From: Deltaproteobacteria bacterium
GTDB lineage: Bacteria > Myxococcota > JACPTQ01
Reading direction: 5' to 3'
DNA: 64,000 nucleotides
NCBI GenBank assembly: GCA_016192705.1
Contig: JACPTQ010000012.1
Location: 1 to 64,000 of the forward strand
Shown here: positions 1 to 64,000 of the stretch, piece by piece
Position numbering within the stretch: position 1 is the first letter of the stretch
Layout: each line of letters starts with the position of its first letter
Notes under the pieces: generated by a model
What the model was told of the DNA's origin: nothing
Databases searched by the model: none
Seen by the model: only the letters and a program-made list of their open reading frames with translations
Made by a program: the position numbers and the translations under genes

Positions 1-493
1 GAACGCCGTGGCGCGTCAGCGTTTCGACGCCGGCTCGGACTTCGTGCTCAATCTCGTCCGGCGATGCGAAGTGGAGCTTCTTGTGGTTTTGGGTGTGCGT
101 GCCGATGGCGTGCCCTTCGGCGGCGATGCGGCGCGCGACGTCGGGGTGTGCGTCGACCGAGCGACCGAGCAGGAAAAACGTTGCGCGCGCGTTATGGCGT
201 TTGAGTGTGTCGAGGATCGCCTCGGTGATTTGTCCATTGGGGCCGTCGTCAAATGTGATGGCGACCGCGTTCTTTTCGCGCGGACCGCGCCACGGGAAGC
301 GGCCGGCGAAATCGAACCCTGGTATATAGATATACGCGGCGAGTGTGCCGATCGCCGCGGCCAAGGCCGTTAGCACGACAAACGCAGTCTGCGCGGCACC
401 GTTGGATTTGACAGTCGCGATGAGAAGCGCCGCGAAGAGCCCGAGGAGCACGAGCGTCTTGACGGCGGAACGAATGATGGCGCGGATCGGCAT
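1..493 (-). CDS. NodB-type polysaccharide deacetylase, C-terminus beyond window
   Basis: This is the N-terminal 164 residues of a carbohydrate esterase family 4 deacetylase; the rest lies left of base 1. Two hydrophobic segments (about residues 8-27 and 35-55) anchor it in the inner membrane with the catalytic domain outside. The NodB metal-binding motifs are visible: TFDDGP near residue 80 and the HTQNH pair near 133. Family members remove N-acetyl groups from peptidoglycan or polysaccharide amino sugars. The ATG at 493-491 is the first start before the membrane helices; no clear Shine-Dalgarno sequence precedes it. A second, differently built NodB protein lies at 2179-3597. The substrate cannot be inferred. 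Confidence 0.85.
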   Translation of the reverse strand, partial: MPIRAIIRSAVKTLVLLGLFAALLIATVKSNGAAQTAFVVLTALAAAIGTLAAYIYIPGFDFAGRFPWRGPREKNAVAITFDDGPNGQITEAILDTLKRHNARATFFLLGRSVDAHPDVARRIAAEGHAIGTHTQNHKKLHFASPDEIEHEVRAGVETLTRHGV

Positions 494-970
494 GATTCAA
501 CGAGCTTTTTTAAGCAAAATCAGGACCGCGAGCTTCGATTTTCGAATACTGCCTTCTGCTCTGATTTCGAGGTGACTCAACCTATTCTGCCGTTTCAGCA
601 TCTCTTGTCGTTTCACTGTGTGAGCCTGATTCACACGGACCCCGTTAATTACCGCGGTTTTGGTGGGCCGGTCAACAGCAGGAAAAACAGTTTTCCCGAT
701 ACGCGCGTTAGGATAGGCTTCACACCCGCGGCTGCCGAAGAACAGCGCGCCGGGTTAAGAACGTAGACTAACGATATGGCAGAGGATGGAGTTTTGACGC
801 CGGAGTGGCGGAACGGTAGACGATTTTGCGAGCGATTAGCCGTCAAGCCAGTGGCTTGGCGGCGCGAGGAAAATGGGTGAGCGCGACGGACACGGAGCGC
901 AAACCCCCGCGGCTACCGCGTGTGTGGCACATGGAACTTTGGAGTGGCTAGAGTTGCGTAGAAGGGGTAT
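494..970. other. Non-coding stretch between deacetylase gene and tRNA-Leu
   Basis: No convincing gene is seen here; open frames are short and lack ribosome-binding sites. It holds the upstream region of the minus-strand deacetylase, a small hairpin (GGAAAA 681-686 pairing with TTTTCC 691-696), a second hairpin around 843-858 (CAAGCC pairing with GGCTTG), and a copy of the 5' end of the downstream tRNA at 799-822. The sequence between that copy and the tRNA (823-970) does not fold obviously into a known RNA class. Confidence 0.6.
799..822 (+). repeat. Duplicated 5' fragment of tRNA-Leu
   Basis: These 24 bases are identical to the first 24 bases of the tRNA-Leu gene at 971-994 (acceptor strand plus most of the D arm). 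After base 822 the similarity stops: no anticodon stem, variable arm or T arm follows, so it is not a functional tRNA. Integrases usually duplicate the 3' end of a tRNA, so a 5' duplication is unusual. It could be a remnant of tandem tRNA duplication and deletion, or part of a tRNA-derived small RNA. Confidence 0.75.
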
Positions 971-1054
971 GCCGGAGTGGCGGAACGGTAGACGCGCTGG
1001 ACTCAAAATCCAGTGAGGCTTTGCCTTGTGTGGGTTCGATTCCCTCCTCCGGCA
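971..1054 (+). tRNA. tRNA-Leu, anticodon CAA
   Basis: The acceptor stem GCCGGAG (971-977) pairs with CTCCGGC (1047-1053), followed by discriminator A at 1054. The D stem is GCG/CGC, the anticodon stem is CTGGA/TCCAG with loop CTCAAAA (anticodon CAA, decoding UUG), and there is a long class II variable arm with an AGGC/GCCT stem, as expected for leucine. The T arm has loop TTCGATT and one T-T mismatch in its stem. The 3' CCA is not encoded. UUG-decoding fits the frequent TTG codons and starts in this window. Confidence 0.95.
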
Positions 1055-1081
1055 ATTATCTTGGTCGTCTTCGAGCGCAAG

Positions 1082-2170
1082 TCAATTATCTTCAAGCGCG
1101 CGCAACGCTTTGTCGATGACGATGCTCAGTTTCTTTCCCCGCAGCCGAACCATTTCAGAAAGAGACACCTTTTGCGCAACCGTTTCGGCGACACGTAGTC
1201 CAACAAAATACCCGGCGCGCGGCGGAATGTCCTTGCGCGTTGACGCGACGAGGAAAAAGTCCCGGTAGTCTTGCGGCGACTTTGACGAGAGTTTGGATCG
1301 CAATTCGGTCGCCAGCGAGCGAATCTGCGCTTGGCCGCGTTGCAAGAGATCGTCAGGGATCAGGAGCGCTCGATGGGAGGACTTTGGATTGAGCCGCTTC
1401 GAGACATAAACAGCGAGGCCTTCGCTCCATAAGCTGTCGCCCACGGTCCGATCGTCCGAGCGGTCTTGGTTCGAGTCAAATTGGCCGTGATAAAGATGAA
1501 AGAGTTCGTGGTGAAACAGCGGGCCAAGGTCGGCATCCGAGCCGTGGAGTTCGACGATTCGATCGATTCCGAAGAGCAGCTCGAGCTTTGCCGCGACTCT
1601 TCGAAGGCCGCCGTCGAACGCGCCAAGTGACAGAGTCATGTAAACTGTGCCGCGCCATGAAAAGTCTGGGAAGTGCTGTCGAAAAGACGCAGCGTATCGC
1701 GAGAGCGCCGAGCGAGATTTGTCGCTGAATCGGCGAACCTCTTCGCGGTTTCTCACAAGGATAGGCAGGTAAAACGACAACCGATCGTTGAGGGTTCGTT
1801 CTTTTGGGGTGCGGCGTCCAATCCCAATCACATTGGCTTGAAACAGTTGGGGAAAAGCGCGGACGACTTGGTCCACGGCATACGTGACGCGATCGAGTTC
1901 GTTCGGCTGCGGAGCCCCGTCGTAGGCTGACCAAAGAGTCGGAAACACATCGGCGACACGATACGCGAGTCGAAAATGTTTTTCGCTGGGCTGCAGATGG
2001 GGACGGGTTGTGCATCCGTACGATTGCGAGAGGAGAATGGCAAGCATCGCCCACCGGGAAACGGGGTTGTCACAGCCCAAGCGTCGAATAGCGATGCGCG
2101 GGGTCGCGATGTCAACGAATTCCGCGGGCTCAGGGACGTACGATGCTACCTCGGGCGATCTCAACGACAT
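1082..2170 (-). CDS. Putative zinc metallopeptidase with HExxH motif
   Basis: A 362-residue protein with HHELFHLYH at about 220-228 and WSEGLAVY at 248-255. HExxH followed about 25 residues later by an EGxA glutamate is a gluzincin arrangement resembling DUF2268-type predicted Zn-dependent proteases; the family assignment is inference. The start at 2170 gives an N-terminal extension. An alternative ATG at 2047, preceded by GGTGGG, would give a protein beginning MLAILLSQSYGC, a possible but weak lipoprotein signal (lipobox S-Y-G-C). It lies 8 bp downstream of the NodB/MBL fusion gene on the same strand and is probably co-transcribed with it. The substrate is unknown. Confidence 0.7.
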   Translation of the reverse strand: MSLRSPEVASYVPEPAEFVDIATPRIAIRRLGCDNPVSRWAMLAILLSQSYGCTTRPHLQPSEKHFRLAYRVADVFPTLWSAYDGAPQPNELDRVTYAVDQVVRAFPQLFQANVIGIGRRTPKERTLNDRLSFYLPILVRNREEVRRFSDKSRSALSRYAASFRQHFPDFSWRGTVYMTLSLGAFDGGLRRVAAKLELLFGIDRIVELHGSDADLGPLFHHELFHLYHGQFDSNQDRSDDRTVGDSLWSEGLAVYVSKRLNPKSSHRALLIPDDLLQRGQAQIRSLATELRSKLSSKSPQDYRDFFLVASTRKDIPPRAGYFVGLRVAETVAQKVSLSEMVRLRGKKLSIVIDKALRALEDN

Positions 2171-2178
2171 GATTTCAC

Positions 2179-3597
2179 TCACTGTTGTTTGAGACGCGCT
2201 TTGTCTACGACGCGAACGGTGTTGTCGAGGAGGTCGCGCGAGAATTTGAGGCCGTGGCCCGGAATAATCCACGCGGCGTCGAGCGGGCGCAATCGCTCGA
2301 TGGTGCGTCGCATCGATTCGCCGCGCTCGCTGAGGAGCTGCGCGGTTGCGTCGGACGCGTAAACGGGAATGCCCGCGGCGACGAGCGCTTCGTTGCCGCC
2401 CGATCCGTCGAAGTGGTGGTGCGAATTGATCGCGACGACGGGCGCGCCGGGAAACGTTTTCTTGAGCCACGCGATGACAGCGCGTGTAGCGACGGCATCG
2501 AACGGCGTGCTCACGAGGACAAGGGTGCCGTCGGCGACGCGAACGACGAGCGAATTCGACGGCGTCGGGCGCTCGTGGGTGACGACCCAAACGTTGGGCG
2601 CGAGCGGACGCGCGGCGAGTTCGTCGTTGATACGAACACCCGTTCTGGTACTGGAGCTGGAACCGGGAAACCGCTGGCTGAGGGCGGCTTCCTGCGCTTC
2701 GTCCCAGGCCCAGTCTTTGGCCGAAACGGGCGCGATGCGATAGAGCCACGAAAGGCCGATGGGGCCGACGTAGTCGTCGCGCTCTGCGTAAACCGGATCG
2801 GCGAGCGCGCGGTCGAGCGTGACGAAGGAAAACCCTTCGCGACCAAGCGCCGCGAGGATTTTGTCGAAGTGATCGGCGTTCAGCGCGTTCGCGTGGAAGA
2901 GCGCGACGTGGGCGATGTCGCGGCCAACTTTGGTGCGCGCCATGTTGCGGTAGCGGCGGGCGGCGGCGACGACGTATTCGACGTACGCGGAAACGATCGC
3001 ATGCTGTTCGTCGGTGTCGCCACGATTTTTCGCAGCGACGTACGCGGCCGCGAGCACCCAGTCGGCGATATCGATCGTGACGTGGGCCGTCTTGAGGTCG
3101 AGAGCCGCGAGACCGGCGCGCGCAGATTCGCGTCGTTCGGGCGTTTTCCCTTGGCGAAGGTAAGGAAAGCGAAAGTGGCGCGAGGGGGCGAAGGGACGAA
3201 GCGCGTCGTCGCAGCGACGGACGTCGTCGAGCCAAGCTTCCGGCGTGACACCGTCGAGCGATTTGTGTCGCGCAGAATGATTTCCGAGCGCGTGGCCGGC
3301 GTTTGTCCAAAGGCGCATGATTTCGTCGCGGCGGGCCGACCCGGTTTTTTTGTCAACGAACCGATCGCACACGACGAACGCCGTTGCGGTCGCTTTGTGC
3401 GCGCGGAGTTTTTCGAGGAGGCGCTTCGTTGCGGCGACCGCCGAATCGCCGTGCGCGAGCGGTCCAACCCACGGCACGTCGTCGATCGTAATGGCGACGG
3501 GAACGCGGGCGGACACGGCGCACGCCGGCGAGAGCGCGAGGATTCCGAGGCAGGCGATCGCGAGGGGCGCTGTGCGAGATGCGAAGTTCTTTTTCAT
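2179..3597 (-). CDS. Exported NodB deacetylase fused to metallo-beta-lactamase-like domain
   Basis: A 472-residue protein with a signal peptide (about 1-30, ending near ACAVSA). Residues about 33-275 are a NodB polysaccharide deacetylase: TIDD at 37-40, H107 and H111 in HSARH, and RFPY at 143-146. Residues about 330-472 resemble a metallo-beta-lactamase fold close to class B1 order: HHHFDGSGG at 393-401 gives HxHxD, and IIPGHG at about 444-449 gives the last His. The middle segment that normally carries the third histidine and the cysteine ligand is missing, so the lactamase-like half may bind only one zinc or none. The start is set by ATG 3597 after a GGAGG ribosome site. The likely place of action is the periplasm. 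A long antisense frame over this gene is a shadow. Confidence 0.85.
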   Translation of the reverse strand: MKKNFASRTAPLAIACLGILALSPACAVSARVPVAITIDDVPWVGPLAHGDSAVAATKRLLEKLRAHKATATAFVVCDRFVDKKTGSARRDEIMRLWTNAGHALGNHSARHKSLDGVTPEAWLDDVRRCDDALRPFAPSRHFRFPYLRQGKTPERRESARAGLAALDLKTAHVTIDIADWVLAAAYVAAKNRGDTDEQHAIVSAYVEYVVAAARRYRNMARTKVGRDIAHVALFHANALNADHFDKILAALGREGFSFVTLDRALADPVYAERDDYVGPIGLSWLYRIAPVSAKDWAWDEAQEAALSQRFPGSSSSTRTGVRINDELAARPLAPNVWVVTHERPTPSNSLVVRVADGTLVLVSTPFDAVATRAVIAWLKKTFPGAPVVAINSHHHFDGSGGNEALVAAGIPVYASDATAQLLSERGESMRRTIERLRPLDAAWIIPGHGLKFSRDLLDNTVRVVDKARLKQQ

Positions 3598-3692
3598 AGA
3601 GCCTCCAAGTGTACGGTGTGACGGTTGAGCTTGGCGAGCGATCTATTCAAGCGCGTTTGATCACCGGACAGCGGATCGATTACGGTTGCCCC

Positions 3693-4238
3693 ATGTCTGA
3701 CCTTAAATCACTGGGTGAGGTTGTCGTCGAGGACTCGACGGGCGCGCGAGTGCCGCTCGGGCAGTTTTGGCGCGAGCGGACGGCGGTGTTTGTTTTTGTG
3801 CGCCACTTTGGGTGAGCGCTCTGCGGTGACCAGGTGGCCGAGTTGCGGCCGCGAATTCCGGAGTTGAGGGCGCTGGGGGCGGACGTCGTTGTCGTTGGAA
3901 ACGGCTGGGCCGCAGTGGCGCGCGCGTTTCAGGAGCGTCTCGAGATTAACGATGTCCCGGTTGTCTGCGACGCGAAGCGCGACGCGTACCGATTGGCCGG
4001 GTTTCGGCGAAGCGTCTGGTCGGTCTTTAACCCGGTCGCGGGCTGGTTTTACGTCCGCGCATGGTTTCGTGGTCACCGGCAAGGGCGAATGCAAGGCGAC
4101 GCGTGGCAACAGGGCGGCACGCTTGTGATTCAACCGGGCGGCGCCATTTTGTATCGCTTCGCTGCTCGGTTTGCCGGCGATCACGCACCCCTCAACGCTG
4201 TTTTTCGCGCGCTTCGACCAAACCGCGAAGCTGTATAA
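3693..4238 (+). CDS. Peroxiredoxin-like selenoprotein (AhpC/TSA-type), UGA read as Sec
   Basis: Reading through the in-frame TGA at 3813-3815 gives a 181-residue protein with selenocysteine at position 41 in RHFG-U-ALC-GDQVAELR. This matches the Prx-like2 / AhpC-TSA_2 pattern RHFGCxxC, with Sec in place of the first Cys and C44 as partner. Frame and family similarity continue unbroken on both sides of the TGA. A 7-bp hairpin lies 18 nt after the UGA (separate entry). The start ATG at 3693 is chosen because the family core begins just after it; the ribosome site is weak. The gene is divergent from the NodB/MBL gene. The role is probably peroxide or thiol redox chemistry in the cytosol. Automatic calling would split it into a 40-residue stub and a headless fragment. 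Confidence 0.85.
3834..3852 (+). promoter_or_regulatory. Candidate bacterial SECIS hairpin
   Basis: GTGGCCG (3834-3840) pairs with CGGCCGC (3846-3852), all 7 bp (six Watson-Crick, one G-U), closing a 5-nt loop AGTTG at 3841-3845. The loop begins 25 nt after the UGA at 3813-3815, within the spacing usual for bacterial SECIS elements, and contains G and U as in known SelB-binding loops. It sits inside the coding region, as bacterial SECIS elements must. That SelB binds it is inference. Confidence 0.65.
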
Positions 4239-4288
4239 CGCGTTGGTCATTTGATTGTGAGCACCTCAGTCGACTAGTCTCCCCGCGC

Positions 4289-5275
4289 TTGGAAATTGTT
4301 TGGACACGGTCGCTGTCGGATCCGGACGCGGCGGCATACGACGCGTTTCTGGAGTCCGCGCCGAGTGGGCACTACACGCAGTCGCGAAGCTGGGTGGAGC
4401 TTACAGCGGCGGCCTACCCGTTGCGGCCGCGCTACTTCGTTGCGCGCGAAAATGGCGCGGTTCTGGGTGCTGCGGCCGTTTTGAAAATCGCTGGGCTGGG
4501 TGCCGTGGTTCCGGTCGCGTGGGTTGAGCGCGGCCCAGCTGTTCGAGACGTTGCCGCGCTTGGACCGGTGCTACAGGCGCTCCATCGCGCGTCACGTCGC
4601 CATGGCAACATCTATTTGCGCGCGATGCCGTATTTCGCGAACGACGATCGCGGTGAGACGGAGTCTGTGCTTCACAGAGAGCGGTTTCGGAACGTTCAAA
4701 AGCCGACCGGGTCTCACGCCGCGACGTTGCGCGTCGCCGTCAGCGGCCTTTCGGACGAACAGATTCTCGAGGGATCCGATCGCAAGAAACTTCGGCAAGA
4801 ACTTCGAAATGCGGCGAAGGCCGGCGCAACGGTGCGGCGCGGCGGTTCGGGTGACGTGGATGTACTCGCGAAACTCTATGGAGACCTCATGATCGCTCAG
4901 GGGCAAAAATCGCGACCCATGCGCTGGTGGCAGGCGCTTGGCGAGCGCGTCGGCGCTGAGCCCGGTCGTTACGGCCTCTTCCTTTGCGAACACGCGGGGG
5001 CGCCGCTTGCCGCGACGCTCGCGATTCGATGCGGGGCGCGCGCGAGCTACGTTATGGGCGCCGCGGCGCCAGGGAAATTGCCGTTCTCGAAATCGGCGCT
5101 TTCAGTTTTCGAAGCGATACGTTGGGCGCGTGACGCGGGGTGTGTTGAGTTCGACATGGGTGGGATCCCGATTCCTGAAGACGCGGATGAGAAGCGCGTT
5201 GCCATTGCGCGCTTCAAGCACGATTTTGCGAAGGAGCCGGTCGCGTTGGTGCGCGAGCATGCGCGTTGGTTTTAA
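4289..5275 (+). CDS. FemAB-like aminoacyltransferase (GNAT fold)
   Basis: About 328 residues resembling the FemAB / lipid II glycyltransferase-like family that appears next to exopolysaccharide and cell-wall genes in Gram-negatives. Visible hallmarks are the N-terminal SGHYTQSRSW segment, the central basic stretch around SDRKKLRQELRNA, and the late GCVEFDMGGIP and RFKHDFAKEP segments typical of the second GNAT-like domain. It would transfer an amino acid or acyl group to a cell-envelope acceptor; the acceptor is unknown. The start is uncertain: TTG 4289 begins the conserved region, and no good ribosome site is seen. Its TAA stop overlaps the stop codon of the convergent phosphodiesterase gene by 3 bases. 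Confidence 0.7.
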   Translation: MEIVWTRSLSDPDAAAYDAFLESAPSGHYTQSRSWVELTAAAYPLRPRYFVARENGAVLGAAAVLKIAGLGAVVPVAWVERGPAVRDVAALGPVLQALHRASRRHGNIYLRAMPYFANDDRGETESVLHRERFRNVQKPTGSHAATLRVAVSGLSDEQILEGSDRKKLRQELRNAAKAGATVRRGGSGDVDVLAKLYGDLMIAQGQKSRPMRWWQALGERVGAEPGRYGLFLCEHAGAPLAATLAIRCGARASYVMGAAAPGKLPFSKSALSVFEAIRWARDAGCVEFDMGGIPIPEDADEKRVAIARFKHDFAKEPVALVREHARWF

Positions 5276-6699
5276 ACGAAATCGATGGCGACACCGTCGA
5301 GTCCGTGCGGTACCTCGTGGCCGAGACATTTGAGGACGGTTGGGTGTACGTCGACGGAGCGGTGTGGGCCAGGTGCGATCGGGACGTTCGTAAAGAGCGG
5401 GACCAGCATGTGCGCGCGGTGAAGCGACCCGTGAGAACCGATGTGAGGGGGCTTTTCAAAGCGCGCGCGGAGGTCGTGGCCGAGCCGCGCGGAGACGACG
5501 ACATCGCCGGTACGGGCCGACGTGAAGAGTTGCGCGAGTTGAACGATGGCGTCAGGGTAATCGGTCGTTGCGGTGAGGCGAAGCGCGTCGAGGGACGTCA
5601 TGACGGCGGGAAGCGGCGGGAAGCCAAATGGGTCGCTGCCGTCGACGCTGTAGGCGATTCCCGCGGGGTTTGACGTGATGCGCGCGGCGCCGCGAGCGCT
5701 CTTCACGACGATGGCGCCCGATGAAGTTCGCCCCGCGAGCACGTCGATCGATTCGCTTTCAAGAAGGGCCTCAATGACGCGCGCGAGGTCCGGCGACGGC
5801 GCGTCGATGAACACGGGATCGCGAAAGCCGCGAGGTCCCGCGACGGAAATGTGCGCCATCGCATTTCCAGAAACCATCACGGCCGATCGTGCGCCGACCC
5901 AACGGAGCGCGCCGAATGGGTGCGTGAGGGTGCGCCCCACGGTGCGTTCGACGAGGCCCGCGAGGTCGAAGTGCGTTTGCGTTTCGGAGGCGCCGTGGTC
6001 GCTCACGATGGTGACGAACGTCGAGTCGAGATCGCCGCGACGTTCAAGCGTTAAAAAAAACTCTCCCAGCACGGTGTCGAGGCGTTCGTACGCAGAAAGC
6101 GCCTCCGTGGAACGTGGACCCTTCTTGTGCGCGCACGCGTCGATCGAATAGAACGCCGCGAACGTAAACTCTGTTGGCGCCCCCGCGGCTTTTTGCAACT
6201 GCGCACCCGACAAGCGATCGATGATGAACCAATCCTCGGCGAGAAACGAGCGCGCCGCGGCGACGATGCGCGAGAAGCGCGTCAGGTTGCGGCCGGACCC
6301 GACACCCTTGGTCACGGTGCCGCCGATGAGCGCGTGATCGGGAATCTCCTCAAAGAGCGTGCGCGCGGAGGGTGCGATGTCGCGGCCGAGAAACAAACTG
6401 CCGAGCCCCATGTAACTTCGAAAGCGCGAAGCGCCGACGACGGTGCGTGCGTACGCGCCGCGATCGAACCAGCGAATGCCGGGGACGTTGCATGGCCCAG
6501 GGAAGCGGCCCGTCAGGTAAGGGAGGTGCGCGGGTCCCGTTGTTGATGGAAAGACCGTGACGGCGTCGGCGGCGGTGCCGCGCTCGATGAAGTGGCGCGC
6601 GATGTTGGGGAGGCGGCCTTCCGCGGCGAGCTCGCGGATGAAATCTGGGCGCGCGCCGTCGAGAAGAAGGATGAAGGCGCGTCTGAATTCACGCGTCAT
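5272..6699 (-). CDS. Type I phosphodiesterase / nucleotide pyrophosphatase family protein
   Basis: A 475-residue member of the alkaline phosphatase superfamily. Metal and nucleophile motifs are in the expected order: LLLDGARPD near residue 13 (first metal Asp), PSTTGPAHLPYLTG near 50 (nucleophile Thr), SIDACAHKKG near 190 (Asp and His), SDHGAS near 230 (Asp-His), and SHGSLHRAHMLVP near 430 (last His). It would hydrolyse phosphodiester or pyrophosphate bonds; the substrate is unknown. The ATG at 6699 overlaps the stop of the TldE-like gene (ATGA), so translation is probably coupled. It is the last gene of the long minus-strand run. Confidence 0.85.
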   Translation of the reverse strand: MTREFRRAFILLLDGARPDFIRELAAEGRLPNIARHFIERGTAADAVTVFPSTTGPAHLPYLTGRFPGPCNVPGIRWFDRGAYARTVVGASRFRSYMGLGSLFLGRDIAPSARTLFEEIPDHALIGGTVTKGVGSGRNLTRFSRIVAAARSFLAEDWFIIDRLSGAQLQKAAGAPTEFTFAAFYSIDACAHKKGPRSTEALSAYERLDTVLGEFFLTLERRGDLDSTFVTIVSDHGASETQTHFDLAGLVERTVGRTLTHPFGALRWVGARSAVMVSGNAMAHISVAGPRGFRDPVFIDAPSPDLARVIEALLESESIDVLAGRTSSGAIVVKSARGAARITSNPAGIAYSVDGSDPFGFPPLPAVMTSLDALRLTATTDYPDAIVQLAQLFTSARTGDVVVSARLGHDLRARFEKPPHIGSHGSLHRAHMLVPLFTNVPIAPGPHRSVDVHPTVLKCLGHEVPHGLDGVAIDFV

Positions 6700-8048
6700 G
6701 TGAGGTTCAGCGCACGAACGTGTATCGCGGGCACGACGGAGCCCGCAGCGTCGTGGAGCCACGACGGGATGAGACGGCGTTCGGCGCCGATTCGGGCGAT
6801 CGACGAAAAGATCGCGGGGAAGCGATCCGAGAAGCGGGCGGTTTCGATGGGGTCGGTGATTTTCCCACGCTCGATGAGAAACGTGCCGCCGCGCGTGAGG
6901 CCGGTCATCGCGCCCTCGCGCGGGTTGACGTAGCCGTTCACGTAGTGAAAGCGCGTGATCCAAAGGCCGTGCTCGACACCGCGGACGAGGTCGTCCACAG
7001 AGGCGTCGCCCGGTGCGATGAAGAGGTGAAGGGGAAGAGGACCTGCTTCGACATCGTCGTGCGGTGCGTGCCCCGTGGACACGGTTCCCGCAAGGTCGGC
7101 CGTCGTTGAGTCGTGCGCGATTCCCACGACGCGGCCGCGGTCGACGAGGGTCACGCAGCGTTTGGGGGTGCCTTCGCAGTCGAACGGCATCCGCACGGCG
7201 AGTGGATCGTCGGAAAGACCGTCGTCATGAATTGTGAGCGCGGCGTCGAACATCGGCTCACCGAGACGGCCCGCCGAAAAGCCCGCGCCCTCGACAAACA
7301 TCTTGCCACCGAACCCGATCGGGGCGGCCCAACTCATGAGTTCCTCAACGGCGTCGGGAGCGAGAATGGCCTCGATGGGGCCTCTGCAAACGCGACGCTT
7401 GGGCGCGGATGCGCGAAGGGCGCGCTCGGTGGCTGTGCGAACGGACGCATCGATGTTGAGCTCTGCGATGTCGCGGTGCGCGCAACCGTCGAACCCTTCG
7501 TCGCCGCGGGGGCCAACGCCAAAGACGTTGAAGTAGGCTTTCGAGATGCGCGCGAACGACGCGGGCGCGTCTCTGCGCAAATGAAGAAAAGAGAGGGTGC
7601 GAGCGCCGAAGACACCCGCAAACGAAACGGCAGGCGCTGCGGTGCCGAACGCGGCTCGGAGCGCGTCGGCGCGTTCTTCGTGGGACGAGGCCGTCGTGGC
7701 CAGGGACCATCCCGAATCGTCGTGCGTCCCTTGGTCGCGAGACGTTTCGGCTGACAGCGGGGGCGATTGAGCGGGCGCGGTTGCGATGACGCGCGCGGCT
7801 GTTTGGGCGAGCGTGGGCGCGTCAAGGGCGCTCGTTGCGGCGGTCACCGACACGCCGTGATGCCCGCGCGAGCGAAACTCGATGCGAATGTTGGATTCGT
7901 CGAAGGCCTGGTGGATCGATGAGTCCGCGAACCGAGTCACCGAACGACTTCGGATCACGGCAAACGCGCAGAGGCGCTCGCCGCCCGTCTGCGCGACGGC
8001 GGCGCGAATGCGCGCTTCGAGGTCGTCGCGGGCAATGAGCGCTGTCAA
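6696..8048 (-). CDS. tldE: TldE/PmbA-like metalloprotease partner subunit
   Basis: A 450-residue TldD/PmbA family protein. It lacks the HExxxH zinc site, as expected for the TldE/PmbA partner of the TldD-TldE protease, and keeps the C-terminal glycine-rich stretch with NPREGAMTGLTRGG. TldD-TldE degrades unfolded peptides and, in some bacteria, matures peptide antibiotics and modifies CcdA. The start is TTG 8048: a GGAGG ribosome site lies 6 bases upstream, and the TTGA overlaps the tldD stop by 4 bases. Longer in-frame extensions upstream overlap tldD and are rejected. Adjacency to tldD supports a heteromeric cytosolic protease. Confidence 0.88.
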   Translation of the reverse strand: MTALIARDDLEARIRAAVAQTGGERLCAFAVIRSRSVTRFADSSIHQAFDESNIRIEFRSRGHHGVSVTAATSALDAPTLAQTAARVIATAPAQSPPLSAETSRDQGTHDDSGWSLATTASSHEERADALRAAFGTAAPAVSFAGVFGARTLSFLHLRRDAPASFARISKAYFNVFGVGPRGDEGFDGCAHRDIAELNIDASVRTATERALRASAPKRRVCRGPIEAILAPDAVEELMSWAAPIGFGGKMFVEGAGFSAGRLGEPMFDAALTIHDDGLSDDPLAVRMPFDCEGTPKRCVTLVDRGRVVGIAHDSTTADLAGTVSTGHAPHDDVEAGPLPLHLFIAPGDASVDDLVRGVEHGLWITRFHYVNGYVNPREGAMTGLTRGGTFLIERGKITDPIETARFSDRFPAIFSSIARIGAERRLIPSWLHDAAGSVVPAIHVRALNLT

Positions 8049-9517
8049 CTTCGGCCTCCGCGGTGGCCAGAGCCAACTTCGACGTTGCGAAATCGAGCCG
8101 GCGCTGCGCCGTGTCCAACACCAACGAGTTGCGCGGGGTCGCCCTTTCCGCACTGCGCAAGCCCCCAGAGTCGCCACTCGGACGCGCCCGCAACCGCATC
8201 GCACGATCGCCAGAACTCGGGTGTAACGCCGGTGTACACGGGATTCCGAAGGCGACGCGTGAGCCGACCATTTTTCACTTCCCACGCAACTTGACACGCA
8301 AAGTGAAAATTCAAACGGCGGTCGTCGATCGACCAGCTTCTAAAACCGTCGACAAACATTCCGTCGTCGGTGTCGCGGATGAGGTCTTCGAGCGAGCCTT
8401 CGCCGGATTCAAGGTTTACGTTGACCATGCGAATGAGCGGGAATCGATTCCACGATTCGGCGCGCATCGTGCCGCCAATGACACCGCGTGCGTCAAGGCC
8501 GAGCTGCGCCGCCGTTTCTCGCGACGTCAAAAAACCGACGAGCTTGCCTCGCTCGACGATCGGCGTTCGCGTCGCGGCAACGCCATCGTCGTCAAAGGCG
8601 AACGTGCCGAGCCCGCCCTCGCACGTGGCGTCGGCGACAATGGAGACCTTGTCGCTTCCGTAGGCGAGGCGTCCCAAATCGTCTGGCCGAATGAAGCTCG
8701 TTCCCGCGAGACTCACCTCGGTGCCGAGTACGCGATCGAGCTCGACCGCGTGTCCACACGATTCGTGGATCTGGAGCGCGAGCTGGGCTGAGCCGACGAT
8801 GAGGGTTGTGCGTCCGGCCGGGCAGTCCGGTGCGCGCAGGATCTCAATCGCCTCGTCAACAACGCGCGGGGCCGCGCTCACGAGATCGAGACCCTCGATG
8901 AATTCGTACCCAGCCGCGCGGTAGCTTCCGACGGCTTCGAAGGGATAGGAGCGGCTCTCAACCTCGTCACCTTCGGCGACGACAACGTTGAGGCCGGCCG
9001 CCGTCACGACGAGGTCGTGCGTCGCGTTGGCGCCTTCGCTTGAAACGAAGCGTTTCCATTGACGCCGCGCCGAGAGAAAAACTTCCGATGAACGAACGAG
9101 CGGCGATTGGTGCGCGGCTTCGCTCGCGCGCACGGCGAGATCACATTTCTGTGCCGTTGGAACCGTGAACGGGTCGATGACGCACGGTGTTCTATAATCA
9201 CCATGGGCCGGCGGAGTTTCCGCGAGCGAGACCGGCGCTCGACGAAGCGTTGCGGCGGCCCGTGCGATGCCGACCGCTGTGCGTGCGGCCCCCGCGATCG
9301 CCGCTGGGTCAAGCCCGGGCGCGCACCCGAATCCCCATGCCCCATCCACGAGCGCACGCACGCCGACACCTTCCGACGTGTCGTGCGACACGCGCTCAAC
9401 CTGCCCGTTCCGTGCGACGATCCTCTCCGCCTCGTCGGCAACGTGGCGCGCATCGACATACGCGGCGCCGGCTCGGACCGCTTCATCGACGGCAAGAGCC
9501 AGGTCGCCATGACCCAT
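8045..9517 (-). CDS. tldD: TldD-like zinc metalloprotease
   Basis: A 490-residue TldD homologue. HESCGH at about 251-256 is the HExxxH zinc-binding and catalytic motif of the family. The N-terminal domain has ARNGQVERVSHDTSEGVGVRA-type sequence typical of TldD. It should act with the adjacent tldE product as a cytosolic peptidase with a buried active site. The ATG at 9517 lies 2 bases after the sppA stop, and the gene ends in a 4-base overlap with tldE, so sppA-tldD-tldE reads as one translationally linked proteolysis set. A longer frame starting at 9586 inside sppA is not favoured. Confidence 0.92.
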   Translation of the reverse strand: MGHGDLALAVDEAVRAGAAYVDARHVADEAERIVARNGQVERVSHDTSEGVGVRALVDGAWGFGCAPGLDPAAIAGAARTAVGIARAAATLRRAPVSLAETPPAHGDYRTPCVIDPFTVPTAQKCDLAVRASEAAHQSPLVRSSEVFLSARRQWKRFVSSEGANATHDLVVTAAGLNVVVAEGDEVESRSYPFEAVGSYRAAGYEFIEGLDLVSAAPRVVDEAIEILRAPDCPAGRTTLIVGSAQLALQIHESCGHAVELDRVLGTEVSLAGTSFIRPDDLGRLAYGSDKVSIVADATCEGGLGTFAFDDDGVAATRTPIVERGKLVGFLTSRETAAQLGLDARGVIGGTMRAESWNRFPLIRMVNVNLESGEGSLEDLIRDTDDGMFVDGFRSWSIDDRRLNFHFACQVAWEVKNGRLTRRLRNPVYTGVTPEFWRSCDAVAGASEWRLWGLAQCGKGDPAQLVGVGHGAAPARFRNVEVGSGHRGGRS

Positions 9518-9519
9518 CG

Positions 9520-11523
9520 CTACTCGACTCTGATTTCGACCGGCAACGCGGTCCAAGGCCCGGGCGACGAAAGCAGCGCTGTCCACTTTCGAAGCGGCCC
9601 GTCAAGCGCGTCAATCTTCATCGCGCGCGATAACAGCAGTGGCAGCGCATCGACGCGGACGCCACCGTCGCGAATCCAGTCGATGAACGTTTTCTTTTTC
9701 GGGTATCGAACAATTTCCACGTCAGCACCGGCCGCAAACCCCGCGCGCGTTTTCGCCGCGTCAACCGCATCCGCGAGCGACCCAATTTGATCGACGAGGC
9801 CACGGCCCTTCGCGTCACCGCCCGTCCAGACGCGCCCGCGCGCAATCCCATCGACTTTGGCGACGTCGAGCTTTCGTCCCTGCGCAACCCGCGCGAGGAA
9901 CTCTTTGTACGTTTCCTTCATCATCTTCTCGAGCGCCGCGCGCTCATTCGCATCGAATCGTGCCGCTCCCGAAAAAAGGCCGCTGTTCTTCCCGCGCGTG
10001 ACGACTTCGCGGTTGACGCCAAACTTTTTGAACAGCCCTTCCGTCACAAGCTTCCCACCAAAAACGCCAATCGAGCCCGTCAACGTTCCCGTCTCCGCAA
10101 CGATCGAGTTTGCGCCGGCCGCAATGTAGTAACCGCCCGACGCCGCGACATCCGAGAACGATGCGACGACCGGCACGCGTCGCTTGAGCGCCTCGACGGC
10201 TTGCCAAATCTGATCGCTCGCCGTTGCGGATCCGCCGGGACTGTCGACGCGCAGCACGACCGCGCGCACCGTCGCGTCCTTCTCGATCTTCTTCAGCGTC
10301 GCGACAAAATCCTCGGCGTAGATCGCTCGGTCCTGCGCGAACGGATTTCGCGTCGCTTTGCCGCCAAAAATAGGCCCGACGGCATACACCACGGCGATCT
10401 TTGGTCGTCCACTCGCGACGTCTGATTTGCTCCGACCGAAAATGTTCGAGAAAGAAAAAAGGCTCGCGAGGTCAAACTTTTTTTTCTCTCGCCCGTAATC
10501 GGCAACGAGGCGTGGCTCCTCCGTGAGCCCGAGCTTCTTCGAGATCCAGGCCACGTAGGCATCGCGGCCCATCGGCAGATCGACGAGTCGCCGCGTGACC
10601 GCCTCCGCGACCGTGAGCGGCGCGGCGTCGATGGCATCTTGCAACTCCTTTGCCGAAATCTTGCGCAAACCGGCCGCCGCCGTAAGCGCCGCCATTCGTT
10701 CGTCGAGAATCGTATCGAGCACCTCGCGCATCTCTTTCGACATGCGGTCTCGCGTGAGTGGCTCAGGCGCTGTTTTGTACTCGCCAACCGCGACCGCATC
10801 GAACGCGAGCCCGACCGACCCAAGCAAGTCCTTCAAGTACAGCGCCTCCGCGCGGACGCCCGTCACAAGCCACGCCCCCGTCGGCGCGATGGCAATTTCC
10901 TCCGCGGCGAGCGCGACGAGGTACTCTTTGGCGCCGGGCGATGTGACGTACCCAAACGCGCGCTTTCCCTTTGCACGAAACGCGGCGATGGCGCGGCGAA
11001 GCGCCTCGATTTTTGCGGCGCCACCTCCGACGTGGTCCGGCTCGACAAGGAGAGCGACGACGTTCGGATCGGTCGCGGCCTTGTTGATGGCGTCAACGAC
11101 TTGCTGGAGTGAACGTGGGCCCATACCGAAGAGGTCGAGCGGATCCTCAAGCTCTTCGAGGGTCCCGTCGATGCGAAGATGGACGATGATTTTTCCCGGC
11201 TCAACCGGATCGTCTTTCCGCGCGTCCTGACCGAGAAGGCCACCCACGTCGCCGCCTTGTGCCATCGACCCAAGCAGCTTCATCGCGTCTTTGAGAGCGT
11301 CGCCGAGGCCATCGGGGGTGCGCGGCTCGTCCTCTTTGGGTCTCGGTTTCTCGCGGCGCTTGTCGCGGGCCCGCTCACGGCGATCCTTGCTGTCGTCGCG
11401 ACGAGCAGTTTCGCGGCGCTCGGTTTTCGCGTCTGCGTCATCCGAATCGGATCGCTGGGGCGGTTTGCATCCGCCCTGCAGAAGCGCAATCGCGACGGCA
11501 ACCGAAACGTTGAAGGCGCGCAT
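9520..11523 (-). CDS. sppA: Signal peptide peptidase SppA, long form with charged N-terminal insert
   Basis: A 667-residue double-domain SppA. The N-terminal half carries the general-base lysine in GEYKTAPEPLTRDR (K250); the C-terminal half carries the nucleophile serine in DVAASGGYYIAAG (S462), followed by TLTGSIGVFGGK. It degrades cleaved signal peptides at the membrane. The first 20 residues look like a lipoprotein signal with a non-ideal lipobox (QGGC), and residues about 24-70 are an unusual highly charged, Arg/Asp/Glu/Lys-rich segment before the first catalytic domain. ATG 11523 lies 2 bases after the secG stop. Placement next to secG and tldDE fits a protein export and peptide-clearance role. 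Confidence 0.93.
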   Translation of the reverse strand: MRAFNVSVAVAIALLQGGCKPPQRSDSDDADAKTERRETARRDDSKDRRERARDKRREKPRPKEDEPRTPDGLGDALKDAMKLLGSMAQGGDVGGLLGQDARKDDPVEPGKIIVHLRIDGTLEELEDPLDLFGMGPRSLQQVVDAINKAATDPNVVALLVEPDHVGGGAAKIEALRRAIAAFRAKGKRAFGYVTSPGAKEYLVALAAEEIAIAPTGAWLVTGVRAEALYLKDLLGSVGLAFDAVAVGEYKTAPEPLTRDRMSKEMREVLDTILDERMAALTAAAGLRKISAKELQDAIDAAPLTVAEAVTRRLVDLPMGRDAYVAWISKKLGLTEEPRLVADYGREKKKFDLASLFSFSNIFGRSKSDVASGRPKIAVVYAVGPIFGGKATRNPFAQDRAIYAEDFVATLKKIEKDATVRAVVLRVDSPGGSATASDQIWQAVEALKRRVPVVASFSDVAASGGYYIAAGANSIVAETGTLTGSIGVFGGKLVTEGLFKKFGVNREVVTRGKNSGLFSGAARFDANERAALEKMMKETYKEFLARVAQGRKLDVAKVDGIARGRVWTGGDAKGRGLVDQIGSLADAVDAAKTRAGFAAGADVEIVRYPKKKTFIDWIRDGGVRVDALPLLLSRAMKIDALDGPLRKWTALLSSPGPWTALPVEIRVE

Positions 11524-11525
11524 GC

Positions 11526-12125
11526 TTATGGGCGCTTTGGCGGTGTCTCGCCAGGCTGATCCGTTGGTCGCGTTTCTGCCGCGCGCGGTGTCTCTCGTGC
11601 GTCCGGTGCGCTCGCGCCCGCCCGAGGCGGAGGAAGTCGCGGTGGCGCCGGAGGTGTCGGTGGCGTCGGCCGAATTTCGCGCGGTATGCCTGCGCCTTGA
11701 CCAGCCGTCGTCGCGCTTCCCGGTGGAATCGTTGGCATGGCCGGAACCGTCAGCGACGTCACGCCGCCGTCGGCCCCCACGACGTTAAGCACCGTGCCGC
11801 CATCGACCGCGCCGCCCACCTGGCCTGCCACTGCGCCCGCCCCGGCCACCGCCTTCTTTTTCTTTCCATGTTTTTTGCCGAGCTTAGAATCTTGCCGCGT
11901 CGCATTGAGCGACAAAAACACCGACGTCAGCATGAACAGCCCCGCCATCGCCGCCGTCATCTTCGACAAAAACGTCGCTGGCCCGCGCGCCCCAAACAGC
12001 GAACCGCTTCCGCTCGCTCCGAAAGCTGCCCCGACACCGCCGCCCTTTCCCGCCTGAAGCAAGACGACCACAATCAAAAAGAGGCAGATGAGGATGTGAA
12101 GAATGGTCAGCAAGACGGACAGCAT
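11526..12125 (-). CDS. secG: Preprotein translocase subunit SecG with long C-terminal extension
   Basis: The first ~75 residues are a normal SecG: a first helix (LLTILHILICLFLIVVVLLQ), the conserved GKGGGVGAAFGASGSGSLFGARGPATFLSK loop (split here: GKGGGVGAAFGASG, then SGSLFGARGPATFLSK) and a second helix. SecG normally ends about here; this protein runs to 199 residues with a Lys-rich patch (KKHGKKKK) and a Gly/Ala/Pro/Thr-rich tail of about 110 residues. The tail's function is unknown; it is low complexity. The start is ATG 12125 with AAGGAG 9 bases upstream. pgk-tpiA-secG is a common bacterial gene order, and here sppA follows. Confidence 0.9.
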   Translation of the reverse strand: MLSVLLTILHILICLFLIVVVLLQAGKGGGVGAAFGASGSGSLFGARGPATFLSKMTAAMAGLFMLTSVFLSLNATRQDSKLGKKHGKKKKAVAGAGAVAGQVGGAVDGGTVLNVVGADGGVTSLTVPAMPTIPPGSATTAGQGAGIPREIRPTPPTPPAPPRLPPPRAGASAPDARETPRAAETRPTDQPGETPPKRP

Positions 12126-12142
12126 ATCGATCGACTCCTTCG

Positions 12143-12973
12143 TTATCCTTTTCGTTCGCGCGCCCGCGCGATCCCTTCCCCGATCGCGACAAAAGCCTCG
12201 ACATCGAGGCTTGCGCCGCCAACAAGGGCACCGTTTACGTCCGGGCACCGCCCGATTTCGACTACATTATCCGGTTTTACGCTTCCGCCATAGAGAATTC
12301 GCAGATGTGCGGCGATGGCGGCGCCGAAGCGGTCGGCGAGTCGCGCACGTATATAATGATGCGCCTTCTCGGCCTGTTCGGGCGTCGCGTTTTTCCCGGT
12401 GCCGATGGCCCAGACCGGTTCGTAGGCAATGACCAATTCACGCGACGACGCGATCGAGACCCCGTCTAACGCGGCCGCAAGCTGGGCGTTAAGGCGCGCC
12501 TCTGTTTCGCCGCGGTCACGCTCGACGAGTTGTTCACCAACGCAGAGGATCGGCACAAGGCCCGCGCTCTGCGCCGATTTGAGCTTTCGCCCAACCTCAT
12601 CGTCCGATTCGCCGATGCCATAGGCGTGTGTCGTCCCCTGGGCCACGCGCCGCTCAGAATGCCCGACAAGCACGAATTCGCACCCCACATCAACGAGCAT
12701 CTTCGCCGAAACTTCACCCGTGAACGCACCCGACGCCGACGAGTGGACGTTTTGTGCGGCGAGCCCAAACGGGTCCTTGAGCCGCCGCGCAACCGACCCG
12801 ATCAGCGGGAAGGCCGGCGCGACGACAACATCGACGCCGCGCAGGCGATCCCAAGCGGCGTTCAGCTTCTCGACGAAATCGATCGCTTCCTTGGTGACCT
12901 TGTTCATCTTCCAGTTCGCGACGACGAGAGCGCGGACGTTTTTTGTCTCTGCGCTTTGAGGTTGCGCCGTCAC
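12143..12973 (-). CDS. tpiA: Triosephosphate isomerase
   Basis: A 276-residue TIM barrel that interconverts dihydroxyacetone phosphate and glyceraldehyde 3-phosphate in glycolysis. Key motifs are present: VANWKMNK (catalytic Asn/Lys), LVGHSERR (catalytic His), [11 protein letters not shown] (catalytic Glu in the flexible-loop region), and [10 protein letters not shown] (phosphate binding). The N-terminus is about 15 residues longer than usual. The start is GTG 12973, whose GTGA overlaps the pgk stop, giving translational coupling. It is cytosolic. Confidence 0.96.
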
Positions 12974-14190
12974 TTGAGCGCCTCGATCCCCGGAAGCCCA
13001 TGTCCCTCAAGGAATTCGAGCGACGCACCGCCGCCCGTCGACACGTGCGTCAGTTCGGCTGCGACGCCCGCCTCGTGAACCGCCGCGACCGAGTCGCCGC
13101 CACCCACGACAACCACAGCCCCGCGCCGCGCTGCCTCAGCCACCGCCTCAGCCACCCTGCGCGTTCCGCGATCGAACGGTTTCATCTCGAACGCGCCGAG
13201 CGGACCATTCCAAAAAACTGTTTTCGCACCGAGCACCCGCGCTCGGACCGCTTCAATCGTTGCGGGGCCGAGATCGACGATGAGGCGATCGGCCGGCACC
13301 GCCCGAACGCTGACGCCATCGTCCCAAGGAGCGCCCGCCGATAAGTCTCGCGCCGCAACAACATCCGTTGGCAACACGATGGGAAGCCCGCGGCCCTTCG
13401 CGCGATCGAGGATGCGCCGCGCTGTCGCGAGCTGGCCGTCTTCAACGAGCGACCGGCCGACGTTATGCCCCAAGGCGAGGAGAAACGTGTTCGCCATCGC
13501 GCCGCCGATGACGATCGCGTCGAGCCGTGGCAACAAGTTTTCGAGCGCAGCGATTTTGTCCGAGACCTTCACGCCGCCAAAAATCGCGACAAACGGGCGC
13601 TCAACATCGCCCAAGAGTCGCCCCAGCTCGTGGATCTCTTTCTCCATCAAGAATCCAACGCCACGCGTCGCCACATGCTTGACCATCCCCACGGTTGAGG
13701 CGTGCGCGCGGTGGGCCGTGCCGAACGCGTCGTTGACGTAAACCTCGGCGTGCGCCGCGAGGGCGCGCGCGAACGCATCGTCGTTTTCTTCTTCGCCCGG
13801 ATGAAACCGCAGGTTTTCGAGGAGCGCCACGTCGCCCGCGCGCAGGTCTCGGCACACTTTGATCGCGCCGTCGCCAATGGCGTCGTCGGTCAGGCGCACG
13901 TCGCAATCGAGCAACCCCGCGAGGTGCGTCCCAACGGGTTCGAGCGAAAACTCGGGTTTGAATTTTCCTTTGGGGCGGCCGAGGTGCGACGCGAGAATGA
14001 CGCGGGCGCCGCGGCCGCGGGCATGGCGAATGGTCGGGAGCGCTTCGCGGATGCGCGTGTCGTCGGCGACGCGAAGACCGGCGCCTGCCCCGGCGAGCGG
14101 AACGTTGAAATCAACGCGAATAAAGACGCGCTTGTCCTCGATCGGGAGCGCATCGATGCGTGTTGGCGTTGCAGTTGTGGGTGTCGCCAT
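12970..14190 (-). CDS. pgk: Phosphoglycerate kinase
   Basis: A 406-residue enzyme transferring phosphate from 1,3-bisphosphoglycerate to ADP. The signature RVDFNVPL is near residue 25, substrate-binding [11 protein letters not shown] near 65, and the nucleotide-binding GGGDSVAAV and [16 protein letters not shown] near the end. Length is normal for bacteria. ATG 14190 is preceded by AGAGGT. It is coupled to tpiA by a 4-base overlap and lies 27 bp after the glycosyltransferase gene, with which it may share transcription. Confidence 0.97.
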
Positions 14191-14217
14191 CGTTTGACCT
14201 CTAAAAAGCTCGGAAGT

Positions 14218-15435
14218 TTATGTTGGCGACCCGCGCGAGTCAATCTGGCCACAGCCGAGGAGATCTTGAAACGCTGCGACGATGACAGGCCACGCGTATG
14301 TTTTAGTTGTGAAGGCGCGGCCGTTTTCGCCGAGGCGTGCGGCGCGCGCTTTACCTCGGAGAACGGCATCGCACGCGGTTGCGAATTCGGTGGCGTCGCG
14401 ATACCAAAGTCCGCCCTCTGAGCGGCGGCACTGGCCGACAAGGACGTCGCACGCGCCGTTCACGATAACGGGTTTTGTGAGGCTCCAGGCTTCGAGGCAC
14501 GCGAGCGAAAGGCTTTCGAGCGGCGACGGCATAACGAGAGCGGACGACGCGGCGATGGCGTCCCACTTCGTTTGGTCGTCGACGAAGCCGATCGCGTGGA
14601 CACCGCCAGTTGGCGGCAGGTCCATAAATGGCTTTCCGACAAGGACCAAGTCGATGTCGCGGCCTCGCGCGCGCGCGGATTCGCGATAACGCGCGAAGTC
14701 GTCGATAAGGCTGCGGACGCCCTTCTGCGGATCGATGCGGCCGACATAAATGAGAAACGGCGCGGTGATTCCATAGCGCCGGCGAAACCGTTCGGCGTCG
14801 ACGCGGCGAGGCGGCGAAACGGCAACGCCCGCGATGGGGCCATCGAAAACGACGCGCGGAAAGCGGTTGCGGAGGAAGTCACGCTCTTCGATCGTGTTGA
14901 AGACGAAGCCGCGCGGGCGCGCGAAGAGGTCGTCGAAAATCGAAAGGTGGATGGGCCATTCGTCGTGCGCGGTTGGGACGAGGAACGCGCGGTCGGCGAC
15001 GCGCGGAAGGCCAAAATAGGTTGTTGCGTAAAGGTAGGTGAAGAAGATAAACGCGTCGTAAGCCGTGCGGTGTGTCGTGAGGAAATCGAGGAGAGCGGGT
15101 GACCACGGGCCTTGGGCGCGCATCCACGCTTCCTCGGCGGCGCGCGTGTTGCGCCCACTGTTCGCCTTGATGGCGCGCGAATGCAGATTGAACGACGGCA
15201 TGTGGCGCGGTCGCAAAACTGGAAAGCGGCGAATGGTCACGCGCTCGAGGAGGGTGTCGCCAGGAGGGTAGTCGTTCGCCCACGTGAGGTGGTCGGTCGC
15301 GCACGTTGTCACGATGTCGACGTTCCAAACGCTGGCCATTTTTATGGCGATGGCGAGGCCGTGTCGTTCGGCGCCGCCATTGACGGCGTAACCGCAACGC
15401 TGGACGACAAACGCGACTCGGGGTTTTGGGGTCAT
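14218..15435 (-). CDS. Glycosyltransferase family 4 protein
   Basis: A 405-residue GT-B glycosyltransferase. The N-terminal domain has VVQRCGYAVNGGAERHG (sugar-acceptor side glycine loop); the C-terminal domain has LIYVGRIDPQKGV and the E-x7-E-like PSPLESLSLACLEAWSLTKPVI nucleotide-sugar site. It is a retaining transferase for polysaccharide assembly at the cytoplasmic face; donor and acceptor are unknown. The start ATG 15435 is favoured over GTG 15453; neither has a clear ribosome site. It lies 34 bp downstream of rfbH and upstream of pgk, so it bridges the polysaccharide locus and the housekeeping run. Confidence 0.88.
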   Translation of the reverse strand: MTPKPRVAFVVQRCGYAVNGGAERHGLAIAIKMASVWNVDIVTTCATDHLTWANDYPPGDTLLERVTIRRFPVLRPRHMPSFNLHSRAIKANSGRNTRAAEEAWMRAQGPWSPALLDFLTTHRTAYDAFIFFTYLYATTYFGLPRVADRAFLVPTAHDEWPIHLSIFDDLFARPRGFVFNTIEERDFLRNRFPRVVFDGPIAGVAVSPPRRVDAERFRRRYGITAPFLIYVGRIDPQKGVRSLIDDFARYRESARARGRDIDLVLVGKPFMDLPPTGGVHAIGFVDDQTKWDAIAASSALVMPSPLESLSLACLEAWSLTKPVIVNGACDVLVGQCRRSEGGLWYRDATEFATACDAVLRGKARAARLGENGRAFTTKTYAWPVIVAAFQDLLGCGQIDSRGSPT

Positions 15436-15469
15436 CGCGGCCGATGAATACACCAGACGGTGCCGGCCG

Positions 15470-16831
15470 TCAGCGACGCGCGGCCTTCACGGCGGCTTCG
15501 AGCTGCTCAACCATGTAACTGATTCTGGCGGCGTCAAGTCCCGGGTGAACGCCGATCCAAAATGTCCGCTTGAGAATCTCGTCGGACGCAGCGAGATCAC
15601 CGTGGCGCCTGAATTCAATACCCTTATACGCCGGCTGTTTCGCAAGGTTGCTGCCAAAAAGGAGCCGCGTGCCGACCTTGTGCTCCTCAAGGAACCGGGT
15701 CAGTTTCTCGCGATCGACGCCGTTCGCGCAGTGCATGGGAAAGCCAAACCAACTAGGTTCTGTCCCGGGCGTTGCGCGAACGGGGATCAGCCCCTCGCTA
15801 AGCGCCGGGTTCGACGTTACGGCGTCAAATAGCGTTTGCCAATTGCGTCGCCGCGCCGCGATGAAGCCGTCGAGTTTGTCGAGTTGCGAGAGACCGATGG
15901 CCGCTTGCATGTCGGTCATTTTCAAGTTGTACCCGATGGTCGAGTAGACGTACTTGTGGTCGTACCCGCACGGGAGGCCGTCGAATGTCCACGCGAATCG
16001 CTTGCCGCACGTGTTGTCTTTCCCCGGCTCGCACCAACAATCGCGTCCCCAATCGCGAAGGCTCTCAACCGCGCGTCGCATCCGGCCGTCGCGCGCGATC
16101 ACCGCGCCGCCTTCGCCGGTCGTGATGTGGTGCGCGGGGTAAAAGCTGAGCGTTGCGTAGTCGCCGAACGAGCCGACGGGGGCCGCCGCGGCGCCGCTGT
16201 CGGTCGCGGTTTGAAGGGTTGCGCCCAAAGCGTCGCAGCAATCCTCGACGAGAAAAAGCCCCTCGCGTCGGCACCACTCCGCAATCTTGTCGACGCGGTA
16301 AGGATTCCCCAGCGTGTGGGCGAGCACGACGGCGCGCGTTTTTGCTGACCGCGCGGCCATCACCGTCTCGGGGAGCGCGTTCAGCGTGGCGAAATCGACG
16401 TCGATGAGAACAGGAACCCAGCCGTTTTGGATAATTGGGTTCAGCGTCGTTGGAAAGCCGGCCGCTGCCGTGATGACTTCGTCGCCGCGCTCAAGCGGTT
16501 TAACGTTGAAATCGCGGAGCATCGGCGAACCGAGGGCAGAGATGGCGACGAGGTTCGCGCTCGAACCGCTGTTGACGAGAAGCGCGTTCCCCTTTCTGTT
16601 CATACGCGCCGGGAGCTTGGCCTCCAGGTCGCGCGAAAACCGCCCCGCGGTCAGCCACAAGTCGAGCGACGCGTCGAGCAGCGAAACGAGGTCGCGTTCG
16701 TCAATGACTTTCGCCGTGACGGGGACGTAGGTGACGCCTGGAACGAAAGGCTTGGGTGCGTGGGCTGTCGCAAAAAAGGCGCGCGCCGCGTCAAAAACGC
16801 GTTTTCGAAGCTCGGTCTCGATGTCGTTCAC
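15470..16831 (-). CDS. rfbH: RfbH-type 4-keto-6-deoxyhexose 3-dehydratase (PMP and Fe-S enzyme)
   Basis: A 453-residue member of the DegT/DnrJ/EryC1 aminotransferase fold that has become a dehydratase. The position of the Schiff-base lysine is histidine in SFYPAHHITTGEGGA, the hallmark of E1/RfbH/ColD-type enzymes. The cysteine set in DCWCEPGKDNTCGKRF matches the [2Fe-2S] ligands of RfbH/E1 rather than ColD. The reaction is C3 deoxygenation of an NDP-4-keto-6-deoxyhexose toward a 3,6-dideoxyhexose. The start is GTG 16831, matching the family start (DIETELRKR). A dedicated E3-type reductase is not seen in this window. It is divergent from the rmlA-rmlC fusion gene across a 180-bp gap. Confidence 0.88.
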   Translation of the reverse strand: MNDIETELRKRVFDAARAFFATAHAPKPFVPGVTYVPVTAKVIDERDLVSLLDASLDLWLTAGRFSRDLEAKLPARMNRKGNALLVNSGSSANLVAISALGSPMLRDFNVKPLERGDEVITAAAGFPTTLNPIIQNGWVPVLIDVDFATLNALPETVMAARSAKTRAVVLAHTLGNPYRVDKIAEWCRREGLFLVEDCCDALGATLQTATDSGAAAAPVGSFGDYATLSFYPAHHITTGEGGAVIARDGRMRRAVESLRDWGRDCWCEPGKDNTCGKRFAWTFDGLPCGYDHKYVYSTIGYNLKMTDMQAAIGLSQLDKLDGFIAARRRNWQTLFDAVTSNPALSEGLIPVRATPGTEPSWFGFPMHCANGVDREKLTRFLEEHKVGTRLLFGSNLAKQPAYKGIEFRRHGDLAASDEILKRTFWIGVHPGLDAARISYMVEQLEAAVKAARR

Positions 16832-17011
16832 GCCGCTCAAGACGGCCGATTGTCTACCTGGCGTGTCCGCCCTCGTCAAGGCGGCGACGACGAAAACCGT
16901 TCTGCGCCTTAGCCATTGCCTTCTGCGCCGGCGCCGTAGTAAGAACTCGGCGCTCATGCTCAATCAAGTCGTGCAAACGAAGCTAGGCGCGCGAAAGTGG
17001 GGACGTTCGAC

Positions 17012-18145
17012 ATGCGTGGAGTGATTCTTGCGGGCGGGACCGGGAGCCGTCTTTTTCCACTTACGAAGGTAACGAACAAACACCTTCTTCCGGTTGGGCG
17101 AAAGCCGATGATCTATTACCCGCTCGAAATTCTCCTCGATGCCGGGATACGTCACATCGCCATCGTCACCGGGACCGAGCACATGGGGGACGTCGTGAAT
17201 CTGCTCGGAAGCGGCCGCGAATTTAATGCCTGCTTCACGTACAAGGTTCAGGATGAAGCGGGCGGAATCGCTCAGGCGCTCGGACTTGTCGAGGACTTCG
17301 CGCGCGCGGAGCCGGTCGCGGTGATCCTCGGCGATAACATCTTCGAGGACCGGTTTCGCGCGTCAATCCAGGCGTTTGGCGAGCACGGGCGCGGGGCGCA
17401 CGTTTTTCTCAAAGAGGTCACCGATCCGCACCGCTTTGGAGTTGCGGCGTTCAAAGGCGATCGGGTCAGCCAAATCGTGGAGAAGTCGAAAAAACCGCCG
17501 TCGTCGTTCGCGGTCACTGGGTTGTACCTTTACGATGGAGCGGTGTTTGAACGCGTCAGGGGGCTCAAGCCTTCGGCGCGCGGCGAGCTCGAAATAACCG
17601 ACGTCAATAACCTCTACGTTGAAAAGGCTCCAAAATGCAACGAATCTGGTCGATGGGAAGGAAGAATCATGACGTTCGTGCGGGGCGAAATTGAGGGGGT
17701 CGTTGTTCGGCCACTCAAATCGCACATGGATGACCGCGGATGGCTCGTAGAACTTTTTCGGGTGGATGAAATCGCCGCCAATGTCGCACCGGTCATGTCG
17801 TACGTATCAGTGACCCGCCCGGGCGTTGTTCGTGGGCCGCACGAGCATGTTTCTCAGACCGACATTTTTTGCTTTTTGGAGATGAGCGATTTCCGGATCG
17901 TGCTTTGGGACAACCGGCGGTCGTCGTCGACGTTTGCGCGCATGATGGACCTTCGCGTGGGCGCGAGCCGCCCCTCGATCGTGATCGTTCCGGCGGGCGT
18001 GGTGCACGGCTATAGGAATGTGGGGGCGGTCGATGGCCTTGTTGTCAATTGCCCGAATCGTCTTTACGCGGGGCCTGGCCGTAAGGAGCCTGTTGACGAG
18101 ATCCGCCACGAGGAGCTCGACAGTGCGTTTCGGTTCCCGGATTGA
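17012..18145 (+). CDS. Fused RmlA-like nucleotidyltransferase and RmlC-like 3,5-epimerase
   Basis: One 377-residue frame with two enzymes. Residues 1-205 are glucose-1-phosphate thymidylyltransferase: GVILAGGTGSRLFPLT, LLPVGRKPMIYYPLE, VILGDNIF and GELEITDVNNLYVEK. The usual C-terminal end (WxDxGT with the second metal-binding Asp) is absent. Residues 220-377 are a cupin of the RmlC type: DDRGWLVELFR, RGPHEHVSQTDIF and PAGVVHGYRN. An internal ATG at 17669 with AAGGA upstream could allow independent synthesis of the RmlC part. The activities belong to dTDP-rhamnose-type sugar synthesis. ATG 17012 directly precedes the nucleotide-binding loop. The truncated RmlA may be inactive or may act with another subunit. 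Confidence 0.85.
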   Translation: MRGVILAGGTGSRLFPLTKVTNKHLLPVGRKPMIYYPLEILLDAGIRHIAIVTGTEHMGDVVNLLGSGREFNACFTYKVQDEAGGIAQALGLVEDFARAEPVAVILGDNIFEDRFRASIQAFGEHGRGAHVFLKEVTDPHRFGVAAFKGDRVSQIVEKSKKPPSSFAVTGLYLYDGAVFERVRGLKPSARGELEITDVNNLYVEKAPKCNESGRWEGRIMTFVRGEIEGVVVRPLKSHMDDRGWLVELFRVDEIAANVAPVMSYVSVTRPGVVRGPHEHVSQTDIFCFLEMSDFRIVLWDNRRSSSTFARMMDLRVGASRPSIVIVPAGVVHGYRNVGAVDGLVVNCPNRLYAGPGRKEPVDEIRHEELDSAFRFPD

Positions 18146-18171
18146 CGGGGGCCGCCACGGGTTCGGCCACG

Positions 18172-19023
18172 ATGCTTGAAACGGGAAGAATCGTTCTGTT
18201 GGGCGCGGGTGGGATGATCTCGACGGCGCTTTCCCGCCTCCTAGGGACGCGCGCGGTTCTTGTGGCGAAGGCCGCCTGCGACGTTTGCGACCACGCCCTA
18301 GTCACACGACTCGTTGATGAGACCGGACCATCCGCAATCTTCAACTGCGCCGCGGTGACGAACGTCGATCGATGCGAACGCGAACCCGCTCTTGCGGAGG
18401 CCGTGAACAGTGACGGTGTTCGGCATTTGGCGCAGGTGTGCCGCGCGCGCGCGATCCCGCTTGTCCATTACAGCACGGACTACGTTTTCGACGGGAGCGG
18501 CGCCGCGCCGTGGCGCGAGGGCGATGTGCGAAAGCCGATCAACGTGTACGGGCGCACGAAGGCGGAATCGGAAATGGTCATCGAGGCCGTTGGGGCGGAA
18601 CATCTCGTCTTGCGCGTCCAGTGGGTGTTTGGTGACGGTCGCGCAAACTTCGTTGGTGACACGGCGCGGCGGCTTCGTGCAGGCGAGGAAGTGCGGGCCT
18701 TTGACGATCAGTGGGGAGCGCCGTGTTTTGCGGGCGACATCGCGCGAATGACGCTGGACCTTTTTGATGGCGGCCACCGCGGTCTCTTTCATCTCGTCAA
18801 CGCGGGTTACGCGACGCGCGTCATGGTCGCCGAGGAGATCGCGCGCATCCTGGGCGTCGTGTCACCGCGCATTACGCCCGTCAAGACGTGTGACGTGGAG
18901 CTTCCGGCCGCGCGTCCAGAGAACAGTCGCTTGAACACAGAGAAACTTTTAAGCGTTGGTGTTCGGCCGCCCGCGTGGCAAGACGGCGTTCGCCGCTGGC
19001 TGCTCGCAGCGGGTGGGCCTTGA
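18172..19023 (+). CDS. rmlD: dTDP-4-dehydrorhamnose reductase-like protein
   Basis: A 283-residue extended short-chain dehydrogenase. The nucleotide loop is VLLGAGGMIS, STDYVFDG carries the catalytic Ser/Thr region, and YGRTKAESE gives YxxxK. RPENSRLNTEKL near the C-terminus is typical of RmlD. It reduces the 4-keto group of dTDP-4-keto-L-rhamnose with NAD(P)H. ATG 18172 is preferred because the Rossmann fold begins 8 residues later; a TTG at 18142 overlapping the upstream stop is an alternative. RmlB (4,6-dehydratase) is not in this window. Confidence 0.88.
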   Translation: MLETGRIVLLGAGGMISTALSRLLGTRAVLVAKAACDVCDHALVTRLVDETGPSAIFNCAAVTNVDRCEREPALAEAVNSDGVRHLAQVCRARAIPLVHYSTDYVFDGSGAAPWREGDVRKPINVYGRTKAESEMVIEAVGAEHLVLRVQWVFGDGRANFVGDTARRLRAGEEVRAFDDQWGAPCFAGDIARMTLDLFDGGHRGLFHLVNAGYATRVMVAEEIARILGVVSPRITPVKTCDVELPAARPENSRLNTEKLLSVGVRPPAWQDGVRRWLLAAGGP

Positions 19024-20228
19024 ATAAGCGAAAGGGAACGCAGCGGCCTGGGATTGCGCGCGACACGGCGGAACGACTTCCTTGGAGCGGCGCCGTGAGA
19101 TGGGATGTTTGGAAGCACGACCCGATTCCGCGGCATCGCGAGGGCGCGAACGGATTCGTTGTGCGCGCGCTCAAAAAATTGTATCTCGCGGCGATGGGAC
19201 CGTTTCACCGCGAGCTCCTGCGGCGACAGCGGGCGCTGAACCTTGACCTCGTCGCGTCGCTCGCGTCGCTGGAGCGCGAGGTTGCGGCGCTCCGGCGCGA
19301 AGCGGGGCTTAGGCCCGAGCGTCATCGACAATTATTCGGAGAAGGGCGCTTGGTGTCGCCGACTGAAATTGGATCTGAAGTCAACGATCAATCGACCGGT
19401 CCGTTTCGGGTGCGTCCGGCAATCGAGGGTGAGCCGCTTGTTTCGATCGTTATCCCCACGAAAGACCACGTCGACGATCTCGAACGGTGTATCAACAGCA
19501 TCATGGAAAAGAGTACGTATCGACCGATCGAAGTGATCGTCGTCGATCACGAGAGCGTCGATCCGCGGACGCTTCGCTCTTTCAAATCGGAGCGTTTTCG
19601 AGTTGTGCGGGAGGACGGCCCTTTCAATTTTTCTCGCCTCATCAACGCGGGCGCGCGACAAGCGAAGGGCGATGTTCTTCTTGTTCTCAACAACGACACG
19701 ATCGTCATCGAGCCGGATTGGATCCAAGCGATGCTGGAGCACGCAGCGCGGCCCGATGTCGGTGTTGTGGGTGCGAAGCTCCTTTTCCCGAGTGGGCGCA
19801 TCCAACACGCGGGAATGACCGTGCCGGATGGCGAGGTTTTCCCCGTGCATACGCTGCTCGGCGTGCCCGACGACCGAGCGGCTTTCGGCGCACTCGCGGT
19901 CGCGCGGAATTGCATCGCGGTGACGGGCGCCTGTCTCATGGTGCGGCGCGACCTCTTCGAGAAGGTGGGTGGTTTCGACGAGCATTATTCCGTTGAGCTC
20001 GGCGACGTTGACCTCTGTCTCCGACTTTGGGCGGAGGGCTATCGGACGGTTTGGACACCCGACGCCGTCCTCACGCACCGCGAGTTTGGCACGCGGCGAC
20101 GCGGCGAGAGCCACGAGGGCGACAGGACGCGGTTCCTCGTCGATTGGGGTCGCGACCTCATGCGCGGCGATCCGTTTTTTCACGCGGAGCTTCTCGGACC
20201 ACGGCACGAAGAAGAGTGCAGCCGTTGA
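19020..20228 (+). CDS. Glycosyltransferase family 2 protein with N-terminal coiled segment
   Basis: A 402-residue protein. Residues about 1-135 are a basic, partly coiled region (RREL-type heptads around LASLEREVAALRREAG). Residues about 138-390 are a GT-A domain: PLVSIVIPTKDHVDDLERCINSI split across the first strand, VLNNDTIVIEPDW as the D-x-D-like metal site, and GACLMVRRDLFEKVGGFDEHY followed by GDVDLCLRLWAEGYR as the acceptor and catalytic base region. The start TTG 19020 overlaps the rmlD stop (TTGA), the style also used by tldE. It is likely a rhamnosyl- or other hexosyltransferase for the surface glycan. Confidence 0.85.
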   Translation: MNKRKGTQRPGIARDTAERLPWSGAVRWDVWKHDPIPRHREGANGFVVRALKKLYLAAMGPFHRELLRRQRALNLDLVASLASLEREVAALRREAGLRPERHRQLFGEGRLVSPTEIGSEVNDQSTGPFRVRPAIEGEPLVSIVIPTKDHVDDLERCINSIMEKSTYRPIEVIVVDHESVDPRTLRSFKSERFRVVREDGPFNFSRLINAGARQAKGDVLLVLNNDTIVIEPDWIQAMLEHAARPDVGVVGAKLLFPSGRIQHAGMTVPDGEVFPVHTLLGVPDDRAAFGALAVARNCIAVTGACLMVRRDLFEKVGGFDEHYSVELGDVDLCLRLWAEGYRTVWTPDAVLTHREFGTRRRGESHEGDRTRFLVDWGRDLMRGDPFFHAELLGPRHEEECSR

Positions 20229-20256
20229 CTCGAATCCGCGTCGAGGGTCGCGTCAC

Positions 20257-22551
20257 GTGACGCTGAAGCGGCTTGCTCCGTTCGCATTCGTCCTCGGCGT
20301 CGGCCTCTTCCTGCGCCTCTACCTTCTCACCGACAAGAGTATTTGGATCGACGAGATCCAGCACATCACCTGGGCCAAAGGCTACGACGTCAGTGGCTTT
20401 CTCGATGTTCGCTCTCAGGATCTCGGCATCCGACGCCCGCCGCGAGACGCGGGCAATGCGCTGCGCGAAATTCGCCGCCACGTTCCCGCCTTCAGCGATC
20501 TCATGCTCAACCTCTGGATGCGCGCGTGGGGCTCTGACAGCGACTTCGCGCTCAAGCTACCGTTTGCGCTGTTCGGCGTTTTGTGCATCCTCGGCGTGAT
20601 TTTGCTCGCGCACGACCTGTTCGGACGTCGTGCCGCAATCGCCGCTGGGCTCCTGGTCGCGTGTTCCCCTTTCCACGTGTATTACTCACAAGAGGTAAAT
20701 CACTACGCTGCAGCCTCATGCTGGGTTGCGTGGTCTTATGTCTTTTACTTTCGGTTTCTTCGCTCGGGTCGATTCAAACATGGCGCCGCCCTCGCCGTCT
20801 TCGGCGCCCTCGCCCTTTACTCACACTACTACTCGGCGCTTGTCGTCTTTTCGCAAGGTGTCGGCATCATCATCTATTTCGGCGCACGACTGAAAGCGCT
20901 CGCCCGCGCCGCCATTCCACTCGTTGTAAGCGTCGCTCTGCTCGGTGTCGACTTTCGGGTCGTCCTCGCCCATCTGTTCGGACACGCAAGCGCCAACTTC
21001 GGAGGCGAGTTCGGCGGCGCACGTTTCTTCTACGAACGGCTCGTGGCAAACCTTCTCCACCCTTGGATCGGCGAACTCGCAAATTCTGGGCCCGCTCTAT
21101 GGATCGTACTCCCGCTGCTTGTTGTCGTCGCGGCTCTCTTCGTCCTGGGTCTTCGCGCCCACGAGGAACGGCGCCTGCGGTGGCTCATCGCGGTCAACAC
21201 GCTTCTCCCCCTCGCATTCCTCTTCGCCGCATACGGCCTTATGAAAAATAACCAACTTCTCTGGCCTCGCTACGTCATCTTCTTCTCGTTCACGCTGTTC
21301 GTGGCGGTTGGAGCCTTTTTCGTGGGGCCCGCTCTCCGCGCGCGCCACGTCGCCGCGGCCGTCGTTCTTACGATTGCCATGGGGGCTGGGCTTCACCACT
21401 ACTACCACCGCTTCAAGAAACGCGACTGGCGCTCCGCCGCTCAAGCGATCGCAACCAACGGTGATGCGCGCGACGCCGTGATCGTTTTCGTTCCGAACGT
21501 TGTTTACGCGCTCGCTCGCTACCTCTCGACGGAGCAGCGCCTGTTCGGGGTTTCCGAGGAGGATCTCTTGAATGGCGTGTTTGACCGGGCAACCGCCGAC
21601 CGCCCTGGCGTTTGGACTGTTTTCGCCTGGGCGAGCGGAAGCCCAGTGCTCGGCGCAATTCGGAAGCGGCTCGCTTGCCAATTCCCCTTTCGCGACGACC
21701 ATGGAATCCACCTCATTGAACTTTCGCGACACCACGATGGCTTGCGACGAACGCCGACAACGCAAGTGAACCGCGATTGCTCGCCTCGAAACGGTTTTGT
21801 TGTGGCGCGGTCAAGTTGCGTCATGGAGACCGGCGCGGAGCCGATTCGCGTTGTGGGCTGGGTGGAGACAGCCGACCGCCTGTCGACGTTATCGCTCGTG
21901 ATCAAGGGCCCGGAGAAACCCATCCCGCTCGTGGAAACTCCTGCACCGCCACCGGACGCACCTCCTCAGCCTGACCCACCCGCGGGCACAACGCGACGTT
22001 GGTTCCAAGGCGCGCTCGACCTAGCAGGAATCGCCGAAGGGGCCGCGGCTCGCATCAGCCTCGCGGTTCGACGCTCCGACGGCGCCGTCATCGAAGCGAG
22101 AGAAGACCTTCTCTGCCTAAGGCGACATCCGGTGGCCCGAACGGGCGTCCCCGGACCCCTCGTGGCGAATGCCTACATCGACGCGCCCGGGGATGGCGCA
22201 AACATCGAGCAAGGCGACCGCTTCGTGGTGTCGGGATGGGCCTTCTCGTCGGGCGGGATCTCTGAGCTCGTCTACAAGATCGACGGACGCGAGGTGCGGC
22301 GTTCACCGCGCCACGGGATCGCCCGCCCAGATGTTGCGACTGTTTTCCGGGATGTGAACCCGAGCGTCGCGACCTATTCCGGCTTCAGTGAGGTGATCGA
22401 AACCGCTACGCTCAGCCAAGGCCCCCACCGCCTCACTCTCGAAACGATCTCTCCGCAAGGCGCAACCACGCCCATTGCGGCACCCCGCATCTTTCACATC
22501 GTGAACTTCGCGGCGATCAAGGGCAGAGGACCAGCCGGTCCAGCTCGATGA
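20257..22551 (+). CDS. Multi-pass membrane glycosyltransferase (GT39/83-like) with C-terminal sandwich domain
   Basis: 764 residues. About ten hydrophobic helices fill residues 5-400. The first periplasmic loop holds KSIWIDEIQHITWA, with the acidic residues expected of the polyprenyl-phosphate-sugar transferases of the ArnT/PMT type, and SQEVNHYAAASCW follows later. Residues about 480-764 are soluble; the last 120 (ANAYIDAPGDGANIEQGDRF onward) look like an Ig-like beta domain. The start GTG 20257 immediately precedes the first helix. It probably adds a sugar to the glycan on the periplasmic side. Its 3' end overlaps the convergent giant glycosyltransferase gene by 35 bp. Confidence 0.8.
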   Translation: MTLKRLAPFAFVLGVGLFLRLYLLTDKSIWIDEIQHITWAKGYDVSGFLDVRSQDLGIRRPPRDAGNALREIRRHVPAFSDLMLNLWMRAWGSDSDFALKLPFALFGVLCILGVILLAHDLFGRRAAIAAGLLVACSPFHVYYSQEVNHYAAASCWVAWSYVFYFRFLRSGRFKHGAALAVFGALALYSHYYSALVVFSQGVGIIIYFGARLKALARAAIPLVVSVALLGVDFRVVLAHLFGHASANFGGEFGGARFFYERLVANLLHPWIGELANSGPALWIVLPLLVVVAALFVLGLRAHEERRLRWLIAVNTLLPLAFLFAAYGLMKNNQLLWPRYVIFFSFTLFVAVGAFFVGPALRARHVAAAVVLTIAMGAGLHHYYHRFKKRDWRSAAQAIATNGDARDAVIVFVPNVVYALARYLSTEQRLFGVSEEDLLNGVFDRATADRPGVWTVFAWASGSPVLGAIRKRLACQFPFRDDHGIHLIELSRHHDGLRRTPTTQVNRDCSPRNGFVVARSSCVMETGAEPIRVVGWVETADRLSTLSLVIKGPEKPIPLVETPAPPPDAPPQPDPPAGTTRRWFQGALDLAGIAEGAAARISLAVRRSDGAVIEAREDLLCLRRHPVARTGVPGPLVANAYIDAPGDGANIEQGDRFVVSGWAFSSGGISELVYKIDGREVRRSPRHGIARPDVATVFRDVNPSVATYSGFSEVIETATLSQGPHRLTLETISPQGATTPIAAPRIFHIVNFAAIKGRGPAGPAR

Positions 22552-25500
22552 CTCCGGGCAAGTTCGTCGGGTCGAACCTCAATTGGGTGATCTTGTCCCC
22601 GGCGCACCAGGCCTTCGTCACCCCAGGGGTGTCGAGCCGAATCGAGTGCTCCTGCCAATTTCCGGTTGGGCCTTCCAAGACTACTTTCGCGGACTTCTCC
22701 TCCGCAAAGCCCGCGTCGCCGCTGTGCGTCCAATAAACCTGCGCGAACGCGAAGCCCCCCTCCTGTTCTCGGCGCATCCTGAAACGAACCATGCGGACGG
22801 AACCGGGACTGAATGGGCGGTGCTCAAACAGGAACTGGGGGTCGGTTGACAGAACCTCGAAACGGGCCCCACGCCGACCATTCTTGACGTGGCGAAGCCC
22901 CTTGGCGGAAGCGATCGCAGAATTCTTGAAGGTGAACGTCAACACCGTTTCCGATTCGAGCGCAACCAATGCCCGCCTTCCCCAGCGACGCGCCTTTTCG
23001 GGGAAAAGGGATTTCACCCGGAGGAAATACGGATACCAGAAGCTTTGCTGGTAGCGAGGCGCCTCCGCCTCCTTGAGTCGAACCGCCGCGGCGGCCACAT
23101 CCCACCGATCGAAAAGATCGTGAAGATGCTTGCCCTCTGGCGTCAACACGCGGGCACTCGTTTCGACAAGACCCGCACGAGCATAGAGGTCTCGGTAGTC
23201 CTCAGCATTCTCCGCGAGCGACCGGTGGCGATACGACCTTGCGCGCCGCGTGATCGAATCGAGGCGTTCGCGCCCCGACGCAAGGTCCGCCAATACCGAT
23301 CGGGCCTCATCGATCGACCGGACAACGATGCCGACCCCGTCGCGCCGCACACGCTCGCCGATGGCACCCCGGTCGAAAACGAGCGCCGGGATTCCCGCAA
23401 CGAGCGCCTCGGAAAGGGTATACGAAAATGTCTCGGCCCACGGCGGCAGCGCCACGAGCAAATCACTCCCCGCCTCGACGAGCCGATCCGCGATCTCCGC
23501 GCGGTTGTAGCGCCCATGGAAATGGAGCTTCTCCGCGAGGACAATAGACCGAAGTCGCTCCTCGAAACCGAAGAGGTGGGTCGCCCCAAAAAAATGCCAC
23601 TCCACGGCCAAGTCGCGGCTCAGTCGAACCAACTCCTCGTAGAATGCCGCCCCCTTCGTGGGATAGGCAATCTCACCCACAGCCGCGAGCCGGAGCAATC
23701 CCCCCGACGGCTTCCGCGCGCCCGAGACCTTGCCGTCGTAGCCATGTTCGATCACAACCGCGCGGCTCGAGATCTCGGGGAGACGACGGGTCGCGATCTC
23801 TCGCGCCGCGTTCGACGGAAAAACGATCGCCTGCGCGCGCGACAAAGTCTCGCTGATCGCCTCGCGGTGACGCCGCCTGAGCGACGAGAAGTCCGTGTCC
23901 GCCGGAAGACCGAGGTTCTGGAACAACGCTGGCAAGCATCTGGAACCGAGATCGCCGTCCTTTCCACATTCAGACGTGCACTCCTGCAATCGATCGTGCT
24001 CAAACAGATTCCAGCTTGGGCAGGTGATGTAGTAGTCGTGGGAGGTAAGAACAAACGGGACTCCCGCCTGGTGAAGGAGATTCCCGAGCCCCGCGGGCCA
24101 ATTCATCAAGTGATGGATATGCGCGCCGCCAATCCCGAAAAGGTCTATCCACCGCCCGATCATTTCGGCAACCGCCGGGTCATCGATGCAAAAGCGCTCG
24201 ATCGGTTTCGCGACGGGGAACCGGAAGAAGGTCGCGCCATCGACCTTACCGTCGAGAATTTCGGCAACGGCGTAGCCGGCGCCCGAAGGGTACGCGATGA
24301 GCGCGCGCTCTGGCGCAAGGGTCGCCACGAGGTCGCGGACGTGCAGCTCCGTGCCGCCTGGCGACGCGCTGAAAGGCGACGCATGCAGAAGGTACAATAC
24401 AGCCGGCGCCGACGCCGCTCTCCAACGCTCCAGATGAAAACGGATTTCCCCATGCAAACTTGCGAGAGGATTCCCCTCAATCCAGTGCGCAACGGAGGCC
24501 GCGTAGCCGGGGTGCTTCGCCTCCAGTTTCTTTGCATTCTCCTTCGTTAGCGCGTGCCCCTCGGCACCAAACGACGCCCCGGACTTGTGGTAAACGAACA
24601 CATCGTCGCAAAGGCGGATCCGAAACCCCGCCTTCTTGGCCCTCTCACAGAAATCGTTTTCCTCGCCGTAGCCTCGGGAAAACGAGTCCCGGTCGAAGTT
24701 CCCGACGCGATCAAGAACGGTTGACTTCACGTACATGCAAAAGCCGACCGCCGTGATGAGTTCTGGACGAACCTGTCGCGAGACCATCGTGACGAAATCA
24801 GAGAACGACCGCCGCGTGAACCCATCGGGGATCGCGTTCTCCTTGCAAAACTCCGGGATACTGCAGATCGTCGCGTTGTTCGAAAACGGCGACACGACGC
24901 CTGTCGCCTCGTCCGCATACGCACAGTCTTGTAGTCGTTCGAGGAACTCCGGAAACACTTCCGTGTCGCTGTTCAGGAGCAGCACATCGCGCCCCTCGGC
25001 ATGACGCATCCCGCGGTTCGCGGTCGCAACGAACCCCTGGTTCTTGTCGTTCGTCAGAACGCGGACGCGGCTGTCACGGTTCGCGAACTCGTTAAGGTCC
25101 GCGCTGATACCCGGGTCTGTGCTCGCATCGTTCACGAGGACCAAACGCCAATCGCCGCTCGCGTGCGCGAGCACGCTCTCGACGCAGCACCGCGTGAACT
25201 CCCGCGCATTGTAGACCGGGACCACAATGTCGACTGGCCGCATAGGGCCCCGCGTCTGATGTTCGGCGGGCCGTCGCAAAACCGCGATGTGCTCCGCGTT
25301 GTCCCCACCGCACCGGGACAACACCTCGACGAGCGCTGCCCCGGTTCGCGCACAAACGAATCGGAGAAGGCGTTCGAAGAGGCTCTGGTCAAACGTGTGG
25401 TAATGGATGCTGTACCCAGTTTCGAGGAGTTGGTCGGCGTATCGCACCCGCTCTTCGGCCGACATCTCGCTGTGGGCGCTCGAAGCCCACTCGAGGAAAT

Positions 25501-27799
25501 GCCGCCGATCTTCCTCGGCTCGTTCCTCCCGCCGCTCGAAGTCTTCCTGTAAGTGCTCAAACGTCGTGACGTCTCGCAAGCGATCGTGCGGATTCGTGTG
25601 GTCCGGAACGGCGAGAAACAGGTGCCCACCCGGCCCGAGGACACGCATCCACTCGGTGATGGCCCCAATCGGATCGGCCATATGTTCCAACAGATGGTTG
25701 CACACAACGAAATCCTGGGAGCCACTCTCAATCGGTTCCAAGCGATGTGCGTCGCACAAGATTGCAGGCTCGACGAGTGGTTGTCCGTCCAACTCGGGGT
25801 AGTGCCTTCGCGCATCCGCACTTGAAAGGCGGTCGACGTAGCGCACCGCGACGCTGTCGGGTAGATGCAGCGGATTTTGCAGCGCCCCAATTTCAACGCC
25901 GCACCCGCGGACAAAGCGCTTCGCGAGTCTCGCCCGGAGATCTTCCCGCGCGACGGCTTCTGGCTCTGGCAACGACGAGAGAAACGCGACGGTCGTCACT
26001 TCAAACTCACCCGGTGAGTCGATCGGAGCAAAACGAAGCGCGAAAAGCCGCCTGCGAGGCCACCGGCGAGAAACCTCGCCCGCCTGAAGGTCGATAAGAT
26101 AACCGCGCCGGGTTCCGTCCGCGACGATATGGAACCCGAGGCTCGCGTCCTCCGAATACTGTGTGTCCGGCGCCTCTCGCCAATACAGCCGCGCCGTGAC
26201 AGTCCGGTGCTCGCAGCTCGCGGCCAATTCGACAAACAGGTACCGTGCGCCCGAACCATCGAACCGCAAAGGCTCGAAAGCAAACCATGGATCTGGCCCC
26301 GTGGCCGCCCACGCTTCCGTCCGCGCCTTCCCTTTCGAAACAGGAGAAACATCATGGGAGGCGCGGGCGGAAGAGAGATCCCGCTCGCGATCAACCAGCA
26401 CGGTGCCGATTTTGCGGCCTGCGAAAGTCAACACGGCGTCCTTGCGCTCTGCGGTGGCTATCCCATGGGAGATCGTTTCGAGCGAGGCACTTGTCTCGGG
26501 GGCAACCACGATGCCCGTGCCGCGGGGTGGTGATGCCGTCCCTTCTGTGTGCAACCGTTTGTTGAACACAAGTTTAAGCGACGCCTTCGCCAGCCGAAGC
26601 CCCGACATTGCACTCGCCCACGGGCGCTTGCTTTCAGCCGGCGAATGCTCGAGCGACCGAAGCTCTGGAAGCCCACCCTCCGCTCGTCCGCACCTTTGAA
26701 GCAGCTCGCGCGCCAAAACTCCCCGCCATGCGTCGGGCGAATACTTCGCGAGTGCAATCCGGCGCGCCACCTGGCCGAAATCGAGGCTGCTGCGGTCATT
26801 GACCAACTGGTTTATCGAATCGACCCACTCGTCGTGTTTCGACGCGATGAACCCGGACACACCGGGCTCGATCGCCGAGACATAGGCTTCCGCGGGAGAG
26901 GCGATCACTGGAACACCGAAGACGCCCGCCTCAAACACCTTGAGCGCGCTTTTTGAGTTCGTGAAATCGTTGAGCGCAGCAATAGGTGCGAGAATGGCCC
27001 GACACTTCGCCATGAGCCAGGGGTAGACACGATAGTCCTGGTAGGGAACGCGTATGACGCGGGGGCCAAGCGAGTCGAACACAGAAGGCATCTGCAAGAA
27101 CCCGCAGACGAGGAATGAGAGCTCTGGGTTCTTCTTCATCACTTGAAGGACGGCCTCATGAATGGCGTCGAAATCCTCATCGTGCGTGTCCGAGCCGCTG
27201 AAGTACGCCACGATTGGTTTTCGCTCGAGCCAAGAGCGAAGCGGGTAGATAGCCCGCGATAGGCGCACGTAAGTTCTCGAGAGGATGTTCGGGTGAACGA
27301 TGGCGTCCTTCCCGAAGCGCTTCGTCATGGCGGCCATGCGCGGTGTTGTGACGACGCAGAAATCCGCCGCCATTATTGTCTGCCGAAGCAGGCGGAACTC
27401 GGCCCGATACGTTTCGGCCTTTGCCCGCGGCATCCGTTTCAGAAACGGAAGGAGGGGCTCGACCGCCGGGTCGAAAACAAAGTCGTCGATATCGGAGACG
27501 ATGGTCGCCCCCGAAACCCTGCCCCTTTCCACCAGATCGGCCACGCGCTTGGACCACGGCAGCCTAAACAATACAATCACCGAATAGCCGGCAAGCGAAT
27601 CCAGAAGGTCTGGAGCATCGATCGACGCGATGTTGGCGACGATTCGTGATTCCCGAAGTTGCTCACAAGCGTTCACGCACCGATAGCGAAATGGGGCGTC
27701 GCTCCGGTTCGCGACGTAGAGCACGCGCAGCCGGAAACGGTCATCGCGGTCGAGGTGCGGAAGGAGGGTATTCTCGATTGCCGTCTCGGTCGCCTTCAT
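22517..27799 (-). CDS. Giant multidomain glycosyltransferase: GT4 - sandwich - methyltransferase - GT2 - GT4 - sandwich
   Basis: About 1760 residues. By eye the domains are: GT-B-like transferase 20-380; beta-sandwich of carbohydrate-binding type 470-610; class I SAM methyltransferase 620-850 (GCGVEIGA, VVCNHLLEHM, RVLGPGGHLFLAVP); GT2 855-1120 (VDIVVPVYNAREF, LLLNSDTEV, GYGEENDFCERAKKAGF); GT4 1130-1545 (FSASPGGTELHVRDL, VGEIAYPTKGAAF, PPWAETFSYTLSEALVAG); a second beta-sandwich 1600-1760. It could carry out several consecutive transfers plus a methylation on one glycan. ATG 27799 overlaps the upstream stop (ATGA); a GTG at 27823 is the alternative. It is transcribed against the flanking + strand genes as a two-gene unit. 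Confidence 0.85.
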   Translation of the reverse strand: MKATETAIENTLLPHLDRDDRFRLRVLYVANRSDAPFRYRCVNACEQLRESRIVANIASIDAPDLLDSLAGYSVIVLFRLPWSKRVADLVERGRVSGATIVSDIDDFVFDPAVEPLLPFLKRMPRAKAETYRAEFRLLRQTIMAADFCVVTTPRMAAMTKRFGKDAIVHPNILSRTYVRLSRAIYPLRSWLERKPIVAYFSGSDTHDEDFDAIHEAVLQVMKKNPELSFLVCGFLQMPSVFDSLGPRVIRVPYQDYRVYPWLMAKCRAILAPIAALNDFTNSKSALKVFEAGVFGVPVIASPAEAYVSAIEPGVSGFIASKHDEWVDSINQLVNDRSSLDFGQVARRIALAKYSPDAWRGVLARELLQRCGRAEGGLPELRSLEHSPAESKRPWASAMSGLRLAKASLKLVFNKRLHTEGTASPPRGTGIVVAPETSASLETISHGIATAERKDAVLTFAGRKIGTVLVDRERDLSSARASHDVSPVSKGKARTEAWAATGPDPWFAFEPLRFDGSGARYLFVELAASCEHRTVTARLYWREAPDTQYSEDASLGFHIVADGTRRGYLIDLQAGEVSRRWPRRRLFALRFAPIDSPGEFEVTTVAFLSSLPEPEAVAREDLRARLAKRFVRGCGVEIGALQNPLHLPDSVAVRYVDRLSSADARRHYPELDGQPLVEPAILCDAHRLEPIESGSQDFVVCNHLLEHMADPIGAITEWMRVLGPGGHLFLAVPDHTNPHDRLRDVTTFEHLQEDFERREERAEEDRRHFLEWASSAHSEMSAEERVRYADQLLETGYSIHYHTFDQSLFERLLRFVCARTGAALVEVLSRCGGDNAEHIAVLRRPAEHQTRGPMRPVDIVVPVYNAREFTRCCVESVLAHASGDWRLVLVNDASTDPGISADLNEFANRDSRVRVLTNDKNQGFVATANRGMRHAEGRDVLLLNSDTEVFPEFLERLQDCAYADEATGVVSPFSNNATICSIPEFCKENAIPDGFTRRSFSDFVTMVSRQVRPELITAVGFCMYVKSTVLDRVGNFDRDSFSRGYGEENDFCERAKKAGFRIRLCDDVFVYHKSGASFGAEGHALTKENAKKLEAKHPGYAASVAHWIEGNPLASLHGEIRFHLERWRAASAPAVLYLLHASPFSASPGGTELHVRDLVATLAPERALIAYPSGAGYAVAEILDGKVDGATFFRFPVAKPIERFCIDDPAVAEMIGRWIDLFGIGGAHIHHLMNWPAGLGNLLHQAGVPFVLTSHDYYITCPSWNLFEHDRLQECTSECGKDGDLGSRCLPALFQNLGLPADTDFSSLRRRHREAISETLSRAQAIVFPSNAAREIATRRLPEISSRAVVIEHGYDGKVSGARKPSGGLLRLAAVGEIAYPTKGAAFYEELVRLSRDLAVEWHFFGATHLFGFEERLRSIVLAEKLHFHGRYNRAEIADRLVEAGSDLLVALPPWAETFSYTLSEALVAGIPALVFDRGAIGERVRRDGVGIVVRSIDEARSVLADLASGRERLDSITRRARSYRHRSLAENAEDYRDLYARAGLVETSARVLTPEGKHLHDLFDRWDVAAAAVRLKEAEAPRYQQSFWYPYFLRVKSLFPEKARRWGRRALVALESETVLTFTFKNSAIASAKGLRHVKNGRRGARFEVLSTDPQFLFEHRPFSPGSVRMVRFRMRREQEGGFAFAQVYWTHSGDAGFAEEKSAKVVLEGPTGNWQEHSIRLDTPGVTKAWCAGDKITQLRFDPTNLPGVIELDRLVLCP

Positions 27800-29811
27800 C
27801 GCCAGTTCGACCGCATGGACCACAATCGGAGCCGAGATTCGAGTGCATCTGTCAAGACTCGGAGCCTAGTCCCGCGAAGCCTCGAAGCCGCGCGAACAGT
27901 GGAGTCGTACAAACGACGTCGTGTCGTGCCAACCGGGACAAACCGGTCGCGCGTGCGTCGAAACGCGACGAGAGTTCGAAACGCTAGGCTGCTCTCCGCG
28001 AGTCGGGCGAGGTCGGCGAGCGCCGCCTGTTCTTGCATAAGAGTTTCCGACAAGCGCTTCGCGTCGCACTCCGACGCCGCGAGCCTCGAACGCATGGCCT
28101 CCAACTCGCCCGCGCTCTGGTCCCGTTGTTGCCGCAGCCCCTCCATCTCCCGCTCTCGTCGCGCCAAGATCTCGCCTTTCTCTCGAAGGACGGACTCTAG
28201 ATGTCCCGCTTTTTCCTCGCGGTCGCCCAATTCTTCGCGGAGCGCAGCATTGGCCGACTCGCTTGATGCGATTATCTGCCGAAGCTTGTCCGTCTCGACC
28301 TTCCTCAGTCGCCGAATGATCTCGGAACGCTGCAGTTGCATACGGAGCGCAGCACTGGCCGACTCGCTTGATGCGATTGCCTGCCGAAGCTTGTCCGTCT
28401 CGACCTTCCTCAGTCGCCGAATGATCTCGGAACGCTGCAACTGCATCCCGAGAGCCATGATCTCGCTCTGGCGGGTCACCGCTTCTTCGTCAACACGTTC
28501 GAAATCCGAACGAACTTGTTCGAGTTGCCGACGTTCCGCGGCGATGGTCCCCTCGAGCTTTCCTACGAGGTCGCCACTGTTCCTCAACGCAACCTCGAGC
28601 GCATCGACACGAGATACGAGCGTATCCCGCACAAGAATGAAGTCCGCAGACATCGGCCAGTCAAGTTCGATCTCAACAACGAACGTCGACGATGCTTGGG
28701 CGACGGATTCAGGAAGTGTAATTGTGAACCAAGGATCTGTCGTGGTCGAGAGGAACGCCCCACCAAGAGTTGACGGCAGGTGGAGCACATTGTTGAGGTG
28801 AGTCTGCCGAACGATTTCGTCCGCTGATTTGGCCTCCCACACGAGCTCGTGATCGTCAGACGCTCTCGATTTCCGGTACACGCGCAAAGCGAAGACGTGA
28901 AAGAAGCCAGGGCGATCCGACGGATCAATTCGGATGCGTCTTATCTGGCCTGGCCTCGAAATCTCAAAACGCACAAGTTGTCGTTCTGCACCGAGAGACG
29001 CGAAAGCACTTTTGCTTCGCTCCTCGGTGAACAACTCGTCCACGTCCGCCCAGAGAACGACCAAGCGAAACTGCGGCTCCGTGCGCACGGAGGCGGCGAC
29101 GAGCGACTCAACCTCCGCGTCCGACATGATTCCTGGCGTGGCCGCCGCCACGAACTGGTAAGTTCTCGCTTCTGGCGCCTGCGCGAGGAAGTCCGCTACC
29201 GCCCTTGGAAGGCGTTCCAGCATCGACTTGAACTCCGTGTGCTCGGGGAGTCGTTCGACTTGTTCGAACTCGTCGATCCGGAAACCTCCGTGCCGAAGGA
29301 GTTCTATCGCCGTTCGTCGCGTGAAGAAACGCAGGTGCGTACGATCCAGCAGTCCTTCATCCCGGTAATCGAATGACCCCGAAACAAGCTCTGCGAGGAG
29401 TGCCGAATGAGTTACGTTTGGAATCGATACGAGTAGCTTACCTGTCGGGGCGAGGACATCGCGCACCTGCTGTACGAGTCGCCACGGGTCTCGGAGATGC
29501 TCGAGCACGTCCGCTGCGATGACGTAATCGTACGCCCCTGACGGGAACCGGTCTGCCAGGCGCACTTCGTCAACGTCTGTGACCCAAACGTCGCGAGCGA
29601 ACCGCGAGGCTTGCGCTGCCATTTCCGCAGAGATCTCCACGCAGTCCACGGTACAACCGAGATCCTCGGTGAGGTACTTCGTGAAATAGCCCGTCGCGGG
29701 TCCGAGTTCGAGCACGGTCGCTCCACGGCTGATCAGGCGGCTAAGCATCGTGAGAGCCGAATCCCCCGCAGGATCAAACTTCAAGGTGTAGCAATGCTTC
29801 GTTCGCATCAT
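27796..29811 (-). CDS. SAM methyltransferase with sandwich domain and C-terminal coiled coil
   Basis: 671 residues. The N-terminal class I methyltransferase (about 10-235) shows VLELGPATGYFTKYL, VIAADVLEHL and APTGKLLVSIPN. Residues about 240-400 form a beta-rich region similar in style to the sandwich of the downstream giant protein. Residues about 400-600 are a long coiled coil rich in Glu/Arg/Leu containing a 35-residue tandem duplication (separate entry). Methyltransferase plus coiled coil resembles WbdD-type chain-terminator and length-ruler proteins of ABC-exported O-antigens, but no kinase domain is seen, so this is only an analogy. The start ATG 29811 has alternatives at ATG 29808 and GTG 29820. 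Confidence 0.8.
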   Translation of the reverse strand: MMRTKHCYTLKFDPAGDSALTMLSRLISRGATVLELGPATGYFTKYLTEDLGCTVDCVEISAEMAAQASRFARDVWVTDVDEVRLADRFPSGAYDYVIAADVLEHLRDPWRLVQQVRDVLAPTGKLLVSIPNVTHSALLAELVSGSFDYRDEGLLDRTHLRFFTRRTAIELLRHGGFRIDEFEQVERLPEHTEFKSMLERLPRAVADFLAQAPEARTYQFVAAATPGIMSDAEVESLVAASVRTEPQFRLVVLWADVDELFTEERSKSAFASLGAERQLVRFEISRPGQIRRIRIDPSDRPGFFHVFALRVYRKSRASDDHELVWEAKSADEIVRQTHLNNVLHLPSTLGGAFLSTTTDPWFTITLPESVAQASSTFVVEIELDWPMSADFILVRDTLVSRVDALEVALRNSGDLVGKLEGTIAAERRQLEQVRSDFERVDEEAVTRQSEIMALGMQLQRSEIIRRLRKVETDKLRQAIASSESASAALRMQLQRSEIIRRLRKVETDKLRQIIASSESANAALREELGDREEKAGHLESVLREKGEILARREREMEGLRQQRDQSAGELEAMRSRLAASECDAKRLSETLMQEQAALADLARLAESSLAFRTLVAFRRTRDRFVPVGTTRRRLYDSTVRAASRLRGTRLRVLTDALESRLRLWSMRSNWR
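28238..28447 (-). repeat. 105-bp tandem duplication in coiled-coil region
   Basis: Two adjacent copies (28238-28342 and 28343-28447) of a 105-bp unit encode 35 residues each, containing QRSEIIRRLRKVETDKLRQ. The copies differ at only a few bases, so the duplication is recent. Being in frame and 35 residues (five heptads), each copy lengthens the coiled coil without breaking its register. Confidence 0.9.
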
Positions 29812-29961
29812 TTCGCACACATTCCCCCCCCATTACGGTCAAGAAGAGGAGTGGATTATCCTTGGGGTAAAGCGCGTCGTCAAGCAGGAGTGCTCTCTGC
29901 TGGCTCCCACACAAACGCTTGCGGCTGATCCTCGGACTCTGATAGAAAGGCGGCCACCAAG

Positions 29962-30960
29962 ATGGAACGGACGCGGTTCAGATCGAAATCGATATTCATT
30001 GCCGGGGGTGCTGGGTTCATCGGAAGCCACCTCGTTGAAAAGTTGATCCACGAGCATGGCGTGCGCTGCGTCGTTGTCTTCGACAACTTCTCATCGGGGT
30101 CGGAGCGACATCTTCGAGGGGTGCGCGGGTGCTCGCAGCTTCGGACCGTTCGGGGAGACCTCAAGGATTTGGAGACGATCAAGACCGCCATGACTGGCTG
30201 CGACGTTGTCTTTCACCTCGCGGCAAATCCGGACATCGCCAAGGCTGTCCGTCAGCCAGACATCGACTTCTGGGAGGGTACGTATCTAACGTCCAACGTC
30301 CTTGAGGCCATGCGCATCACCGGTGCAACGGAGATCTTCTATACGTCGGGAAGCGGGGTGTACGGCGAAGACCCATCCGTGGCATTTCGGGAGGACCATG
30401 GGCCGTGTCTGCCCATCTCGACCTACGGCGCCAGCAAGCTTGCGTGCGAGGCGCTGATCTGTGCATACGGTCACATGTTCGAGATCAAAGGCCGCTCTTT
30501 TCGGTTTGCGAATGTCGTCGGCCCGCGGCAAACGCACGGCGTGGGGTACGATTTCGTCCGGTTCCTTCGCCGCGATCCCTTTCGCTTGCGAATTCTCGGC
30601 GATGGAACACAAACCAAGTCATACATCCACGTGGAAGACGTGTTGGAGGCGATTCTGTTGGTGAGCGAGCGCTGTGAAAAGGGATATGAGGTTTACAACG
30701 TTGCGACAGACGACTCTATCAGCGTGACGGAAATCGCCGATCTGGCGGTACAAGTGTCGAACCTGCCGCAGGGCTCGGTCCGGTACGAGTACTCGGGTGG
30801 CGACCGAGGGTGGAAAGGCGACGTCCCAGTGGTACGATTCGATGTGTCGCGAATCAAGAAGCTTGGCTGGCGTGCAAGACGTTCGTCGCGCGAGGCATTG
30901 ACCGACTCCATCAAGGCCATGCGGGAAGAGCTCGAGGAACCTAGCGAGGAAGGAAAATGA
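29962..30960 (+). CDS. NAD-dependent sugar epimerase/dehydratase (extended SDR)
   Basis: A 332-residue extended short-chain dehydrogenase. The Rossmann motif GGAGFIGSHL starts near residue 15; FHLAANPD and SGSGVYGE carry the active-site region; YGASK near 162 gives YxxxK. It resembles UDP-glucose 4-epimerase-like and NDP-heptose-modifying enzymes. It is the first gene of a + strand run and is coupled by an ATGA overlap to hddA, so it may act on an activated heptose or hexose, but the exact substrate is not decided by sequence. ATG 29962 has AAAGG about 11 bases upstream. Confidence 0.85.
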   Translation: MERTRFRSKSIFIAGGAGFIGSHLVEKLIHEHGVRCVVVFDNFSSGSERHLRGVRGCSQLRTVRGDLKDLETIKTAMTGCDVVFHLAANPDIAKAVRQPDIDFWEGTYLTSNVLEAMRITGATEIFYTSGSGVYGEDPSVAFREDHGPCLPISTYGASKLACEALICAYGHMFEIKGRSFRFANVVGPRQTHGVGYDFVRFLRRDPFRLRILGDGTQTKSYIHVEDVLEAILLVSERCEKGYEVYNVATDDSISVTEIADLAVQVSNLPQGSVRYEYSGGDRGWKGDVPVVRFDVSRIKKLGWRARRSSREALTDSIKAMREELEEPSEEGK

Positions 30961-31940
30961 TTATTTCGCGAGCGCCGGTGAGGATATCGATGGGTGGCGG
31001 GGGCACCGATCTGCCATCGTACTACACCCGTCGCGGCGGTTTTCTCATGGCCGCCGCTATCAACAGGTACGTCTTCATCATGGTGAACCGGCGGTTCCAG
31101 AAATCCTTTCGCTTGTCCTATTCACGCACCGAGATCGTGTCCCAAGCGGACGAGATCGAGCACAACATCTTCCGGGAGGCGCTCAAGTTCGCAGGTGTCG
31201 ACACCCATCTCGAACTGGTGTCGGTCGCAGATGTCCCAGCGCAGTGTGGGCTAGGTACCTCATCGTCTTTTACGGTGTCGCTATTGAATGGGCTGTTTTC
31301 CTTTCAACGACGCTACGTAAACCTCTCCGAACTCGCGGAAGCGGCGTGCCGGGTGGAGATTGGAATCCTCCAAGAGCCGATTGGGAAGCAGGATCAGTAC
31401 GTGGCTTCTTTCGGCGGTTTCAACGCCTACACCTTCCATCTGGATGGGACCGTTTCTATCGAACCCGTGCGTATTTCCGAAGAGAACGTCATGACGTTGC
31501 AAAACAACATCTTGCTCTTCCACCTGGGGAAGGAGCGGTCGGCGAGCGAGACGCTCGAGGAGCAGAACAGGAAAAGCCTCGATGGCGACGCGAACGTCTT
31601 GAGTCGGCTCGATACCATCAAAGACATCGGGCTCCAGACGCGCAAGGCGTTTGAGGCGGGTCGCATCGACGAGTTCGGGGAGTTGTTGCACTCCCATTGG
31701 ATGAGCAAGCGACTCCTTTCTAGCAAGGTCACGGACCCTGTTATTGACGAGGCCTACGAACTAGCCCGAATCAACGGCGCGCTTGGAGGCAAGGTGGTTG
31801 GAGCAGGCGGAGGCGGCTTCCTCTTGGTGTACTGCCCTAAGAATCGATCCAAGGTGATTGAAGCGATGGGACGGGTTGGTTTGAGGCCAACGTGGTTTAG
31901 CTTCGAGCACGAAGGCGCAAAGATCGTTTACCACGGCTAG
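30957..31940 (+). CDS. hddA: Heptose 7-phosphate kinase (GHMP kinase, HddA-like)
   Basis: 327 residues. It begins IISRAPVRISMGGGGTDLP, the N-terminal signature of HddA-type D-glycero-alpha-D-manno-heptose 7-phosphate kinases and related sugar kinases. GLGTSSSFTVSLL is the GHMP ATP-binding loop; the C-terminal GGKVVGAGGGGFLLVY is motif 3. It phosphorylates C1 of heptose 7-phosphate to the 1,7-bisphosphate. gmhB, gmhA and hddC lie within 7 kb on the same strand, completing the GDP-heptose route. ATG overlaps the upstream stop. Confidence 0.88.
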   Translation: MIISRAPVRISMGGGGTDLPSYYTRRGGFLMAAAINRYVFIMVNRRFQKSFRLSYSRTEIVSQADEIEHNIFREALKFAGVDTHLELVSVADVPAQCGLGTSSSFTVSLLNGLFSFQRRYVNLSELAEAACRVEIGILQEPIGKQDQYVASFGGFNAYTFHLDGTVSIEPVRISEENVMTLQNNILLFHLGKERSASETLEEQNRKSLDGDANVLSRLDTIKDIGLQTRKAFEAGRIDEFGELLHSHWMSKRLLSSKVTDPVIDEAYELARINGALGGKVVGAGGGGFLLVYCPKNRSKVIEAMGRVGLRPTWFSFEHEGAKIVYHG

Positions 31941-31953
31941 AGGCGATGCTCCC

Positions 31954-32613
31954 ATGATTACCGTTTCGATGATTACGATGAATGAAGAGGCCGCAGTCGG
32001 GTTGGTGATCGACAAGATCAAGCGGGTTGTTCCCGACGCAGAGATTCTCATTGTGGACTCCTCCTCGGACCGAACGCCCGACATTGCCGCCCAGAGAGGT
32101 GCGCGCGTTTTTCGCCAGTTCCCTCCCCGCGGGTATGGGCCCGCAATGGAGTTGGCCCTGCGCTCCGCAGGGGGAGACGTGATCGTTACGATGGACTGTG
32201 ACGATACCTATCCGACCGACCAAATCCCGGTGCTAGCGGGATACATCCTACAAGATGGATATGACGTGGTGGACGGATCGCGCCTTGGCTCGAAACCCAA
32301 GGCAATGCCCATGATCAACTACCTCGCGAACGCGGGATTCGCACTGGTCGCATCCGCTCTCTTTTTGAGGCGATTCACAGACTTGCACAGCGGAATGAGA
32401 GCCTACCGAAAGAGCGTGATAGATGCGCTTCCCTTCGATGCCCGCGGTGCCGCGTTGCCGGTCGATCTGCTGCTCGTGCCTTTTAAACGTGGCTACAAGA
32501 TCAAGTTGACACGGATCGACTACTTCGAAAGAGTTGGGAAATCGACGATGCGGCCGATTGAGAGCGCGTGGTGGACGGTCAGGCGCATCGTCGCCACCCG
32601 TTTCGCGCGGTAG
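31954..32613 (+). CDS. Glycosyltransferase family 2, DPM1-like
   Basis: 219 residues forming a compact GT-A domain: VSMITMNEEAAVGLVIDKI at the N-terminus, TMDCDDTYPTDQIP as the DxD-type metal site, and LHSGMRAYRKSVIDALPF followed by PVDLLLVPFKRGYKI. Such short GT2 proteins often charge a polyprenyl phosphate with a sugar for use outside the membrane. No membrane helices are evident beyond one moderately hydrophobic stretch near residues 125-145. It could supply the lipid-linked donor to the multi-pass transferases nearby; that pairing is inference. Confidence 0.83.
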   Translation: MITVSMITMNEEAAVGLVIDKIKRVVPDAEILIVDSSSDRTPDIAAQRGARVFRQFPPRGYGPAMELALRSAGGDVIVTMDCDDTYPTDQIPVLAGYILQDGYDVVDGSRLGSKPKAMPMINYLANAGFALVASALFLRRFTDLHSGMRAYRKSVIDALPFDARGAALPVDLLLVPFKRGYKIKLTRIDYFERVGKSTMRPIESAWWTVRRIVATRFAR

Positions 32614-32632
32614 ATTCGCAAGAAGGAGCGCT

Positions 32633-33934
32633 ATGGATGCGAGGGTCGGGATCTTAGGGGGTGGAATCGCCGGAGTGAGCCTGCAACGCTTCTTATCCTG
32701 TTCCAGTGAGGTCCTCGAGAAAGAACAGCGGTTGGGCGGTCTGTGCCGTTCCTTCGAAAAGGAAGGCTTTCGCTACGACATCGGCGGCCACATCCTTTTC
32801 TCGAAGCACCACGAGATCAATCAACTCGTGGCGCAAGTGCTCGACGGGAACATCCGCCACTGTCGCCGCAACAATCGCATTCTCTTTAAGGGGAAATACG
32901 TCAAGTATCCGTTCGAGAATGGGCTAGGAATCCTCGAACGAGAAGACATTTTCGACTGCTTGATCAAGTACCTTAACAACCCACACAGACACCCCGCAAC
33001 TTTTCGGGAGTGGATCTACTACACCTTTGGCGACGGGATCGCGAACCGCTACCTCGTGCCTTATAACGAGAAGATTTGGAAGACGCCACTCGATGAGATG
33101 GCGCTAGGCTGGGTCGAGCGCATTCCACGGCCGCCGCTCGAAGACGTGGTCAAGTCGGCGCTCGGTTTCGAGACCGAAGGCTACCAGCACCAGTTAAATT
33201 TCAACTATCCGCTAAACGGTGGGTTCGAGTCCCTGGTCCATTCGCTCCGTAAGACAGAGAGTCAAAGTGTCACTGGATTTGAGGTGCGCCGGGTTTGGCG
33301 CGGCTCGACCGGATGGTACGTGTCCAACGAGGTGGAGGTGCGCGAGTACGATCGGCTGGTCGTCACCCTTCCGGTAACGGAGGCGGTGAAGGTCTTCGAG
33401 GGCGTGCCCGAAAGCGTGCGGGAGGCGGCAGCCCGATTGCGGCGAAACCGTGTGCGCGTGGTCATGGTCGGCGTCAACAATACGTCGCTGACCGAAATCG
33501 CAATGAGTGCACTCTACATCCCAGACCCAACCGTCGCAGCGCACCGCGTTTGCTTCATGGGCTTTTTCAGCCCCAACAACGTTCCCCTCGGCCGTTCGTC
33601 GCTCATTGCAGAGATCACGACAAATCCAAGCACCGATCTGCACACCACGTCCGATGGCGTTCTTGTCGAGCGGGTGGTTGAGGATCTGCACCGGCTGGCG
33701 CTTCTTGACCGAAAGGACGTCGTGGTGACGGACATCAAGAACTTCGACTATGGCTACCCGGTTTACGATAGCTCTCACGAGGAACTGACTGGCCAGCTAC
33801 GGTCATACTTCTCGTCTCTGGGCGTCGACCTGCTGGGGCGATTTGGTGAGTTCTTGTACATCAACTCTGACGAGGTCATCCGGCGGGCTATGGCGCTCGC
33901 CGAGCGGCTAAACAAGGACGTCGGAGGGCTGTAA
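32633..33934 (+). CDS. FAD-dependent oxidoreductase, UDP-galactopyranose mutase/amine-oxidase-like
   Basis: 433 residues. GILGGGIAGVSLQRFL is the FAD Rossmann loop, followed by EKEQRLGGLCRSF and RYDIGGHILFSKHHEI, the pattern of protoporphyrinogen-oxidase-like proteins common in polysaccharide loci. VPYNEKIWKTP in the middle resembles UDP-galactopyranose mutase. It may rearrange or oxidise a nucleotide sugar, for instance a pyranose-furanose step, but key mutase residues cannot be confirmed by eye. ATG 32633 has AAGGAG 6-7 bases upstream. Confidence 0.78.
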   Translation: MDARVGILGGGIAGVSLQRFLSCSSEVLEKEQRLGGLCRSFEKEGFRYDIGGHILFSKHHEINQLVAQVLDGNIRHCRRNNRILFKGKYVKYPFENGLGILEREDIFDCLIKYLNNPHRHPATFREWIYYTFGDGIANRYLVPYNEKIWKTPLDEMALGWVERIPRPPLEDVVKSALGFETEGYQHQLNFNYPLNGGFESLVHSLRKTESQSVTGFEVRRVWRGSTGWYVSNEVEVREYDRLVVTLPVTEAVKVFEGVPESVREAAARLRRNRVRVVMVGVNNTSLTEIAMSALYIPDPTVAAHRVCFMGFFSPNNVPLGRSSLIAEITTNPSTDLHTTSDGVLVERVVEDLHRLALLDRKDVVVTDIKNFDYGYPVYDSSHEELTGQLRSYFSSLGVDLLGRFGEFLYINSDEVIRRAMALAERLNKDVGGL

Positions 33935-33989
33935 GTCGTCGTTCGGAATTGGTTTTGCGTTCGGGTATTGGCGTTGCCATTAGGTTCGC

Positions 33990-34019
33990 TTGACACGTCG
34001 CAACCGGCGCCGCTAAAGT
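33990..34019 (+). promoter_or_regulatory. Candidate sigma-70-type promoter
   Basis: TTGACA at 33990-33995 is followed after 18 bases by TAAAGT (34014-34019; four of six matches to TATAAT). It lies in the 163-bp gap upstream of the membrane-protein gene at 34098. It could restart transcription of gmhB-gmhA and following genes. Support is limited to consensus matching. Confidence 0.35.
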
Positions 34020-34097
34020 TCGCGCTCTTCGTCGCGTGCCATTGCGCTGCGTACATCACTGTGATGGACTTGACGAGTCGACTGAGGAGAGCGGCAG

Positions 34098-35651
34098 TTG
34101 GAATCTACCGTGTGCATTATCCAACCCAACGATCCAAAGATGCAACCACCAACGGTAGATGCCGCACCTTTGGATTTGGCCTTTCGCGCTGCGCGCCTCT
34201 ATCACCTTTCCCTCGCCGCGGCGGCCATCGTCACCATCCTTCACGCCGTATCTGTGCCGGTGGTGATTACGTGGGATGGTCAACAGTATATCGACTATGC
34301 GGACGTGCTTTTTTCGTCCCGATTTCCAGAGGACTTCGACTTCTTCCGGGTGCCGCTTTATCCGCTGGCCTTAAAAATCGCATTTTTCGTGCTCGGCAAG
34401 AACGCCATGGCGGTTATCGCAACGGGATCGGTATTCGGCTTTCTGGGCGTTTGGTTACTCGGCTCGGCAATTCGGCAACTTGGACATCCGGTGTTGGCCG
34501 CGATGTGCATCGTAGGGCTCTCGTTCTTCCCAGCGCTGATTGGGTATGAGCACTCAGCGCTCACTGAAGCAGGGACGTTCATGTTCCTCGCGCTTCTCGT
34601 TCGTGTGTTGCTCTGGTCGCCCGCGAAGGCATCGGCCACGCGCAAGACGGCGATGCTCGTTCTGGTGATTGCGGGTGGCTATTACTTTCGGCAGTCGATC
34701 CTCTATCTCGCGCCGATCGCCGCGGTTTTCTTTTTCCTGTGGTTGTTAAAGGCCGAGGCAATCCAGACCGGTCGTCCCCTTCGACGCCTGGGCCTGCGCC
34801 CCATTTGCCGGGCACTTCCTCATTTTTTCGCAGTGGCGATAGTACCGTTCGTTCTGGCCTGGCCGTGGGAACAGGGGGCGCCGCCGCAAGGCGCAACCGG
34901 ACTCTTGGTGAGTGGGCTGGTCAGACAGGCGGTTATCCCGCCAGATCATCCCGCGCTCGGAAACGCCGCGAGCGTCTATCGCGAAGCGATTGAGAAGGCA
35001 TCCAAGAACGGAGCCCTGCGGATCAGTGGGATCGACTGGGACAAGGAGCTTGCGGTGCGGCAGATGGTTACGCCCGCATACGCAGGTCGTGCTGGGGGGT
35101 TGTTCCTAAGTGTCGTTCTCGACAACCCTGGACGGTATCTGGGCGGAGTTTGGCGATGGCTTCTCGCATACGTGGGATTCGCCGGCTCTGAAGGCGAAAA
35201 CCACGTGTTGCGCGAAGCCGCGTTCAACGCGGAAGGAGCCAAGATCTTCCCGGGCCCTCAGAAACTCGATGGGGCGGTACGGGAGAGCTTCGGAGCACGG
35301 TCGACGCGTTCGCTCGTATCAAGTTTCCTCAGACTGCTCATGCCGGTCTTTGACCTCCTCGTCGCCCTCGGCTTCGTTGCAACTGCGGTCTTGTTCGCCT
35401 GGGGAATCGCCAAGGGCGACGTGAGCGATATCGTCGTCACGGGCGTGCCTGGGGCGTTTCTCGCAATGCATCTCTTGCTGCTTCAGGCGTCCGACCGTTA
35501 TGCCTTCCCGACGTACCCAGTTCTGCTGATCAACCTTGCCATCTTGACGCATCGCCTCGTGCTCCGCTTCCGAAGAATGGTGCGAGAGCATGCCGCCATC
35601 GCAAGCGGGCCGTCGGAAGATTGCCGACGATTGAGCGTACGAGTTGAATGA
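34098..35651 (+). CDS. Multi-pass membrane protein, GT39/GT-C-like
   Basis: 517 residues with about ten hydrophobic helices. Early in the protein WDGQQYIDYADVLFS follows the first helix, placing acidic residues in the first outer loop as in GT-C glycosyltransferases; FRVPLYPLALKI follows. No named family can be assigned confidently. The start TTG 34098 is supported by GAGGAG 8 bases upstream; ATG 34140 would shorten it by 14 residues. Its stop overlaps the gmhB start. It is likely a periplasmic-side glycosyltransferase for the locus glycan. Confidence 0.75.
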   Translation: MESTVCIIQPNDPKMQPPTVDAAPLDLAFRAARLYHLSLAAAAIVTILHAVSVPVVITWDGQQYIDYADVLFSSRFPEDFDFFRVPLYPLALKIAFFVLGKNAMAVIATGSVFGFLGVWLLGSAIRQLGHPVLAAMCIVGLSFFPALIGYEHSALTEAGTFMFLALLVRVLLWSPAKASATRKTAMLVLVIAGGYYFRQSILYLAPIAAVFFFLWLLKAEAIQTGRPLRRLGLRPICRALPHFFAVAIVPFVLAWPWEQGAPPQGATGLLVSGLVRQAVIPPDHPALGNAASVYREAIEKASKNGALRISGIDWDKELAVRQMVTPAYAGRAGGLFLSVVLDNPGRYLGGVWRWLLAYVGFAGSEGENHVLREAAFNAEGAKIFPGPQKLDGAVRESFGARSTRSLVSSFLRLLMPVFDLLVALGFVATAVLFAWGIAKGDVSDIVVTGVPGAFLAMHLLLLQASDRYAFPTYPVLLINLAILTHRLVLRFRRMVREHAAIASGPSEDCRRLSVRVE

Positions 35652-36199
35652 TGCCGCTCGCGCTCAGACGTGCCGTCTTCCTCGATCGGGATGGAGTTCT
35701 CAATCGCCCGATTGTGCGAGACCGTCGGCCTTTCCCTCCGGCCAGCCCGGAACAGTTGAAGGTCGTGCCTCTGGCGGTGGAGGCTTGCGATGCACTCCGG
35801 GCGGCGGGTTTTTTTCTGGTCGTCGTTACGAACCAGCCGGATGTCGCCCGAGGGAAGATGACGATCGCGGCCGTGGATCTCATCAACGCGCGACTCAGGT
35901 CTAAGGTTGTCGTCGATGACCTGCGTGTCTGCTTTCATGATGACGAAGACCAATGTTTGTGTCGTAAGCCCAAGCCGGGCATGCTCCTGCAAGCTGCGCG
36001 TGACAACGGGCTCAACTTATCAGCAAGTTACCTCGTTGGCGACAGGTGGCGTGATATTGAGGCAGGTCGAAACGCTGGATGCCGAACGATTCTCATCGAC
36101 TTTGGGTGGAACGACAGGCCCTGTACTCCTGACGTCCGCACGGGCTCCCTGGTTGGAGCCGTAGAGTGGATCCTGGGTCGCCCGCTGCGGGCGGCGTGA
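35648..36199 (+). CDS. gmhB: D,D-heptose 1,7-bisphosphate phosphatase (HAD, GmhB-like)
   Basis: 183 residues. The HAD nucleophile motif FLDRDGVLN lies at 11-19, VVTNQPDVARG is motif II, and CRKPKPGML with the cysteine cluster around CFHDDEDQCLC matches the zinc loop typical of GmhB. YLVGDRWRDIEAGRNAGC is motif IV. It removes the C7 phosphate of heptose 1,7-bisphosphate. The start is ATG 35648 in an ATGATG that overlaps the upstream stop. It is flanked by gmhA downstream. Confidence 0.92.
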   Translation: MMPLALRRAVFLDRDGVLNRPIVRDRRPFPPASPEQLKVVPLAVEACDALRAAGFFLVVVTNQPDVARGKMTIAAVDLINARLRSKVVVDDLRVCFHDDEDQCLCRKPKPGMLLQAARDNGLNLSASYLVGDRWRDIEAGRNAGCRTILIDFGWNDRPCTPDVRTGSLVGAVEWILGRPLRAA

Positions 36200-36279
36200 G
36201 ACCCGTAGAACGTAGACTTGATGTTTGCGCCGATTTGATCCATATGGGGACGACATTGGGACAGAAAACGGAGAGTGAA

Positions 36280-36879
36280 ATGAGCTTCATTGAGAACTAT
36301 TTGGCCGAAACAAGGGCGGTTGCTGAGTCCATCGATGTCCAGGCCGTGGACCGGCTGGCAAACCTTCTCGTCGAAACGCGAGCCCGTGGTGGCCGCCTAT
36401 TCGTTCTCGGTGTCGGCGGAGGGGCGGGCAATGCATCGCATGCGGTCAACGATTTCCGCAAGCTCGCCGGAATCGAGGCTTACGCGCCCACCGACAACGC
36501 GTCGGAGCTGACAGCTCGTACGAATGACGAAGGTTGGCCAACCGTGTTCGAGGCGTGGTTGCGCGTCAGCCGGCTTCGCGTGGGCGACCTCTTGCTTGTT
36601 CTGTCCGTTGGTGGAGGCAGCGTCGAGCGTAACATTAGCCCCAATCTGGTTTCGGCGCTGCGATACGCAAGAGAGGTCGGCGCCCGCGTGGCCGGCATCG
36701 TGGGACGCGACGGAGGATACGCTGCGCGGATGGCAGACGCGGTCGTGATCATCCCAACAGTGAATGCAGCCCATATCACGCCACACACGGAATCCTTCCA
36801 GGCCGTGATATGGCACTTGCTGGTATCCCACCCAGCGCTCAAGGCCTGCGAAACCAAGTGGGAATCGGAGGCAAAATGA
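36280..36879 (+). CDS. gmhA: Sedoheptulose 7-phosphate isomerase (SIS domain, GmhA-like)
   Basis: 199 residues, one SIS domain. FVLGVGGGAGNASHAVNDFRK is the phosphate-binding region, LLVLSVGGGSVERN is the second SIS loop, and PHTESFQAVIWHLLVSHP is the C-terminal His/Glu region typical of phosphoheptose isomerases. It converts sedoheptulose 7-phosphate to D-glycero-D-manno-heptose 7-phosphate, the first step of heptose synthesis. ATG 36280 has GGAG 8 bases upstream; longer in-frame extensions overlapping gmhB are rejected. The downstream transaldolase gene overlaps it by 4 bases. Confidence 0.88.
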   Translation: MSFIENYLAETRAVAESIDVQAVDRLANLLVETRARGGRLFVLGVGGGAGNASHAVNDFRKLAGIEAYAPTDNASELTARTNDEGWPTVFEAWLRVSRLRVGDLLLVLSVGGGSVERNISPNLVSALRYAREVGARVAGIVGRDGGYAARMADAVVIIPTVNAAHITPHTESFQAVIWHLLVSHPALKACETKWESEAK

Positions 36880-37592
36880 AGCGACCTGCGGATCTCAATG
36901 TTAAACTCTTTGCGGACGGGGCCGAGCGCGACGGTATGATCGCGCTCTACTCAAACCCACTGGTTCGGGGCTTCACGACGAATCCAACGCTGATGCGCAA
37001 GGCCGGTGTCACCGACTACCAGGCGTTCGCGCAATCCGTCGTGGAAGCCATCCCAGATCGTCCCATCTCGTTCGAGGTGTTTTCGGATGACTTCGCGGAG
37101 ATGAAACGGCAAGCCCTCGCCATTGCGGGCTGGGGTCAAAATGTCTACGTCAAGATTCCGGTTACGAACACACGGGGCGAGTACTCTTTGGCCTTGGTTC
37201 GTGAGCTCAGCTTACACGGGGTCAAGGTCAACGTCACGGCTGTGACCGCGCTCGACCAGGTCCGCGAAGTCGTCGCAGCCTTGGCGAACGCCGCTCCGTC
37301 ATACATCTCAATATTCGCGGGGCGGATTGCGGATTCTGGTCGTGACCCGGTCCCACTGATGGGCACTGCCGTCGATCTGGTGAGGCCACACGCAAACATC
37401 GAGCTGATCTGGGCCAGCCCGCGCGAACTCCTCAACGTCCAGCAGGCAGACACGGTGGGCTGTCACATCATTACCGTCACCAACGACCTCCTCAACAAGC
37501 TTGGTCTCATCGGCAAGGATCTGCACGAGTTCTCGTTGGATACGGTCAAGATGTTTTACGAAGACGCGCGGAAAGCCGGTTTCACGCTTTGA
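36876..37592 (+). CDS. Transaldolase-family enzyme
   Basis: 238 residues of the small transaldolase / fructose-6-phosphate aldolase type. FTTNPTLMRKAG near 33-44 and the Schiff-base lysine in VYVKIPVTN near residue 88 are diagnostic; YISIFAGRIADSG follows. A classical transaldolase makes sedoheptulose 7-phosphate, the substrate of GmhA encoded directly upstream, so it may feed the heptose pathway; this role is inference. ATG 36876 overlaps the gmhA stop and has GGAGG 5 bases upstream, predicting strong coupled translation. Confidence 0.88.
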   Translation: MKRPADLNVKLFADGAERDGMIALYSNPLVRGFTTNPTLMRKAGVTDYQAFAQSVVEAIPDRPISFEVFSDDFAEMKRQALAIAGWGQNVYVKIPVTNTRGEYSLALVRELSLHGVKVNVTAVTALDQVREVVAALANAAPSYISIFAGRIADSGRDPVPLMGTAVDLVRPHANIELIWASPRELLNVQQADTVGCHIITVTNDLLNKLGLIGKDLHEFSLDTVKMFYEDARKAGFTL

Positions 37593-37641
37593 GGATCTTG
37601 CCAACTTCACGGTCGCGAGTCGGCCAGCCGACCGCAATCTT

Positions 37642-38358
37642 GTGAGCGAGCGAGTACAGGTCGTCATTCTTGCAGGTGGCTTTGCCACACGCTTGGGTGA
37701 ACTTTCGCGATTCGTGCCCAAAGCGATGGTTGAGGTGGCCGGTCGCCCTTTCCTCGACTGGCAGCTCGAGCGGTTCCGAGAAAACGGGGCAACCGAGGTT
37801 CTATTTTTGCTCTCCCACCTCGCAGAGCAGATTCGCGCACACCTCGGGGCTGGTGAACGACACGGGCTTCCGGTGCAATACGTGGATGATGGCCGTCAGT
37901 TACGCGGTACGGGCGGTGCCGTTCGTCATGCCCTCGACTTGCTCGCTCCGGATTTCGTAGTCACTTATGGCGATTCGTTTCTTTCGCTTTCGCCACGGGA
38001 CTTGCTGGCCTACCTCGATCAGGCCGGCGATTCCTTCGGCGGGGTGATGAGTGTGACGCCGAAACGGCTCGCGCGTGAGCCGCTCAACTGCCTGGTTGCT
38101 GATGGTCGTGTAGCGAGATACGAGAAGGGCCAGGGTGACACCACGCGGACTCATCTCGACTACGGCATGATAGCGCTCCGGCGAAGTGAGGTGGAGTCGT
38201 GGCCCGACGTGGGTGCATTCGGCCTCGAAACGCCACTGGGCTCGATGGCCCGCCTCGGACGTCTTATGGCTTTCGAAGTTTTGACGCCTTATTTCGAGGT
38301 GGGAACGCCGGCCGGCCTCGCCCAACTTGACGCCGCCCTGCGGTGCGACGACCGATGA
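37642..38358 (+). CDS. hddC: Heptose 1-phosphate nucleotidyltransferase (HddC-like)
   Basis: 238 residues of the nucleotidyltransferase (RmlA-like fold) class. VVILAGGFATRLGELSRFVPKAM is split across the N-terminal nucleotide loop and catalytic Lys, RPFLDWQLERF follows, and VTYGDSFLSL holds the metal Asp. This N-terminus matches HddC, which makes GDP-D-glycero-alpha-D-manno-heptose. The start is placed at GTG 37642, 5 residues before the conserved strand; upstream in-frame codons exist, so it is uncertain. It completes the set hddA-gmhB-gmhA-hddC. Its stop overlaps the methyltransferase start (ATGA). Confidence 0.85.
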   Translation: MSERVQVVILAGGFATRLGELSRFVPKAMVEVAGRPFLDWQLERFRENGATEVLFLLSHLAEQIRAHLGAGERHGLPVQYVDDGRQLRGTGGAVRHALDLLAPDFVVTYGDSFLSLSPRDLLAYLDQAGDSFGGVMSVTPKRLAREPLNCLVADGRVARYEKGQGDTTRTHLDYGMIALRRSEVESWPDVGAFGLETPLGSMARLGRLMAFEVLTPYFEVGTPAGLAQLDAALRCDDR

Positions 38359-39116
38359 TCCATCTCGACACTCAGGCCTCGCACTACATGGACGAGATCA
38401 ACGAAGGCATCTTGGAGCAGTTGAATCGCGTCCGATCCCCGGGGCGCGACATCTTGGACGTTGGATGCGGTCGTGCTGCTCTCGGCGAGGCCATTCGCGC
38501 CAGAGGCTGGAACGTGGTGGGAATCGAGCAAGAACCTGACGCAGTCGCGGTCGCGAGGACTCGCCTGAAGCGCGTTATCGTGGTCGATCTTCAAGAAGCA
38601 GCTGTGGTCGCACAGGACCTGGCGGGATTTCGATTCGACGTGCTGGTCTTCTCAGACGTGCTTGAGCACGTCTACCATCCGCTCCGAGTCCTCCAGTTAT
38701 ATCTGCCCTTGCTCAAACCTGGCGGCACGCTCTTGGTCTCTGTCCCCAACGCCGTCACCTGGGACAATCGTCTTCGTTGGCTTTTCGGAGAGTTCCGGTA
38801 CTCCGACTCGGGGATCATGGACCGAACACATATCCGGTTCTTCACGTTCAAAACGGCGCGCGAACTGGTTGAGGCGGCTGGCTTCAAAATTGAGGAAGTC
38901 GATTCAACCCCGCAGATCGTTAGAGCGTTTTTGCCGCTGATCAAAACGATTCTTGCAGATCGCGAGCAGGCACAGGATCCGCGTGCCCTCATCGATTCGA
39001 AAACCTATCGCTCGTATATGAAGTTTTTCTACCCCGTGGAGAAATGGCTGGCTCATCCGTTGCGCACGATGCTCGCCTTTCGGATCGTCATTCGTGCGAC
39101 GAGGAGAACGCAATGA
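38355..39116 (+). CDS. Class I SAM-dependent methyltransferase
   Basis: 253 residues. ILDVGCGRAALGEAIRARG is motif I, VLVFSDVLEHVYHP motif II, and LKPGGTLLVSVPNAVTWDN motif III. The later DRTHIRFFTFKTARELVEAAGF matches the same block in the coiled-coil methyltransferase at 27796-29811, so both belong to one subfamily of polysaccharide-locus methyltransferases. It probably O-methylates a sugar, or acts at the chain end. Overlaps of 4 bases join it to hddC upstream and to the GtrA-like gene downstream. Confidence 0.85.
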   Translation: MIHLDTQASHYMDEINEGILEQLNRVRSPGRDILDVGCGRAALGEAIRARGWNVVGIEQEPDAVAVARTRLKRVIVVDLQEAAVVAQDLAGFRFDVLVFSDVLEHVYHPLRVLQLYLPLLKPGGTLLVSVPNAVTWDNRLRWLFGEFRYSDSGIMDRTHIRFFTFKTARELVEAAGFKIEEVDSTPQIVRAFLPLIKTILADREQAQDPRALIDSKTYRSYMKFFYPVEKWLAHPLRTMLAFRIVIRATRRTQ

Positions 39117-39601
39117 TACCGATGCGCAAACCTGTGGAAGCAATTGGACAACGTGAGCGCGGCGTTGCTGTTGCAATCCCCTCTTTTCGTACCAGGCTTG
39201 GATTGGCCTTCAGATCAAGGCTGCTGCGTCAGTTTGCAAGCTACGCCCTTGTCGGAGGGTTGGCAACGGTAGCTGATTGGTCAACGTTCTACCTTGGTTA
39301 TCAGGTCGCCGCTCTCTCGCACCCAGTCGCGCTTGTTCTTGCCATCCTCGTCGGTGGCACTTGCAACTACACACTCAACCGACTCATCACATTCCGAAAC
39401 AAGAGCCGAAGAATCATCCAGCAACTTGCCGTATTTGCTGTCGTCTCGGCCGTGTCGATCGGAATGAGTATCGGGGTGATGCATGTCCTTGTCGACTGGA
39501 TCGAGATTCACGCCATGCTCGCACGCGTGCTGACCACGGGATTGATGTTGTTTGTGAATTTTCTTCTTCAGAAACACTTTACCTTCGGTATCTACAAGTG
39601 A
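39113..39601 (+). CDS. GtrA-family membrane protein
   Basis: 162 residues with four hydrophobic helices from about residue 42 onward. FASYALVGGLATVADWSTFYLGY is split across the first helix and loop, and NYTLNRLITF plus the terminal NFLLQKHFTF are the GtrA hallmarks. GtrA proteins are thought to flip or position undecaprenyl-phosphate-linked sugars for periplasmic transfer. ATGA overlap with the upstream methyltransferase. With the DPM1-like GT2 and the GT-C-like proteins it suggests periplasmic decoration of the polymer. Confidence 0.88.
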   Translation: MIPMRKPVEAIGQRERGVAVAIPSFRTRLGLAFRSRLLRQFASYALVGGLATVADWSTFYLGYQVAALSHPVALVLAILVGGTCNYTLNRLITFRNKSRRIIQQLAVFAVVSAVSIGMSIGVMHVLVDWIEIHAMLARVLTTGLMLFVNFLLQKHFTFGIYK

Positions 39602-39758
39602 ATCCGCCGCCAGGTCGGCATGGTTCTCGTCTCCGAAATCTGCAACGACAGCGACTTGAAGCGACGCGGTTCTTAACGAATTTCTCTTCTCGTACGCATG
39701 CCTCGGTGGTAAAAGAATGCGCCAAACTGTTCCTGTATTGAAAGAGGGTTGAGAATAG

Positions 39759-42700
39759 ATGAGCGGAACGTGCGACGTCGTCATACCAGTGAAGAACGCT
39801 GTATGGTGGATGGATTGGTGTCTTCGGGAGCTTTTCCAAAACACGGATCCCGCGCTGCTTGGGTCTGTTCTTGTCGTTGATGATGGCTCGGACGATCACT
39901 CCCTGGTCTCGTTGGAGAAGATCTGTGCGAGCTTTCCCAAAGTGCGTCTCCTCAGGAATAGCGGACGGAGTGGATACGGTGGGGCGTGTAACTTCGGAGC
40001 TTCACAGTCAGATGCCCCGTACATCTTGTTCTTGAACAGCGATTGCCTTGTTACTTCGCGGGCCATCGAGAAGCTCATGGCGGCGTGCGAATCCGACTCG
40101 TCGATCGGGCTCGCATGCCCGTTATCCAATAATTCTGATCCCGTCACCATTCCAATGCTCCCGGGCCAATCGTATGCGGGGATGAATCGCTTGGTCGAAC
40201 GCGCAACTGCGGATCTGCCGTTGCGAAAGGTTGTGCTCGAGGCGTGCACGGTTGCGGGCAACTGCCTCATCGTCACAGGGAAGTGCTGGACCCAAACAGG
40301 TGGCTTCGCGGGCGTGTGGGGTAAAGGGTACGGCGAGGAAACAGACCTGCAAATGAGAGCTCTCGATGACGGCTTTCGCGGCGTCGTCGCCATCAACACG
40401 TACGTCTATCATTTCGGCGGGGGAACTTTTCGCTACGAAGAAGACGTGGAGTCGTTGCGACTGAAGAATCATAGGTTGTTCTTCTCGGTCTGGCGGGAAA
40501 AGTTTGGGACGCTTTTGGAACGAGTTCGAAAAAACGACCCAATCCAAACAATCAGCGGACTGCTGGAACGGGTGGAACCGAAGCGTATCGAGCCGGACGT
40601 CCTGTTCGTTCTCCCCGGTATCTCCCAGGCCGTCGGCGGTATTCATGTGGTCATTGACCTTTGCAACCATCTTATTCGACGCGGTATCGAAGCGAGGTGC
40701 GTTGTTTTTGGGCAGCCTCAGCCGAACGCGCTCCAGCCGTTTCGAGAGCCCATCCTGTTCGGGCTGCTTTGGTCCCGGACGGAAACGGATCTTCTTATCG
40801 ATCGTTTTTTGTCTCCGAAGCTGGTTGTGTCAACCCTGTTCACGACCGTGTTCCCCGCGTTCGCACTCTCCCAAGTTCACGACATTCCGCTTGTCAACCT
40901 GACGCAGGGTTACGAGTTTTTCTTCGAGCGCGGGAGCAGGTACCGCGACGTCGCCGATTCGTACCAGCTCGCCGACGAGCTGATCGTCACGTCTCGTTGG
41001 CTTGCGGAGGGGGCAGCCGTCCACGCCGAGCGAAAACCAACGACGGTGCTACCGATAGGTATTGACAGGAATGTTTTTTCGGCCGGCGACGAGGGCTCGC
41101 GACTCACCGGAAAACTGAGAGTCGGATTCGTCCTTCGCAGTGACGCAGACAAGGGGCAAGCCGTGCTGATTGATATCTTGACACGGCTTCTCCCTTTTCG
41201 CGGAGTGTTGTCGATTACGGTTGTCGGGGCGCGGAGCGTGGATCTCTGCCCGGGTTGGGATTCAGACCCCGACACCGTCCTGATTGAAGGCCCGGTCGAT
41301 CGCGGCAAGCTCGCGGAGCATCTGCGCCGCTGCGACGTTTTCGTCGACACATCACCTCACGAGGGTTTCGGACTGGTTCCGCTCGAGGCCATGTCCTGCG
41401 GCGCCGTTCCAGTCGTTGCCGACTCTGGGGGTGTCCGTGAGTATCTTGAAGATGGCGTCAACGGCATCCTGGTTACGGCGACGAACCATCCAAGCGCTTT
41501 CGTTGCGGCGCTTGTTTCGATTGTTCAAGACAGAACACTCCTAGGGCGGATGCGCGAGGCCGCTATCAGGACGGCCGCTCGATTCTCCGCGGCATCCTGC
41601 TTCGAGCAGTACGCAAATTTCATAGAGCGGGCTCTCTCAAATCGGCGCGTCAGCTCCGCTCCCATTGAAGCGCGCCTCGGACAATGGACGCTCGGTGAAA
41701 GATCGAGACTTACCGTTGAGCACCATGCCTCGGTCGTCACGATTCATCAGCGAGTACAGGCGCGTCTTGCGAAGCGATTCAACGCCAACCCATCGAACGT
41801 TTGCCTCCGAGTTGGCCAGCGCGGCATCCTTTGTTCGCCCAGGGTAGAAGGGGATACGCAGAGCGGCGGCACGCCACTCGTTCTTCGACGTAGTTCGTCC
41901 GGTGAATCCGCCGCTCCAGTCTGGTTACCGCTTCGCGAAGTCTGGGAGGCTGTTGCGCTGGTCGGATTCGTGGACATTGAGGCTCCCGCGGCAACAATCA
42001 TCGAGGTCGCTCTTGCGCGAAACACGGAGACCGAGAAAACTGGGCAAGGGCTTCGGATTCTCCTAAGACCGGGACGAAATCGCTTGTTTTTTGACTGTGG
42101 TTTCTTGGACGGCGCTCGGTGGCTCTTGTTTCGACCGGGAGATGCGCTGGGCGAATACCTCCTTCATGTGGTCGAGCTAAGAGAAAATCGGCTTCCGGCG
42201 GTGGAAGCCGCGGACACCGACGGCGCAAGAGAACTCGCGCCGCAAGAGGCGAGTACTCCCGACGGTCACGAGGCGGCAACGCACGAATGGTTCGCTGCGC
42301 ATCCGGAGGTGTTGCACTACTTGCTAAGTGGCGAACCGCTCCCGCGCGTTCCCGAGGCGCCATCAGCGACCGAGACGCCATCGAACTTCCCAGCGGATGC
42401 CCTTCAGGTTTTTTGGACGGAGGCTGGAGAAATCTCAGAGCGTACCTCCGCTCAACAGGCGTTCCTCGGAGGTGCGCCTGTCCATCGTTACGTGTTCGCT
42501 CTTCCGGAGACGGCAAGGGGGCCGTTGAGACTTGACCCAGGCCGTCGCCCTTCCGTTTTCGAGATCAAGGACGCGACGCTGTTCTCCGAAACCAGCGGCG
42601 AGGAAGAACGCGGGCTCATAGCACAATGGTCCAACGAGAACGGCTTTCATGGGCTCAAGGCGGGTCGAGATCTGTTGGTTCTTTCGTCAAGAGACACGTT

Positions 42701-42929
42701 CAGGTGTTTGTGTTTGGGTGACGACCCTCAGATCTGGATGGATGTGACACTGGAACCGAGGCGAGGGCAGAAGTGGACCCTCGTCGTCCGTGCGTCGAGA
42801 AGGGATTCCATTGGTTCGGAAATCGTCCGGACTTTTTCAGGAACGTTCAACCATCTCGCCGTTACCGGCGGCGAAACTACGCGGGGGCGGGACAACGTCT
42901 CGGATGGGGGGTGCAAGACGACCTCGTGA
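39759..42929 (+). CDS. Bifunctional GT2-GT4 glycosyltransferase with C-terminal beta region
   Basis: 1056 residues. Residues 1-255 are a GT2 domain: CDVVIPVKNAVWW, VDDGSDDHS, LFLNSDCLV and GKGYGEETDLQMRALDDGF. Residues about 275-625 are a GT4 domain: FVLPGISQAVGGIHVV, VGFVLRSDADKGQAV and SPHEGFGLVPLEAMSCGAVPVV, followed by DSGGVREYLEDGVNG. Residues about 640-1056 are beta-rich without a recognised fold; two segments resemble the sandwich domains of the 1760-residue protein. ATG 39759 follows a 157-bp gap, so it may have its own promoter. It is the last transferase before the exporter genes. Confidence 0.85.
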   Translation: MSGTCDVVIPVKNAVWWMDWCLRELFQNTDPALLGSVLVVDDGSDDHSLVSLEKICASFPKVRLLRNSGRSGYGGACNFGASQSDAPYILFLNSDCLVTSRAIEKLMAACESDSSIGLACPLSNNSDPVTIPMLPGQSYAGMNRLVERATADLPLRKVVLEACTVAGNCLIVTGKCWTQTGGFAGVWGKGYGEETDLQMRALDDGFRGVVAINTYVYHFGGGTFRYEEDVESLRLKNHRLFFSVWREKFGTLLERVRKNDPIQTISGLLERVEPKRIEPDVLFVLPGISQAVGGIHVVIDLCNHLIRRGIEARCVVFGQPQPNALQPFREPILFGLLWSRTETDLLIDRFLSPKLVVSTLFTTVFPAFALSQVHDIPLVNLTQGYEFFFERGSRYRDVADSYQLADELIVTSRWLAEGAAVHAERKPTTVLPIGIDRNVFSAGDEGSRLTGKLRVGFVLRSDADKGQAVLIDILTRLLPFRGVLSITVVGARSVDLCPGWDSDPDTVLIEGPVDRGKLAEHLRRCDVFVDTSPHEGFGLVPLEAMSCGAVPVVADSGGVREYLEDGVNGILVTATNHPSAFVAALVSIVQDRTLLGRMREAAIRTAARFSAASCFEQYANFIERALSNRRVSSAPIEARLGQWTLGERSRLTVEHHASVVTIHQRVQARLAKRFNANPSNVCLRVGQRGILCSPRVEGDTQSGGTPLVLRRSSSGESAAPVWLPLREVWEAVALVGFVDIEAPAATIIEVALARNTETEKTGQGLRILLRPGRNRLFFDCGFLDGARWLLFRPGDALGEYLLHVVELRENRLPAVEAADTDGARELAPQEASTPDGHEAATHEWFAAHPEVLHYLLSGEPLPRVPEAPSATETPSNFPADALQVFWTEAGEISERTSAQQAFLGGAPVHRYVFALPETARGPLRLDPGRRPSVFEIKDATLFSETSGEEERGLIAQWSNENGFHGLKAGRDLLVLSSRDTFRCLCLGDDPQIWMDVTLEPRRGQKWTLVVRASRRDSIGSEIVRTFSGTFNHLAVTGGETTRGRDNVSDGGCKTTS

Positions 42930-42930
42930 T

Positions 42931-42960
42931 GCACTGCCGCCGTTTGTTGCGGTGCTTTTC
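42931..42960 (+). terminator. Weak candidate terminator hairpin
   Basis: GCAC at 42931-42934 pairs with GTGC at 42952-42955; an inner CGC/GCG pairing (42938-42940 with 42949-42951) is separated by a 3-base bulge, and the loop is CGTTTGTT. TTTT follows at 42956-42959. It lies just after the stop of the 1056-residue transferase. The stem is imperfect, so this is only a candidate. Confidence 0.3.
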
Positions 42961-43026
42961 CTCTCACTTTTTGGGTGTGGGCCCAAGACGTTGACAGGCC
43001 CTTGGCAAGAGTCCGGCACATGAGAT

Positions 43027-43815
43027 ATGTCAGCCGACGTGTTGCGAAACATCAAAGAGCTGCTGACGTATCGCGCGCTGGTGTCGACCCTCGTTACGCG
43101 CGAGCTGAATGCGCGCTACCGCGGCTCGGTCCTCGGTTTTTTCTGGACGTTCCTAAACCCGTTGCTTCTGACCCTGGTTTACTCGTTCGTCTTCGACGTG
43201 GCGATGAGGAGCAATCTTTCGAACTACACATACTACGTGATCGCCGGGTTACTTCCATGGCTCGCGTTTTCCGGAGCCGTGGGATCTGGTTGCGTATCAA
43301 TCTGTGACCGACGTGACCTTCTCTCAAAGACACGACTGCCCGCGCAGATCCTGCCGCTCGTCACTGTGCTTTCAAACACAGCAAACTATCTTTTCGGCCT
43401 GCCGATCCTCTTTGCGTTCGCGCTCATCGTTCAGGCTCCGCTCGGGTGGCCCCTTCTCTCGCTCCCGCTCGTCGTTGCCGTCCAAATCGTCGTGAGCCAC
43501 GCGCTCGCTCTCTTTCTCGCATCAGCGAACGTCTTTTTCCGCGATCTGCAGCACATCATCGGAAATCTTCTCACGCTGCTCTTCTTCCTTTGCCCCGTCG
43601 TTTACCAAATCCGTGCGGTTCCGAAGGAGTACCAGTTTTTGTTCGAATGGAACCCGTTTGCGCACATGATCGGCGCCTATCACGACATCTTCTACTACGA
43701 TCGGTGGCCGAATTTCGCCGCGTTGGGCGCGCTCTTGGGAGGGGCGGCCATCGTGCTGTGGTTGTCAAACCGGTACTACGACAGCCGGCACGAAGCGTTT
43801 GCCGAGCTTGCATGA
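43027..43815 (+). CDS. wzm: ABC-2 type polysaccharide export permease
   Basis: 262 residues with six hydrophobic helices. LVTRELNARYRGSVLGFFWTFLNPL is split across the amphipathic N-terminal helix typical of Wzm/TagG permeases, and NPFAHMIGAYHDIFYYDRWP is the conserved late loop. It forms the membrane channel for export of lipid-linked polysaccharide. ATG 43027; the stop overlaps the ATPase start (ATGA), the usual wzm-wzt arrangement. Gene symbol is by family. Confidence 0.92.
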   Translation: MSADVLRNIKELLTYRALVSTLVTRELNARYRGSVLGFFWTFLNPLLLTLVYSFVFDVAMRSNLSNYTYYVIAGLLPWLAFSGAVGSGCVSICDRRDLLSKTRLPAQILPLVTVLSNTANYLFGLPILFAFALIVQAPLGWPLLSLPLVVAVQIVVSHALALFLASANVFFRDLQHIIGNLLTLLFFLCPVVYQIRAVPKEYQFLFEWNPFAHMIGAYHDIFYYDRWPNFAALGALLGGAAIVLWLSNRYYDSRHEAFAELA

Positions 43816-44996
43816 TGGATCAAGACGTCTCAATCGAGATTGCGAATGTCACGAAGGAGTTCAAGAGCTTCCGCGTTCGCGCCGCGCACACGACGCTGAA
43901 GTCCCAGTTCCTGCGGTCGGTGCTGGGAAAGGGCGAGACGCTTCCCGAGCGAAAACTCACGGCGCTCCACGAGGTGGACCTCGTTGTTCGCAACGGAATG
44001 TCGGTCGGCTGTATTGGCGCAAACGGCTCTGGCAAAAGCACGCTCCTCAAGATCGCCGCCGGGATTTATCGACCGACGACCGGGCGTGTGACCGTTCGCG
44101 GCAAGGTGGCCAGCCTCTTGGATCTCGGCGCGGGTTTTCATCCCGAGTTTTCCGGCCGCGAAAACATCACGCTCAACGGCCTCATCCTTGGACTCTCGCG
44201 ACAGGAAATTCGGCGGCGCTTCGACGAAATCGTCGATTTCTCGGAGCTCGGCGGGTTTATCGATGCGCCGGTGCGAACTTACTCGAGCGGAATGGTCGTG
44301 CGGCTTGGTTTTGCGATTGCCATCAGCGTGGACGCCGAGGTGTTGCTCATCGACGAAATCTTATCGGTCGGCGACGAGCATTTCGCGCGCAAGTGCGAGA
44401 AGAAGATGGCGGAGACACGGCAAAAGGGAACAACAATTCTCCTCGTGACGCATTCGCTTGGCACGCTCGAGAAATGGTGCGACGAGGCGATTTGGCTCGA
44501 TGCGGGGCGCGTCGTTTTTCGCGGTATACCGCGCGAAGTTGTCGCGCGATATACGAATGCGGTGACGAGCGCAGAATCCCGAAGCGGAGCAAGCGATGTG
44601 GCGATCGACGGTGATTTGTCGCTTCGCGGGGAGGGCGACGAGGGAACCGCGGTGTTCCTGCGGGGTGGCGCGATTGAGGGCGTTGCGAGGGTGAACGTTG
44701 CCGCAGGGGGGGAGCGGCGTTTCCTTCTTGCGTCGATCCTTTCGGGCTCTGGAATCCCGTTGTTCGAAGCCGAGAGCGAGCTTCCATCGAAGCGCGAGGA
44801 GTCATCGGCGTTCGAAACGCGGCTCCGCATCGCGCCCCTCGATATCGAAAGCGGCGAGTACCGGTTCCAGCTTGGTTTTCGCGCGGGCGACAAACACAAG
44901 GTCCTTGTGCAACGCGGGTTTCGGGTGATTGAGCAGCGGGATGGCGGGGTATCGAATCTTCGGCACACTTGGACGCTCACCCCGCACAGACCGTAA
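43812..44996 (+). CDS. wzt: ABC polysaccharide export ATPase with C-terminal extension
   Basis: 394 residues. Walker A GANGSGKST at 69-77, the ABC signature as YSSGM at 157-161, Walker B VLLIDE at 177-182, and the switch His in LLVTHS. The N-terminal 250 residues are the nucleotide-binding domain. Residues about 265-394 form a beta-rich extension, like the C-terminal carbohydrate-binding domain of O9a-type Wzt that recognises a modified chain end. This fits with methyltransferases in the locus that could make such an end. The next gene begins at the base after its stop. Confidence 0.9.
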   Translation: MMDQDVSIEIANVTKEFKSFRVRAAHTTLKSQFLRSVLGKGETLPERKLTALHEVDLVVRNGMSVGCIGANGSGKSTLLKIAAGIYRPTTGRVTVRGKVASLLDLGAGFHPEFSGRENITLNGLILGLSRQEIRRRFDEIVDFSELGGFIDAPVRTYSSGMVVRLGFAIAISVDAEVLLIDEILSVGDEHFARKCEKKMAETRQKGTTILLVTHSLGTLEKWCDEAIWLDAGRVVFRGIPREVVARYTNAVTSAESRSGASDVAIDGDLSLRGEGDEGTAVFLRGGAIEGVARVNVAAGGERRFLLASILSGSGIPLFEAESELPSKREESSAFETRLRIAPLDIESGEYRFQLGFRAGDKHKVLVQRGFRVIEQRDGGVSNLRHTWTLTPHRP

Positions 44997-46601
44997 ATGC
45001 CCGATCCCTTCACTCACGCTCGCGCCCTCGTGCTCGTTGCAATTGTCCTCGCGGCGTTGACGCTCCTCCCGTACGCCGAAACAGGCTTCACGACCAACGA
45101 CGACACGCGCCTCGCGCTCGTAACCGACCCGTTTGAGAGCGGTTGGCAAGCCGCGAAAAGCGCGGGCCGACTTCTCCATGCCGTCGGTGGCGTCATCGCG
45201 TACGTCCCGTACCTTGTCGACGACAACCTTTACTATCAGACGATTCGGCTGGGCTCGCTCGCCGTCTCGGTTTTTCTTTTTGGCTTTGTTGTGTTCCGCC
45301 TCTTTCGCTCTTTTCGCCTCGGCCTTCTCGCCGTCGTTTTCTTTTTCGCATTTCTCACGAACTCGTGGCAGCACAATCTCATCACGTCGTACCCATTTGT
45401 TTATAGCGTGGGCATTTGCGCCTTTCTTGTTTCACTCTTATCGTTCCACCGGTTCCTTTCGAAACCCACGTGGCGATTGGGCGTCGCGACCGGTGCGACG
45501 TATCTCGTCGCTCTCTTTATTTCCGAGATTTTTGTGCTCTACCTCATTGTCTTTTTTGCGCTGGGGCTCTCGGTCCGGCCGATTGAGTGGTCGCCGCGAC
45601 CGCGCATTATTTACCGGAAGCTCGCCCTCATGGTGCCCCCGGTCGCGACCGCGCTTCTATTCGTCGTCGTCTACTTTTCTTTTCGATTGGTCTATCCTGC
45701 GACGTATGAGGGGATAGAGGTCGCGGGCGGTGGCCAAGTCGACAGAATCTTGAGCGTCGTGTGGCGGTATTCGTTGTCGGCGTTCCCGGGGCACTTCCCG
45801 TTTTCTGGGATTCACGACGGGCTCGTTTCGACGAGCGCACGGGGCGGTGGTCCTTTTGTCACGCTTGTTGCCGAACTTCGCGTGGTGTGGGTCGTCAAAG
45901 CGTTGCTCGTCGCGGTGGCGGTCGCGGCGGCGCTGAAGTCGCGCGCGCGTCTCTTCGTCGGCCGGCCATGGATGGGCGGTCTTAGTCTCGGCGCCGTCCT
46001 CATCTTTCTCCCGAATCTTCTCGTCGCCATGAGCCCGAAATACCAGCGGTGGGTCGCGGAAGGCAGCCAAGCCTATACGACGACTCACTTCTCTTTTTTC
46101 GCGGTGACGCTCTTTCTCGCCATTCTCATGATCGGCGCGGTTCGCGCGCTCGAATCTCGGAAAGCGCTGCAGCGTCTCACAAAGGGCGCCCTGCTTTCGG
46201 CGACGGTCCTCATGAGCCTCGTGACCGACGCGCACAATCACATCGTTACAGAGGACCAGGTTCGCTCGCAGGCCAAATGGCGCCTCATGGACGCGTTTAT
46301 TCGCACACCGGAGTTCAAGGCGATCGCAGATGGGAGCGTTATCGTGGCTCCGTCGCTGTGGAAGTTTCATGGCATCGTCGAAAATCATGAGACGTATTGG
46401 ACCGACTATCTTTACCGGAAAACTGGAAAAAAAATACTCGTCCGATCGGGCGCCCAGAAGTCGGAGCCGCCGCGAACGGGCGCGACCTATTTCCTTAAAT
46501 ACGAGGAGCGGCCCGTTATCGAGGACTCGTCGATTTCCATTGTGCGCGTGAACGACGAGAAGGGCGTTGTCGAGGGATTCACCGCGCCTCAAACGAAATA
46601 A
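44997..46601 (+). CDS. Multi-pass membrane protein, unknown function
   Basis: 534 residues with about ten hydrophobic segments (residues 10-400) and a soluble C-terminal part of about 120 residues. After the first helix, ETGFTTNDDTRLALVTDPF puts an acidic pair in the first outer loop, reminiscent of GT-C glycosyltransferases, but no family is certain. It starts immediately after the wzt stop and is probably co-transcribed. Codon use is again GCG/CGC-rich, unlike the block upstream of wzm. It may modify the exported glycan. Confidence 0.72.
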   Translation: MPDPFTHARALVLVAIVLAALTLLPYAETGFTTNDDTRLALVTDPFESGWQAAKSAGRLLHAVGGVIAYVPYLVDDNLYYQTIRLGSLAVSVFLFGFVVFRLFRSFRLGLLAVVFFFAFLTNSWQHNLITSYPFVYSVGICAFLVSLLSFHRFLSKPTWRLGVATGATYLVALFISEIFVLYLIVFFALGLSVRPIEWSPRPRIIYRKLALMVPPVATALLFVVVYFSFRLVYPATYEGIEVAGGGQVDRILSVVWRYSLSAFPGHFPFSGIHDGLVSTSARGGGPFVTLVAELRVVWVVKALLVAVAVAAALKSRARLFVGRPWMGGLSLGAVLIFLPNLLVAMSPKYQRWVAEGSQAYTTTHFSFFAVTLFLAILMIGAVRALESRKALQRLTKGALLSATVLMSLVTDAHNHIVTEDQVRSQAKWRLMDAFIRTPEFKAIADGSVIVAPSLWKFHGIVENHETYWTDYLYRKTGKKILVRSGAQKSEPPRTGATYFLKYEERPVIEDSSISIVRVNDEKGVVEGFTAPQTK

Positions 46602-46681
46602 ATTCGACCCGCCTCGCCAAGCGATGAAGCGTTTGGCACGTCGGTTAGAATCGTGATATCCGTGCCGGTCGAGAGGGGTCG

Positions 46682-48175
46682 ATGAGAAACAAGATTATGG
46701 AACCCGGCGTCTTGTCTGTTGTCATGCCGGTTTTCAACGAGCGGGCGACACTCAACGAAATCATGCGGCGCGTGCTGGCAGAGCCGGTCGTGGGCGAAGT
46801 GATTATCGTTGATGACGGCTCGACGGACGGCACGCGCGAGATTTTGGCGTCGTCGTACGAGGGGCACCGCAAGGTGCGCGTCATTCTGCAGGAGAAAAAC
46901 GGCGGTAAGGGATCGGCGGTTCGGCGCGGAATTCGGGAGGCGCGTTGTCCGGCGCTCATCATTCAGGACGCGGACCTCGAATACGATCCCAAGGACTACG
47001 CGCGCCTTGTTGCGCCGATTATGCGCGGCGATGCCGACGCGGTGTTTGGGTCGCGTTTCTTGGGCGATGAGCACCGCGTTCTCTTTTTCTGGCACTCGAT
47101 CGGCAACACCGTTCTGACGCTTTTGTCGAATGCGATGACGGACTTGAACCTCACCGACATGGAGACCGGGTACAAGGCGTTTCGGACGCGGCTCATTCAA
47201 TCGATTTCGCTTGAGTCAGACCGCTTCGGATTTGAGCCCGAGGTGACGGCCAAGCTCGCGAAGTTGCATGCGCGGATTTTTGAGGTTCCGATTTCGTATA
47301 AGGGTCGCGAGTATTGGCAGGGGAAGAAGATCGGGTGGCGCGACGGGTTTGAGGCGATTTGGACAATTGCGAAGCACACCTTGAGTCCGCTCACGGATAC
47401 GCGCGCGGGAACCGGGACGCTCGAGGTTTTGTTCGAGGCGAACAACTATGCGGCGTGGCTTTATGATCGGACGGCAAAGTTTCTCGGGAAGCGGGTGCTC
47501 GAAGTGGGTTCTGGCGTTGGGACGTACACAAAAATGCTTGCGAACCGCGAACATGTTGTGGCGACGGACATCGATGAATGGCACCTCGATCGACTGGCGC
47601 TCACGTTTCACGATTGTCCGAACGTGACCGTGAAGCGGCTCGACTTGAATCAATTCAATTCGGCCGATTTCAAAGACGACGCAATCGATTCCATTCTTTG
47701 CATGAACGTCCTCGAGCACGTCGAGGATGACGAGGGCGCGCTTCGTCGGTTTAACGAAATGCTGTCGGTGGGCGGTCGCGTTGTGTTGTTCGTGCCCGCA
47801 GAGCCTGCGCTTTATGGTGAGGTGGATCGCCAGCTTGGACACCATCGGCGATATACGAAGGAGGGGCTTCGGGGAATCGTTGAGCGAGCGGGGTTTCGCG
47901 TCGTTGAGCAGGCGTCGATGAACGCCGTTGGGATGCTCGGGTGGTTCGTGCGGGCGCGCGTAACGAAGAGCGCGCGGCTGTCGCGGTGGGATACGCGGCT
48001 TTTTGATTTGATGGTTCCGCTCTTACGAATCGAGGACCGCGTGAAGCTTCCGGCCGGCCTTTCGCTGATCGTCGTGGGTGAAAAGGTGGAGTCGCTCGAT
48101 TCACGGCGTTTCGAAAACGACGCGGCCGCCAACGACGGTCATCTCGACGCGAACGTCGCGAAGGTCGGCCGCTGA
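46682..48175 (+). CDS. Fused GT2 glycosyltransferase and SAM methyltransferase
   Basis: 497 residues. Residues about 8-245 are a DPM1-like GT2: VVMPVFNERATLNEI, VDDGSTDGTREIL, IIQDADLEYDPKDY, GSRFLGDEHR and the YKGREYWQGKKIGWRDG block. Residues about 255-470 are a class I methyltransferase: VLEVGSGVGTYTKML, ILCMNVLEHVEDDEGAL and LGHHRRYTKEGL. Such fusions link polyprenyl-sugar formation with methylation. ATG 46682 follows an 80-bp gap. Its 3' end overlaps the convergent amidohydrolase gene by 75 bp. Confidence 0.85.
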   Translation: MRNKIMEPGVLSVVMPVFNERATLNEIMRRVLAEPVVGEVIIVDDGSTDGTREILASSYEGHRKVRVILQEKNGGKGSAVRRGIREARCPALIIQDADLEYDPKDYARLVAPIMRGDADAVFGSRFLGDEHRVLFFWHSIGNTVLTLLSNAMTDLNLTDMETGYKAFRTRLIQSISLESDRFGFEPEVTAKLAKLHARIFEVPISYKGREYWQGKKIGWRDGFEAIWTIAKHTLSPLTDTRAGTGTLEVLFEANNYAAWLYDRTAKFLGKRVLEVGSGVGTYTKMLANREHVVATDIDEWHLDRLALTFHDCPNVTVKRLDLNQFNSADFKDDAIDSILCMNVLEHVEDDEGALRRFNEMLSVGGRVVLFVPAEPALYGEVDRQLGHHRRYTKEGLRGIVERAGFRVVEQASMNAVGMLGWFVRARVTKSARLSRWDTRLFDLMVPLLRIEDRVKLPAGLSLIVVGEKVESLDSRRFENDAAANDGHLDANVAKVGR

Positions 48176-49723
48176 AATCGCGAGGGGGTCTTCGGATACG
48201 ACGACGAGATCGGCGCGCTTGCCAACGGTGAGTGACCCGGCCTCTTTTTCTTCAAACGCCGCGAAAGCCGCGCCCGCGCTGAACGCCGAGAGCGCCTGCG
48301 CCGAGGTCAGGCGCTGCCACGGGTTCCAGCCGCCGGTTGGGTAGCCGTCGCCATCGGCGCGGAGCGTCGCCGCGACGAGCCCCAAGATCGGTTCAACCTC
48401 CTCGACCGGGAAATCGGACCCGAACGCAAGCGGAACCTTCGCTTCCAGCATCGACCGCCACGCGTAAGCGCGCGGCACGCGCTTCTCGCCGAGGCGCGCC
48501 GGGGCCCACGCCATGTCGCTCGTGCAATGCGTTGGCTGCATCGAGGCGACCACACCGAGCGCCGCGAACCGTTTGACGTCATCCTCGTGCACGACCTGCG
48601 CGTGCTCGATGCGCGGCCGCTCGGGTTTTGTCGGCGCCGTCTGCGCTTCGAGCGCCTCAAGGACCACGCGATTCGCGCGATCGCCGATGGCATGAATGGC
48701 GACTTGAAGCCCGGCCTTCGTTGCGCGGGCGATCGCCGCCGTGAGCGACGCCTTGTCGCGCGTCAAGAGCCCCGCATTTTTCGCGTCGTCGCTGTAAGGC
48801 TCTAAGAGCGCCGCGCCCCGCGAACCGAGCGCTCCATCCGCGAAAAATTTTGCGCCGCGCACGGCGAGCATTCCGCCCGCAATGCGCGCTTCGACGCCGC
48901 GGTTCTCTTGCGCGAGCAACGTCGCAGGGTCCTCGCCGTCGATGTAAACGACAAGCCGCACGGTGAGCGCGCCCTCGCGCGCTAAGGCACGGAGTACGTT
49001 CAGCTCCGCTTCGCCGATGCCCATCTCATGGACTTCGACAATCCCCGCGGCCGCGACACGTGTCTGCGCCTCCTTCACGAGCGCGGCGAGCGCCTCGCCT
49101 TTCGGGCGTTCAACTTTTCCCGAGACCGCATCCATCGCCTTATCGACGAGCACCCCGGTCGGCAAACCCGCGTCGTCACGCTCAATTCGCCCCCCCGCTG
49201 GATCGGGCGGTGCCGGCCGCGTCGGGTCGAGCCCAACCGCCGCAAGTCCGCGCCGATTCAGGAGCGCGGCGTGCCCATCCACGCGGCTCAAATAAACGGG
49301 ATGGTCCGGTGTCGCCTTCGACAGCGCGTCGTGGTGCGGGAACCCCTTCATCCCCCAAAGATTCTGGTCCCAGCCGCGCCCAACCACCCACGCTCCGGCC
49401 TTCGTCGTTTTGGCGCGCGCCGCGACCCGCGCGACGGCGGCTTCGTACGACGCGACGCCCTTCAGATCGACGACCGCGAGCGATCGCGCCAGGCTAACGA
49501 GATGCGCGTGTGCGTCGATGAACCCCGGGATGACCGTCCGCCCTTGCAGATCAACGACGCGTGTCTTCGCCCCTTTTTTCTTCTCGACATCAGCGGCGCC
49601 AACGGCGATCACGCGGCCACCTCCGACCGCGATGGCGTCGGTTTTCTGTGAACCATCCGCTTCGAGGTGAATCGTGCCGCCCACGATCACAAAATCGGCG
49701 ATCATCGCAATTAACGTCTCCAT
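48101..49723 (-). CDS. Metal-dependent amidohydrolase (YtcJ/amidohydrolase 3 family)
   Basis: 540 residues. The N-terminal beta domain (VIVGGTIHL, VDLQGRTVIPG) leads into GFIDAHAHLVSL (HxH metal site) near residue 70; HAIGDRAN and RIEHAQVV supply later His ligands, and FGSDFPVEEVEP the catalytic Asp. TVGKRADLVVVSEDPL closes the beta domain. It hydrolyses C-N bonds of an unidentified, possibly N-acyl or exoenzyme-type substrate. ATG 49723 or ATG 49705 may be the start; neither has a convincing ribosome site. There is no signal peptide. It lies downstream of the acyl-CoA dehydrogenase on the same strand with a 53-bp gap. Confidence 0.88.
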   Translation of the reverse strand: METLIAMIADFVIVGGTIHLEADGSQKTDAIAVGGGRVIAVGAADVEKKKGAKTRVVDLQGRTVIPGFIDAHAHLVSLARSLAVVDLKGVASYEAAVARVAARAKTTKAGAWVVGRGWDQNLWGMKGFPHHDALSKATPDHPVYLSRVDGHAALLNRRGLAAVGLDPTRPAPPDPAGGRIERDDAGLPTGVLVDKAMDAVSGKVERPKGEALAALVKEAQTRVAAAGIVEVHEMGIGEAELNVLRALAREGALTVRLVVYIDGEDPATLLAQENRGVEARIAGGMLAVRGAKFFADGALGSRGAALLEPYSDDAKNAGLLTRDKASLTAAIARATKAGLQVAIHAIGDRANRVVLEALEAQTAPTKPERPRIEHAQVVHEDDVKRFAALGVVASMQPTHCTSDMAWAPARLGEKRVPRAYAWRSMLEAKVPLAFGSDFPVEEVEPILGLVAATLRADGDGYPTGGWNPWQRLTSAQALSAFSAGAAFAAFEEKEAGSLTVGKRADLVVVSEDPLAISAADLRDVRVEMTVVGGRVVFETP

Positions 49724-49776
49724 GATGAAAGGCGAAAACTAATCGGAAACGCTGAGGCGTTCAATCGGTTGTTGGA

Positions 49777-51585
49777 TCAGACGAGGGGATAGCCGTTCGT
49801 CTCAATGCAGGCCGCCGCGATCGCGCGGTGCACCTTCACGACCGCGAGGACTGGACGCTCGGGGAGCGTCTTCAAAAGACTCTTCATCCCGGCGAGCGCG
49901 TCGCCTTCCGCGATCGATTCGAGCACCCAGTTCGCCTCGCGCAAAACCGACTCATACGCCTCGTGCGCGAAGAGGTTCGCCATCTCTCGATGGGTCGTGG
50001 CGCGCCGCGCATCGTCCGTGTCGGCTTGCCCCGCGCGCGCGACGGCGCTGTCCATCGCGTAACAGGCGATGACCATATCCGCGAGCCGCGCGAGCACCTC
50101 CTGCTGCTCGCCGAGCGCCTGCATGTAGGTTTGCGCCGCCGCTTGAATCGCGTACACCGTGGCGCGCTTTGCGCACTCCACGAGCCCCCGCGCCGTGTCG
50201 AGTGGCGCCGGCCCGTCCAGCTTTGGAAGTTTCGCTGGCTCTTGCAGCTCCGCCATAATCTGCATCGAGAAATCGAGAAGCGGCAGCTCGCCTTTCATCG
50301 CGCGTTTCAAAATCGTTCCGGGGATGAGCATGCGATTGATTTCGTTCGTCCCTTCGAAGATACGATTCACACGCGAATCCCGCGCGATGCGCTCCACCTG
50401 ATACTCTTCGACAAAGCCATACCCGCCATGCACTTGAATCGCATGGTCGGCGACGTCGTCGAGCATCTCGCTTCCAAACACCTTCAAAATCGACGCCTCG
50501 ATCGCGAACTCCTCGATCGCCTGCACGACCTTCGACTGCGTGTCGGGCTGGCCCTTCGCGATCAGCGAAATCCGCGCATCCATGAGCCCCGCCGTGCGAT
50601 ACCCGAGCGACTCAGCCGCGTAGATCGACGTCGCCATCTGCGCGAACTTTTGCTGAATCAACTCAAATTCCGAAAGGCACTTTCCGAACTGCTTGCGGTC
50701 CTTCGCGTATTTGACCGACAGCTCGAGCGCGTATTTCGCCGCGCCGATGCACCCGATGCCGAGCTTCTCACGCCCAACATTCAAAATGTTGAACGCGATT
50801 TTGTGCCCCTTGCCGATTTCGCCGAGAAGATTTTCGGCTGGCACCAACACGTCCTCAAGGATGAGCGGGCACGTCGACGACCCGCGAATCCCCATCTTGT
50901 GCTCTTCGGGGCCAACGGTAAGCCCCTCCGAACTTCGCTCGACGATGAACCCCGTGAACTTTTCGCCCGCGATCTTCGCGAACACGATAAACAAGTCCGC
51001 GAATCCCGCGTTCGTGATGAACATCTTTGAGCCGTTCAAAATGTAGTGTTTCCCATCGGGCGTGAGATCGGCGCGCGTCCGGCCCGAGAGCGCGTCGGAG
51101 CCGGCGTTATTCTCGGTCAGCGCGTACGCCGAGATCACCTCGCCGGTCGCGAGCTTTGGCAACCACTTCTGACACTGCGCCTCGTTCCCGAAAAAAACGA
51201 TCGGCAGCGTCCCGATACCGGCGTGGGCGCCGAGCGTTACGCTCCACGATTCGACGATGTTCATCGCCTCGGAGATGAGCATTGCCGTTGTTTCGTCAAG
51301 GCCCATTCCACCGTATTCCGTCGGGATGGTCGCCGAAAAGAAACCAAGATCACCCGCCTTGTGGAAGAGCTCGAGCAGCACGGCCGTGTTTTTCGCCTCA
51401 ATTTCGGGGACACGCGGCAGCACCTCGTGCCGCAAAAAGTCGAGCGCGCTCTTATGAAATAGGCGCTGCTCCTCGGTGAACCTCTCTGGAGTCTGAATCG
51501 GGCGCGACCCGACCGGATCCATGAGAAACGCGACCCCCTTCGCGAGTTCGGTAGACGTCGATGCACTCTGCGCTGTCTGGGCCAT
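49777..51585 (-). CDS. Acyl-CoA dehydrogenase, very-long-chain-like
   Basis: 602 residues, longer than the ~380-residue short- and medium-chain enzymes because of a C-terminal helical extension (about 440-602), as in VLCAD/ACAD9-type proteins. AYALTENNAGSD is the FAD/substrate loop, FNILNVGREKLG follows, IQVHGGYGFVEEYQVERIARDSR precedes FEGTNEINR with the likely catalytic base E411. It oxidises acyl-CoA to enoyl-CoA in fatty-acid degradation. ATG 51585 has a strong GGAGG 6 bases upstream. It appears to be a stand-alone gene. Confidence 0.93.
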   Translation of the reverse strand: MAQTAQSASTSTELAKGVAFLMDPVGSRPIQTPERFTEEQRLFHKSALDFLRHEVLPRVPEIEAKNTAVLLELFHKAGDLGFFSATIPTEYGGMGLDETTAMLISEAMNIVESWSVTLGAHAGIGTLPIVFFGNEAQCQKWLPKLATGEVISAYALTENNAGSDALSGRTRADLTPDGKHYILNGSKMFITNAGFADLFIVFAKIAGEKFTGFIVERSSEGLTVGPEEHKMGIRGSSTCPLILEDVLVPAENLLGEIGKGHKIAFNILNVGREKLGIGCIGAAKYALELSVKYAKDRKQFGKCLSEFELIQQKFAQMATSIYAAESLGYRTAGLMDARISLIAKGQPDTQSKVVQAIEEFAIEASILKVFGSEMLDDVADHAIQVHGGYGFVEEYQVERIARDSRVNRIFEGTNEINRMLIPGTILKRAMKGELPLLDFSMQIMAELQEPAKLPKLDGPAPLDTARGLVECAKRATVYAIQAAAQTYMQALGEQQEVLARLADMVIACYAMDSAVARAGQADTDDARRATTHREMANLFAHEAYESVLREANWVLESIAEGDALAGMKSLLKTLPERPVLAVVKVHRAIAAACIETNGYPLV

Positions 51586-52090
51586 GGTTCACCTCCGGGG
51601 CGGGGAGATAAGCACGGCCCACGCGAGTTATCAACCGCGATGACGCAGCGCGTTCTTGACACCCTCAATCCCGGTTAACGCCGAGAAACCAACGCTACAT
51701 CAAGCGCGGGTTGGGAGGCGCTTCGGCTTGCGAACGTCCTCGCGTCTGACTCAAAACCGTTTCCGCGCTGCAACCAAGTCGTCTGTTCATCGGGAATCCC
51801 ATGTCAGGCGGGCACCGCAGACGCTGCGGACGCAAGCCTTCGCTTTCCTCCCATCCCGCACTTGACGCGGTACCACTCAGCGTTACTCGGAATTTCGCCA
51901 TTGGCTTTGGTGCCACGATGCGGTGTGGCGCGGGCACCCGCATGTCCCCTGCGTGGTCGTGCTCCGCTCAATTCCGCATACGGCCGCGCATTTGTCTTTC
52001 TAACGTCAGCGCCGCTGGATTCGTTAACCGATGAGGGTTCTTGACAGGGGCGAGGTTGCGAACAGAGAGCCGGGACCGTACACTCTAATA
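51586..52090. other. Non-coding stretch upstream of two divergent genes
   Basis: About 500 bp with no gene supported: the open frames are short, overlapping on both strands, and lack ribosome sites. It must hold the promoters of the acyl-CoA dehydrogenase (minus) and the glutaredoxin-like gene (plus). A perfect TTGACA at 52041 has no -10 box at the right distance. Base composition and codon-like periodicity of the central part (51700-51950) could be a decayed gene, but no family is recognised. Confidence 0.5.
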
Positions 52091-52798
52091 ATGGGGTGGC
52101 TCGCCCTTTTACTCTTATTCGCGTCAAGCGTTAGCCAAGCAGGTGCGGTGAAATCGCGCGTGACGACGGTCGTTGCGCCAACGGTTCGCGCCGAGTCGCG
52201 CGACGTCGCGTATGTTTGGGTCACGAAGCGGGGCGCATTTCGAACGTCGGCGCGGCTCGCGGAGATCCCGCGTTTCGCGCGTGCGAAGGTGCGCGTCGTA
52301 CCGCTCCGTGGCGATGGGCCACCGGCCGGGACGATTTACATCGCCGATTTGAGGCGGGCGAATGGGCGCGGTGAATTCCCTGTGACGCTTGGCCTTGAAG
52401 ATGATTTCGGGCCACGGAAAAAACGGCGCGGTTCGGTGAGCGTCATGAACTTTGGCGAGCGGACGAAAGATGGAAAGTCCCGTGTGCAGGGAGCGAGGCT
52501 TGCCGAGGCCGGTGGGTCTGTTTCGCGCGATGCGACAGCGGGCGGCCCGCGCGTCAAGTCGGTCATCATGTACGCGACGAAGTGGTGCGGCGTTTGTAAA
52601 CGGGCGCGAAAGTTTCTTGAAGCGCGCGGCGTGTCGGTTGTTGAACGCGATCTTGAATCAGAGCCGGGCGCGCGATCGGAGATGCTCGCGAAGGCCAAAA
52701 AGCAAGGCGTTGCGACGCGCGGGGTGCCGGTGTTCGATGTCGCCGGGAAGATCGTTCCCGGGTTTAGCGAAGCACGCATCGCGAAGCTCATTCAGTAG
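52091..52798 (+). CDS. Exported glutaredoxin-like protein
   Basis: 235 residues. The signal peptide is MGWLALLLLFASSVSQAGA. Residues about 20-150 are of unknown type, with a DUF4124-like tendency not confirmed. Residues 156-235 are a glutaredoxin: VIMYATKWCGVCKRARKFL with the redox pair C166-C169, then TRGVPVFDVAGKIVPGF with the cis-proline P203. It probably acts as a periplasmic thiol-disulfide protein or membrane-anchored variant. The start ATG 52091 is chosen because the signal sequence follows directly; an in-frame ATG at 52031 would bury it. No clear ribosome site is seen. Confidence 0.8.
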   Translation: MGWLALLLLFASSVSQAGAVKSRVTTVVAPTVRAESRDVAYVWVTKRGAFRTSARLAEIPRFARAKVRVVPLRGDGPPAGTIYIADLRRANGRGEFPVTLGLEDDFGPRKKRRGSVSVMNFGERTKDGKSRVQGARLAEAGGSVSRDATAGGPRVKSVIMYATKWCGVCKRARKFLEARGVSVVERDLESEPGARSEMLAKAKKQGVATRGVPVFDVAGKIVPGFSEARIAKLIQ

Positions 52799-52802
52799 CG
52801 GC

Positions 52803-52819
52803 GGGCGCTTCAGTCGCCC
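52803..52819 (+). terminator. Short hairpin after the glutaredoxin-like gene
   Basis: GGGCG (52803-52807) pairs with CGCCC (52815-52819) around a 7-base loop, 4 bases after the stop codon. No T run follows, so it is not a classical intrinsic terminator. The rest of the gap to 53017 shows only the strong ribosome site of the next gene. Confidence 0.25.
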
Positions 52820-53017
52820 CTGGGGGCTTCAAAAGGTAATTCCGCACGCTGGTAACGCGTGAATCACCATATAAGTTGATCTAAGCGAGTCTAACCACAC
52901 CTTTTCTTGCGAGCCATTATTCTGCTCGGGCGCCTCGGAGGAGCCGGCTTCGAGTCCGGCGACGGCGGGCTGCAAAAGCGTTAAGTAAACCAGGTCGCGA
53001 GCCTAAAGGAGGAAAAG

Positions 53018-54193
53018 ATGAGATGTACGGTGTTTATGTGGAATTGCGTGGCGTTAATGACCGCGGGCTCGATGGTCGGCGGCGGTGAGGCTTTCGCGGA
53101 TAAGGCGACGCCAACCCTCACCAACGCGAGAGTTTATGAGCTTCAGGTCGAGCACATCGAACTTATTAAGAAGTACAGGAACGACGACGGGTCCGGCTTT
53201 GAGGCGTACCGGGACGCAGTTGCTGCATTCGTGGCGAAGGCAAAGGCGGAGGGCGCCGCCGAAAGGATCGCGGACTACATTAATAATCTCAACGAACTTT
53301 TAGAACGGCTCACCCGGCGTCGCGCAACACTCGACCTGAAAAAACAGGACGAACGAATCGTGGCGGGCGCGGTGATGGCGCGTTTTCCCGGAAAATACAC
53401 GCTCGAAGACTCCATTAAGCTCGATAAGGTCAGCGCCGCATTCGCAGAGTCCGACCTCAAAGACTTTGTCGTAAGGGCAAAGACATCATCGAAACGGGGG
53501 CTTAAAGGTCGTCGGGCGCGGGAGATCCCGCCTGCGCACGCCGAAGCCGACGTTCCCCGACGCACCCGGCGGTCCACGCGAAACGCGGCGCCGCGCGCGC
53601 AGCTGATGTGGGCGCAAGGGGAACTAACGCCCGCCTTCGCCGGGACGTCTCGTTCCAACCTCGCACCGGGAATTGTGGGCCTCATGTGGACCGTTCGCGC
53701 CAACACGGATGTTGTTCTCGTTGTGACGCTTGATGGCGGTCGGTATTGGACGAGCGCGAGCGAGTTGGTGCTGGGAATCCCAGACGCCGACACCTGGTCA
53801 TCGCCATCGCCCATGGCGAGTTTTTACCCGGCCGAAATCGCAGCGCTCGCGGAAGCGGGGCAACTCGCAAAGAAACGGAGAGCCGCCTGGGAATCGGCCA
53901 ACAAGGGTGCCCGCGCTTGCTCGAAAAAGATTTGGGATGCCGCGGACCGGAAATTCGCGCGAATTCACACGGCCAATATTCTGGAGCGAACGCGCGAGAA
54001 CCGTAAGGCGGCGCTCAGGGAACAGACAGCGAAGGCGGAGCGCGTGCGGTGCAACGTTTGGCTAAAGCGCGCTGAAGCGGCTTGGCAGGCGGCGCTCACG
54101 GATCGCACAGAGGCGCGACGGGCGGCGTATGAGCGCAACAAGGCGAAGCTCGTTCCGCGTCTCGCGACACGAAAAGTTGCGAGCGGGAATTAG
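53018..54193 (+). CDS. Exported protein of unknown function
   Basis: 391 residues; not recognised. A probable signal peptide covers residues 1-27 (ends GGGEAFA). The mature protein begins with a helical, charged region (about 40-165), then an Arg-rich linker (about 175-195), then a possible small beta domain around residues 205-265 (LMWAQGELTPAFAG and VVLVVTLDGGRYWTS), then a Lys/Arg/Ala-rich helical tail (280-391). The beta part has an SH3- or agenet-like look, which is a guess. The start is certain: AAAGGAGGAAAAG lies directly upstream of ATG 53018. Confidence 0.75.
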   Translation: MRCTVFMWNCVALMTAGSMVGGGEAFADKATPTLTNARVYELQVEHIELIKKYRNDDGSGFEAYRDAVAAFVAKAKAEGAAERIADYINNLNELLERLTRRRATLDLKKQDERIVAGAVMARFPGKYTLEDSIKLDKVSAAFAESDLKDFVVRAKTSSKRGLKGRRAREIPPAHAEADVPRRTRRSTRNAAPRAQLMWAQGELTPAFAGTSRSNLAPGIVGLMWTVRANTDVVLVVTLDGGRYWTSASELVLGIPDADTWSSPSPMASFYPAEIAALAEAGQLAKKRRAAWESANKGARACSKKIWDAADRKFARIHTANILERTRENRKAALREQTAKAERVRCNVWLKRAEAAWQAALTDRTEARRAAYERNKAKLVPRLATRKVASGN

Positions 54194-54331
54194 CCAAAAA
54201 TGAAGAGCTTAGATTGCACTTTCGCGCGGTCGCGGTGTGCTGCGCGGGGGCCACCCTGTACATCGGCCATGTCGTGAGAATGAATGAGAGAAGTGGTCGT
54301 TGGATTTTAGTTTCTTATGGGAGGTACGAGA

Positions 54332-54706
54332 ATGTTGTTTGTTTTTTGGGGTCTTGCAGGGATTTTAGGACTCATGAGTCTTGTTTTTGGATTAATGATC
54401 TTGGTGCACGCGTTTCAAAAGAGTACGGGCCATGGCCTTTTGTGCCTGTTTGTGCCGCTCTACATTTTCTATTACGCGTTTGCTTGCTACGATCATCCGA
54501 AGCGGAAGTTTCGAATCGGAGGCTGGCTCACGGCGACGGCTGTGTCTGCGGTGATGGCGGTTTTGGCAATGCAGCAGGCCGTCAGTGTGGGCCTGGACTT
54601 TGCGGAAAGAATGTCGACTTCCGCGCCTGAAGTTGAGAAACAGCTGCGAGAAGCGTTTAAGGCCGGGCTCAAGGATATTTCGGCGCGCGCCGTCCCGCCA
54701 CGGTAA
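54332..54706 (+). CDS. Small membrane protein of unknown function
   Basis: 124 residues with three hydrophobic helices (about 2-25, 32-50 and 65-85) and an amphipathic, charged C-terminal segment. A conserved-looking loop YDHPKRKFRIGG lies between helices 2 and 3. ATG 54332 follows GGGAGG by 7 bases, so the gene is convincingly translated. No family recognised. It stands alone between the unknown exported protein and the efflux operon. Confidence 0.7.
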   Translation: MLFVFWGLAGILGLMSLVFGLMILVHAFQKSTGHGLLCLFVPLYIFYYAFACYDHPKRKFRIGGWLTATAVSAVMAVLAMQQAVSVGLDFAERMSTSAPEVEKQLREAFKAGLKDISARAVPPR

Positions 54707-54907
54707 TAGCCTAATCCCGTCAAAGCGATCCCGACCTCGATTCCCATTTTGCCGTTTCGCCATTTTCCGGTGGATTTAACGTAACGATGGGCCGACAGTT
54801 GTAGGAGTTTTTTCCGCCTGATTCCGGTTGCAGTTGGGAATTGGGACGCGCGAGAAATTTAACCTTCCGGCGCCAGCAACATCCTTATCTATGGTAAAGG
54901 GAGAAGG

Positions 54908-56380
54908 TTGAAACGCGCCTGGAAGCGGTATGGTTGGGTCGTCGCCGTTCTGGCCTTGGCTGGTGCGGGCGTTGGCGCGTGGCAGTTTTTTGGGGGCGGA
55001 AACTCGGCGGCGCCGCAGATTCAGTACGAAACCGCGATCGTGGGTCGCGGGGCGATTGTCGCGCGCGTGACGGCGACCGGGACGCTGTCGGGCCGAATCA
55101 CGGTGCAGGTTGGGAGTCAGGTGTCGGGGCGAATTCAAGGTCTTTTCGCCGATTTCAATTCGACCGTGACCAAGGGGCAAGTGATCGCGAAGATCGAGCC
55201 GCTTCTTTTTGAAGCGGAACTCGCGCGGGCACGGGCGAACCTTGTTGCGGCGCAGGCGAATTACGCGGCGGCGCAAGCGAATTTCGTCGGGGCGCAAGCC
55301 AGCCAGGCTGCGACGGCCGCGACGCTGACGAAGGCGAGAGTTGAAGCGGCGCAAGCGGGGCGGAATTTGGAGCGCGCGAAGGCGCTTGCGGCGCAGAAGC
55401 TGGTCGCGCCGGCGGACCTCGAGACGGCGCAGTCGACGTCCGAGAGCGCGGGGGCGCAGGTCGATGTGGTGAAGGGGCAGGTGAATGTGGTGAAGGGGCA
55501 GGTTGACGTCGCGCGGGCGCAGGCTGCGGCGGCGAACGGTGCAGTCGCGCAGGCGCGCGCGGCGGTGAAGCTCGCGGAGGTCAATCTCGCCTACACGACG
55601 ATCGTGTCGCCGATCAGCGGCGTTGTGATTTCGCGGAGCGTTGACGTGGGGCAGACGGTTGCGGCGTCGCTGCAGGCGCCGGTGCTTTTTACGATCGCTG
55701 AGGATTTGCGAAAGATGGAAGTACACACGAGCGTCTCTGAGGCGGACGTTGGGAAGTTGCGCGCGCAGATGCCGGCGACGTTTACCGTCGATGCGTATCC
55801 CGCCGAGAAATTTAGCGGAGTCGTGCGCGAGATTCGCAATGCGCCGCAGGTCGTGCAAAACGTCGTCACGTACGATGCGGTGATCGATGTTGACAACGCG
55901 GAGTTGAAATTGAAGCCGGGCATGACGGCAAATGTGACGTTTGTTTACGCGGAGAGGGTGAACGCGCTGCAAGTCGCGAACGCGGCGCTGCGTTTTCGGC
56001 CGCCGCCGGGGATGGGGGGGAAAGAGAAGAGAAGAGAAACCACAGAGACACAGAGTTTACAGAGGTCGGAGGAGAAGAAGAACAATAAAGGTAAGCAAGA
56101 AGAAGCGGGTGCGGGAACGGGCGCGGGAGCGGGCGCGGGAGCGCGAATGGAGCGCGAGAGGCGCGGACGCGGGTCACTCGCGGTGGATGAGCGGCGCGTG
56201 TGGGTTTTGGCGAATGGCGTGGCGAAGCCGGTGCGAATCAAAATTGGGTTGTCGGACGGGACGGTGACCGAGATTTTGGGCGGCGAAATCGTCGAGGGGG
56301 ATGCCATCGTAACCGATGCGACGACGGGGGCAAAGCGCGGACCGCAAGGGGGCGGCGGCGCCATGAGGCGCATCTTCTAA
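54908..56380 (+). CDS. macA: MacA-like periplasmic adaptor of efflux system, with low-complexity insert
   Basis: 490 residues. An N-terminal membrane anchor (8-28) precedes a membrane-fusion protein: lipoyl half-motif (GTLSGRITVQVGSQVSGRI), an Ala/Gln-rich coiled-coil hairpin (95-220) and the returning lipoyl segment (YTTIVSPISGVVISR), then beta-barrel. Near the C-terminus (about residues 367-422) lies a low-complexity insert rich in Lys/Glu then Gly/Ala that is not part of the fold. The start is TTG 54908 with GGGAG upstream. It links the MacB-type permease to the outer-membrane channel encoded downstream; TAATG overlaps the ATPase gene. Confidence 0.88.
   Translation: MKRAWKRYGWVVAVLALAGAGVGAWQFFGGGNSAAPQIQYETAIVGRGAIVARVTATGTLSGRITVQVGSQVSGRIQGLFADFNSTVTKGQVIAKIEPLLFEAELARARANLVAAQANYAAAQANFVGAQASQAATAATLTKARVEAAQAGRNLERAKALAAQKLVAPADLETAQSTSESAGAQVDVVKGQVNVVKGQVDVARAQAAAANGAVAQARAAVKLAEVNLAYTTIVSPISGVVISRSVDVGQTVAASLQAPVLFTIAEDLRKMEVHTSVSEADVGKLRAQMPATFTVDAYPAEKFSGVVREIRNAPQVVQNVVTYDAVIDVDNAELKLKPGMTANVTFVYAERVNALQVANAALRFRPPPGMGGKEKRRETTETQSLQRSEEKKNNKGKQEEAGAGTGAGAGAGARMERERRGRGSLAVDERRVWVLANGVAKPVRIKIGLSDGTVTEILGGEIVEGDAIVTDATTGAKRGPQGGGGAMRRIF
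56036..56065 (+). repeat. CACAGAG-type dispersed-repeat-like element inside macA
   Basis: A 30-base stretch with three CACAGAG/ACAGAG units (GAAACCACAGAGACACAGAG, then TTTACAGAGG) encodes part of the low-complexity insert. Its complement reads like the CTCTGTG-rich repeat often found between genes in several bacterial phyla. Here it is in frame within a coding sequence, next to a simple GGGAGCGGGCGC-type repeat (about 56108-56150). Confidence 0.6.
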
Positions 56381-57119
56381 TGGCGGACGCTGCGACGAAC
56401 GGTGCGGCGAGCGGGCCGCGACCCATCATCGAAATCGACCGTGTGTCGAAAGTTTATCGGATGGGTGACGTCGAAGTGCATGCGCTTTGCGGTGTGTCGC
56501 TCACGATTAACGAAGGCGAATTCATCGCGGTCATGGGAACGTCGGGTTCTGGAAAATCGACGCTCATGAACACGCTCGGCTGTCTCGATCGGCCGACGAG
56601 CGGCACGTATCGCCTTGGAGGCGAGGATGTCGCGCTCTTGACGCCGGGAGAATTGGCCGAAATCCGAAGCCGAAAGCTCGGTTTCGTTTTCCAGAGTTTC
56701 AACTTGCTTTCGCGGACGAGCGCGCTTGAGAACGTGGAGCTGCCGCTCATATACGCGGGCGTGTCGAGTCGCGAGCGTCGGCGTCGCGCACTTGAGTCGC
56801 TTGCGCACGTGGGGCTTGCCGATCGCGCGGGGCATCACCCGAGCCAGCTTTCGGGTGGCCAGCAACAGCGTGTCGCCATTGCGCGCGCGCTTGTCTCGCG
56901 CCCCAAGGTCATTCTCGCCGACGAACCGACCGGGAACCTCGATTCGCGAACGAGCGTCGAGATCATGGCGCTCCTTCAGGAGCTTTGGCGATCGGGAATA
57001 ACGATTGCGCTCGTGACGCACGAGCCCGACATCGCGCAGTACGCGGCGCGCCTCATCGTCATGAAGGATGGTGTCGTGCAAAGGGATGAACGGCACGAAC
57101 CGATTGTGGCGGTCGTGCC

Positions 57120-57123
<4 letters not shown>
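56380..57123 (+). CDS. macB: MacB-type ABC transporter ATPase
   Basis: 247 residues. Walker [10 protein letters not shown] at about 55-63, Q-loop VFQSFNLL, signature LSGGQQQR, Walker [15 protein letters not shown]-loop LVTHEP. This is the LolD/MacB ATPase subfamily. Unlike E. coli MacB, where ATPase and permease are one chain, they are separate here. ATG 56380 overlaps the adaptor stop by one base (TAATG), and its own stop overlaps the permease start. Confidence 0.92.
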
Positions 57124-58348
<1,225 letters not shown>

Positions 58349-58349
<1 letters not shown>

Positions 58350-59659
58350 TGGTGCACTTTTTTTTCGTGGCGTGCGCGATTGCGGGAGCGGATGCGGGTG
58401 CGGGGGCGAAGGTGCGGGTCGTGTCGCTCAAGGACGCGGTGCGGATGGCGCTCGCACAACATCCATCGCTGCGCGAGAAGCGGGCGACGACCGACGCGAA
58501 GCGCGCCCTCGCAGACCAATACAAGGCGCCCTTTTTCCCGCAGATTTCAGGGAGCGCGAGCTGGCAGCGAACCACGGCGAATTGGACCGCGCGGCCGGGG
58601 TCGGTGCCTTCGAGCGTTTCAAGCGGCAGTTCGTCAGCGAGTTTTGATTCGTTCAACTACTGGAATTTTGGCGCGACGGTGACGCAGCTCCTTTGGGACT
58701 TCAATCAGCAGGTCGGAAAGTGGCGTGCGGCGAACGCGACGGCCGATGCACAGAAGGCAACGGAGCGCGTGTCAGAGGATGCGGTCGTCGTCGCCGTGCG
58801 CACAGCGTACTTTGGCGTCGCCGCGGCGCGGGCGCTCATTGGTGTTGCGCAGGAGACGCTCGGGAACCAGGCGCGGCATCTCGCGCAGGTCGAGGGGTTT
58901 GTCGCGGCCGGAACACGTCCCGCGATCGACCTTGCGCAGGCGCGGACAGAAGTCGCCAACGCGCGCCTCCAGCTCGTGACGGCCGAGAATTCGTTCGCCG
59001 TCGCGAAGGCGCAGCTTGGGTACGCCATTGGTGTCGAGTCGCCGCAGTCGTTTGATGTCGAGAACGAGCCGATGCCGCCCCTTCGTGGCGAGGAGTCGCG
59101 GCTTCCCGTGCTTGTCGGCGAAGCGATCCGGAATCGTCCCGAATTCGCTGTGCTCGCGGGGCAAACGCGTGCGGGCGAAGAGACGCTTCGCTCGGCGCGC
59201 GGCGGCTTCTGGCCGACGTTCGGGCTCTCGACGGCGTTGACCGAGGCCGGGAGCGACATCACGGCGATGGCGTGGAATTGGAACGTCGCCGTGACCTTGT
59301 CGTGGCCCATTTTTCAGGGTGGGCTCACCCGTGCGGCCGTTCGCGAAGCACAGGCGACGCTCGTCTCGCTCGCGGCCCAGCGCGACACTCAACAGATTCA
59401 AGTGCGGTTCGACGTTGAGCAGGCGCTGCTCGCAGTGCGCGGGGCGAAGGCTGAGCTTGTCGCGAACGCCGAGGTTCGTGCCGCCGCCGCTGAACGGCTG
59501 CGCCTCGCCGAGGGTCGATATGCGGCCGGGGTCGGAAACATTATCGAGCTGGGTGACGCGCAACTCGCCGTGACGAGCGCCGCCGCGCTAAAGGTGCAGA
59601 TTGAGTTTCGCCTCGCGACGGCCCGCGTGCAGCTTGAAAAGGCGCTGGGGCGGCAATAG
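58349..59659 (+). CDS. TolC-family outer-membrane efflux channel
   Basis: 436 residues. A signal peptide (about 1-20) precedes two OEP repeats, each with long helical segments (LKDAVRMALAQHPSLREKRA; QVEGFVAAGTRPAIDLAQAR; then LRLAEGRYAAGVGNIIELGDAQ in the second half) and a strand with YWNFGATVTQLLWDF / WNWNVAVTLSWPIFQGG. It forms the trimeric outer-membrane duct for the MacAB-like pump encoded upstream. Start ATG 58349 or GTG 58346; both overlap the permease stop. It is the last gene of the operon. Confidence 0.9.
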
Positions 59660-59768
59660 CTGCAACGTACTTTATTTGTACAAACAGGCTGTTACGTCGG
59701 ATTGATTAAAGCGTTCCCTTACATAAACCTTGCTTGCACTACATTGGATTACAGTGGGGAGTTTTGCA

Positions 59769-62679
59769 TTGAGCGGACCATTTCGCTCGGGTATAAGTAG
59801 TGTAGTCGTGGGCCTCAGCCATCGAGTTCTTTTCGTCGCAGCGGTCGGGGCCGTTTTCTATTCTGCGCAAGCGTCGGCTCAGATATCGTGCCCCGATGCC
59901 GGCCTCGTCATTCTCCCGCAGTGGCCTGACGCCGGCTCCTGGGTACCGGTTCGCAAGGGCGCCGTTTTCCTCGTCGATCCGAATTCGTCGGCCGAGGGAG
60001 ACGACTTCAACACCACAGATCACCGCAATCTCGTTGGCGACGCCGGATTCAACCCGACAGCGTACTTTTTCCGCGACGCCGACTTCTTGTATTTTCGTCT
60101 GCGTGTCGATGACGACCCCATCCAATCGGCCCCCATCAACTTCAAATCGTTTGGCTGGGCGATCGAAATCAACACGGACGGTGGCGTTGATTGCAACGGC
60201 TACCTCAAGGAGTACCACGCGTACTGCATGTTGGACGGCACGGGAAACGGTGACAACGTTGCCATCCGCAGGAACACGACGATGGGCAGCATCGGCGACC
60301 CGAGCGACAGCGCGGAGGAGGAAGTCATCCAGTACCCGCTCTCGACGTACCCGTACGCGCGAAGCAGCAAGGCGGATGGCGACGCGGGGGCGCCACATTT
60401 CCAGAGCTCGATTAACGGCACACAAGACTATCTCATCGACATCGCGTGTCGAATCATCGCGCTTGAATGCGCGACCGTTTCACCAACTTCGACGATGCGG
60501 TTTATTTTCGGCACCTCGAACAGCACGCAAGGGATTAGCGCCGACATCCTTAACCCGCAAGGCGTCACGGCGTGCCCGGCGCCGGCCTGCGGCGCTGACT
60601 CGTCGTGCGGAATAATAAGTGCCTCGGTTTCGAATCCGTACGGATGCCCGCCACCGACTTTCGCATGCACGGAGCTTGGATGTTCGAGTGACCCGGATTG
60701 CAGTGGAACGACGCCGAGCTGCAAGCTGGTGACGAACGAGTGCGTCGCGTGCAACGGCGATTTCGATGCGGGGGCGACGCAGCCGTGCTCGAATCCGTCG
60801 TCGCCGGCGTGCCAAGGGAGCGGGGCGTGTGCGCAGTGTTCGGGGACGAGTGAGGCGCTTTGCACAGGGACGACCCCACGGTGCGATACGGCGACGGCGC
60901 TCTGCGCGGCGTGCAATGGCGATTTCGGTTCGAGTGCGGCGCGGGCGTGCTTGAGTTCGTCGACACCGGCGTGCCAAGGGAGCGGGGCGTGTGCGCAGTG
61001 TTCGGCGACTTACGAAGCGCTTTGCACAGGGACGACGCCGCGGTGCAATTCGGCAACGGCGCTCTGCGCGGCATGCAATGGCGATTTCGGCGCGGGAACG
61101 TCGCGGGCGTGCGCGAGTGGGTCGACGCCCGCGTGTCAGGGGAGCGGGGCGTGTGCGCAGTGTTCGGCCGCCACGGTGCGATACGGCAACGGCGCTCTGC
61201 GCGGCATGCAATGGCGATTTCGGCGCGGGAACGTCGCGGGCGTGCGCGAGTGGGTCGACGCCCGCGTGTCAGGGGAGCGGGGCGTGTGCGCAGTGTTCGG
61301 CGACTTACGAAGCGCTTTGCACAGGGACGACGCCGCGGTGCAATTCGGCAACGGCGCTCTGCGCGGCATGCAATGGCGATTTCGGTTCGAGCGCAACGCG
61401 CGCCTGCGCAACCTCCTCGACGCCCGCCTGCCAGGGCAATGGCTCTTGTAACGAGTGTTCCTCGGGCAATGAATCGCTTTGCACGGGGACCAAACCTATT
61501 TGCCAGACATCCACCGGAACGTGTGCGGCGTGCAACGGCCATTTCAGCTCGGGCACATCGCAGGCCTGCCCGTCGTCGGGCGCCCCGTGGTGTGCGGCGA
61601 ACGGTTCGTGTGGGAACACCAAGCCAATCGGGATTGCGTGTACGTTGGGGAGCGAGTGTTCATCCGGGTTCTGCGTGGACGGGGTCTGCTGTGGCAGCGC
61701 CTGCACGGACCAGTGCGCGGCCTGCGATGTGGCTGGCAGCGCGGGAACATGCACCGCGGTTTCAGGGAATCCTCACGGCGTGCGCTCGGCGTGTACCGGA
61801 CAGGGCGATTTGTGCGGCGGAACATGCGATGGCATCGTCACCGCGTCGTGCGCTTATCCCGGTTCTTCAACGTCGTGTCGCTCTGCGAGCTGTCCGAGCG
61901 GCGTCGCCACGCTTTCCGCTGGATGCAACGGCGCGGGCGCGTGCCCCGCGGTGCAAACACAGACGTGTGGCGCGAGCGGATGCAGCGGAAGTCAGTGCGC
62001 GGGGAATTGCACCACCGATCCGGATTGCGCCGTCGGAACTTTCTGTTCAGGCGGCCTTTGTCAACCAAAGCTCCCAAATGGCGCAACGAGCGGAAGCGCG
62101 AACCAGTGCCAAAGCGGATTCGCCGTCGACGGCGTTTGCTGTAACAGCGCCTGCACCGATACCTGCGCGGCTTGCGACGTAGCCGGCGCGGTCGGAATTT
62201 GCTCGCCAGTCACAGGCATGCCGCACGCGGGACGCCCCGCCTGTGTGAGTGACGGAACCGCCTGCGCGGGGCAGTGCGACGGGGTCAGTGCGACTGCGTG
62301 CGCTTACCCTGGGTCGTCAACGACCTGTCGCGTGGAGACTTGCGCCGACGGAACAACGACGCTCGCCGCTCAGTGTGACGGGACCGGACTCTGCCCGCCC
62401 GAAATCTCGTCGAGTTGCGGCGGCTACGCGTGCAGCGGCACGTCGTGCGCGCTCTCGTGCGGGGGCGACTCCGACTGCGCCTCGGGTGTTCCATGCGAGA
62501 CGGGACTCTGCAGACCGGTGAATGCGTTTCTAGATGAATCGATTCAAGTAAGTGGCTTCGGTCTACGAGGCTGCGCGGTTGCTGCGGATGGCAGCACGTC
62601 CGCGGGATTCTTGTTGTTGGCGCTTTCAGGCCTTGCGGTTATCTTGCGGAGGCGCTCGCGCGCGTCGATCCAGAATTGA
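59769..62679 (+). CDS. Cys-rich repeat surface protein with MYXO-CTERM-like tail; frameshifted
   Basis: The frame is interrupted near 61168: the N-terminal part runs in one frame to there, and the rest continues in the next frame to 62679. Joined, it is about 970 residues: signal peptide; an N-terminal domain (CPDAG... to about residue 270) that resembles a beta-sandwich of the DOMON/CBM9 kind by eye; a Cys-rich array of 54-residue units (ACNGDFGSS, TPACQGSGACAQC, CTGTTPRC); further Cys-rich modules (FCVDGVCCGSACTDQCAACD and CDGIVTASCAYPGSSTSC) common in myxobacterial surface proteins; and a tail LRGCAVAADG + hydrophobic helix + RRRSR. TTG 59769 is chosen for its GGGGAG site; GTG 59808 is possible. 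The break may be a true mutation or an assembly error in the repeat. Confidence 0.75.
60749..61529 (+). repeat. Tandem 162-bp repeat array with one 133-bp unit
   Basis: Five units begin at 60749, 60911, 61073, 61206 and 61368, giving lengths 162, 162, 133, 162 and 162; a diverged sixth follows. Each full unit encodes 54 residues with eight cysteines. Units 3 and 4 share more than 80 identical bases around 61083-61166 and 61216-61299. The third unit has lost 29 bp about 61168, which shifts the frame. High identity suggests recent expansion. Confidence 0.92.
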
Positions 62680-62688
62680 GGTAGGAAG

Positions 62689-64000
62689 ATGCGAGTCTTC
62701 GGCATGCGATGGGCCGCTCTGCTCATCTTGGTGGTCCCGGCGCAAGCTCTCGCGCAAAAGCGAGCCATAGACATCCAGCTCTATAAGCCGGCACCGCTTC
62801 CAGAAGACCTGTTCACCCTCGAGTCCACTCGAATCCCGCGCGTCGGTCTCGCCGACTTCACGCTGGCGCTGCACTTCAACTTCGCGCGCGACCCGCTCGT
62901 TGTGACGAAGAACGGTGTCGTAACCGAGAACGTCGTGAGCCATCTTGCCACGATGAACGTCGTCTACGCGGTCTCGCCTGTTCAATTCTTGCAGGTCAGC
63001 GCGGATTTGACCGTTCACCTGTTCAAGGATGGGAGTGGAGGGACGGCGTTTTCGACGACCGACTCCGCGCTCGACCGTCATGCCCTCGGCGATTTCCGCG
63101 TGAACGTCAAGTGGCGTCTTCTCGGGAAAGGGGCGCGCGGATTCGGGCTCGCCCTTGCGACACCGTTTTCGATCCCGCTCGGCGGCAAAGATCGATTCAA
63201 CGGCGAGCCGGGTTTCACGTTCAGCCCGCGCCTCCTCTTCGACTACTTTTGGGACCGCGTCGGTGTCGTTTGGCAGGGCGGGTATTTTGTTCGCGAACGG
63301 GTCAAGCTCGGGAATTTGAGTTTCGACGACGAGATTTTCCTCGGTCTTGGAACGCGTGTTGCGCTCTATCGCCGCGATACGAGCGATGGCAAGAAAGAAG
63401 ATTCTGTGACGGGAATCGCCGAGGTCCTTTTGCGAACGAGCGCCGTGACGCCGTTTGACAGGGAGAACCAGAATCCGCTCGAGTTGCTCTTGGGCGCGCG
63501 TGTGCACGTCCCGAATACGGGGTGGGATCTCACGGGCGGGTTTGGCTTTGGATTGCAGTCGGGGTATGGGATTCCGGCTTTTCGGGTGTTTGTCTCGGCA
63601 CAGTGGACGCCGCCGCCGCCGCCCGCGCCGCCGCCGTGTCCGGCTTGCCGCGAACCGATTGTCCCATCGTGTCCGAAGTGCAAAGAGCCAGATCCGCCGG
63701 CGCCGTGTACGATTGCGCCCAGGTGGCCCCCGTGCCCGGTTTGCCCCGAGTGTCCGAAGTTGGCGCCGCCGCCGGTCGTCAAGAAAAGGGAGCCGATCAA
63801 GATTCGGCTGAAGGCGGTTTATTTTGCAACCGGGCGGTGGATTCCGCTCAAGCAGTCGAATCCAGAGCTGGATCGATTGGTGCGAATGCTAAAGACAATT
63901 CCGACCGTCGTTGTTCGGATTGAAGGTCACACCGATTCAAGGCCGACAGCCGGCGGGAATGCTGCGCTGTCTCAAAGGCGCGTCAACCAAGTGCGCGCTT
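62689..64000 (+). CDS. OmpA-like outer-membrane protein, C-terminus beyond window
   Basis: 437 residues are visible. A signal peptide (1-22, ends AQALA) is followed by a predicted eight-strand-like beta region (about 30-305) with aromatic strand ends. Residues about 308-360 are an unusual Pro/Cys-rich hinge (PPPPPAPPPCPAC, CPKC, CPVCPECP). From about 368 the OmpA peptidoglycan-binding domain begins: VYFATGRW and IEGHTDSRPTAGGNAALSQRR. It would anchor the outer membrane to the cell wall. ATG 62689 has AGGTAGGAAG upstream and lies 9 bases after the Cys-rich protein gene, so the two are probably co-expressed. Confidence 0.88.
   Translation, partial: MRVFGMRWAALLILVVPAQALAQKRAIDIQLYKPAPLPEDLFTLESTRIPRVGLADFTLALHFNFARDPLVVTKNGVVTENVVSHLATMNVVYAVSPVQFLQVSADLTVHLFKDGSGGTAFSTTDSALDRHALGDFRVNVKWRLLGKGARGFGLALATPFSIPLGGKDRFNGEPGFTFSPRLLFDYFWDRVGVVWQGGYFVRERVKLGNLSFDDEIFLGLGTRVALYRRDTSDGKKEDSVTGIAEVLLRTSAVTPFDRENQNPLELLLGARVHVPNTGWDLTGGFGFGLQSGYGIPAFRVFVSAQWTPPPPPAPPPCPACREPIVPSCPKCKEPDPPAPCTIAPRWPPCPVCPECPKLAPPPVVKKREPIKIRLKAVYFATGRWIPLKQSNPELDRLVRMLKTIPTVVVRIEGHTDSRPTAGGNAALSQRRVNQVRA

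Follow-up and report, generated by a model that had tools for sequence, protein, structure and literature searches.

A SelL-related redox protein gene of a Myxococcota genome with an in-frame UGA, predicted to be read as selenocysteine

The window analysed here, 64,000 nucleotides of contig JACPTQ010000012.1 from a Myxococcota genome, contains a gene whose product is almost certainly a redox protein of an already named selenoprotein-type family, with a selenocysteine (Sec) in its active site. The reading that we hold with very high confidence is that of a thioredoxin-fold SelL-related/Prx-like2 (AhpC-TSA_2) oxidoreductase with a Sec41-Cys44 redox pair, in which the UGA is decoded by means of a hairpin. 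We infer the actual insertion of Sec at residue 41, as well as the chemistry and the substrate of the protein.

Reading frame, family and fold

The reading frame extends from the ATG at 3693 to the TAA at 4236-4238 and its sole internal stop is the TGA at 3813-3815, codon 41 (Table 1). With this TGA translated as Sec (U), the N-terminus of the protein is MSDLKSLGEVVVEDSTGARVPLGQFWRERTAVFVFVRHFGUALCGDQ..., and the TGA occupies the site of the first redox residue in the motif RHFG-U-ALC, as the preliminary description had stated. That description had also placed both flanks of the TGA in one frame and one family, and this was borne out: the frame shows no further stop, the GC content by codon position is similar upstream (70/43/70%) and downstream (74/51/69%) of the TGA, and both flanks match the same family (NCBIfam NF040769; Pfam AhpC-TSA_2). 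As it had likewise anticipated, standard ORF listing misreads the TGA as a stop and yields two pieces, 3609-3815 (68 aa) and 3834-4238 (134 aa).

Table 1. Coordinates of the selenoprotein gene, its elements and the selD gene of the same genome
Feature	Position	Strand	Details
SelL-related selenoprotein gene (predicted)	3693..4238	+	181 aa with a single Sec (residue 41), ends in TAA
In-frame TGA, predicted selenocysteine U41, first residue of UxxC	3813..3815	+	24 further SelL-type sequences have TGA in this column, other homologues Cys
TGC, resolving Cys44 of the UALC motif	3822..3824	+	invariant alignment column
Bacterial SECIS hairpin GUGGCCG-AGUUG-CGGCCGC	3834..3852	+	7-bp stem, 5-nt loop, -13.5 kcal/mol
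selD (L018)	contig C70:50295-51221	minus	own in-frame TGA, N-terminal HGAG-U-ACK

Over residues 7-171, the read-through protein matched NF040769 ("SelL-related redox protein") with E 1.4e-32, but its score of 112.7 bits remained below the curated membership cut-off of 120. The match to Pfam AhpC-TSA_2 (PF13911; E 3.7e-18) scored 66.4 bits and thus exceeded the gathering cut-off of 27. As a name for the family, SelL-related/Prx-like2 is preferable to a generic peroxiredoxin.

For homologues, 195 genomes from the phylum of the window were searched and the best 30 loci taken; two sequences from metagenome-assembled genomes (MAGs), L027 (Myxococcota) and L028 (Planctomycetes), were added. A TGA in exactly the codon-41 column was present in 25 aligned SelL-type sequences, including the window gene and both MAG sequences, and its presence in 24 sequences other than the window gene excludes chance. 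The same column contained TGC or TGT in L029 and L039, as well as in a group of paralogues (L024, L052, L054-L056 and L058), so that cysteine indeed occupies the UGA column in other homologues, where the preliminary description had suggested looking for it.

The AlphaFold model of the protein (pLDDT 88.5, pTM 0.87) showed a thioredoxin fold of one domain. Residue 41 was positioned between a strand (30-35) and a helix (42-60), the first helix of the active site, at the place where this fold has its redox residues.

On the plus strand, a FemAB/GNAT-type ORF (window positions 4061-5275) adjoins the gene downstream; as its listed start overlaps the selenoprotein gene, its true start probably lies further downstream. 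On the minus strand, positions 2179-3597 encode a polysaccharide deacetylase N-terminal domain and a weak metallo-beta-lactamase-type C-terminal match within one protein.

The hairpin downstream of the UGA

Bacterial SECIS elements (bSECIS) are described as having a loop of 3-9 nt, a stem of 4-16 bp, a G in the first two loop positions, a spacing of 16-37 nt and an MFE <= -7.5 (PMC13188914). The hairpin at 3834-3852 satisfies every one of these constraints, with a G at loop position 2 and a UGA-to-loop spacing of 25 nt; the energy given in Table 1 was obtained from a 24-nt test segment. When the 50-91 nt region was folded as a single sequence, it did not stand out from dinucleotide shuffles. 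So that RNA structure could be told apart from conservation of the protein, synonymous codons were randomised with gene-weighted usage in a set of 26 UGA genes, comprising the 25 SelL-type genes and the paralogue L025. The segment spanning codons +6 to +13 downstream of the UGA was more stable than expected from this randomisation (mean z -2.07 over the 26 genes), and for the hairpin of the window gene itself p was 0.017. In a sliding scan the overlapping offset +7 gave a comparable value (-2.17), while every other offset fell between -0.65 and +0.65. For the same codons of nine Cys homologues z was -0.57 and the hairpin was largely absent. The stability signal emerges only with synonymous-codon controls and comparison.

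Two loop registers occur at one offset in different relatives, a 5-nt form (GAGUUGC) and a 4-nt form (CAGUUG; alignments A3 and A4). The hairpin was not found by RNAalifold on the mixed alignment, because the relatives use both registers, and base pairs were hence counted per register. With sequences assigned to registers by eye, which leans towards structure, and with kinship inflating the covariation counts, 97.3% of cells paired in the 5-nt register and 89.3% in the 4-nt register, each with 9 cells changed on both sides; neither the observed covariation score nor the percentage paired was reached by any of the 500 shuffles in either register. Slid registers paired far worse (18-61%). Owing to the assignment by eye and the relatedness of the sequences, the synonymous-codon test is stronger than the covariation test. 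The SECIS hairpin at 3834-3852 is under selection.

The covariance model of the family recovered the window site, which was a training member, and an independent second site in the genome at C11:37029 (E 1.3e-5); matches beyond these two were at or near chance level. The second site belongs to another peroxiredoxin-type gene with an in-frame TGA (L025:1597-1599; contig C11, TGA at 37029), a member of the AhpC-TSA family with the motif GTW-U-PNC; downstream of its TGA lies the hairpin CTCGCGC-AGTT-GCGCGAG, whose 7-bp stem is perfectly paired. This gene likely encodes another selenoprotein. When the window was scanned for more candidates combining a UGA with a hairpin, only non-coding-looking frames were found besides the present gene. 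Among the homologues, one UGA gene (L034, G171 C55:38674-39162) had no hairpin at the usual offset (z +0.84), which may reflect a divergent SECIS or decay.

Selenocysteine machinery and alternative readings of the UGA

The genome of the window is a draft of 5.21 Mb in 88 contigs, estimated to be 96.65% complete. The preliminary description had made the Sec reading depend on selA, selB, selC and selD, and all four are present above curated cut-offs. The tRNA-Sec (selC), with anticodon TCA, scored 76.4 bits against a cut-off of 47, selA scored 557.8 bits, selD 368.3 bits and selB 280.7 bits, or 307 when its C-terminal neighbour in frame was added. The selA and selB frames were free of in-frame TGA. 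The in-frame TGA of selD falls at the usual Sec/Cys position of SelD, and stable hairpins lie downstream of it; selD probably encodes a selenophosphate synthetase which itself contains selenocysteine. Across the phylum, selA was above the cut-off in 150 of the 195 genomes and in 21 of the 23 genomes with the UGA form, the remaining two being incomplete MAGs. This co-occurrence agrees with the Sec reading, yet by itself it is weak evidence, since selA is common in the phylum.

Alternatively, a Cys gene in decay could have acquired the TGA as a nonsense mutation, or the TGA could be an error of sequencing or assembly. The sequence comes from a single draft genome, and standard gene callers would split the gene. 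However, the TGA column is common to the 24 other SelL-type sequences, which makes a mutation or read error very unlikely; in addition, frame, codon-position GC and family similarity run on to the C-terminus, the hairpin is under selection and the Sec machinery of the genome is complete. A pair of genes, one for a peptide of at most 68 aa ending at the TGA and one for a 134-aa protein from the GTG at 3834, would match the mechanical ORF list exactly, but it would place the UxxC motif on one product and the thioredoxin fold on the other. As the Cys homologues L039 and L029 are single proteins and the AlphaFold model is a single domain, we regard such a pair as highly improbable. Read-through of the UGA in this gene would equally be expected if the codon were reassigned throughout the genome, for example to Trp as in code 4. 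Against this, TGA terminates 10 of the 17 longer window ORFs checked and is missing in frame from selA and selB, by which reassignment is practically excluded, and the homologues have Cys in the column and not Trp.

For the preferred reading, a Sec41-Cys44 oxidoreductase, the following mechanism is proposed. SelB with Sec-tRNA(Sec) would bind the hairpin and decode the UGA as selenocysteine. During catalysis, the selenolate of Sec41 may attack a peroxide or disulfide substrate, Cys44 would then form a selenenylsulfide with Sec41, and a thioredoxin or glutathione-type reductant could reset the pair. The pairing of Sec41 and Cys44 through a selenenylsulfide is suggested by the position of U41 in the fold and by the alignment of U41/C44 on Cys44/Cys47 of human prostamide/prostaglandin F synthase (PGFS).

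Sec and Cys forms and relation to known proteins

In a midpoint-rooted protein tree, the SelL-type clade, which includes the window protein and consists of 24 Sec and 3 Cys members after two distant rows were left out, was separated from the Cys paralogues with 100/100 support. The Cys members L029, L039 and L053 nest within the Sec clade, at least two of them apart from each other. By alignment, L053 (G040 C31:11570-12058) has a deletion of 9 nt by which the UGA and two codons are lost, resulting in RHFG-CREQ versus RHFG-U-x-x-CREQ, with the second Cys kept. A strong hairpin is retained at the matching place (z -2.8, p=0.043, one sequence), and in this one gene it looks like a relic SECIS. 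The simplest reading is that within the sample Sec came first and Cys later, although the sampling is narrow, the inner forks are poorly supported and the root is a midpoint. That the SelL-related clade of this phylum started out with Sec, Cys forms being repeated later losses and the L053 hairpin a SECIS fossil, has in our estimate an even chance of being correct.

The corrected annotation repairs a gene broken by standard callers. It also contributes a redox selenoprotein from a deep and poorly sampled lineage, which is alone in its class in the genome set examined. No paper was found in the literature that pairs myxobacteria or Myxococcota by name with selenoproteins; selenoproteins of Anaeromyxobacter are listed in PMC1794560. 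As a bacterial Sec-using relative of animal SelL/SelU/PGFS, the family thus provides a tractable system for their chemistry.

Within NF040769 (SelL_rel_redox), members from the phylum share the in-frame TGA and the match is full-length, whereas the window protein scores below the cut-off and has 32-41% identity with the three named relatives to which it was aligned. Of the solved structures, those of SelU3/PGFS were nearest (human PGFS, wild type and C44S/C47S mutant; PDB 9us9/9usa), with E 8.7e-11 in the sequence comparison and E 5.8e-13 (TM 0.75/0.82) in the fold comparison. The human enzyme has a CxxC motif that aligns with U41/C44, but with Cys in place of Sec, and is about 25% identical to the bacterial protein. 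The likeness concerns the fold and the position of the redox pair, while reduction of prostaglandin endoperoxides is a feature of the human enzyme. SelL of aquatic animals, compared here by its description, is likewise Prx-like and has Sec in its redox motif. Its two Sec residues are spaced as UxxU. Unlike eukaryotic SelL, which carries two Sec residues (PMC3473315; diselenide work by Shchedrina et al., 2007, as cited therein), the window protein has the motif UALC with a single TGA and one Sec. Reviewed bacterial selenoproteins of the Prx-like thiol:disulfide oxidoreductase type belong to PF00578 and have UxxC or UxxU motifs, and a PF13911 protein with UxxS is also described (PMC13188914, PMC9312934). 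The window protein shares with them the superfamily and Sec at the first redox position, but they are of the PF00578 or UxxS type, whereas it best fits PF13911/SelL-related with UxxC.
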